Origin: an uncultured Spartobacteria bacterium
GTDB lineage: Bacteria > Verrucomicrobiota > Verrucomicrobiia > Chthoniobacterales > UBA6821
Length of the DNA: 35,593 bases
Direction: 5' to 3'
Assembly: GCA_903868795.1 (NCBI GenBank)
Contig: CAIPWR010000138.1
Span: 1-35,593, forward strand
Shown here piece after piece: positions 1-35,593 of the stretch (within the stretch, counting starts at the first letter, position 1; each line of letters starts with the position of its first letter). The translations under genes were made by a program, and so were the position numbers. The notes under the pieces were generated by a model, which was given only the letters and a program-made list of their open reading frames with translations, had not been told where the DNA came from and searched no databases.

Positions 1-479
1 ATTTGTTCACTTGCCGGTGCCTGTAGATCGATTTTCCAGGAGGGACGAGTTCGCACTGTTTCCTCTCCTTGGAGAAGGGGTTGAGGCCAGTAGAGGAATC
101 CGAGCGAGAGGTCCTGGTAGGTGACACCAGTGTCCCTGATTGAATCGTGAAGATGGGTGCCGCTAATGGTCTGCGAGACACCATTTTTTTTCTCAAGAAG
201 CCGCGTATTTTCTGCGTCGAGTTTGAGTTGCAGGATCTGATCCGGATCCTTGAAATCATAGGTGATCACATGGTCTTTGAGGCTAATAAGCAGAGGGGTC
301 GGCTTCTCTTCCCCCCTGATCTGCGCCCGTAGCACCGCTGGTTTTGCCGTCGGACTCATGCGGGCAGCTTGGAGGATCTCCTCTGCCGAGGGTGAGAGCT
401 CGGCATGAACGATGGCAGGACGAACTCCCCAAAGCGGCGTGAGCAGAAGAAGGAAGATGCCAGAGGCTGAAAAGCGCAT
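1..479 (-). CDS. LolA-like outer-membrane lipoprotein-sorting family protein, N-terminal part
   Basis: This gene runs off the left edge, so only about 159 codons from its start are visible. The ATG is at 479-477, and an in-frame TAG at 491-489 excludes a longer N-terminus. The protein opens with a signal peptide: a short basic start, the hydrophobic stretch FLLLLTPLWG, then a probable cleavage near VHA. The mature part has the look of the LolA-like family (COG2834/PF17131), including a conserved-looking segment YQDLSLGFLYWPQPLLQGEE followed by a short basic, Trp-containing strand (SWKIDL). Family members are periplasmic beta-sheet proteins thought to bind lipid or lipoprotein. It is transcribed divergently from the DCC-family gene. 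The family call rests on recalled motifs. The exact role is unknown. Confidence 0.7.
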   Translation of the reverse strand, partial: MRFSASGIFLLLLTPLWGVRPAIVHAELSPSAEEILQAARMSPTAKPAVLRAQIRGEEKPTPLLISLKDHVITYDFKDPDQILQLKLDAENTRLLEKKNGVSQTISGTHLHDSIRDTGVTYQDLSLGFLYWPQPLLQGEETVRTRPSWKIDLQAPASEQ

Positions 480-561
480 GGAGTGACGCTATCGGTCTTA
501 GCTGATAAAAATCAACGGAGGAGTATGAAGTCATCTCCTTGTCGAAAGGGGGGAGGGAAGA

Positions 562-597
562 TTGGCGCGGATGCCAGTGGCATTATAGAGTATTCCC
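562..597 (+). promoter_or_regulatory. Candidate sigma70-like promoter directly before the DCC-family gene
   Basis: TTGGCG (562-567) and TATAGA (584-589) are separated by 16 bases and each match the consensus at four of six positions. A start site about 7 bases after the -10 would fall at roughly 596, only a base or two before the ATG at 598, which would give an almost leaderless mRNA. This is a pattern match only. Confidence 0.35.
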
Positions 598-993
598 ATG
601 AGTCCACATCCGCGACCGTTGCCTTTGGTTCTTTATGATGGAGATTGTGGTTTCTGCACTGCTTCGATGCGTCGTTGGATGAATGCCGGCAAGGGGCGTC
701 TGGAGTTCTCGCCCTCTCAGAGCGGTGCGGGAACTAATTATGGATTTCCTGCGGACCAACCAATGGGGGCGCTGCATCTGATCGAGGAGGATGGACGGAT
801 CAGACGGGGGGCGGAGGCTGTCTTCCGAATGATGATGCTCTGTGGAAGTTTCCCGGGAAGTGTCGCTTCGAGAATGTATGAGCGGGTGACGATTTTTCGC
901 ATCATCAGCGAATGGGGATATCGGAAGGTTGCGGAGCGTCGGGCGTCACTCTCAAAAATAGTATGTCGATTAGCGGATGAATCTGCGAAATGA
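598..993 (+). CDS. DCC-family (DUF393) thiol-disulfide oxidoreductase-like protein
   Basis: The 131-residue protein carries the family signature YDGDCGFC at residues 13-20, giving a CxxC pair (C17, C20) next to a short beta strand as in thioredoxin-fold proteins. The following CTASMRRWM helix and the later G-x-x-A segment (RRGAEAVFRMM) also fit the DCC family, which is about this length. These proteins are predicted thiol oxidoreductases, but substrates are mostly unknown. No signal peptide is visible, so it is probably cytoplasmic. No Shine-Dalgarno sequence precedes the ATG, and a candidate promoter ends only a few bases upstream. It is a single-gene unit between the divergent LolA-like gene and the ribosomal cluster. 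Confidence 0.85.
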   Translation: MSPHPRPLPLVLYDGDCGFCTASMRRWMNAGKGRLEFSPSQSGAGTNYGFPADQPMGALHLIEEDGRIRRGAEAVFRMMMLCGSFPGSVASRMYERVTIFRIISEWGYRKVAERRASLSKIVCRLADESAK

Positions 994-1019
994 CAGCGCA
1001 GGACACTAGCGCTCATTTC
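987..1019 (+). terminator. Stem-loop at the 3' end of the DCC-family gene
   Basis: GAAATGA (987-993, including the stop codon) pairs with TCATTTC (1013-1019). After a two-base bulge, GCGC (996-999) pairs with GCGC (1009-1012), closing a nine-base loop. There is no proper T tract after it, so it may be a weak terminator or an mRNA-end-stabilising hairpin. Confidence 0.45.
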
Positions 1020-1159
1020 TGATTTATGTAGATTTCATGGGCTTCTAGCGGTGTGCAGGGGCGATTTGAGGAGTTAAGAAATTGAGAGGGCAGGTGAGCT
1101 TGGGCCGTGAGGGAGATGAGAGTGTGAGGGAGAAAAAATTCCCAAAAAAGTCCGAGGAC

Positions 1160-1168
1160 TGTGGATAA
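1160..1168 (-). promoter_or_regulatory. Isolated DnaA-box-like 9-mer
   Basis: TGTGGATAA is the exact reverse complement of the DnaA box TTATCCACA. It lies about 215 bases before rpsL. A single 9-mer match in a window this long is not improbable by chance (about 0.27 expected on both strands with equal base use), so function is uncertain. Confidence 0.3.
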
Positions 1169-1225
1169 ATCCATTTGGAGAGAGCGCCTTGATGAAAATA
1201 TCTGTGACGAATTGTTAAAATCTTC

Positions 1226-1253
1226 TTGCAGATTCACGTGGTTTCCCTACTTT
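1226..1253 (+). promoter_or_regulatory. Candidate promoter for the str/S10 supercluster
   Basis: TTGCAG (1226-1231) and TACTTT (1248-1253) are separated by 16 bases, in the right direction and about 130 bases ahead of rpsL. The -10 match is modest. It is the best candidate seen in the gap, but it is based only on consensus resemblance. Confidence 0.3.
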
Positions 1254-1271
1254 CCCACCTCCCGACTTCTT

Positions 1272-1291
1272 CGGAGTTCCTAGAAACTCCG
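1272..1291 (+). promoter_or_regulatory. Leader hairpin upstream of rpsL
   Basis: CGGAGTT (1272-1278) and AACTCCG (1285-1291) form a perfect 7-bp stem with a six-base loop, just downstream of the candidate promoter and about 90 bases before rpsL. It could be a leader structure for translational feedback by S7 or S12, or an attenuator. No T tract follows, so simple termination is unlikely. Confidence 0.4.
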
Positions 1292-1381
1292 CAGTGACGC
1301 GGACCAGTTCCTTTACAAACACGAGGATGGTTTTGCTGAACGGCAAGTGAAGAAGCATGGGAAATCCACTCATTTTTACCA

Positions 1382-1789
1382 ATGCCAACCATCAACCAAC
1401 TCGTCCGTAAGGGCCGCGAACAGGTCAAGGTGAAATCCAAATCACCAGCGCTCGTGAATTGTCCCCAGCGTCGCGGTGTCTGCGTGCAGGTGATGACCCG
1501 AACCCCCAAGAAGCCGAACTCTGCGCTTCGCAAGGTTGCCAAGGTTCGCCTCACCAACGGCCAGGAAGTGATCGCCTATATCGGTGGCGAGGGTCACAAC
1601 CTTCAGGAGCACTCCATTGTGCTTGTGCGTGGAGGCCGTGTGAAGGATCTCCCTGGTGTCCGTTATCATATTGTTCGTGGCAGTCTCGACTGCCTTGGAG
1701 TCGACGGTCGTCGTCGCGGACGTTCCAAATACGGAGCCAAGCGCCCCAAGCCAGGTGAAGAGGCCAAGACTGGCAAGAAAAAGAAGTAA
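1382..1789 (+). CDS. rpsL: 30S ribosomal protein S12
   Basis: S12 sits at the decoding centre of the 30S subunit and contributes to accuracy. The 135-residue sequence has the hallmark [11 protein letters not shown] (lysines 43 and 44, the wild-type residues where streptomycin-resistance substitutions arise) and [13 protein letters not shown] with Asp89, the residue often methylthiolated. The C-terminus is somewhat longer than in E. coli and ends in a Lys-rich tail. It is the first gene of the ribosomal supercluster, about 30 bases ahead of rpsG. The start is set by the conserved [12 protein letters not shown]-terminus. No Shine-Dalgarno motif precedes the ATG. Confidence 0.98.
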
Positions 1790-1819
1790 TTTAGACCCAA
1801 ACACCAACCTTTCTTCATC

Positions 1820-2293
1820 ATGTCCCGCCGTAAACGCGTCATCACCAAAGAGGTCAAACGTGATCTCCGCTACGCCAGTCCGCTGGTTGCACGTCTCATC
1901 ACCACCGTCATGCGTGGTGGCAAGCGCTCCCTTGCGGAACGTATTGTTTACACTGCCATCGAGAGCACCCGTGATGGCACCGAGGCAGTTGATCCGCTTG
2001 ACGTGCTTCAGAAGGCTATGGACAACGCACGCCCTCGCCTTGAGGTGAAGAGTCGACGCGTCGGTGGAGCCACCTACCAGGTTCCGATGGAAGTTCCCGC
2101 TGAGCGTCAGCTTGCCCTGGCGATGCGTTGGATCGTTGGATTTGCTAGCAAGCGCAAGAGCGTCCCGATGTCGAAAGCCCTTGCCTCCGAACTCAAGGAA
2201 GCCGCCGCCAATCAGGGTGCCGCTATCAAGAAGCGTGATGACCTTCACAAGATGGCACAGGCAAACCGCGCCTTCGCCCACTTCCGCTGGTAG
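1820..2293 (+). CDS. rpsG: 30S ribosomal protein S7
   Basis: S7 nucleates assembly of the 30S head and contacts tRNA at the E site. The 157-residue protein is of family-typical length and starts MSRRKRV, with the conserved RYASPLVARLI, MRGGKRSLAE and GGATYQVP segments and the RWIVGFASKR and FAHFRW motifs near the end. It lies between rpsL and fusA in the usual str-operon order. In other bacteria S7 represses its own operon by binding the mRNA. No clear S7 target structure could be identified by eye here. The ATG is preceded by a pyrimidine-rich stretch without a Shine-Dalgarno motif. Confidence 0.98.
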   Translation: MSRRKRVITKEVKRDLRYASPLVARLITTVMRGGKRSLAERIVYTAIESTRDGTEAVDPLDVLQKAMDNARPRLEVKSRRVGGATYQVPMEVPAERQLALAMRWIVGFASKRKSVPMSKALASELKEAAANQGAAIKKRDDLHKMAQANRAFAHFRW

Positions 2294-2354
2294 TCTTAAC
2301 ACGATTCCCAAAACAAGCGTTTCCTAAACCACTGTTCTTTATTCTATCACTTCC

Positions 2355-4505
2355 ATGAGTACCGCCACTGCCAATCCGAACTCCCCGGATCGCGCCTTCC
2401 CGCTGGAGCGCACCCGCAACATCGGGATCTGCGCACACATTGATGCAGGCAAGACGACCTTGACCGAGCGCGTCCTTTTCTACACTGGCATGATCCACAA
2501 GATCGGAGAAGTGCATGAGGGAACAACTGCAACTGACTGGATGGAGCAGGAGCGTGAGCGCGGAATCACAATCACCTCAGCTGCTACGACCTGCAGTTGG
2601 AACCAGATCAAGCAGGATGATATCGTCAAGTTGTTCGATAACATCAAGATGCGTGTTAACATCATTGATACGCCGGGTCACGTGGATTTCACTGCAGAGG
2701 TGGAGCGTTCCCTGCGTGTTCTCGATGGTGCTATCGCCGTGTTCTGTGGTGTGGCCGGTGTCCAACCCCAGTCCGAGACCGTTTGGCGCCAGGCCAATAA
2801 ATACAACGTTCCCCGTATTGCATTCGTCAACAAGATGGATCGTACCGGTGCCAACTTCGCGAATGCTGTCAACGACATGCGCACCAAGCTAGGTGCCAAT
2901 GCATGGCCGATTCTTATTCCAATCGGAGCCGAGGATAACCTCCAGGGCCAAATAGATGTGGTGAATCAAAAGGCCGTTATCTATGCCGATGACGCCAGCA
3001 TGGGATCCAACTACACGATTGCTGAGATTCCTGCAGAATTGAAGGATCTGGCCGAATCCGCCTACCAGGACCTCGTCTCCCAGATGACCGATCTTGACGA
3101 GGAAGTCGGAACACTTTTCCTCGAGGAGAAGCCTGTTACGCGCGAAATACTCAAGCAGGCCATCCGCCGCCAGACGATCGCCAACAAGTTTGTACCTGTC
3201 GCTGGTGGATCAGCCTTCAAGAATAAGGGTGTCCAGTACCTTCTTGATGCAGTTGTTGATTATCTACCAAGCCCCGTTGATATTGCCCCTGCCAAGGGTC
3301 TCAACCCCGACAATGGTGCTGATAAGTTTGCCGTTACCGACGACAATGCTCCTTTCTGCTCACTCGCTTTCAAGCTCTGGAGTGATCCTTTCGTCGGAAA
3401 GCTAGTATTCTTCCGCGTCTACTCGGGCAAGCTCAGCAAGGGAGATACCGTTCTCAATCCTCGTACTGGGAAGCGCGAGCGAATCAGCCGACTCATTCAG
3501 ATCCAAGCTGACAAGCGAGAGGATATCGACACCTGCTATTCTGGTGACATCGCTGCAATCGTCGGAATCAAGAACATCACCACAGGTGACACACTCTGCA
3601 CCGAGGATGATCCGATCGCTCTCGAGCCCCCTTCCTTCCCGGATCCCGTTATCTCAATGTCCATCGAGCCCAAGACTAAGGCCGACCAGGAGAAGATGGG
3701 CAATGCTCTTCAGCGTCTCTCAGAGGAAGATCCTACCTTCCGAGTCTTCACCGATGAGGAGACGGGCCAGACCATCATAGCCGGCATGGGCGAGCTTCAC
3801 CTGGAGATCATTCGTGATCGTATGCTTCGCGAGTTCAAGGTCGAGGCCAACTCCGGTAAGCCTCAGATTGCTTATAAAGAGACGATTCTTAACTCCGCAG
3901 ACGGCGAAGGGAAGCTTGTCAAGCAGTCTGGAGGACGCGGTCAATACGGCCATGTCGTTATCAAAATTGCTCCGAATGAAAAGGGCAAGGGTGTCACGAT
4001 CGAAAACAAGACGGTCGGCGGTTCCATTCCAAAGGATTTCATTCCCGCAGTCATCAAGGGCCTTAACGAGGCAGCTCTGAACGGTGTTGTTGGTGGCTAT
4101 CCTGTAATCGATGTTCACATCGATATCGTCGACGGTTCCTACCATGATGTGGATTCCAACGAAATGGCCTTCAAGATGGCAGCAATCTTTGCTCTCAAGG
4201 ATGGTCTGAAGAACGCCAAGCCGATCCTACTCGAGCCAATCATGAAAGTTGAGGCTGTTACCCCTGAGGAGTATCAGGGCGACATCATGGGCGATCTCAA
4301 TCGTCGTCGCGGCAAGATCATGTCGATCGAAACCAAGGCAATCGTTACCAGTGTTAATGCCGAGGTTCCTCTCTCCGAGATGTTCGGATACGCTACTTCC
4401 ATCCGCTCCCTCTCCAAGGGACGCGCTTCCTACTCCATGGAACCATCTCATTTCGAACAGGTCCCGGCCCAGGTATTGGCCGCGGTTCTCGACCAGAAAA
4501 ACTAA
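2355..4505 (+). CDS. fusA: Translation elongation factor G
   Basis: EF-G is the GTPase that drives translocation and, with RRF, ribosome recycling. The 716-residue protein shows the G1 motif AHIDAGKTT (27-35), the switch I motif ERERGITI (67-73), DTPGH (105-109, His109 being the catalytic histidine) and NKMD (159-162), followed by domains II-V, including [11 protein letters not shown] in domain IV and [18 protein letters not shown] in domain V. Compared with E. coli, the loop between G1 and DTPGH is about seven residues longer (around residues 84-97). tuf, which normally follows, is absent, and rpsJ begins 12 bases after the stop codon. No Shine-Dalgarno motif precedes the ATG. Confidence 0.98.
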
Positions 4506-4517
4506 CCAACTACGACT

Positions 4518-4829
4518 ATGGCCGCAGGACAACGCATCCGCATCAGACTTAAAGGCTTCGATTTCCGCCTTCTTGACATCTCGGCACTCGAGATTGTTGA
4601 GACAGCCAAGCGGACTGGATCGAAAGTCACGGGTCCAATCCCTCTTCCTACCCGTATCGAGAAGTTCACGGTGAACCGCTCTCCGCACGTCGATAAAAAG
4701 TCCATGGATCAGTTCGAGATTCGTACCCACAAGCGTCTCCTCGACATCCTTGAACCGACCGCCAAGACGGTTGATGAGCTTCGCAAGCTCAATCTTCCTG
4801 CCGGCGTCGATATCACCATCAAGATCTGA
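4518..4829 (+). CDS. rpsJ: 30S ribosomal protein S10
   Basis: S10 is a 30S head protein that also acts as NusE in antitermination. The 103-residue product has the expected [16 protein letters not shown] start, the [14 protein letters not shown] loop and the [21 protein letters not shown] segment, ending with DITIKI. It opens the S10 part of the cluster but follows fusA by only 12 bases, so the str and S10 operons look fused. There is no room for an independent promoter and no Shine-Dalgarno motif before the ATG. Confidence 0.98.
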
Positions 4830-4858
4830 CCTCTCTTTAAACTTTACCAATCCGTACC

Positions 4859-5509
4859 ATGAGCATCGGCGTTCTCGGCAAAAAAATCGGCATGACCCGT
4901 GTCTATGACACCAAGGGTCGTATTCGCCCCGTCACGGTCATCGAGGCCGGTGGCAACCGTATCCTTCAAGTCAAGAGCAAGGAGAAGGATGGTTATTCTT
5001 CCGTCCAGGTCGGATTCGGCGATCAGAAGGAACAGCGTGTTCCCAAGGCGCAGAAGGGACATTTCGCAAAGACAGCTTCTACACCCAAGCGCTTTATCCG
5101 TGAGTTCCGACTCAAGGACGGAGATGTTCTTCCGGAGTCTGTCGATCTGCCCGTTACAACTTTCAAGGATGGACAGTATGTTGACGTGATCAGCACCTCC
5201 AAGGGCAAAGGCTTCCAGGGTGTTGTCAAGCGCTTCCGATTTGCGGGTCAACCTGAGACCCACGGTTCCATGATGCATCGTCGTAACGGTGCTATCGGTA
5301 ACCGTCTCACCCCCGGTCGTGTCTGGAAAAATATGGGCATGCCAGGTCATATGGGTGACGAGCGCGTCACCATGCAGAATCTTGAGATCGTTCAGGTCCG
5401 TGAAGCCGATGGTGTTATCCTGATCAGCGGATGCATCCCAGGCGCCAAGGGAACCTACGTCGTGGTTCGCCCCTCCAAGAAGAAGAAATCCTCAAAAGCA
5501 GCAGAGTAA
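4859..5509 (+). CDS. rplC: 50S ribosomal protein L3
   Basis: L3 is an early-assembly 50S protein whose loop reaches towards the peptidyl transferase centre. The 216-residue protein has the conserved start GVLGKKIGMTRVYD, the SKGKGFQGVVKR motif and the central-loop segment HRRNGAIGNRLTPGRVWKN followed by GMPGHMG. It ends in a Lys/Ser-rich tail of about 12 residues. It is 29 bases after rpsJ and three bases before rplD. The leader is pyrimidine- and A-rich with no Shine-Dalgarno motif. Confidence 0.98.
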   Translation: MSIGVLGKKIGMTRVYDTKGRIRPVTVIEAGGNRILQVKSKEKDGYSSVQVGFGDQKEQRVPKAQKGHFAKTASTPKRFIREFRLKDGDVLPESVDLPVTTFKDGQYVDVISTSKGKGFQGVVKRFRFAGQPETHGSMMHRRNGAIGNRLTPGRVWKNMGMPGHMGDERVTMQNLEIVQVREADGVILISGCIPGAKGTYVVVRPSKKKKSSKAAE

Positions 5510-5512
5510 TCC

Positions 5513-6151
5513 ATGAGCGCCACTATCCTCACAGCCGACGCGGCCAAACAGGCCAAGATCGAGATCATTACTGACGGCAAGGGAACGCAGGCCGTCCACG
5601 ATGTGGTCGTCGCTATGCGCGCTAATCGCCGCAGCGGTACCGCTTCCGTTAAGACCAAAGCAACCGTTAATCTTTCCGGCAAAAAGCCCTGGAAGCAAAA
5701 AGGTACCGGCCGCGCCCGTGCCGGTTACGCTAGCTCTCCTGTGTGGTCTGGTGGTGGCGTTGTCCATGGACCCGAGCCAGTTTTTGTCAAAGGTGTTTTT
5801 GTTAACCGCTACGCTAAGAAGACTCCTAAGTCGGTCAAGAAGCTTGCATTCCGCAAGGCTCTCAGCGCTCGCATTCTCTCCGGAGATGTTCTTGTGGTGG
5901 AGTCCTTCGATGTGACGGAACCCAAGACCAAGGCTTTTGTCACCCTCGTCAAAGGACTCGCCGGCGATGTTCGCAGGACACTCGTCATCGCGGTTTCCTT
6001 TAATGACAAGACCTTCCTGGCTGGTCGTAACGTCGCCAAGGACCTTCTGATGACCGCTGCAGAGGTCAATACTGAGAATCTCCTCGCTTTCGACAAGATC
6101 ATCATCACCAAGGATGCCCTTGAGGCTCTTGGCAACCGCCTCCAAGGCTAA
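5513..6151 (+). CDS. rplD: 50S ribosomal protein L4
   Basis: L4 lines the polypeptide exit tunnel and in some bacteria also represses the S10 operon. The 212-residue sequence has the tunnel-loop region with KPWKQKGTGRARAGYASSPVWSGGGVV compressed around the motif KQKGTGRARAG, followed by RYAKKTPKSVKKLAFRKALSAR-like helical sequence. The start immediately after rplC (three bases from stop to ATG) suggests translational coupling. E. coli S10-operon leader features recognised by L4 could not be checked by eye. Confidence 0.97.
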   Translation: MSATILTADAAKQAKIEIITDGKGTQAVHDVVVAMRANRRSGTASVKTKATVNLSGKKPWKQKGTGRARAGYASSPVWSGGGVVHGPEPVFVKGVFVNRYAKKTPKSVKKLAFRKALSARILSGDVLVVESFDVTEPKTKAFVTLVKGLAGDVRRTLVIAVSFNDKTFLAGRNVAKDLLMTAAEVNTENLLAFDKIIITKDALEALGNRLQG

Positions 6152-6164
6152 CCGCTGCACGGCA

Positions 6165-6449
6165 ATGAAAGAAGCACACGATATAATCAAGAGCGTCCTT
6201 GTGACGGAGAAGGCCAGCCTCCTTTCCGAGAAGCTGAACAAGTACGTTTTCCGCGTCGCCCCTGCTGCAAACAAGATCGAGATCAAGCGCGCGATTGAGA
6301 CACTTTTCAAGAAGAAGGTCTCTTCGGTCAATACCTCTCAGGTCGAGGGCAAGAAGAAGCGCGAGCGTCGTGCTGATTTCGGCCGACGCGCCCATTGGAA
6401 AAAAGCTGTCGTCACCCTTGCCGAAGGCGAGAAAATCGACATCGCGTAA
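6165..6449 (+). CDS. rplW: 50S ribosomal protein L23
   Basis: L23 lies at the exit of the peptide tunnel and docks trigger factor and SRP. The start at 6165 gives MKEAHDIIKSVLVTEKASLL, which matches the usual L23 N-terminus and length (94 residues). A longer in-frame start at 6114 would overlap the end of rplD by 38 bases and add unrelated residues, so it was rejected. The motif KYVFRVAPAANKIEIKRAIE and the VNT segment in the following extended loop are family features. It sits 13 bases after rplD, without a Shine-Dalgarno sequence. Confidence 0.95.
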   Translation: MKEAHDIIKSVLVTEKASLLSEKLNKYVFRVAPAANKIEIKRAIETLFKKKVSSVNTSQVEGKKKRERRADFGRRAHWKKAVVTLAEGEKIDIA

Positions 6450-6483
6450 CCAAAAGCCGTAGACCTCATCACCCGATACGACC

Positions 6484-7323
6484 ATGGCATTAAAAACTTT
6501 CCGCCCTCTCACTCCTTCACAGCGTTTCAAGGCATTGCCTTCCTTCGAGGAGATTACCAAGAGCAAGCCTGAGAAGTCTCTCACCGAGAGCAAGAAGCGA
6601 ACCGGCGGCCGAAACAATATGGGCCGCAAGACCTCCCGTCATCGTGGCGGTGGTCACAAGCGCAGGCTCCGTATCATTGATTTCAAGCGTAGTCGTCGCG
6701 ACGCGATCGCTGAGGTCGTGGCTGTGGAATACGATCCAAATCGTACAGCACGCCTGGCATTGATCCAATATGCTGACGGTGAGAAGGCTTATATTCTTCA
6801 TCCAGCCGGACTTATTGTTGGAGCCAAGGTTTCCGCAGGAGCAACTGCAGAGCCGAATGTAGGCAATGCACTCCCCTTAAAGGCTATCCCGCTCGGTCTT
6901 GCTCTCCACAATGTGGAGTTGACTCCTGGTAAAGGTGGCCAGATCGTGCGCAGCGCTGGATCGCAGGCCATTCTGAGCAACCGCGAAGGCGGGTATGCTC
7001 TTCTTAAGATGGCTTCCGGAGAACTTCGTCGCGTTAATGAAGAGTGCTACGCCACCATCGGTCAGGTCGGTAATATCGAGCATATGAATGTTTCCAGTGG
7101 TAAGGCTGGACGCTCACGTTGGCTCGGAATTCGTCCTCAAACCCGTGGTATGGCGATGAACCCGGTCGATCACCCGATGGGTGGCGGTCAGGGTAAGAGC
7201 AAGGGCGGTGGCGGACGCCACCATCCGATGAGCCCATGGGGACAACTCTCCAAGGGATTCAAGACCCGTCGCAAACACAAGCAGAGCGATACCTTCATCG
7301 TTCAGCGCCGCAAAAAGAAATAA
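6484..7323 (+). CDS. rplB: 50S ribosomal protein L2
   Basis: L2 is needed for subunit association and peptidyl transfer. The 279-residue protein is of normal length, with the family motifs [19 protein letters not shown] (residues 42-60), [12 protein letters not shown] and the C-terminal [11 protein letters not shown] with His230, matching the conserved histidine near the peptidyl transferase centre. It ends in a basic QRRKKK tail. The gene is 34 bases after rplW and six bases before rpsS. Confidence 0.98.
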
Positions 7324-7329
7324 TCTCCC

Positions 7330-7608
7330 ATGTCACGCTCACTTAAAAAAGGCCCGTTCGTGGAGTGGAAACTCCTCGAGAAGATCGACAAGCTCAACGA
7401 AGGCAACGTCAAGAAGCCCATCAAGACCTGGTCTCGCCGTTCCACTGTCACACCCGATTTCGTGGGTCACACTTTCAATGTGCACAACGGTCGTTCCTTC
7501 ATTCCCGTGTTTGTCACCGAGAATATGGTTGGACACAAGCTCGGCGAGTTTGCACCAACCCGTATTTTCAAGAAGCACGGTTCACACACCGCAAAGGTTA
7601 CGAAGTAA
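7330..7608 (+). CDS. rpsS: 30S ribosomal protein S19
   Basis: S19 is in the 30S head and forms bridges to the 50S subunit. The 92-residue protein starts [12 protein letters not shown] and has the conserved [21 protein letters not shown] and [11 protein letters not shown] segments. It is the last standard gene before an unusual insertion: normally rplV follows directly, but here a predicted exported protein begins 20 bases after the stop codon. No Shine-Dalgarno motif precedes the ATG. Confidence 0.98.
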
Positions 7609-7628
7609 CAACGTTATTGCCACCCGCT

Positions 7629-8366
7629 ATGATTTCAACCCGTTCATGCCAACTTTCCGCAGCGACTGCGGCCGCCCTCCTAGGGTTGCCGATTGCAGCA
7701 GCTGTTGCGCAAGAGAACGGGGATTCGGGTGCCACGCTCCGCGAAAAGCTCATTCTTTCCGAGGCTTCCATCAAAGGGCTCACCGAGAGTCTGGCAATTG
7801 CCAATGGGGAGTCTGAACTCTTTAAGCGAAAGTCCGATGAACTCAATGAGCGTATCGAGGCTCTTGGGATTGCAACCGCCGACAAAGAGACGGAAAACCT
7901 TCGCTCCCGCCTCCTCGCCGCTGTTCGTGATCTTCGTCTTCTCCAGAAGCAGAATGATGCTTCGCGCGATCATCTGACCGCCCTGACCGAGTCTGTCATG
8001 GAGTTACTCAAGAAGTCCGAAGGTATTGAGCCCAAAGCCCGGCTCAAGGTTGAGGAGGAGTTACGTTCCTGCTCCGCATATATCAATCAGGAAAGGAGTC
8101 TCCCTGAGTCCTCACAGGCCGACCTTACGACGGGGACCATTGTTGAAGTGAAGCCGGATCTTTCTCTTGTTGTGGCAAATCTAGGTTCCCGTCAGGGAGT
8201 CAAGACCGGCATGCCTTTCCAAGTATGGCGTGGTGACCGCCAGGTTGCTTCCGTCCGTGTTGTGGATGTCCGTGACTCGATCAGCGGCGCCATTGTACAA
8301 AACACCATCACTCCCGCCGAGTCCGTAAGGTCTGGCGATACACTCCGCATCGATACCACCCGCTAA
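7629..8366 (+). CDS. Predicted exported coiled-coil protein inserted in the S10 operon, function unknown
   Basis: I do not recognise a named family. The ATG at 7629 gives 245 residues. A longer open frame reaching to 7365 would lie inside rpsS in another frame and was rejected. Residues 1-28 look like a signal peptide: a short polar start with one Arg, then AATAAALLGLPIAAAVA and a likely cleavage after AVA27 or nearby. Residues about 36-150 are rich in Glu, Lys, Leu and Arg with heptad-like spacing, suggesting a long coiled coil. Residues about 166-241 form a beta-rich domain with GTIVEVKPDLSLVVANLGS, RQGVKTGMPFQVWRG and SGDTLRI, resembling small beta-barrel domains that follow coiled coils in envelope proteins. 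It is 20 bases after rpsS and 11 before rplV, in the same direction, so it should be co-transcribed with ribosomal genes. It would act in the periplasm or envelope. Confidence 0.8.
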   Translation: MISTRSCQLSAATAAALLGLPIAAAVAQENGDSGATLREKLILSEASIKGLTESLAIANGESELFKRKSDELNERIEALGIATADKETENLRSRLLAAVRDLRLLQKQNDASRDHLTALTESVMELLKKSEGIEPKARLKVEEELRSCSAYINQERSLPESSQADLTTGTIVEVKPDLSLVVANLGSRQGVKTGMPFQVWRGDRQVASVRVVDVRDSISGAIVQNTITPAESVRSGDTLRIDTTR

Positions 8367-8377
8367 TTTTTTTACCC

Positions 8378-8848
8378 ATGCAAGTCATCGCCACCCACCG
8401 CTACGCGAAAATATCAGCCTTCAAGGCACGCGAGGTCACTCGTGAGATCCAGGGCCTTCCAGCAGTTGATGCGCTCCAGCAGCTCGCCTTCATTCCCAAA
8501 AAAGCAGCTCCTCTGATTGCCAAGACTCTTAAGAGCGCAATCGCGAATGCTGAGCACAACAACAATATCCGTCCCGAACTCCTTGTGATCAAGGAGGCTG
8601 TTATTGGGGAGGCCCCGACCATCAAGCGTGTGCGTCCCAAAGCCCGTGGTAGCGCTGGTCCTGTCCGCAAGCGCAACAGCCATATCCGGATCGTTCTCAC
8701 GGACGAGGTCGCTATTGTCCGCCGCTCGGACAAGCCAAAGACCAAATCTTCTGCCAAGCCAAAGGCCAAAGCCACGAAAGAAGTACCCGCTTCCGCTGCT
8801 CCTGCAGTTGATGAGGTTACCGAGACATCCGTCGAAACCAACGACTAA
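8378..8848 (+). CDS. rplV: 50S ribosomal protein L22 with a C-terminal extension
   Basis: L22 spans the 50S subunit and lines the exit tunnel. The first 115 or so residues form the usual fold, with RYAKISAFKAREVTREIQG, the AIANAEHNN motif and the tunnel-loop segment RVRPKARGSAGPVRKRNSHI. After about residue 117 there is a low-complexity tail of roughly 40 residues, rich in Lys, Ala, Pro and later Glu and Thr, making the protein 156 residues against about 110 in E. coli. It lies 11 bases after the inserted exported-protein gene. It has no Shine-Dalgarno motif. Confidence 0.97.
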   Translation: MQVIATHRYAKISAFKAREVTREIQGLPAVDALQQLAFIPKKAAPLIAKTLKSAIANAEHNNNIRPELLVIKEAVIGEAPTIKRVRPKARGSAGPVRKRNSHIRIVLTDEVAIVRRSDKPKTKSSAKPKAKATKEVPASAAPAVDEVTETSVETND

Positions 8849-8884
8849 GCAGAGAAGCCAATCACCTTATAACGAACACCTACT

Positions 8885-9580
8885 ATGGGACAAAAAGTCA
8901 ACCCCATCGGCTTCCGCCTTCCGATCACCCGCGACTGGACCTCACGCTGGTACGCCACGGAAAAAGAATTTGCCGATTTCCTCTACGCCGATCAGCAGAT
9001 TCGCAATTGGCTAAAGAAGAAGCTTAAGACTGCTGCGGTTTCCCGCATCGTCATTGAGCGTGCTTGGAACAGTGTCCGTGTCACCATTTTCACGGCTCGT
9101 CCTGGTATCGTGATCGGTCGCAAGGGGTCTGAGATCGAGACGATGACCAAGAAGGTTTCCGATCTCGCAGGCGGCAAACAGGCCAAGATCGACATCATCG
9201 AGATCAAGCAGCCTGAGATCGATGCGCAGCTTGTTGCTGAAAGCGTTGCCGGACAACTCGAGCGCCGTATCGGATTCCGTCGTGCCATGAAGAAATCGAT
9301 GCAGATCGCCATGGACATGGGTGCTGATGGTATCAAGATCCGTGCCAGTGGACGTCTCGGAGGTGCTGAAATCGCCCGAACGGAAGTTGTTCGCGCCGGA
9401 ACAATCCCTCTTCACACTCTCCGTACTACGATCGACTATGGTTTTGCTGAAGCCGATACCGTTGCTGGAAAGATCGGCGTGAAGTGCTGGATCTGTAAAA
9501 AGCCAGAGAAAATCGGCGAGCCACGCGGTGCCTCACCCACATCTGCACCTGCACCCGCTGCAGTGGAGGCAGTAGCCTAA
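8885..9580 (+). CDS. rpsC: 30S ribosomal protein S3
   Basis: S3 lies at the mRNA entry of the 30S subunit and has helicase-like activity. The 231-residue product starts [18 protein letters not shown] and contains the KH-domain motif [13 protein letters not shown] and the C-terminal domain with [34 protein letters not shown]. It ends with an Ala/Pro-rich tail. A CxxC pair in [10 protein letters not shown], near residue 200, is unusual at this place but of unknown meaning. It is 36 bases after rplV and 38 before rplP. Confidence 0.98.
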
Positions 9581-9604
9581 ATCATATTTTCATTCTAATT
9601 TTTT

Positions 9605-9611
9605 AAAGGAG
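9605..9611 (+). promoter_or_regulatory. Consensus Shine-Dalgarno site of rplP
   Basis: AAAGGAG at 9605-9611 lies seven bases before the rplP ATG. It is the only full-strength Shine-Dalgarno sequence seen before any gene of the ribosomal cluster. It implies that the 16S 3' end still carries a usable anti-Shine-Dalgarno, even though almost all neighbouring genes lack the motif. Confidence 0.8.
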
Positions 9612-9618
9612 AGAAGCC

Positions 9619-10038
9619 ATGCCCTTACTGCCAAAAAGAGTCAAGTACCGCAAGACCCAGCGCGGAAGCCGCACCGGGATTGCTTCGCGCAATATCAATA
9701 TCGATTTCGGTGAATTCGGCCTCCAGACTTTGGAGCGCGCCTGGATCACCAACACACAGATCGAAGCGGCCCGTGTTGCACTGACCCGTAACATGAAGCG
9801 TAAGGGAAAACTTTGGATCCGTATTTTCCCAGACAAGTCAGTCACTGCCCGCCCACCCGAGACCCGAATGGGTAAGGGAAAAGGACAGCCTGAATACTGG
9901 GTTGCGACGGTTCGTCCCGGGAATATCTTATTTGAGCTTGACGGCGTTTCCGAGACCGTGGCTCGCGAGTCCTTGCGCCTTGCAGCCAATAAGCTGCCGA
10001 TCCGCACCAAGTTCATCACCCGTCACCACGCCTCCTAA
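9619..10038 (+). CDS. rplP: 50S ribosomal protein L16
   Basis: L16 organises the A-site tRNA elbow region and completes 50S maturation. The 139-residue sequence starts [20 protein letters not shown] and contains the conserved [22 protein letters not shown] segment and [10 protein letters not shown]. Length and motifs are family-typical. Alone among the ribosomal genes here it has a consensus Shine-Dalgarno site seven bases upstream. It is 30 bases before rpmC. Confidence 0.98.
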
Positions 10039-10068
10039 TTTTTAGGCACACGACCACAGGAACCGAAT

Positions 10069-10272
10069 ATGACTCTTGACGAAATCCGCGAATTAACGCC
10101 TACTGAACTTGCTTCCCGTAAGAAGGAATTGCGCCAGGAGATCTTCCACCTGCGCCTTCAGCAGCAGGCCGGACAGCTTGAAAAGCCCCATCTCCTGACC
10201 ACGATGCGCCGTGAGATCGCACGCCTTGAAACCGTACTCACTGCTAAAACCAAAGCAACCAAGGCGCTCTAA
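10069..10272 (+). CDS. rpmC: 50S ribosomal protein L29
   Basis: L29 lies near the tunnel exit next to L23. The 67-residue product is a helical hairpin with the conserved LRQEIFHLRLQQQAGQLEKPH segment broken by the usual turn and followed by MRREIARLETVL. Its position between rplP and rpsQ is canonical. The weak AGGA of its leader could be a partial Shine-Dalgarno site, but the spacing is long (about 9-12 bases). Confidence 0.96.
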   Translation: MTLDEIRELTPTELASRKKELRQEIFHLRLQQQAGQLEKPHLLTTMRREIARLETVLTAKTKATKAL

Positions 10273-10293
10273 GCACAATAGGCCACCGCACCG

Positions 10294-10587
10294 ATGAACG
10301 AAACAGCCACCACCACTACTTCCACTGCCTCCTCAGACGAGTCCCGATCACTTCGTAAGACTCGTGTCGGTGAGGTGATCTCCGACAAGATGGACAAGAC
10401 CATTGTGGTCAAGACGGTAACCCGAGTTCCACATCCTCTTTTTGGCAAGATCATTAAGCAGGTGAAGAAATTTCACGTCCACGACGAAAAGAACGAAGCT
10501 AAGATTGGCGATCGTGTCTCCATCATGGAGACCCGTCCTCTCAGTCGCCTGAAGCGCTGGCGCTTGGTCGAGGTGATCCGTCACTAA
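10294..10587 (+). CDS. rpsQ: 30S ribosomal protein S17
   Basis: S17 is an early-binding 30S protein. The 97 residues carry the family core [30 protein letters not shown], and [16 protein letters not shown]. An N-terminal extension of about 17 residues, rich in Thr and Ser, precedes the core. The ATG at 10294 is the only start that includes the core's first residues without skipping it. It lies 21 bases after rpmC and has no Shine-Dalgarno motif. Confidence 0.96.
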
Positions 10588-10597
10588 GTCATCGACG

Positions 10598-10642
10598 AGA
10601 ACCAAACTCTTCTAGAACCAAACCCTTTTAGGAACCAGTACC
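10598..10642 (+). repeat. 16-base tandem repeat in the rplN leader
   Basis: Two adjacent 16-base units, AGAACCAAACTCTTCT (10598-10613) and AGAACCAAACCCTTTT (10614-10629), differ at two positions, and a third, partial copy AGGAACCAGTACC (10630-10642) runs directly to the rplN ATG. The repeat is in the 5' leader of rplN, and it may have arisen by tandem duplication of a translation-initiation region. Confidence 0.7.
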
Positions 10643-11008
10643 ATGATTCAGATTCGCTCACGTCTCGATGTCGCCGACAACACCGGCGCCCGCATGGCCA
10701 CCATGATTGGCGTCATTGGAAAGCGCACGCTTTCAGCCCGCATCGGTGATGTCATTACCGCAAATGTCAAGGAAGCCGCCACAGGTGGCGCCGTGAAAAA
10801 GGGTGATGTGGTTCGGGCCGTTGTCGTCCGTACCCGCCAGCCAGTTCGCCGTGAGGATGGTTCCTATCTTCGCTTTGATAGCAATGCAATCGTCATCATT
10901 GACAAGGACCAGAATCCCCGCGGCACACGTATTTTCGGTCCTGTCGCTCGCGAACTTCGTGAAAAGAATTTCATGAAGATTGTTTCCCTTGCCCCCGAGG
11001 TTCTCTAA
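10643..11008 (+). CDS. rplN: 50S ribosomal protein L14
   Basis: L14 sits at the subunit interface and binds the assembly silencing factor RsfS. The 121-residue protein has the family-typical [17 protein letters not shown] start, the [19 protein letters not shown] segment and [28 protein letters not shown] at the end. Length is normal. The leader holds a 16-base tandem repeat and no full Shine-Dalgarno motif. It is 11 bases before rplX. Confidence 0.98.
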
Positions 11009-11019
11009 TTTTAAAGATA

Positions 11020-11361
11020 ATGCCAGCACTACAGCTCAATAAAACCCATGTCCATGCCGGTGATCTTGTGAAGGTTATCTCGGGGAACCATCGTGGTTCC
11101 GAGGGTAAGATTCTCCAAGTCAACCGTGCCAAACATCAGGTCGTCATCGAAGGTGTCCGCATGATTAAAAAGCATGTGAAGCGCTCCCAGGAGCAGCCTA
11201 ACGGTGCGATCATCGAGCGCGAAGGACCGATTCATATCTCTAACGTCAAGCTTCTCGAAAAGGCAACCCGTGATGGTGCTGCCAAGTCGAAAAACGAGAA
11301 GAGTGAGAAGGCTCCCAAAGCTAAGAAAGCCACCAAGGCCAAGGCTCCTAAGGCTGAATAA
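11020..11361 (+). CDS. rplX: 50S ribosomal protein L24 with a Lys/Ala-rich tail
   Basis: L24 initiates 50S assembly and lies near the tunnel exit. The KOW motif is visible as HAGDLVKVISGNHRGSEGKIL (residues about 12-32), followed by the IEGVRMIKKHVKRSQEQPNG and EGPIHISNVKL segments. The last 30 or so residues are a low-complexity tail of Lys, Ala, Pro and Glu, giving 113 residues. It is 11 bases after rplN and 35 bases before rplE. Confidence 0.97.
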   Translation: MPALQLNKTHVHAGDLVKVISGNHRGSEGKILQVNRAKHQVVIEGVRMIKKHVKRSQEQPNGAIIEREGPIHISNVKLLEKATRDGAAKSKNEKSEKAPKAKKATKAKAPKAE

Positions 11362-11396
11362 CTGAACAAGGCCCCATAATAAAAGGATACAGAGAC

Positions 11397-12017
11397 ATGT
11401 CACTGCCCATTGCCGAACTTCAGAACGAATACACAACGCGCGTCATCCCGGCTCTCAAGGAGAAGCGTGGATACAAGAACGTTCATCAAGTTCCCCGCCT
11501 CACCAAGGTCGTCATCAACACCTCCATCGCTTCGGCTCCCGATGTGAAGGCAGCGCTTGAGATCGCCAAAGATGAGCTAGAACTCATCACCGGCCAGAAG
11601 CCCGTCGAGACAATTTCCAAAAAAGCTATTTCCAATTTTAAGCTTCGTGCCGGTCAGGCCATCGGAGCCAAGGTCACTCTCCGTGGCCGTATCATGTACG
11701 AGTTTCTTGAGCGTCTCATCAAGACGGCTCTTCCCCGTATCCGTGACTTTCGTGGTGTTTCCACGCGTGCTTTTGACGGAAATGGTAACTACACTCTTGG
11801 TGTGACGGATCAGTCCATCTTCCCCGAGGTTGAACTCGACAAGATCAAGCGCAACATCGGATTCGATATCACCATCGTCACTTCCGCCACGAGCAATGAC
11901 GAGGCACGCGCCCTCCTCACCGAGCTCGGAATGCCTTTTGCCGGCCGTAATGCCAAGAAGGTTGAAAAAGCCGATACTGCTTCCGCAGATCAGGCTCCTG
12001 AATCCGCTTCCGCCTAA
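11397..12017 (+). CDS. rplE: 50S ribosomal protein L5 with an acidic/Ala-rich tail
   Basis: L5 binds 5S rRNA and contacts S13 across the subunit interface. The 206 residues include VPRLTKVVINTSI, ITGQKPVETISKKAISNFKLR, GAKVTLRGRIMYEFLERL and ALPRIRDFRGVSTRAFDGNGNYTLGV. After the last family element (GMPF) there is a low-complexity tail of about 25 residues. E. coli L5 is 179 residues. A partial Shine-Dalgarno AAAGGA (11382-11387) lies nine bases before the ATG. The usual next gene, rpsN, is missing and rpsH starts six bases after the stop. Confidence 0.97.
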   Translation: MSLPIAELQNEYTTRVIPALKEKRGYKNVHQVPRLTKVVINTSIASAPDVKAALEIAKDELELITGQKPVETISKKAISNFKLRAGQAIGAKVTLRGRIMYEFLERLIKTALPRIRDFRGVSTRAFDGNGNYTLGVTDQSIFPEVELDKIKRNIGFDITIVTSATSNDEARALLTELGMPFAGRNAKKVEKADTASADQAPESASA

Positions 12018-12023
12018 TTATCA

Positions 12024-12422
12024 ATGAGTGCACTGACCGATCCCATCGCCGATCTGCTCACCCGAGTCCGCAACGCTGTTAGCGTGCAGAAGGATGAGTT
12101 CTTCGTTCCCTATTCCAAGATCAAGAGCGACATCGTCGCCATCCTCAAGCACGAGGGTTATATCGAGGAGTACGAACTCGACAACAAGGAGGCCCATCCC
12201 CGCATCAAGATTCGTCCCCGCTATGTGGGCAAGACTCCAGCGATTGCAGGCCTTCGTCGCATTAGTCGCCCAGGTCTCCGTCGTTACGTCGGAAGTGAGG
12301 AGATCCCTCGCGTGCTCGGTGGGCTCGGCATCTCCATCATCTCCACATCACGTGGCGTCCTCTCGGGTCATGAGGCCCGCAAGCAGAAAGTCGGCGGAGA
12401 ACTTCTCGCCTACATCTGGTAA
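12024..12422 (+). CDS. rpsH: 30S ribosomal protein S8
   Basis: S8 organises the central domain of 16S rRNA and, in E. coli, represses the spc operon. The 132-residue sequence starts MSALTDPIADLLTRVRNA and ends in the conserved GVLSGHEARKQKVGGELLAYIW, with ISTSRGV near the end. Length is typical. It follows rplE directly because rpsN is not in its usual place. The six-base gap leaves no room for a Shine-Dalgarno site outside the rplE coding end. Confidence 0.98.
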   Translation: MSALTDPIADLLTRVRNAVSVQKDEFFVPYSKIKSDIVAILKHEGYIEEYELDNKEAHPRIKIRPRYVGKTPAIAGLRRISRPGLRRYVGSEEIPRVLGGLGISIISTSRGVLSGHEARKQKVGGELLAYIW

Positions 12423-12445
12423 CCCGGTAAACTATTTTTCTTGCT

Positions 12446-12985
12446 ATGTCCCGTATTGGTAAAACACCCATCACTCTCCCTGACAAAGTCAAGGTTTCCG
12501 TTGCAGACGGAAACCAAATCAGCGTCGAGGGCCCTAAAGGCAAGCTCACTTGGGAGCTTCCTAAGGGAATCACCATTTCAACAGAGGGAGCAGTTCTCAC
12601 TGTCGCCCGCGCCAATGAGCAGCGTGAGGTCCGCGCCCTCCATGGTCTTTCCCGCGCGCTCATCAACAACATGGTGAACGGAGTCAGCAATGGCTTCCGT
12701 CGCGATCTCGAGATTCAGGGCGTTGGATTCCGCGCCGCAGTCAAGGGCGACAAGCTTGATCTCTCGATCGGTTACTCCCACCCTGTCCTCTTCCCTATTC
12801 CCAAGGAGATCAAAATTGCTGTCACCGACAACACCAAGATCTCCATCGAGGGAATCGACAAGCATCTCGTCGGTCAGGTGGCCGCCGATATCCGTGCTTA
12901 TTACCCACCAGAGCCCTACAAGGGCAAGGGTATCCGCTACTCCGACGAGGTTGTTCGCCGCAAGGAAGGCAAGACTGTCCAGTAA
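12446..12985 (+). CDS. rplF: 50S ribosomal protein L6
   Basis: L6 lies near the factor-binding site of the 50S subunit. The 179-residue product starts MSRIGKTPITLPDKVKVSV and has the two-domain pattern of the family with ALHGLSRALINNMVNGVSNGF and the C-terminal PEPYKGKGIRYSDEVVRRKEGKT. Length is normal. It sits 23 bases after rpsH, preceded by a T-rich stretch without a Shine-Dalgarno motif, and 18 bases before rplR. Confidence 0.98.
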   Translation: MSRIGKTPITLPDKVKVSVADGNQISVEGPKGKLTWELPKGITISTEGAVLTVARANEQREVRALHGLSRALINNMVNGVSNGFRRDLEIQGVGFRAAVKGDKLDLSIGYSHPVLFPIPKEIKIAVTDNTKISIEGIDKHLVGQVAADIRAYYPPEPYKGKGIRYSDEVVRRKEGKTVQ

Positions 12986-13003
12986 CCCAAGGATCATTAT
13001 CCC

Positions 13004-13360
13004 ATGTCCGCAACAAATTCCCGCAAACTGCGTCACGTACGCCTCCGCAAGAAGGTCTCCGGCACCGCCGAGAGGCCCCGTCTGGCGGTACACTTCTCCG
13101 GTCAGCACATCACCGCCCAGGTCATCGACGATCTTGCCGGCAATACGTTGGCCAGTGTTAACACCACGGAGGAATCCTTCACTAAGGATGCTACTTCCCG
13201 CGCCAACGTGGCCACCGCCATCAAGGTTGGAAAACTCATCGCTGAACGCGGTCTAGCCAAGAAGATCGACAAGGTCGTCTTCGATCGTGGTGGTTTTATG
13301 TATCATGGCAAGGTGAAAGCCCTCGCCGAGGCAGCCCGTGAGGGAGGACTTCAGTTCTAA
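13004..13360 (+). CDS. rplR: 50S ribosomal protein L18
   Basis: L18 binds 5S rRNA. The 118-residue protein has the basic start with [23 protein letters not shown] and the conserved C-terminal [28 protein letters not shown]. Its length is typical. It follows rplF by 18 bases and ends seven bases before rpsE. No Shine-Dalgarno motif is present. Confidence 0.98.
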
Positions 13361-13367
13361 TATTTCT

Positions 13368-13922
13368 ATGGATGACAAACGCCCCAAACGCGGACCACGC
13401 CGTGACAAGCCCGTCGACGACACACCCAAGGACACAATCGAGAAGGTTGTCTTCATCAATCGTTGCGCCAAGGTAGTTAAAGGTGGTCGCCGCTTCAGCT
13501 TTAGTGCCCTCATCGTCACAGGTGACATGAAGGGACGTGTCGGTATCGGATTTGGCAAAGCCAATGAGGTCAGCGAAGCAATCCGCAAAGGATCCGATGC
13601 AGCCCGTAAGGCTATGGTTCCTGTGGCAATTTCGGGAATGACAATTCCTCACGAGACCTTCGGTGAGTTCGGAGGTGGACGCGTCCTCCTCCGTCCTGCA
13701 TCCCCGGGTACCGGTGTTATCGCCGGTGGTGGAGTTCGCGCCGTCCTTGAGGCGGTCGGTGTCCGTGACGTTCTTGCCAAGTCCCTTGGATCCAGCAACC
13801 ACTCCAATGTGGTCAAGGCCACCCTTGCAGCTCTGACCAGTCTGCGTCCGCGCAATGAAATCATGAAGCTGCGTGGAAAGAAAATCCGCACTCAGGAACC
13901 CGAAGTTGCAGCAGCAGCCTAA
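13368..13922 (+). CDS. rpsE: 30S ribosomal protein S5
   Basis: S5 lies at the mRNA entry of the 30S subunit and affects decoding accuracy. The ATG at 13368 gives 184 residues starting [13 protein letters not shown]. An upstream in-frame ATG at 13338 lies inside rplR and was rejected. Family motifs are [63 protein letters not shown] and [14 protein letters not shown] short Glu/Ala-rich tail ends the protein. rpmD (L30), which usually follows, is not present. Confidence 0.97.
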
Positions 13923-13950
13923 GCCCTAAGCCAATCCAACGATTACTAGT

Positions 13951-14475
13951 ATGACAACCATGCGACTTCACAATCTCGTTCCTCGCCCTGGTGCCAAGCA
14001 TCGCAAGAAGCGCCTTGGTATCGGCGAAAGCAGCGGCCACGGTAAGACTTCTGGTCGAGGCCACAAGGGTCAAAAAGCACGTTCCGGCGGCAGCGTCCGT
14101 CTTGGATTCGAGGGCGGTCAGATGCCCCTGATCCGTCGCCTTCCCAAGCGTGGTTTCAATAATTTTGATTTTAAGCCCGTTTATGCTGTGGTGAACCTCG
14201 ACACACTCGAGGAGCGCTTTGAATCCGGTGCCAAGATTGACGAGGCAGCACTTCGTTCCCTTCGACTTGTTCATGGTCGCAATGACGGAATTAAGCTTCT
14301 TGCTCGCGGTACCATCACTAAGAAGTTCACTGTCGAGGTGGACAAGTCGAGTGCAGCGGCCAAGGAAAAACTTGAAGCTGCAGGAGGCTCCCTTGTTCTT
14401 CGTGAGCGTCAGACCAAGATCGCCACGAGGGCGACTTTGAAGGCTGCTCCGAGAAAAGCGGTCAAGGCTTCCTGA
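13951..14475 (+). CDS. rplO: 50S ribosomal protein L15
   Basis: L15 is a late 50S assembly protein with an extended N-terminal arm. The 174 residues include MRLHNLVPRPGAKHRKKRLG, GHGKTSGRGHKGQKARSGG and LGFEGGQMPLIRRLPKRGFNN. The start could be the ATG at 13951 or the next in-frame ATG at 13960, which would match most family members better. The C-terminus is a basic, Ala-rich tail. It is 28 bases after rpsE, with no rpmD between, and 74 bases before secY. Confidence 0.96.
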   Translation: MTTMRLHNLVPRPGAKHRKKRLGIGESSGHGKTSGRGHKGQKARSGGSVRLGFEGGQMPLIRRLPKRGFNNFDFKPVYAVVNLDTLEERFESGAKIDEAALRSLRLVHGRNDGIKLLARGTITKKFTVEVDKSSAAAKEKLEAAGGSLVLRERQTKIATRATLKAAPRKAVKAS

Positions 14476-14494
14476 ACAAAACTCATAATCCATA

Positions 14495-14510
14495 GAACGC
14501 ACTTGCGTTC
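14495..14510 (+). promoter_or_regulatory. Small hairpin between rplO and secY
   Basis: GAACGC (14495-14500) pairs perfectly with GCGTTC (14505-14510) around the four-base loop ACTT. It lies in the longest gap of the spc segment before secY. No T tract follows, so it is more likely an mRNA structure or processing point than a terminator. Confidence 0.35.
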
Positions 14511-14549
14511 GATTGGATTAAAAAAGGCCGTTTACCACTGAGTGCCAGT

Positions 14550-16052
14550 ATGATCTCTGCGTTCGCCAATATCTTCAAGATTCCCGAGTTGAGGCAGCGT
14601 GTCCTCTTCACACTTGGCATGATTGTTATCATGCGCATTGGTGCAGCAATCACAACTCCCGGTGTCAATGCTCAGGTGTTGCGTGAGTGGTTTCAAAACG
14701 TAGCTGATCACAGTGCAGGAGGCGGTGCAGCCGCACTCTTCAATCTCTTCTCCGGTGGAGCTCTTGGGAATTGTGCTATCTTCTCGCTTGGTATCATGCC
14801 CTACATCAGTGCATCGATCATGCTCCAACTTCTTGGGGCTGTGATTCCTAAGCTGGGGCGTCTTGCCCGTGAGGATGGTGGGCGTCAGAAAATCGCCCAG
14901 TACACTCGGTACACGACCATCGCGCTTTGCGTGTTCCAGGGCTATCTCCTAGCACTCTCTTTCGAGAGCCCTCAGTCGAACCCTTTCCTTCCCGGCATCT
15001 CCGACACGATTGCACGCCTCGGCATCCCATTGGTTTCCGATCCCGGTATTGCTTTCCGACTCCTGACGGTGTTGATCATGACAGCTGGAACTTTGTTCTT
15101 GATGTGGATCGGCGATCAGATTACCGAGCGTGGTATCGGTAACGGTATTTCCGTAATCATCACCATTGGCATCTTAGCCCAGCTCCCTGCCGGTCTGGTG
15201 CAGGCTTGGAGGACTTTTGTTCCTAGTGGTGGTGAGGCGACCCAAGTAAGTCCCGTTGTCCTTGTCATCCTCTGTGCATTCCTTTTCCTAGTGATCGCGT
15301 CTGTTATTGCGATCACTCAGGCGACGCGTCGCATCAGTGTTCAGTATGCCAAGCGCGTTGTGGGCAGAAAGGTCTATGGCGGTCAGACACAATACATGCC
15401 ACTGAAGGTTAACTATGCCGGCGTGATGCCAATCATCTTTGCCCAAGCAATCCTGATGTTCCCATCGACCATCATGAATATGGCCTTTGGAAACAGGCCT
15501 TGGGCCGTTGAGATTGCAAATCTTCTCACGAATGGATGGCTCCACTACGTTCTCTATGCCGTCCTGATCTTCAGCTTTAGTTATTTCTGGGTCGCGACCC
15601 AGTTCCAGCCAGCACAGATCGCTGATGATTTGAAAAAGTATGGTGGCTTCATTCCAGGAGTCCGTCCCGGAAAGCCTACTGCTGACTTCCTCGATTACAC
15701 CATGGGTCGCCTAACCTTCGCAGGTGCTCTCTTTCTCGTGGTGATAGCCATTCTCCCTCAACTCCTGAGCCGCGCCCTCAATGTCCCTTACATGGCCGCC
15801 CAGTTCTTCGGAGGTACCGGACTGCTCATTATTGTCGGAGTCACTCTTGATACGATGCGTCAGGTTGAGACATTCCTACTACAGCGTCATTATGACGGAT
15901 TCCTTCGCAAGGGTAAAATCCGCGGCCGCAGCGCTCCTCGTCCCTCGGTAGGTGGATCAACTGTCAGCGACTCCACCGTTGTTAAGATCGTTGCCGGAAT
16001 CGGATTGTTCGTGATTGCCGGTTTGGCTGCCTACCTCAGCACGCACCGCTGA
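14550..16052 (+). CDS. secY: SecY preprotein translocase channel subunit
   Basis: SecY forms the membrane channel through which signal-peptide proteins are exported and membrane proteins inserted. The 500-residue sequence has the family's ten hydrophobic segments, with ISASIMLQLLGAVIPKLGRL after the plug region, GIGNGISVII, the cytoplasmic loop RRISVQYAKRVVGRK and the C-terminal QRHYDGFLRKGKIRGR. After that ending an additional 40 residues include another hydrophobic stretch, KIVAGIGLFVIAGLAAYL, which may be an extra membrane segment. It lies in the usual place after rplO, with adk ten bases downstream. Confidence 0.97.
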   Translation: MISAFANIFKIPELRQRVLFTLGMIVIMRIGAAITTPGVNAQVLREWFQNVADHSAGGGAAALFNLFSGGALGNCAIFSLGIMPYISASIMLQLLGAVIPKLGRLAREDGGRQKIAQYTRYTTIALCVFQGYLLALSFESPQSNPFLPGISDTIARLGIPLVSDPGIAFRLLTVLIMTAGTLFLMWIGDQITERGIGNGISVIITIGILAQLPAGLVQAWRTFVPSGGEATQVSPVVLVILCAFLFLVIASVIAITQATRRISVQYAKRVVGRKVYGGQTQYMPLKVNYAGVMPIIFAQAILMFPSTIMNMAFGNRPWAVEIANLLTNGWLHYVLYAVLIFSFSYFWVATQFQPAQIADDLKKYGGFIPGVRPGKPTADFLDYTMGRLTFAGALFLVVIAILPQLLSRALNVPYMAAQFFGGTGLLIIVGVTLDTMRQVETFLLQRHYDGFLRKGKIRGRSAPRPSVGGSTVSDSTVVKIVAGIGLFVIAGLAAYLSTHR

Positions 16053-16061
16053 CCCATTTCG

Positions 16062-16727
16062 GTGAATCCGGTGAACCAGCGGATCGTTCTTCTCGGTCCG
16101 CCGGCATCAGGGAAGGGAACCCAGGCCGATAGGCTCTCGGACACATTTGGTATTCCCCATGTTTCTACGGGTGCCCTACTCCGTTCAGAATGTGCGCGTG
16201 GAACGGTGTTGGGTCGTGAAGCCGATGCTGCCACAAGCAAGGGGTTGCTGGTATCTGATGAACTCGCAGTGCGCATTGTCGCCAATTGGATGCAGGAGCA
16301 TGGCCCACGATTTCTTTTCGACGGATTTCCCAGGACAGTGGGGCAGGCAGCGCATCTGGATGCAGCTCTAACTTCTCTCAAGGCTCCGTTGGATCTGGTG
16401 ATCCTGCTCGAACTTTCCGACGAAGCCATCCGTCAACGTATTCTCGAACGGATCTCGTGCCTGAAATGCGGAGCCACCTATAGCACTTCCCTTCATACGC
16501 ATGCCGAAGGTGATGCGTGTCCTCGTTGCGGTGCGACCTTGGTCCGTCGCAATGATGATACCGCTGAGGCGCTGGAGCAGCGCTTGAAGGTCTATCGCGA
16601 ACTCACCATGCCTGTGGTCGGCTACTATGAGGAAACTGCGCCCAGAATCTTGCAGCGCATTGACGCGGGAAAGGGGAGCGATGATATTTTTGCGAAGTTG
16701 TCATCCTTGGTTGTAGGAGAAAATTAA
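16062..16727 (+). CDS. adk: Adenylate kinase, zinc-type LID
   Basis: Adenylate kinase converts ATP and AMP to two ADP. The start is a GTG at 16062, nine bases after the secY stop, with a second GTG at 16071 as an alternative. The 221-residue protein has the P-loop GPPASGKGT (12-20), the AMP-binding DGFPR (87-91), and a long LID carrying four cysteines (133, 136, 153, 156) in two CxxC pairs, which usually bind zinc as in Gram-positive enzymes. Arg162/163 and Asp165/166 complete the LID. The secY-adk-map order is the classical one. Confidence 0.97.
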   Translation: MNPVNQRIVLLGPPASGKGTQADRLSDTFGIPHVSTGALLRSECARGTVLGREADAATSKGLLVSDELAVRIVANWMQEHGPRFLFDGFPRTVGQAAHLDAALTSLKAPLDLVILLELSDEAIRQRILERISCLKCGATYSTSLHTHAEGDACPRCGATLVRRNDDTAEALEQRLKVYRELTMPVVGYYEETAPRILQRIDAGKGSDDIFAKLSSLVVGEN

Positions 16728-16848
16728 GAGTTTTGAATATGAGGTATGAGAAAGGATCCTATTTGCAAAACGGATTGATGCTTCTTCAGTCAGTGTCGTT
16801 TGATGCGACTTTCATCATTCACCATTCATAATTCTGCCTTTCCCTGTT
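16728..16848. other. Intergenic region before map with 7-base repeats
   Basis: The 121-base gap between adk and map is the widest within the cluster. It contains imperfect 7-base units CATTCAC (16816-16822), CATTCAT (16823-16829) and AATTCTG (16830-16836), close to the map ATG. No convincing promoter or terminator was identified. Confidence 0.5.
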
Positions 16849-17610
16849 ATGTCCATTCCAATAAAAACAACTGCTGAGATTGAGAAGATGCGCGCCGCCG
16901 GTCGCGCTGCCGCTACTGTGCTTGATCGCTTGGCAAAACTCGTTGTGCCTGGTGTGACTACCGGAGAGATTGACCGAAAGGCGGGTGAATTCATGGCGGA
17001 ACTTGGATGCAAAAGCGCTTTCTTGGGATACCGCGGCTTTCCGGCCCAAACCTGCATCTCAATCAACGAGGAGGTCGTACATGGCATCGGAGGAGAGCGC
17101 CGTCTCGTCTACGGTGACATCGTGAAAATCGATACCGGAGTTGTCCTGGATGGCTGGATCGGAGACACGGCGACTACGGTTCCATGCGGCGCAATCGACC
17201 CGGAAACCGAGAGGCTGATCACTTCTACCAAGCGCATTCTCGAGGGGGCGATTCCATATGCCGTAGCCGGACGCCGCTTGGGAGATCTTTCGAACTACAT
17301 CGAGACGGAAGCCCTCAAACAGGGGTTTGGCGTTGTGCGGGAGTTTGTCGGACACGGCGTCGGCCGTAAGCTGCATGAGGAGCCGCAGATCCCCAACTAC
17401 GGCAGGAAAGGCACTGGTCCGAAACTCAAGGCGGGCATGACTCTTGCGATCGAACCCATGATCAATCTCGGGGTTGAGGGAGTACGGATTCTGGATGACG
17501 GGTGGACGGTGGTGACGTCGGATGGCAAGCCCTCTTCTCATTTTGAGCACACGATTTTAGTGACAGAAAATGAACCAGAAGTGTTGACATGCCTACCTCT
17601 GATAGCTTAA
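16849..17610 (+). CDS. map: Type I methionine aminopeptidase
   Basis: MetAP removes the initiator methionine from nascent proteins with small second residues. All metal and substrate ligands of the family are visible in the 253 residues: His78 (VVHGIGG), Asp95 (KIDTG), Asp106 (GDTATT), His169 (GHGVG), Glu202 (IEPM) and Glu233 (FEHT), with His176 nearby. The start MSIPIKTTAEIEKMRAAG is typical for type I enzymes without an N-terminal zinc finger. infA begins inside its last 22 bases, in another frame, which suggests translational coupling. Confidence 0.97.
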   Translation: MSIPIKTTAEIEKMRAAGRAAATVLDRLAKLVVPGVTTGEIDRKAGEFMAELGCKSAFLGYRGFPAQTCISINEEVVHGIGGERRLVYGDIVKIDTGVVLDGWIGDTATTVPCGAIDPETERLITSTKRILEGAIPYAVAGRRLGDLSNYIETEALKQGFGVVREFVGHGVGRKLHEEPQIPNYGRKGTGPKLKAGMTLAIEPMINLGVEGVRILDDGWTVVTSDGKPSSHFEHTILVTENEPEVLTCLPLIA

Positions 17611-17831
17611 AACACCAGGCCCTAGTCGTAGAAAGACTGTCCATGGCCCGCTTCCGAGTGGAGTTGGCCGGAGGCAGGAGAATGTTGGCTACGGTATCCG
17701 GTCGGTTGCGTCTGAAGTTCACGCGCATCGCTCCTGGGCACCATGTAGTGATCAGCGTTTCGCCCTACGATCTCAACCAGGGAACAATCATCCAGCGACT
17801 CCCGCAGTCATCACCCAGCCCTAGCCAATAA
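17589..17831 (+). CDS. infA: Translation initiation factor IF-1
   Basis: IF-1 occupies the A site during initiation. The 80-residue product is one OB fold with the family order FRVEL (residues 22-26), SGRLRLKFTRIAPG in place of the usual SGKMRKNYIRILPGD, and VSPYDLNQGTIIQR matching the ELTPYDLSKGRIVFR end. It overlaps the map stop codon by 22 bases. It is a diverged IF-1 but recognisable across the whole length. A short Pro/Ser tail follows. It precedes rpmJ as usual. Confidence 0.9.
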   Translation: MPTSDSLKHQALVVERLSMARFRVELAGGRRMLATVSGRLRLKFTRIAPGHHVVISVSPYDLNQGTIIQRLPQSSPSPSQ

Positions 17832-17873
17832 CCCGACACAATCGACGCCACCCGCGCCGCTGTTTTTCCACGC

Positions 17874-17987
17874 ATGAAAGTCCGAGCTTCTGTCAAACGT
17901 CTTTGCGAAACCTGCAAGATCGTCCGCCGCAATAACGTGGTCCGCGTTGTCTGCAAGAACCCCCGTCACAAGCAGCGCCAGGGCTGA
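17874..17987 (+). CDS. rpmJ: 50S ribosomal protein L36 (zinc-ribbon type)
   Basis: This 37-codon gene encodes [20 protein letters not shown] and a further 17 residues ending KQRQG. Cys11, Cys14, Cys27 and His32 form the zinc-binding set of L36 of the Cys-type. The position between infA and rpsM is canonical. It starts 42 bases after infA and ends 54 bases before rpsM. There is no Shine-Dalgarno motif. Confidence 0.96.
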
Positions 17988-18041
17988 TACTAGACGTCAC
18001 TCATCAAACACTCCCTGCACCCACCTCAATAGACCAACACC

Positions 18042-18419
18042 ATGCCACGACTACTCGGCGTAGAAATCCCCGGCGACAAGCGCATCGAAGCCTCGCTCGT
18101 TTACATTTACGGTATCGGCCCGAAGACCTCCAAGCGCGTTCTCGAGCAGGCCAACATCAACCCCGATACCCGCGCCAAGGAGCTCTCTCCCGAGCAGATC
18201 GGTTCGATCATTTCCGCAATTTCAGCCCAGAAAGTCGTCATCGAGGGTGATCTTCGTCGTGAACTTCAGGGAAACCTCAAGCGCCTCCAGGCAATCAATT
18301 GCTACCGTGGCCTTCGCCACCGTCGTGGACTTCCCGTACGTGGCCAGCGCACCCAGACCAATGCACGCACCCGCAAGGGTCCCCGCAAGACCGTCGGCGT
18401 CGTCCGCGCGAAGGATTAA
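18042..18419 (+). CDS. rpsM: 30S ribosomal protein S13
   Basis: S13 is in the 30S head and contacts P-site tRNA. The 125-residue protein has the expected [26 protein letters not shown] start, [16 protein letters not shown], and the basic tail [27 protein letters not shown]. Length is typical. It opens the alpha-operon segment, 54 bases after rpmJ and 41 before rpsK. Confidence 0.98.
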
Positions 18420-18460
18420 TCCGACTCAGCTCCTAGCAACGAATAGCACGTACCAAGTTC

Positions 18461-19045
18461 ATGTCCGAAGAAACGCCCGTAACACCTGAAATCCCGGCAG
18501 CTGCCGAGGTTCCTGCAGAAGTTCCCGCCACTCCAGTAGCCTCCACGGAGGCTGCCGCTCCAGCCAAAGCTGAGAAGCCCAAGGCCAAGAAGAGCAAGGA
18601 GAAGAAAGTTGAGGAGGCCGCACCCGCCGCTCCGATCAGCTTCAATCTCGACGACCCGATCGAGCCACCCAAGATCGTCAAGGCCAAGGGTAGCAAAAAC
18701 ATCACCCACGGGATTGCCCACGTTCAGGCTACCTTCAACAACACGATCGTGAGTGTCACCGACATGCGTGGTGCCGTTCTTGGCTGGTCCAGCGCCGGTA
18801 AGATGGGTTTCAAGGGATCCCGTAAGAGCACTGCCTATGCAGCTCAGATGGTGGCCCAAGATGCCTGCCGTCAGGCCATGGGTCATGGACTCAAGGAGGT
18901 CGAGGTTCGCGTGAAGGGTCCTGGATCAGGTCGTGAATCCGCAGTCCGTGCCATGCAGGCCATTGGCCTCGAGATTTCCATCATCCAAGATGTTACCCCC
19001 GTTCCGCATAACGGATGCCGCCCTCCAAAACAGCGTCGCGTCTGA
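18461..19045 (+). CDS. rpsK: 30S ribosomal protein S11 with a long N-terminal extension
   Basis: S11 forms part of the 30S platform near the mRNA exit. The core, from about residue 76 to 194, has [42 protein letters not shown] and the C-terminal [12 protein letters not shown]. In front of it is an unusual 70-residue extension rich in Ala, Pro, Glu and Lys, giving 194 residues against about 129 in E. coli. The extension is in frame with no internal ATG before the core and no alternative plausible start. It lies 41 bases after rpsM. Confidence 0.95.
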
Positions 19046-19083
19046 TCCGGAACTTCAACTCTCCACTTTAACTTTTTCATATC

Positions 19084-19695
19084 ATGGCCCGTTACACAGG
19101 ACCCAAAACAAAAGTCAGTCGCCGTTATGGCGTTCTTCTCGCAGGATCAGCACGTGCTTTCGAGCATAAGCCTTATCCTCCCGGCATGCACGGTCCGAAG
19201 GGCTCGCGACGCAAGGTTTCCGAGTATGGCACCGCGCTTGCTGAGAAGCAGAAGCTTCGTTTCCAGTATGGTGTTCTTGAGCGCCAGTTCCGCCGCTACT
19301 TCGAGACAGCTCTGAAGACCCGTGGAGTCACCGGACTCATCCTTCTTCAGCTTCTTGAGAGGCGCCTTGACAACGTCGTTTACCGCATGGGCTTTGCTAA
19401 GACCCGTTCGGCTGCCCGTCAGATGGTTTCCCACGGCCACGTTGCTGTGAACGGCCGCAAGTGCGATGTCTCCTCCGCGACACTCAAGGTTGGTGATGTT
19501 GTTGCTGTCCGCGAAAAGGATGGCTCCAAGCGCCTCGCCCAGCGTGGTCTGGATCAGACTCAGATCGTTGATGCTCCGGATTGGCTTCTTGTCGATAAGG
19601 AGGCTCTTAGTGGCAAGGTTGTGCGCATTCCTACCCGTGAGGAAATTAACCCTGTGGTGAACGAGCAGCTCGTTGTTGAGCTCTACTCGCGCTAA
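19084..19695 (+). CDS. rpsD: 30S ribosomal protein S4
   Basis: S4 nucleates 30S assembly and in E. coli regulates the alpha operon. The 203-residue product is of the zinc-free type: it has no CxxC set near the N-terminus. It contains YPPGMHGPKGSRRKVSEYG, KQKLRFQYGVLERQFRRYF and the S4 RNA-binding domain with LERRLDNVVYRMGFAKTRSAARQMVSHGHVAVNG. The leader has a pyrimidine- and A-rich stretch, ACTTTAACTTTTTC, just before the ATG. rpoA and rplQ, which often follow, are not in the window. A terminator begins 23 bases after the stop. Confidence 0.98.
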   Translation: MARYTGPKTKVSRRYGVLLAGSARAFEHKPYPPGMHGPKGSRRKVSEYGTALAEKQKLRFQYGVLERQFRRYFETALKTRGVTGLILLQLLERRLDNVVYRMGFAKTRSAARQMVSHGHVAVNGRKCDVSSATLKVGDVVAVREKDGSKRLAQRGLDQTQIVDAPDWLLVDKEALSGKVVRIPTREEINPVVNEQLVVELYSR

Positions 19696-19717
19696 GCAGA
19701 ACATTAGTAATTTCAAG

Positions 19718-19754
19718 AAAAGCCGCCCGGAGCGATCCGCGGCGGCTTTTTTAT
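19718..19754 (+). terminator. Strong intrinsic terminator of the ribosomal cluster
   Basis: AAAAGCCGCC (19718-19727) and GGCGGCTTTT (19741-19750) form the outer stem, and CGGA/TCCG an inner extension around the GNRA tetraloop GCGA, with one bulged C. It is followed by more T residues. Stem, loop and T tract make a textbook rho-independent terminator, placed just after rpsD. Confidence 0.93.
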
Positions 19755-19835
19755 TGTTGTATTCACGCAACTGTAAGGGTGAGAGAGGGACGGGGTAACT
19801 TGCCCACTTCCCACAGCAAGGATATCTTCAAGCGT

Positions 19836-20417
19836 ATGATGCAGATGAAGCGAGTGGTTGACTGGGTGAGACTGATCGGAGCGTTCCTTCTGATGCTGAA
19901 TGTCTCCAAGCTTGTCGCGCAGGATCCAAGCAATGTCCAAAGCAAGGAGCAGAGCATGCTCGACCGCATCATGCATCCCGACCGAAGTAGGCAGAGTGCC
20001 TATCAGGGAAAGGAGTTCAACTCCAAGGGAAGCCCCTACGACAAGGCCTTCTCAATCAAGGAATACGCCGGTGCCCGTGAGTATGGTTCCCACTCTTATG
20101 AGACCAAGGGCTTTGCCTCCGGGGTGAAAGGGTGGCTTGGCGATCACTTCTTTCCCAAGAAGAAGCTCTCCGGAAACCTGGAGAAAGCGAATCGCGATGC
20201 CGAAAAGAAATTCGACGCCAAGGATTTCAAAACCAAAAACTTTACGGACCTTGATAAAACAAGCCCCTACTCCTCCAAGGGGGACTTTCCGACGAAAAGC
20301 ATCTCTCTCAAGGGAAAGACGCAGGGGGCCATCGATAACAATCCCCAGCTCGAGGATGCCATCCGTAAGGGCCTCTCCATCGATGATGTCAGGAAACTGC
20401 TCAACAAGGGGCCGTGA
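19836..20417 (+). CDS. Secreted protein with repeated Lys/aromatic motifs, function unknown
   Basis: I do not recognise a named family with certainty. The ATG at 19836 gives 193 residues (19845 is an alternative). Residues 1-28 look like a signal peptide with VRLIGAFLLMLNVSKLVAQ. The mature part has recurrent [Y/F]-x-x-K-x-[F/Y] units, such as YQGKEF, YETKGF, FDAKDF and FKTKNF, and ends in QLEDAIRKGLSIDDVRKLLN. I recall similar Lys-aromatic-repeat exported proteins from Verrucomicrobia, but cannot verify this. It follows the ribosomal-cluster terminator and precedes tyrS by 27 bases. An AAGGA at 19818 lies 13 bases before the ATG, wider than usual. Confidence 0.7.
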   Translation: MMQMKRVVDWVRLIGAFLLMLNVSKLVAQDPSNVQSKEQSMLDRIMHPDRSRQSAYQGKEFNSKGSPYDKAFSIKEYAGAREYGSHSYETKGFASGVKGWLGDHFFPKKKLSGNLEKANRDAEKKFDAKDFKTKNFTDLDKTSPYSSKGDFPTKSISLKGKTQGAIDNNPQLEDAIRKGLSIDDVRKLLNKGP

Positions 20418-20444
20418 TTCTGTTTTGCTGTTTACCTTTATTCC

Positions 20445-21644
20445 ATGAGCAGTACCAGCAGCCCCAATAGCATCTTCTCCGATCAACTCCCGGCCCTCAT
20501 AGCCGGCTGTGCCCAGGTCCTCAGTGAGAAGGAACTGACCACCAAGCTCGGACTGGGACGACCTCTGAAGGTGAAGCTCGGTGTCGACCCTACTTCACCC
20601 GACATCCATCTCGGGCATACGGTCGGTCTCTCCAAGCTTCGCCAGTTCCAGGAGCTCGGACATGAGGCGATCCTGATTATCGGAGACTTCACCGCCATGA
20701 TCGGTGACCCGAGCGGTCGCTCGGCAACCCGTCCCCATCTCTCGCATGATCAGGTGATGGAGCATGCCAAGACCTATCAGGATCAGGCCTTCAAGATTCT
20801 GGATCCCGAGAAAACCTCGGTCCGGTTCAATGGTGAATGGTTTGGCAATATGACCTTCCAAGATGTCATGAGGCTGAACAGCCGAGTCACCCTGCAGCAG
20901 ATGCTTCAGCGCGAGGATTTCCGAGAGCGAATCGACAAGGGGCTCCCCGTCCGTGCCCATGAGATCCAGTACCCGATCATGCAGGGATGGGATTCCGTCG
21001 TAATTCAAGCCGATGTGGAACTCGGAGGCACCGATCAACTCTTCAATATCCTTGTCGGCCGTGATCTCCAGCATGAGGAGGGACAGCACCAACAGGTCGC
21101 CATGATGCTCCCCATCCTGACTGGCCTCGACGGCATTCAGAAGATGAGCAAGAGCTTGGGGAATGCCGTAGGCGTCACCGAGGTGCCAGGGGAAATGTTT
21201 GGCAAGCTGATGAGTATCTCCGACGAACAGATGGGGGAATACTACCGTCTCCTGCTCCACGAGGAGCTTTCTGCCGAAACTCATCCCATGGAGGCCAAGA
21301 AGTCTCTGGCCGAGCGCCTCACGTCCCGCTTCCATTCCGCGGCCGAAGCCAAGCATGCACGCGACGAGTTCGAACTTCGTTTCTCGAAGAAGGATCTGGA
21401 GGCCGCTGATCTGCCTTCCTATGCGCCAGCAGCCGATCTACCCCTCGATATCATCTCGATCGGTGTGGATGCCTTTGATCGGGTTTTTGCCATCAAGAAA
21501 TCCCGCGGTGACGTCCGGCGTCTTGTCGAGGGAGGAAGTGTCTCGTGGAAGGGGGAGAAAGTCACCGATCCCAAAGCGATTCTCACACTTGATGGACCGG
21601 GTGTCCTGAAGCTGGATCGCAAGAGTGCCGTCAGGGTTGAGTAG
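20445..21644 (+). CDS. tyrS: Tyrosyl-tRNA synthetase
   Basis: This class I synthetase attaches tyrosine to tRNA-Tyr. The 399 residues have the HIGH-type motif HLGH (55-58), the KMSKS motif (233-237) and a C-terminal S4-like RNA-binding domain containing KKSRGDVRRLVEGGSVSWKGEKV. The sequence IGDFTAMIGDPSGR (residues about 79-92) is typical of the TyrS class. The leader is T-rich without a Shine-Dalgarno site. It starts 27 bases after the secreted-protein gene and may be co-transcribed with it. Confidence 0.97.
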   Translation: MSSTSSPNSIFSDQLPALIAGCAQVLSEKELTTKLGLGRPLKVKLGVDPTSPDIHLGHTVGLSKLRQFQELGHEAILIIGDFTAMIGDPSGRSATRPHLSHDQVMEHAKTYQDQAFKILDPEKTSVRFNGEWFGNMTFQDVMRLNSRVTLQQMLQREDFRERIDKGLPVRAHEIQYPIMQGWDSVVIQADVELGGTDQLFNILVGRDLQHEEGQHQQVAMMLPILTGLDGIQKMSKSLGNAVGVTEVPGEMFGKLMSISDEQMGEYYRLLLHEELSAETHPMEAKKSLAERLTSRFHSAAEAKHARDEFELRFSKKDLEAADLPSYAPAADLPLDIISIGVDAFDRVFAIKKSRGDVRRLVEGGSVSWKGEKVTDPKAILTLDGPGVLKLDRKSAVRVE

Positions 21645-21826
21645 GTGTAGGAAACTAGGAATCGGGGCTGGGTAATAGGTAATAGGTTATCGGGATTTGG
21701 TGCCCTCCTTCTGATTTCCGAGAACCGATACACCTGATTCAATCATTCCTTCTGTGACAATTTCTTCATCTAAGGAGATGAAGCTTGCCGGTGTATAGTG
21801 CCGGGTGACAAAGATGTCGGCTTGCC
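21645..21826. other. Intergenic region between tyrS and mgtA with short tandem repeats
   Basis: The 182-base gap contains 8-base units TAGGAAAC and TAGGAATC (21648-21663), then two exact 7-base units GTAATAG (21672-21685) with a third imperfect unit GTTATCG, a perfect hairpin (listed separately) and a TATAGT that could be a -10 element (21794-21799). No gene is visible. Confidence 0.6.
21764..21783 (+). promoter_or_regulatory. Perfect 8-bp palindrome upstream of mgtA
   Basis: CTTCATCT (21764-21771) and AGATGAAG (21776-21783) are perfect inverted repeats around AAGG. A TATAGT -10-like hexamer starts ten bases after it. The arrangement is that of an operator overlapping the -35 region of an mgtA promoter, or of an mRNA hairpin if transcription begins upstream. 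Confidence 0.4.
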
Positions 21827-24529
21827 ATGACTAAAAATCTCTTTGGAAAAGTAACGCCCGACAGCCTCTCCAAGGCAAAACAGGAAGCTTCAAAATCCGT
21901 CACGGATCACGAGAAGCGATTGCTGGATGTCTGTTGTCTGAAGCTTGAAAACGCGCTCTTCTCCATGAAGAGCAGCGAAGAGGGGCTTGCAGAGTCTGAT
22001 GTGGAGGCCTTACGCCAGGAGTGGGGCCCGAACGATCTCGGTCAGAAGAAGAAGCATGGCTTCGTCATGGAGATCCTGATGCGGTGCAAGAATCCGCTCG
22101 TCATTCAGTTGCTCGTTATTGCGGCGATCTCCCTCGCCACAGGCGACCCCGCCTCCGCCACGATCGTGGGACTGATGGTCGTGATCTCCGTCGGTCTCTC
22201 CTATTATCAGGAATCAAAGTCCGGCAAGGCTGTAGAGGCTCTCAATGCCATGGTCCAGACGAACTGCCATGTGATCCGAGGCGGCAAGGAAGTGGAGATT
22301 TCCATGGCCGATATCGTTCCCGGCGATATCGTGGTTCTTCAGGCCGGATCGATCATTCCTGCGGATCTTCGACTCATCACAGCCAAGGATTTCTTTGTCA
22401 GCCAGTCCTCGCTCACCGGTGAATCGATGCCGGTCGAGAAGCATGCCGATACCCCGACCGAGCCATCCAAGGCGGTTATCGAGATGCCGAACGCCGTCTT
22501 CCAGGGAAGCAATGTGGTGAGCGGCACGGCCAAGGCGGTCGTGGTGAACACCGGCACCCGGACCCACTTCGGCTCGATCTCCGAGAAGCTCGGTAGCGCC
22601 CCAGTGCTGACCAGCTTCGACCGCGGGATTGCCGGATTCACCTGGCTCATGATCCGATTCATGCTGGTGATGGTCAGTGTCGTCTTCCTGATCATTGGGG
22701 TGACGAAGCATGATTGGTCCGGTGCACTGATGTTCGGTCTGGCCGTCTCGCTCGGCATGACCCCTGAGATGCTCCCGATGATGGTGGCTGTGAATCTCGC
22801 CAAGGGAGCCCTTGCCATGTCCAAGAAGAAGGTGATCGTGAAGAAACTCCATGCGATCCAGAACTTCGGAGCCATCGACATCCTCTGCACCGACAAGACC
22901 GGAACGCTGACTCAGGACCGCGTCATCCTGGAGAAGTATGTGGACGTGACCGGGCGTCAGAGCGAGGACGTCCTGCGCTACGCCTACATGAACAGCTACT
23001 ACCAGACAGGTCTGCGCAACTTGTTGGATAACTCCGTCCTCTCCCACACCGACATCGATGTCGACCGTGGATGTAAAAAGGTCGACGAGATCCCCTTTGA
23101 CTTCCAGCGCAAGAGGATGAGCGTGGTGGTCGATTACGAGGGAGATCACGTTCTCATCTGCAAAGGTGCCGTTGAGGATGTCTTCAAGTCCTGCACCCAC
23201 TACCAGGTCGATGAGGAGGTCTACATGATGATTGACCTCATCAAGAATGACCTGCTTGAGGAGTTTGAGGCACTCAGCCGCGACGGTTACCGTGTGCTCG
23301 CTATCGCCTACCGCGAGTTCCCTCAGGATAAGGGGACTTTCTCGATCGCTGACGAGAGTGATCTGATTCTTCTCGGGTACATCGCTTTCCTTGATCCTCC
23401 GAAGGAATCGGCGCAGAAGGCCATCGCCTCGCTCGCCAGCTATGGGGTGACCACGAAGATCCTCACCGGAGACAATGCCCTCGTGACTGGCAAGATCTGC
23501 CGCGACGTGCATCTCGACGCAGGGACGATCATCACCGGCGACATGATTGTAGGACTGGATGAGAAGGCCCTCGGGGAACTTGCCGAGAAGACCAGCGTCT
23601 TCGCCCGCCTCTCACCGGCTCAGAAGGAAAGCATCATCGTGGCTCTCCAGAAGCGCGGCCACGTGGTCGGCTACATGGGCGATGGCATCAACGACGCCCT
23701 CTCGATGCGCGTTGCAGACGTTGGCATCTCGGTCGACACCGCTGTGGATGTGGCCAAGGAATCGGCCGATATCATCCTGCTCGAACGCAGCCTCATGGTT
23801 CTCGAAGACGGTATCCTTGAGGGACGTAAGGTTTTCGCAAACATCATCAAGTACATCCGCATGGGGGCCAGTTCCAACTTCGGCAACATGTTCTCCATGG
23901 TGGGTAGCAGCTACTTCCTGAAATTCCTCCCCATGATGCCTGTCCAGGTTCTCGTGAACAACCTGCTCTACGACTTCTCCCAGATTGGCATCCCTTACGA
24001 CCATGTCGATGCCGAGTACATGTTGAAGCCCCGCAAGTGGAACATCGGAAACATCCAGAAGTTCATGATGTGCGTCGGGCCGACCAGCTCGATTTTTGAC
24101 TATACGACTTTTGCCGTGATGCTCTGGTTCTTTAAGTGCAGCAACCTCAACCTCGCTGCCCCCGCCGAGTTGCTCCATCGCTTTGCAGGAGGGCCAGGAG
24201 TGGCTAATGACGACACCTACGCCGCCTCGCTTTTTCACTCCGGCTGGTTCGTGGAGTCGATCATCACCCAGACGCTCATCGTCCATGTCATCCGTACCCG
24301 CAAGATTCCCTTCTTCGGAAGCTGTGCGAGCCCCGCGCTCATTCTCTCCACGCTGATCATTATTCTGATTGGTTCCGCGATTCCCTACATCCCGCCGGTT
24401 GCCGCCTATCTCGGTATGGTGCCGCTTCCCCCGATTTTCTGGGCCTTCATTGCCGCCACGATTCTCTGCTACGTGACGCTCACCCATACGGTGAACGCCT
24501 GGTTTGCCAGAAAGTTCGGTATTGATTAA
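21827..24529 (+). CDS. mgtA: Magnesium-translocating P-type ATPase (MgtA/MgtB family)
   Basis: This is a P-type ATPase of the MgtA type, a Mg2+ importer driven by ATP hydrolysis. The 900-residue protein has TGES (197-200, phosphatase motif), the MTPEMLP membrane motif (311-317), the phosphorylated Asp356 in DKTGTLTQD, and GDGIND near residue 617-622. The C-terminal membrane segments include QIGIPYDHVD and SQTLIVHVIRTRKIPF-like sequence (here ITQTLIVHVIRTRKIPF), diagnostic of MgtA/B rather than Ca2+ or Na+/K+ pumps. It lies 29 bases before an EIIA-like gene. A palindrome and -10-like element are seen upstream. Confidence 0.95.
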   Translation: MTKNLFGKVTPDSLSKAKQEASKSVTDHEKRLLDVCCLKLENALFSMKSSEEGLAESDVEALRQEWGPNDLGQKKKHGFVMEILMRCKNPLVIQLLVIAAISLATGDPASATIVGLMVVISVGLSYYQESKSGKAVEALNAMVQTNCHVIRGGKEVEISMADIVPGDIVVLQAGSIIPADLRLITAKDFFVSQSSLTGESMPVEKHADTPTEPSKAVIEMPNAVFQGSNVVSGTAKAVVVNTGTRTHFGSISEKLGSAPVLTSFDRGIAGFTWLMIRFMLVMVSVVFLIIGVTKHDWSGALMFGLAVSLGMTPEMLPMMVAVNLAKGALAMSKKKVIVKKLHAIQNFGAIDILCTDKTGTLTQDRVILEKYVDVTGRQSEDVLRYAYMNSYYQTGLRNLLDNSVLSHTDIDVDRGCKKVDEIPFDFQRKRMSVVVDYEGDHVLICKGAVEDVFKSCTHYQVDEEVYMMIDLIKNDLLEEFEALSRDGYRVLAIAYREFPQDKGTFSIADESDLILLGYIAFLDPPKESAQKAIASLASYGVTTKILTGDNALVTGKICRDVHLDAGTIITGDMIVGLDEKALGELAEKTSVFARLSPAQKESIIVALQKRGHVVGYMGDGINDALSMRVADVGISVDTAVDVAKESADIILLERSLMVLEDGILEGRKVFANIIKYIRMGASSNFGNMFSMVGSSYFLKFLPMMPVQVLVNNLLYDFSQIGIPYDHVDAEYMLKPRKWNIGNIQKFMMCVGPTSSIFDYTTFAVMLWFFKCSNLNLAAPAELLHRFAGGPGVANDDTYAASLFHSGWFVESIITQTLIVHVIRTRKIPFFGSCASPALILSTLIIILIGSAIPYIPPVAAYLGMVPLPPIFWAFIAATILCYVTLTHTVNAWFARKFGID

Positions 24530-24558
24530 GATAGAGGTCCTCAACCCAACTGATTTTC

Positions 24559-25368
24559 ATGAAAGCTTTACTCAACGCACTTCAGGAAGGCCGTCTTGTC
24601 GAACTTCCCGACAATATCAAGAACGACGCCCTGGAGTTCCTGGGCACCCTGCTCGAGGCGGTTCCCGAAGTCAGTGATGAGGGCATCAATGAGAAGGCTT
24701 TGGCTCGTGAGAACCAGCATAATACCGGCATCGGCAGGGGCTGGGCCTGTCCTCACGCCACTTCCGAATCCGATGGAGAATTACTCTGCTCGGTTGGTTG
24801 GAGCCCTACGGGTATCAATTATGGCTCTCCTGATGGAGTGCCCGTCCACCTCGTGGTGATGTATCTGGTTCCCGACACCCAGAGGAACTCGTATCTCAAG
24901 GAGATCTCACAACTCGCCAAAGCGATCCATCAGAACGAAGACCTGCAGAAGCTTCAGGAGCTCGAGGATCTCTCTGACGTCCGTCATGCCCTCCTCGATG
25001 CAATCACCCACGCCATCGAGTCGGTGACTCCCGAGGCACGTGCCCGGATGATCCAGCTCGAGGTGCGCCATGCAGAGGCCGCGGCCGTAGCCGAGGAGAC
25101 CGCCGACATCCTCACGCTTGACCCGATCGCCCGCTCGATCCGTCCTCTTGCCATTCTCATCGTTCCCGGAGCCAAGCCCGTCGTCCTCTCTCAGGACAAG
25201 ACCCTAGTCGAGGCACTCGAGCACTCCACAACCCTAGCCGACGATCTCGCCAAGGGGGCTCACTCCGTTGTGGGTGATGTGAATGTGGTGCTGCGCTCCA
25301 GTGAGCATTTTGTGGGGGAGAGGGTTCTCCACGAATGCGTGGCATTCCGTGGGAACGCAAAAGCCTAA
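24559..25368 (+). CDS. PTS EIIA (PtsN/fructose-type)-like protein with a C-terminal extra domain
   Basis: The first 150 residues look like an EIIA domain of the fructose/nitrogen type: an N-terminal helix, EGINEKALARENQHNTGIGRGWACPHA and the following beta strands. His66, in GWACPHA, matches the phosphorylated histidine of EIIA. The remaining 120 residues are helical, with a Glu/Ala-rich stretch, and a second small alpha/beta region ending in VLHECVAFRG that I do not recognise. It follows mgtA by 29 bases, so the two are probably co-transcribed. Its stop codon overlaps that of the convergent alr by four bases. No EI or HPr gene is in the window, so its phosphoryl donor is not visible. Confidence 0.75.
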   Translation: MKALLNALQEGRLVELPDNIKNDALEFLGTLLEAVPEVSDEGINEKALARENQHNTGIGRGWACPHATSESDGELLCSVGWSPTGINYGSPDGVPVHLVVMYLVPDTQRNSYLKEISQLAKAIHQNEDLQKLQELEDLSDVRHALLDAITHAIESVTPEARARMIQLEVRHAEAAAVAEETADILTLDPIARSIRPLAILIVPGAKPVVLSQDKTLVEALEHSTTLADDLAKGAHSVVGDVNVVLRSSEHFVGERVLHECVAFRGNAKA

Positions 25369-26477
25369 CCAATATACCTGTAGGTCACTCTTCCAGTGAC
25401 TCCACAGAAGAGATGCCAGGGAATGGTGTCGGCTTTTTGGGCGACTTCGGTGGGGGTTATCTCCTCGTTGCCTTGTTTTCCAACGAGGGCGGCCTCATCT
25501 CCGACTTTGATCCCCTTGACTGCTGAGACGTCGACCATGATCTGATCCATCGTAACGCGCCCCAGGACGGGGCAGCGTTTCCCTTTGATCAAAACGGAGG
25601 CACCTTTATTTGAGAGCTGTCTGGGATAGCCATCTGCATATCCGACCGGTAGGACGGCCACCTTCATGGCCCGAGGCGTGATGTAGGTACTGCCGTAGCT
25701 GACTCCTTGCCCTTTGGGAAGATCGTTGAGGAAGGTCACAGAGGCTTTCCAGCTGAGGGCTGGCTTGAGAACTTTCTGAAACTTCGGGACGGGTGAGACT
25801 CCGTAGAGGGCAAGTCCGACGCGTACGAGATCATGGGCGTGAGCTGGAAAAAGCATGGTGCCAGCGGAGTTGAGCACATGGATCGGGATCTTGGGGGCAA
25901 ACTCCCGGAGGTAGGAGACCAGATCCTCGAAGTCCTGAAGTTGTTTTTTCGTCAACGCTCGATCGCTATCCGCGGCTGCCAGATGGGTTGAGATGCTATG
26001 GAGGGTGAGGGGAAGTTTCCTGATCTCACGAAGGATCGCAAAGGCCTGCTCGGGATGTGCGCCAAGGCGGCCCATGCCCGTATCGATCTTAAAATGAATG
26101 GGAGCGTTCTTAGGAGCTGCTTTGGAAAATTTCTGCGCTTCCTCTAGAGTCGAGATCGTGGGAATAAATCCGAGTCGTCCAATCTCAGGATACTCGGTAG
26201 GGAGGGCGGCGCTTAGGAGAAGAATCGGCTTCTTTTTCTCGGTGAAGCGGAGCTGGATCGCCTCTCCAAGCGAAGCAACTGCAAAGACATCGATGCCAGG
26301 GCTGAAGGTGGAGGCTACTTCATTGAGTCCATGCCCGTAACCGTTGGCCTTTACGACGGCCATGATGACGGCTTTTCTAGCCATCTTTCGCACTGCTTTG
26401 AGGTTGTGCCTGAGGGCCGTATGATCGACCTCGACCCAGGTGCGCATTGGAAGAGTGGCTGGGTGATGCGGCATCAC
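25365..26477 (-). CDS. alr: Alanine racemase
   Basis: Alanine racemase uses PLP to make D-alanine for peptidoglycan. The 370-residue protein has the PLP lysine at Lys43 in VVKANGYGHG and the catalytic tyrosine at Tyr261 in GVSYGSTYITP, which fits the barrel-plus-beta-domain architecture. DGYPRQLSN and GRVTMDQIMVDVS match the substrate region. The start may be at 26477, 26474 or 26447, with the last giving MRTWVEVDHTALRHNL, closest to other family members. The gene is convergent with the EIIA-like gene and divergent from the epimerase gene. Confidence 0.95.
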   Translation of the reverse strand: MMPHHPATLPMRTWVEVDHTALRHNLKAVRKMARKAVIMAVVKANGYGHGLNEVASTFSPGIDVFAVASLGEAIQLRFTEKKKPILLLSAALPTEYPEIGRLGFIPTISTLEEAQKFSKAAPKNAPIHFKIDTGMGRLGAHPEQAFAILREIRKLPLTLHSISTHLAAADSDRALTKKQLQDFEDLVSYLREFAPKIPIHVLNSAGTMLFPAHAHDLVRVGLALYGVSPVPKFQKVLKPALSWKASVTFLNDLPKGQGVSYGSTYITPRAMKVAVLPVGYADGYPRQLSNKGASVLIKGKRCPVLGRVTMDQIMVDVSAVKGIKVGDEAALVGKQGNEEITPTEVAQKADTIPWHLFCGVTGRVTYRYIG

Positions 26478-26549
26478 GGCATTATGGGTCAGGTTAAGAC
26501 GGAGGAAAAGTTGAAGCGTAAAAAAATTAAAGAGTATTCCGTGACACCC

Positions 26550-26581
26550 TTTTAACTTTTCAACTTTTTAACATTTTAACT
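26550..26581 (+). repeat. Four 8-base T-rich tandem units before the epimerase gene
   Basis: TTTTAACT (26550-26557), TTTCAACT (26558-26565), TTTTAACA (26566-26573) and TTTTAACT (26574-26581) form a perfectly phased octamer array ending 17 bases before the ATG at 26599. Each unit differs by at most two bases from the first. It lies in the sense-strand leader or promoter of the epimerase gene. Confidence 0.85.
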
Positions 26582-26598
26582 CAAGGTATCATAAACTC

Positions 26599-27591
26599 AT
26601 GAAGATTATTGTCACTGGAGGAGCCGGCTTTATCGGATCCCATGTGGTCCGTAATCTCCTGGACGAGGGACACGAGGTGACGGTGGTGGATGATTTCAAT
26701 GATTTCTACGATCCCGCCATCAAACGGGCCAACGTTGCATCTTTCTCATTGATCGCCGCCCCCGTGGAAGTCGCCGAAATCGATCTGCGTGACTGGGATG
26801 CCGTTCAGAGTGTTTTTGAAAAGGTTCGTCCCCATGTAGTGATCCATCTTGCGGCCCGTGCGGGTGTGAGGCCCTCCATTGCCGATCCGAAGCTCTACAT
26901 CGATACGAATATCACCGGCACCTTCAATGTTCTGGAGGCAGCGCGTCTTTCCGGTTGCCAGAAGATCGTTTTTGCATCGAGTTCCTCGGTCTACGGGCTC
27001 TCGAAGACCGTTCCATTCCGCGAAGATCTACCTATCCTCCAGACCCTCTCTCCCTATGCAGCCACCAAGATTGCTGGGGAACAACTTTGCGGCAACTATG
27101 TGAATCTTCACGGCATGAGGATCGCCTGCCTCCGGTTCTTTACCGTTTATGGCCCCGGTCAGCGTCCTGATCTGGCGATCCATAGCTTCACCGATGCGAT
27201 CGAGCATGGTCGCCCCATCAAGCAATTCGGCGACGGCTCCACGCGTCGCGACTACACCTATATCGACGACATCGTTCAGGGAGTCCTCGGAGCCCTTTCG
27301 TATGTGGATGGGGAGGGGCCGCTGTTTGAGATCTTTAACCTTGGGGAAAACGAGACAACGACGCTTGCGAAGCTCATCTCCTCCATTGAAAAGGCTTTGG
27401 GTAAGAAGGCGGTAATCGAGCGTCTGCCTGAGCAGAGGGGAGATATGCCCCTGACTGCTGCGGACATCACCAAGGCCCGCACACTCTTGGGGTATGCACC
27501 ACGAACCCCGATCCGGGATGGTATTCCGAAGTTCGTCGCCTGGTATCGAGAGCTTCACTCCCAGGATAGGTCCAGTCACTTGGAAGTCTGA
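26599..27591 (+). CDS. NAD-dependent UDP-glucuronate 4-epimerase-like SDR protein
   Basis: An extended short-chain dehydrogenase/reductase with the NAD(P)-binding TGGAGFIGSH (6-15) and catalytic Tyr153/Lys157 in YAATK. The early DDFNDFYDPAIKRANV and AARAGVRPSI segments are characteristic of UDP-glucuronate 4-epimerases, which supply UDP-galacturonate for capsule or LPS. GalE-type or dTDP-sugar enzymes are less likely but not excluded. The 330 residues are of normal length. An 8-base T-rich repeat array precedes it, and the M20 peptidase gene follows after only two bases. Confidence 0.85.
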   Translation: MKIIVTGGAGFIGSHVVRNLLDEGHEVTVVDDFNDFYDPAIKRANVASFSLIAAPVEVAEIDLRDWDAVQSVFEKVRPHVVIHLAARAGVRPSIADPKLYIDTNITGTFNVLEAARLSGCQKIVFASSSSVYGLSKTVPFREDLPILQTLSPYAATKIAGEQLCGNYVNLHGMRIACLRFFTVYGPGQRPDLAIHSFTDAIEHGRPIKQFGDGSTRRDYTYIDDIVQGVLGALSYVDGEGPLFEIFNLGENETTTLAKLISSIEKALGKKAVIERLPEQRGDMPLTAADITKARTLLGYAPRTPIRDGIPKFVAWYRELHSQDRSSHLEV

Positions 27592-27593
27592 TC

Positions 27594-28700
27594 ATGGATC
27601 CTCTCAATCCAATTTTATTGCTTCAGGAACTGATCCGAATTCCGAGTGTCAATCCCGAGGGGGATCCCGGGGTGAGCGATCCTGGTGAGGCGCGAATCGC
27701 TGTCTCGCTCGAGAAGTTGCTACTTGAACTCGGTGCAGAGGTATCGCTTCGTGACGTGATGGATGGGCGTCCCAATGTGGTGGCGCGCTTCCCAAGTGAC
27801 GGCAAGGCGAAACCACGCCTGCTTCTCGCCCCCCACATGGATACGGTGAGTGTCGTCGGGATGACCATCGATCCTTTCAGTGGTGAGTTGCGCGACGGAA
27901 AGATCTGGGGACGGGGAGCCAGTGATACCAAGGGGCCGATGGCCTCCATGCTCACGGCCTTGGCTCGCGTTCGTGAGGAGATTCCTAAACTGAGTTACGA
28001 AATCTGGTTTGCCGGCCTCGTGGGTGAGGAGTCCGGTCAACATGGAGCGAAGGCCTTGGCAAGCGAGGAGCACTTCGACTTTGTGATTGCTGGTGAACCG
28101 ACAGGCTTGAAAACGGTCCAAGCCCACAAGGGATCGCTCTGGGTGACCCTGACAGCCGAGGGGAAGGCGGTCCATGCTTCGGCTCCCGACCAAGGGGAGA
28201 ATGCAATCTACAAGATGACCACGGCAATTGAGAGGATCAGGGTTTTGGTTATTCCGGAACTCTCCAAAGCCGAGCACCCCTTGCTGGGGCATTCCACCTT
28301 GAGCGTCGGAACCATCCGTGGTGGCTCCAAGACGAACATCGTCCCCGACCATTGCGAGGCGACCCTCGACATCCGACTCATTCCAGGTGCCGATCCGCTG
28401 CAGATCATCAATCTGATCGAGCATGCCGCCCAAGGAGTGACTGTGGCTTATCAAGGATCCGAACCACTCTATACTGATCCCAACCATCCCCTGGTTTTGA
28501 AGCTGGCAAGCCTCGGAGCGACGCCCGTCGGAGCCCCTTGGTTCTGCGATGCAGCTGTCTTCGCCGCGAAGGGGATGGCCGCCATAGCTCTCGGACCCGG
28601 ATCCATCGCCCAAGCGCACACTGCCGATGAATTCATCTCGGTGAGCGATCTGGAAGCGGGCGCAGACTTTTTCACCAAGCTGCTCCGCTCTCTTGCGTAA
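27594..28700 (+). CDS. M20-family metallopeptidase (ArgE/DapE/CPG2-like)
   Basis: The 368-residue protein has the dinuclear-zinc set of M20 peptidases: His81 and Asp83 in APHMDTV, Asp111 in GRGASDTKG, the catalytic Glu145/Glu146 in GLVGEESG, Glu168 in AGEPTG, and a late His in AQAHTADEF. It could be an acetylornithine deacetylase, a succinyl-diaminopimelate desuccinylase or a carboxypeptidase. The specificity cannot be told from the sequence. It starts two bases after the epimerase stop, so the two are translationally linked, though no shared pathway is obvious. Confidence 0.85.
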   Translation: MDPLNPILLLQELIRIPSVNPEGDPGVSDPGEARIAVSLEKLLLELGAEVSLRDVMDGRPNVVARFPSDGKAKPRLLLAPHMDTVSVVGMTIDPFSGELRDGKIWGRGASDTKGPMASMLTALARVREEIPKLSYEIWFAGLVGEESGQHGAKALASEEHFDFVIAGEPTGLKTVQAHKGSLWVTLTAEGKAVHASAPDQGENAIYKMTTAIERIRVLVIPELSKAEHPLLGHSTLSVGTIRGGSKTNIVPDHCEATLDIRLIPGADPLQIINLIEHAAQGVTVAYQGSEPLYTDPNHPLVLKLASLGATPVGAPWFCDAAVFAAKGMAAIALGPGSIAQAHTADEFISVSDLEAGADFFTKLLRSLA

Positions 28701-28731
28701 CCAGTAGCCAAAAGGCTAACTTTGCCAACTT

Positions 28732-30264
28732 ATGAGCAAAGGCAACGAAAGCGCTATTTCCCCGCGTCGCGAGGAAGATTTTCCCGAGTGGTACCAGCAG
28801 GTCGTCCGTGCGGCCGAGATGGCAGAGAATTCTGAAGTTCGTGGATGCATGGTGATCCGTCCCTGGGGATATGCTCTCTGGGAACGGATGCAGGGGGCTC
28901 TTGACGGCATGTTCAAGGCCACGGGGCACAAGAACGCCTACTTCCCGCTTTTCATTCCTCTCGGCCATCTTCAGAAGGAGGCGGAACATGTCGAGGGCTT
29001 CGCCAAAGAATGTGCTGTCGTCACCCACCATCGTCTGGAACTCAAGGATGGGAAACTCGTTCCTGCCGGTGAACTCACCGAGCCTTTGGTGGTTCGCCCC
29101 ACCTCCGAGACCATCATCGGATCGACCTACGCGAAGTGGGTCAAATCATACCGCGACCTTCCAATCCTGCTGAACCAATGGGCGAACGTCGTCCGCTGGG
29201 AGCTGCGTCCCCGTCTTTTCCTTCGTACCGCGGAGTTCCTCTGGCAGGAGGGACACACGGCTCACGAGACTGAGGCCGAGGCAATCGAGGAGACCGTCAA
29301 GATGCTTGGCGTCTATGAGACCTTCGCTCGTGATTGGCTTGCAATTCCCGTCATCCGCGGAGAGAAGACAGCCAGCGAGCGCTTCCCCGGTGCTGTGCGC
29401 ACGTACTGCATCGAGGCGATGGTTCAGGATCGTAAGGCCATCCAGGCTGGGACTTCCCACTTTCTTGGGCAAAATTTCGCAAAGGCCTCAGGCATCAAGT
29501 TCCTCTCCCGTAACAACACCGAGGAGCTTGCCTGGACCACCAGTTGGGGTGTCAGCACCCGACTCATCGGAACTCTTCTCATGGCGCATGGAGATGATGA
29601 CGGGGCGGTCCTGCCGCCACGCATCGCCGGCACACAGGTGCTCCTTATTCCGATCACGCCGAAGGAGGAGACCCGTGCTGCTGTTCTCGCAAAGACCGAG
29701 GAAATCGCGGCGGCTCTTCGCTCCGCCACCTATGCGGGGGAACCGCTTCGAGTCGAGATTGACGCTCGCGACATAGGCGGTGGAACCAAGACCTGGGAGT
29801 GGATCAAGAAGGGAGTTCCCGTCCGTATCGAAATCGGGCCCCGTGATCTTGAGTCGGGTAGTGCCGCCGTCGCACGTCGGGATAAGGGCCCTAAGGAAAA
29901 GGAATTCCTCCCGGCCGATTCGCTGGCCGTGCGTCTTCCCGAGATCCTTGCCAAGATTCAGCAGAACCTCCTTGATCGCGCGCTTGCCTTCCGCAAGGAG
30001 CACACCGTCAAGATCGATACCAAGGAAGAGTTCTACGCCTACTTCACGCCAAAGAATCCCGATAAGCCCGAGATCCATGGCGGATTTGCGCTGACTCATT
30101 GGAACGGAAGTGCCGAGGTCGAGGCTAAGATCAAGGAAGAGCTGAAGGTGACGATCCGTTGTATCCCTGAAGCTGATGGCTCTGACTTCATCGACGAGCC
30201 GGGTATCTGCCCATTCACGGGAGAGTCCAGTGCGCGACGCGTCATCTTCGGCAAAGCTTACTAA
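28732..30264 (+). CDS. proS: Prolyl-tRNA synthetase, archaeal/eukaryotic type
   Basis: This class II synthetase attaches proline to tRNA-Pro. The 510-residue protein is of the shorter, archaeal/eukaryotic-like type that lacks the bacterial editing insertion, and it carries the characteristic C-terminal zinc-binding-like domain, here ending in ICPFTGESSARRVIFGKAY. Motifs are RPTSETI, the motif 2 region NVVRWELRPRLFLRTAEFLWQEGH, and TSHFLGQNFAKA. It is 31 bases after the peptidase gene. Two 8-base units lie after its stop. Confidence 0.97.
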   Translation: MSKGNESAISPRREEDFPEWYQQVVRAAEMAENSEVRGCMVIRPWGYALWERMQGALDGMFKATGHKNAYFPLFIPLGHLQKEAEHVEGFAKECAVVTHHRLELKDGKLVPAGELTEPLVVRPTSETIIGSTYAKWVKSYRDLPILLNQWANVVRWELRPRLFLRTAEFLWQEGHTAHETEAEAIEETVKMLGVYETFARDWLAIPVIRGEKTASERFPGAVRTYCIEAMVQDRKAIQAGTSHFLGQNFAKASGIKFLSRNNTEELAWTTSWGVSTRLIGTLLMAHGDDDGAVLPPRIAGTQVLLIPITPKEETRAAVLAKTEEIAAALRSATYAGEPLRVEIDARDIGGGTKTWEWIKKGVPVRIEIGPRDLESGSAAVARRDKGPKEKEFLPADSLAVRLPEILAKIQQNLLDRALAFRKEHTVKIDTKEEFYAYFTPKNPDKPEIHGGFALTHWNGSAEVEAKIKEELKVTIRCIPEADGSDFIDEPGICPFTGESSARRVIFGKAY

Positions 30265-30288
30265 TACGGATCCACCGATTTTTGATAT

Positions 30289-30312
30289 GGAAATTAGGAA
30301 ACCAGGGATATG
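30289..30312 (+). repeat. GGAA-type 8-base units after proS
   Basis: GGAAATTA (30289-30296), GGAAACCA (30297-30304) and GGGATATG (30305-30312) form an 8-base-phased series, the first two sharing GGAA and one or two more bases. The rest of the 139-base gap between proS and the glycosyltransferase contains a second octad pair (listed separately) and T-rich sequence. Confidence 0.5.
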
Positions 30313-30367
30313 TTGGAATCAACCAGTAGTTTAGAAATCGCTATCCTTCAGGTCTTTTTCTCTTCTT

Positions 30368-30383
30368 GAGTTCCTGAGTTCCA
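30368..30383 (+). repeat. Octad pair before the glycosyltransferase gene
   Basis: GAGTTCCT (30368-30375) is followed directly by GAGTTCCA (30376-30383). The same TGAGTTCC sequence recurs before tilS (32396-32403). The pair lies 20 bases before the ATG at 30404. Confidence 0.55.
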
Positions 30384-30403
30384 TATTTTTCTGTTTCTGA
30401 TTT

Positions 30404-31411
30404 ATGGAACCCCCACTCTCTCTCCTCTGCGTGGTGGAGGATCCTGCGATCAGTCCCAGTAGTAGACTGAGGATCTTTCAGCATCTGGAGGCTCTCAAAG
30501 CCGCCGGAATCTCGGTCGAGGTGATGATCCAGCCGAAGCGGGGGGAATCATGGAGACCTCTGATTCAAAAAGTCCGCAACGTCGACGCTGTGCTTTGGCA
30601 GAAGATTCTGATCAGTCAGTGGAATGTGCTGAGGCTACGCTGGGCCGCCAAGAGACTAATCTTCGACATCGATGATGCGGTCTGGATGGGTAAGAAAAAT
30701 CATGTTCCCTACCGAAGCGGCAAGCAGGCGCGGCGGTTCGGATTTTTCATGAGGTTTCTGGATGGAGCCATCTGTGGAAGTCCTGTGCTGGAGCAGAAAA
30801 TCGTCAGTATTGCCCCGAACGTTCAGACACATCTGATTCCAACGAGTGTTCCTGAACTTCCTCTCAAGGATCACAGTGATTCTGGTAGATCACCTGTCGT
30901 TGTTTGGGTCGGCATGGGGCCGAATGTTGCACAGATCGAGGCGATAGAAGAGGAACTCTCAGCCTCGCATGCCGCCCATCCTTTTCTCCTGCGCATCGTG
31001 AGCAATAATCCGCCGAAATTTAGAAGCTTCTCTTCCTGGGAGTTCCTCGAGTGGAATGAACAGGCTGAGTACGATGCGATCACCTCGGCAGATCTCGGTA
31101 TCATGCCGCTTGTCGATGATGGATTCACTCGCGGCAAATGTGCCTACAAGGCTCTCCAATACATGGCTTGTGGGTTGCCCGTGGTGGCGAGCGATGTGGG
31201 GGTGAACCGCGAATGGATCGAAAATACGGGATCGGGAATTGTGGTGAACTCCGGAGAGTGGGCCTCCGCCCTGACACGACTCCTCTCAGATCCCGCACTG
31301 CGAGCGACATTGGGGAAATCGGGTTGGAAAACCGTTCAAGAGCGCTTTACGCACGAACAGTTAGGGGCCCAGCTAGGGGCCGTTCTTCGGAAAATGATTC
31401 TTACTCGATAA
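30404..31411 (+). CDS. GT-B glycosyltransferase (family 1/GT4-like)
   Basis: The 335-residue protein has an N-terminal Rossmann-like domain with RLRIFQHLEALKAAG and IFDIDDAVW (86-94, a motif of this group) and a C-terminal domain with the donor-sugar region FTRGKCAYKALQYMACGLPVVASDVG in residues about 241-266. It should add a sugar to a surface or cell-envelope acceptor, but the donor and acceptor are unknown. The last 11 bases overlap the convergent tilS 3' end. No Shine-Dalgarno motif is seen; a T-rich leader and an octad pair precede the ATG. Confidence 0.85.
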   Translation: MEPPLSLLCVVEDPAISPSSRLRIFQHLEALKAAGISVEVMIQPKRGESWRPLIQKVRNVDAVLWQKILISQWNVLRLRWAAKRLIFDIDDAVWMGKKNHVPYRSGKQARRFGFFMRFLDGAICGSPVLEQKIVSIAPNVQTHLIPTSVPELPLKDHSDSGRSPVVVWVGMGPNVAQIEAIEEELSASHAAHPFLLRIVSNNPPKFRSFSSWEFLEWNEQAEYDAITSADLGIMPLVDDGFTRGKCAYKALQYMACGLPVVASDVGVNREWIENTGSGIVVNSGEWASALTRLLSDPALRATLGKSGWKTVQERFTHEQLGAQLGAVLRKMILTR

Positions 31412-32369
31412 AGAGCACTCCTGCACGCCTGCGGGCGTGCCGATTGCCAGGAAGATTTACCTTCGCCGGTCCTGAGGTTTCGAGAGATCCCAGAAGCGAA
31501 CCGACAAGTTCCACTTCGGAATAGCCAGGTTCGTCGATGCCGTGGCACTTGAGCCATGCATGGAGAACCCTACGGCGGAGCGCTGGATGGAGTTCTCTAA
31601 GCAGTTTCACCGAGAGTTTCTCGGAAGCCGCCATGGGAAGGGAGAGCGAGGCGAGGAGATCCTCTTCGTCGGCCAGCATCCGGGCATTCCGCACAATCGA
31701 TGCCTTGAATGAGGATCCAAAGCACTCCTCGATAAGGGGAAGTACCTTCAGGCGTAGTTTGTTGCGCGAGGCCTCAGCCACAGTATTGGTGGCATCCTCA
31801 CGATGGCGGAGCTTTCTTCCCTTCAGGTAATCGATCAGTTCCCTCTTGCTCGTTCCAAGTAAGGGACGCAGGAGCTCCAGCTTTGTTCCTTCAACAGTTC
31901 TCCGCGAGAGAGTCTTCATTCCGGAAAGTCCCGCAATTCCCGAACCCCTAAGAAAATTGAAAAAACAGGTCTCGACCTGATCATCCGCATGGTGAGCCAG
32001 CACGATGCTGCGTGTCCGGTGCTTCTTCGCAACGGAGGCCAGGAACTCATAGCGGGCTACACGGCCGGCTGACTCGATCGAGAGCTTTTCCTCCTCGGCT
32101 TTGGCACTCACATCCGTTGATGCACCTTCAAAAGGCAGTTCCAGTGATGAGGTAAGTTTCTCCACAAAAACAGCATCCCCCGCCGAGGCTTTGCCTCTCA
32201 GGCGATGATTAAAATGCGCCACCACCAACTTCTTATATCCAGCCTCAATCAGAAGATGGAGTAGTGCGACCGAATCGGCGCCTCCTGATACCGCTACGAT
32301 AAGTTTTTTACGAGGTGATACCCCGGTGAGTCGTTGCTGAATCCGCTGAATCAGGGGCCGGGGACTCAT
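31401..32369 (-). CDS. tilS: tRNA(Ile)-lysidine synthetase
   Basis: TilS modifies the anticodon of tRNA-Ile2 to lysidine so that it reads AUA. The PP-loop ATP motif VSGGADSVALL and HFNHRLRGKAS, SIESAGRVARYEFL and HHADDQVETCFFNFLRGSG are clear. The start chosen at 32369 gives MSPRPLIQRIQQRLTG, which matches family N-termini. An in-frame ATG at 32411 would add 14 residues (MNLELRKSGKAQGG) that come from the intergenic 8-base repeats. A PP-loop and part of the C-terminal domain are present. It is next to serS on the same strand. Confidence 0.93.
   Translation of the reverse strand: MSPRPLIQRIQQRLTGVSPRKKLIVAVSGGADSVALLHLLIEAGYKKLVVAHFNHRLRGKASAGDAVFVEKLTSSLELPFEGASTDVSAKAEEEKLSIESAGRVARYEFLASVAKKHRTRSIVLAHHADDQVETCFFNFLRGSGIAGLSGMKTLSRRTVEGTKLELLRPLLGTSKRELIDYLKGRKLRHREDATNTVAEASRNKLRLKVLPLIEECFGSSFKASIVRNARMLADEEDLLASLSLPMAASEKLSVKLLRELHPALRRRVLHAWLKCHGIDEPGYSEVELVGSLLGSLETSGPAKVNLPGNRHARRRAGVLFIE
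31423..31440 (+). terminator. Hairpin at the glycosyltransferase/tilS junction
   Basis: GCACGCC (31423-31429) pairs perfectly with GGCGTGC (31434-31440) around TGCG, 12 bases after the glycosyltransferase stop. It lies in the last codons of tilS (its Arg-rich HARRRAG end). No T tract follows on the plus strand, so it may slow or end plus-strand transcripts only weakly, or be a by-product of coding. Confidence 0.35.
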
Positions 32370-32382
32370 CCCCCCTTGTGCC

Positions 32383-32406
32383 TTTCCTGATTTCCTGAGT
32401 TCCAGA
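32383..32406 (-). repeat. Three 8-base units between serS and tilS
   Basis: On the plus strand TTTCCTGA (32383-32390) and TTTCCTGA (32391-32398) are identical and GTTCCAGA (32399-32406) is a variant. In the tilS direction they read as GGAA-type octads. They end 14 bases from the chosen tilS start and lie within the longer in-frame tilS start that was rejected. Confidence 0.75.
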
Positions 32407-32416
32407 TTCAAAAAAC

Positions 32417-33682
32417 TCAGCCGATCTGCGCGGCACCGAAGTAGGGCTGAAGCGGCTCGGGCAGAATCAGTGGGCCCCCTGGCTTGGTGTGCGTTTCGAG
32501 CAACGCCACGTAGAGGCGGGGAAGGGCGGTGCCGGAGCCATTGAGCGTATGGCAGAAAGCATTTTTACCATCGGTATTTTTGTACCGGAGATTCATGCGG
32601 CGGGCCTGATAATCGCCGAAGTGTGAGCAACTCGAGACCTCGAGGTAACCTCCCTGACCGGGGGCCCAGACTTCGAGATCGTAGGTGCGTGAGGAAGAAA
32701 AGCCGATGTCCCCCGTGCAGAGCTCAAGAACGCGGTAGGGAAGCTGGAGGAGTTGAAGGACCTTTTCCGCATCGGCGGTGAGGGATTCCAGTTCTGCTGC
32801 GGCCTGCTCGGGAGTGCAGATCTTGACCAACTCGACCTTGTCGAACTGGTGCATCCTGATCATGCCGCGTGTCTCGCGGCCAGCCGATCCCGCCTCGCGT
32901 CGGAAGCAGGGGGTGCAGGCGGTATACTTGAGAGGGAGTTCTGATTCTTGGAGGATTTCGTCACGACGGATATTGGTCAGGGAGACCTCGGCTGTCGGGG
33001 TGAGGAACGCGGCACCCTCATCAAAGCCGTACATGTCATCCTCGAACTTAGGAAGCTGTCCCGTTCCCTCCATACACTCCCGACGCACTAACACGGGAGG
33101 GGCGATCTCAGTGTAACCATGGGCTCGCGTCTGGAGATCGAGCAGGAAATTGATGAGAGCCCGTTCGAGACGCGCCCCGGCCCCTGTATAAAGGACATAG
33201 CCGCTGCCGCTGATCTTTGCTGCCCGTTCCAGGTCAAAAAGACCAAGTCGCTCCCCGATCGCCACATGATCCTCGGGATTCATCGGAGCGGGTTCGCCCC
33301 AATGCTTGATCGCCACGTTCGCATCAGCATTATGACCCTCGGGCAGTCCGGGGGCAGGCAGGTTCGGTACACGGAGAAGTAGGTCACGCTGCTCGGCATC
33401 GAGTTCGGAGGCTGTGCGGCCTAGTTCTTCCATTTCTTCGGAGAAGCCCTTCACCTGCGCCTCGAGTTCCGAGGAGTCACCTCCCGACTTCTTGATGCCG
33501 CCGATCTCCTTGCTTAGGCGGTTCTTCTCGGCACGGAGATGCTGGACCCGAGTTTCACTTTCGCGACGACGGGCATCACAGGCCAGGATCTGATCGACCA
33601 GATCGGCATATTGGCCGGAACGGGTGGCAAGGCGCGTCTTGACGGCGGTGGCATCTTCACGGAGAAAGCGGATATCGAGCAT
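32417..33682 (-). CDS. serS: Seryl-tRNA synthetase
   Basis: This class II synthetase attaches serine to tRNA-Ser. The first 110 or so residues form a long helical arm with many Glu, Lys and Arg, the tRNA-binding coiled coil. The catalytic part has TPTAEVSLTNI, motif 2 CFRREAGSAGRETRGMIRMHQFDKVE and motif 3 NGSGTALPRLYVALLE. The 421 residues are normal. The gene is preceded, in its own direction, by a perfect 7-base repeat array immediately before the ATG. It is in the same direction as tilS and the Hsp70 gene. Confidence 0.97.
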   Translation of the reverse strand: MLDIRFLREDATAVKTRLATRSGQYADLVDQILACDARRRESETRVQHLRAEKNRLSKEIGGIKKSGGDSSELEAQVKGFSEEMEELGRTASELDAEQRDLLLRVPNLPAPGLPEGHNADANVAIKHWGEPAPMNPEDHVAIGERLGLFDLERAAKISGSGYVLYTGAGARLERALINFLLDLQTRAHGYTEIAPPVLVRRECMEGTGQLPKFEDDMYGFDEGAAFLTPTAEVSLTNIRRDEILQESELPLKYTACTPCFRREAGSAGRETRGMIRMHQFDKVELVKICTPEQAAAELESLTADAEKVLQLLQLPYRVLELCTGDIGFSSSRTYDLEVWAPGQGGYLEVSSCSHFGDYQARRMNLRYKNTDGKNAFCHTLNGSGTALPRLYVALLETHTKPGGPLILPEPLQPYFGAAQIG

Positions 33683-33689
33683 GGAAAAA

Positions 33690-33724
33690 GTGAAAAGTGA
33701 AAAGTGAAAAGTGAAAAGTGAAAA
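33690..33724 (-). repeat. Perfect 7-base tandem repeat immediately before serS
   Basis: Five exact copies of GTGAAAA on the plus strand (33690-33724), read as TTTTCAC in the serS direction. The last unit ends seven bases before the serS ATG (33682). A further imperfect copy, GCGGAAA, lies just outside. The leader is T/C-rich and lacks a Shine-Dalgarno site. Confidence 0.93.
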
Positions 33725-33754
33725 GCGGAAAGGGATGGGTCAGGAGCTAGGAAG

Positions 33755-35509
33755 TTATCCCATTGCCCGCTCGATTAACTTTGTTGCCAGAGTTTGCGTC
33801 GAATGATCGAGGGCCGTTAACGCCTGCTTGAGCCGGTTGGTTTCCTTTGATGCCAAGGCGGAGATGACTTCGGAGGACTGTTTTTTAATCTCCAAGACCT
33901 CCGGCTCGGAAAGCTCCGATCCGAGTTGCTCCAGGGCAGACTCCACGGCCGGGAGCATTTCTTCAGCCTTGAGACGTGCCTCCGTAAAGATACGGGCATC
34001 CATATCCTCGAAGGCATGTTCCAGCGAACCCGCCAGCATTGCTTCGACGGCCTCGTCTGAGACTTCCACGGCACTCTTGATCTCCACGATCTTTTCGATG
34101 CCAGTAGCGGTATCCCTTGCTAGGACGTGGAGGATGCCGTCAGCATCAATCGAGAATTGGACTCCCACGCGGGCTGCTCCTTTTTGTGAGGGAGGAAAGG
34201 GAATCTCGAATGAGCCGAGCATCCAGTTATCCATAGCAAGTTCGCGTTCCCCCTGAAGAACTTTGATCTTCATGCCGCTCTGGCCCGCTACGGCATTGGT
34301 AAACATCTCACCCGCCTTGGCTGGGATGGTGGTGTTCCTTGGGATGATGACATTCATGAGACCTCCGAAGGTCTCGATCCCGAGCGAGAGGGGGGTGACA
34401 TCGAGCAAGGCTACATTGCGGAGGTTCCCTTCCAAGATCGCTCCTTGCAGAACCGCCCCCAACGCAACTGCCTCATCCGGGTGCTGGGAGAGATTTGGTT
34501 CCTTGTCGAAGACCTCGGCAACCAGTTTCTGGACAAGAGGCATGCGAGTCGAGCCCCCGACAAGGATTACCTGATCGAGTTGCTCGGATTTCAATCCAGC
34601 ATCTTCCAATGCCCTTAGGCAAAGCGCACGGGTCCTTGCGACGATTGGCGCACAGACTTTCTCGACCTGCTCCCGGGTGAGGGGAATCTCCACGCTCTTC
34701 TCTCCCTCCAGAAACGGAAGGAGCACGACGGTTGTTTCCTGCGTCGAGAGGGTCTCCTTGGCTGCCCGTGCGGCCTGCTTTAAACGGATGCTTCTTTCTA
34801 TATTCAATGATCCCATCCCAGCCTCACGAAGAATCAGCCCTGCGATCGCTTCATCCAGATCGTCTCCTCCCAGTCGTGTGTCGCCATGGGTTGAGAGCAC
34901 TTCAAAGACTCCATTGTCGAGTCGCAGAATCGAGAGATCAAAGGTGCCTCCACCCAGATCGTAGACAGCTACCTTGGCGTTCTCTTGCAAACGATCCAAC
35001 CCGTAGGAGAGGGCTGCAGCCGTCGGTTCGCTCAGGATGCGTTCCACAGTGAAACCAGCAAGTTCTCCAGCCTTACGCGTTGCGGCGCGTTGGGCGTCGT
35101 TGAAGTAAGCAGGAACGGTGATGACTGCACGGTCAACCGCTGCTCCGAGGCGTTCCTCGGCGATGGATTTCAGCTTCTTGAGAATTTCCGAAGAGACCTC
35201 TTCCGGGGTTAAATTCTGACCATGGATAGGAAGAGTCACGGGCGATCCAACGGTTCCTCCTAGATTCTGAGTGCCCTCCTCACCAAATCGTCGACCGATG
35301 AGTCTTTTCACCGATGAGAAGGTGCATTCCGGATGAAAGGCCTGCATACGAAGGCCCTCACGACCAACCACCGGTATTCCCTTCTCTGGGAAATAGACCA
35401 CTGAGGGAATGAGTCGTTTTCCCTCCGCATCGGCTAAGAGTGTTGGAAAACCACTCTCGTAGACCCCGATGAGGGAATTGGTGGTTCCGAGGTCGATGCC
35501 GGCGATCAT
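33755..35509 (-). CDS. Hsp70-family chaperone, HscA-like
   Basis: The 584-residue protein has the Hsp70 nucleotide-binding motifs (DLGTTNS at 6-12, VYDLGGGTFDLS, and VGGSTRMP) and the linker LLDVTPLSLGIETFGGLMN, followed by a substrate-binding domain, including IKVLQGERELAMDN. It is shorter than DnaK (about 638 residues) and lacks the disordered C-terminal tail and EEVD-like end. The linker region and length are closer to HscA, the Hsp70 of iron-sulfur cluster assembly, or other short Hsp70s. No isc gene is present in the window, so HscA function is not shown. Its ATG is nine bases after another gene's stop. Confidence 0.85.
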   Translation of the reverse strand: MIAGIDLGTTNSLIGVYESGFPTLLADAEGKRLIPSVVYFPEKGIPVVGREGLRMQAFHPECTFSSVKRLIGRRFGEEGTQNLGGTVGSPVTLPIHGQNLTPEEVSSEILKKLKSIAEERLGAAVDRAVITVPAYFNDAQRAATRKAGELAGFTVERILSEPTAAALSYGLDRLQENAKVAVYDLGGGTFDLSILRLDNGVFEVLSTHGDTRLGGDDLDEAIAGLILREAGMGSLNIERSIRLKQAARAAKETLSTQETTVVLLPFLEGEKSVEIPLTREQVEKVCAPIVARTRALCLRALEDAGLKSEQLDQVILVGGSTRMPLVQKLVAEVFDKEPNLSQHPDEAVALGAVLQGAILEGNLRNVALLDVTPLSLGIETFGGLMNVIIPRNTTIPAKAGEMFTNAVAGQSGMKIKVLQGERELAMDNWMLGSFEIPFPPSQKGAARVGVQFSIDADGILHVLARDTATGIEKIVEIKSAVEVSDEAVEAMLAGSLEHAFEDMDARIFTEARLKAEEMLPAVESALEQLGSELSEPEVLEIKKQSSEVISALASKETNRLKQALTALDHSTQTLATKLIERAMG

Positions 35510-35518
35510 GGCATGATC

Positions 35519-35593
35519 TTATCCGGAAAGTGATTCCAGAGACAACTTCCTCTCCCTAAGTTGGGTTTCCCAGCGCCCCGCATAGGCATAGGA
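35519..35593 (-). CDS. C-terminal end of an unidentified gene upstream of the Hsp70 gene
   Basis: An open frame enters from the right edge and stops at TAA (35521-35519), nine bases before the Hsp70 ATG, with the last visible residues SYAYAGRWETQLRERKLSLE and SLSG. The close spacing suggests an operon. The protein cannot be identified from 24 residues. A J-domain cochaperone (HscB-like) would be the natural guess for an Hsp70 partner, but nothing in this fragment supports it directly. Confidence 0.55.
   Translation of the reverse strand, partial: SYAYAGRWETQLRERKLSLESLSG

Follow-up and report, generated by a model that had tools for sequence, protein, structure and literature searches.

The window analyzed here is a stretch of 35,593 nucleotides from an uncultured Spartobacteria bacterium. 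Between rpsS and rplV, an intact open reading frame of 245 codons, here called X, begins with ATG and runs without frameshift in the same direction as its neighbors. The end of rpsS at 7608 is followed by a spacer of 20 bases, and 11 bases separate X from the start of rplV at 8378. The reading frame, the spacers and the S19 and L22 profile matches agree, which bears out the complete, co-directional gene described in a sequence-only reading of this DNA. The identities of the two neighbors, as assigned by these profiles, are secure. Translation could also begin in frame at a TTG (position 7617); the ATG is the one that agrees with the relatives. The features of the locus are as follows.

7330 to 7608, forward strand: rpsS (uS19), upstream neighbor of X (TIGR01050, 145 bits)
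7629 to 8366, forward strand: X, embedded gene of 245 aa, predicted to be exported (open reading frame, homologs, dN/dS 0.06-0.20)
7629 to 7712, forward strand: predicted signal peptide region, residues 1-28, with the site between AVA and Q (direct reading; the pattern recurs in homologs)
7725 to 8099, forward strand: extended helices, probably a coiled coil, residues 33-157 (AlphaFold2; heptad test)
8127 to 8354, forward strand: C-terminal beta domain, residues 167-242, common to long and short forms (AlphaFold2; hhalign; Foldseek matches to FlgT and the F1 N-terminal barrel)
8378 to 8848, forward strand: rplV (uL22), conserved partner gene of X (TIGR01044, 103 bits; adjacent in 104/104 genomes of the class and 51/79 others of the phylum)

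Several other features of this cluster were recorded. The usual S10-spc-alpha order is altered at 12017-12024, where rpsN is absent between rplE and rpsH, and at 19695-19779, where rpoA-rplQ do not directly follow rpsD. A second predicted exported protein of about 197-212 aa, with no Pfam match, is encoded at 19779-20417 (forward strand), a little downstream of rpsD and upstream of a tyrS-like gene. All 13 genomes of the genus contain it, and three further genomes of the order gave weak matches. The C-terminal tail of L22 (8700-8848) is long, rich in Lys, Ala and Glu, and poorly alignable between members of the genus.

Within the genus, the dN/dS of X is 0.06-0.20, with dS near saturation for several pairs; this purifying selection indicates that X is a real gene. 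Its most constrained part is the beta domain (pN 0.006 and pS 0.39 in the comparison with the nearest relative). X is located between rpsS and rplV in all 13 genus genomes, in 4 of the 7 other sampled genomes of the order, and in nine contigs of named records labeled Spartobacteria, Chthoniobacterales, one Verrucomicrobiaceae and one Proteobacteria, the last presumably mislabeled. The identical place in these nine contigs and the 13 genus genomes rules out a local insertion or an assembly artefact.

The wider distribution was surveyed in samples of genomes within Verrucomicrobiota, several of the counts being among the matches listed. A class-wide profile search with X matched 132 of 237 genomes. 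At E<=1e-12, 119 genomes of the class contained X, and in every one of the 104 among them with a listed rplV position it immediately preceded rplV in the same orientation. In the other classes of the phylum, broader profile matches were obtained in 62 of 79 sampled genomes, and 51 of the 79 had the match in this same place: 16 with the order rpsS-X-rplV, 31 with X-rplV and rpsS elsewhere, and 4 without a listed rpsS position. Since X stays with rplV in those 31 genomes, the conserved partner is rplV. The proposal that X is embedded at the rpsS-rplV junction was thus correct for this locus, while the conserved link turned out to be with rplV and not with the junction as such. X is an old, phylum-wide feature and no oddity of one junction. 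Profile searches and gene order place the homologs of relatives inside the ribosomal operon, and the copy in the window is intact, contrary to what was named beforehand as grounds for rejection (homologs outside such operons in all relatives, and a frameshifted copy).

X has the properties of a resident gene of the S10 operon: it is co-directional, its position is conserved, and its spacers are short (the medians across 82 loci, some of which belong to the same species, are 17.5 and 12 bases). Neither spacer flanking X in the window contained a terminator-like site, and an Rfam search of the window matched no RNA element. A single promoter-like match was found near X, at 7605-7633, which is fewer than in shuffled sequence. 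The codon adaptation of X falls at the 62nd percentile and that of its ribosomal neighbors at the 79th-100th (background of 136 ORFs from 20 stretches). Such average usage implies that X is not obviously an abundant protein, and it weakens the idea that a strong promoter drives X as an abundant structural protein. Moderate expression is the best reading, and the output of X may be uncoupled from that of its ribosomal neighbors at translation, as far as codon usage can indicate.

The N-terminus of X, MISTRSCQLSAATAAALLGLPIAAAVA followed by QE after the predicted cleavage site, resembles a signal peptide by direct reading. Sequence pattern and simple scoring recognize the n, h and c regions and the cleavage site expected for Sec export, and 80 of 82 homologs pass a simple test of h-region and charge. 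This agrees with the signal peptide proposed earlier, and the product is predicted from these patterns to be exported. An AlphaFold2 model built on a 39-sequence alignment (mean pLDDT 84) placed helices at residues 33-78, 86-128 and 135-157, followed by a beta domain at residues 169-241 with a block pLDDT of about 94-97; at a pTM of just 0.44, the model does not fix how these parts are arranged relative to one another. The C-terminal beta domain had also been anticipated, and the confident model upholds it. The long coiled coil fared less evenly, for the long helices were modeled as expected and heptad periodicity was significant in helix 2 alone (p=0.02; helices 1 and 3 not significant), giving moderate confidence in a coiled coil. 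The best-conserved stretch of X reads DLSLVVANLGSRQGVKTGMPFQVWRG...RVVDVRD...GD.

X is covered by no family in the Pfam and NCBIfam profiles, and no description of it was found in the papers searched on the Verrucomicrobia ribosomal cluster, in agreement with its nomination as a previously undescribed gene. A LysM or other wall-binding domain had no profile support in X or its homologs; by structure comparison the modeled beta domain is closer to FlgT-C and F1-N folds. A sequence search against solved structures returned coiled-coil noise and nothing else. The profile PF16538, for the C-terminal domain of FlgT from the Vibrio flagellar H-ring (PDB 3W1E), matched X at 16.8 bits (E 0.009), below its cut-off of 27 bits, and matched 5 of 27 homologs at E<=0.1 (best 0.0093). 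In Foldseek the full model likewise had FlgT as its top match (E 1.3e-4), and MreC and the N-terminal barrels of F1-ATPase ranked lower; the domain alone fell in the same neighborhood, with E 3.8e-3 for FlgT and nothing at E<=0.001. The likeness is confined to the domain, TM-scores over the query being 0.2-0.5, and small beta barrels of this type are common. The model suggests a fold like that of the C-terminal domain in FlgT, which is a ring protein of the periplasm and likewise an exported protein ending in a small beta barrel; unlike X, however, FlgT has N and M domains.

In many genomes without a profile match, the gap between rpsS and rplV is filled by a predicted exported form of 111-130 aa consisting of the beta domain alone. 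The short and long forms are matched by hhalign at 98.6% (E 1e-15), and the short form was modeled as the same beta domain. The helical part is therefore dispensable in several families. The gap is empty in family f19, in g9 (a sister genus to that of the window within family f1), in parts of f22, and in several further families of the phylum. In two genomes of 0.9 Mb it measures 148 and 313 bases without a recognizable gene, consistent with decay of X. These clean losses in several lineages show that X is not universally essential.

The host genome also contains a paralog, L002 (contig C48, 1450-2319), encoding 289 aa beside ruvC and lipB. Like X, it has a membrane anchor, a coiled coil and a homologous C-terminal domain (25% identity); it differs from X in its locus, in an anchor that looks uncleaved, and in its separate group in the domain tree. 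L002 has relatives across the phylum and, like X, is uncharacterized. In that tree, which was built on few columns, the paralogs lie on one side of a single branch with weak support (63/94), and most sequences from the order of the window cluster together. This topology is compatible with X having been inherited vertically at the rplV locus, without proving it.

Our tentative interpretation, held at somewhat less than even confidence, is that X is a phylum-wide exported scaffold or adaptor of the envelope, read together with ribosomal proteins and thereby matched in dose to ribosome production. The signal peptide, possibly an uncleaved anchor in some lineages, would take X across the inner membrane, where the long helices would probably oligomerize the protein. 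The FlgT-C-like domain, the only obligatory part, would then supply the functional contact, whose partner is most likely a further protein of the envelope, making X a periplasmic scaffold or adaptor. X would be read from the mRNA of the S10-type operon or, where the S10 cluster is broken, as the first gene of an rplV-led operon, and its dose would in this way rise and fall with ribosome production and growth rate. A functional link is argued for most strongly by the genomes in which rpsS has a different location and X still lies beside rplV; what speaks most strongly against it is the clean loss of X in some lineages. That the X-rplV pair is itself under selection even in broken clusters, with envelope assembly capacity tracking growth rate, seems doubtful.

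X may instead be an ordinary envelope protein that has stood before rplV since the ancestor of the phylum, kept there by slow change of gene order and with no dose link. Ribosomal gene clusters do rearrange slowly, and the average codon usage suggests no selection for ribosome-like output; paralogs of the same architecture at other loci and the clean losses also favor this explanation. Adjacency to rplV in the 31 genomes with a displaced rpsS counts against it, as does the tendency of matches away from rplV to resemble the paralog type, judged by length and not case by case. Moreover, gene order in Verrucomicrobiota has been described as otherwise poorly conserved (PMC4607532). On balance we consider such neutral residence a possible but rather unlikely explanation.

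A role at the translocon or in co-translational export is quite improbable. X, exported or anchored, would then work with the Sec machinery or with ribosomes bound to the membrane, which would account for its place among ribosomal genes. The gene secY also resides in ribosomal operons, and in the window it is located at 14550-16052 (identity from gene order and sequence reading). Like X, it is an envelope-related gene within a ribosomal-protein operon; secY in the spc operon, however, is near universal and understood, whereas X was found here in one phylum and is uncharacterized. The N-terminal anchor seems uncleaved in some homologs (L109, L120), but the signal peptide of most looks cleavable, which would leave no cytosolic part to contact the ribosome, and profile searches found no sequence likeness to Sec or YidC partners.

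A FlgT-like flagellar or MreC-like cell-shape component is very unlikely and largely refuted, since the sub-threshold FlgT_C match, the Foldseek ranking and a weak match of one X homolog to MreC models are opposed by the absence of a fliF match from the host genome (97% complete) and from most X-bearing genomes tested, and by a separate true MreC on contig C13 of the host. The fliF survey rules out a part of the flagellar H-ring, and the host's own MreC rules out a substitute for it. MreC, like X, is membrane-targeted and has helices in its N-terminal half and a beta part after them, but it has two barrels against one, and X has no match to the MreC profile PF04085. The two genomes of genus g26 tested contain X and no MreC match; the occurrence of X tracks neither fliF nor the MreC gene. 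Sub-threshold fliF matches were seen in G097, G019, G044, G111, G145, G316 and G359, all without a full FliF, and may be YscJ-type secretion-system ring proteins.

These two g26 genomes (G045 and G103) each contain an exact copy of the standard 16S primer site of A. muciniphila three times, from which we infer that g26 is Akkermansia. In both, X is located upstream of rplV. A published transcriptome lists the tags Amuc_0296-0297, 0301 and 0304 among ribosomal genes (PMC13335675), and these tags fit the map position of the cluster in both genomes. The main text of the outer-membrane proteome paper names none of the tags Amuc_0295-0300.

In this phylum, then, a heavily studied bacterial gene cluster holds a predicted exported protein without a Pfam or NCBIfam family, and its presence in Akkermansia opens it to tests in an organism that can be cultured. 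X is at the least a useful synteny marker for Verrucomicrobiota; if the dose coupling is true, it would tie envelope growth to ribosome production by simple genetic means.
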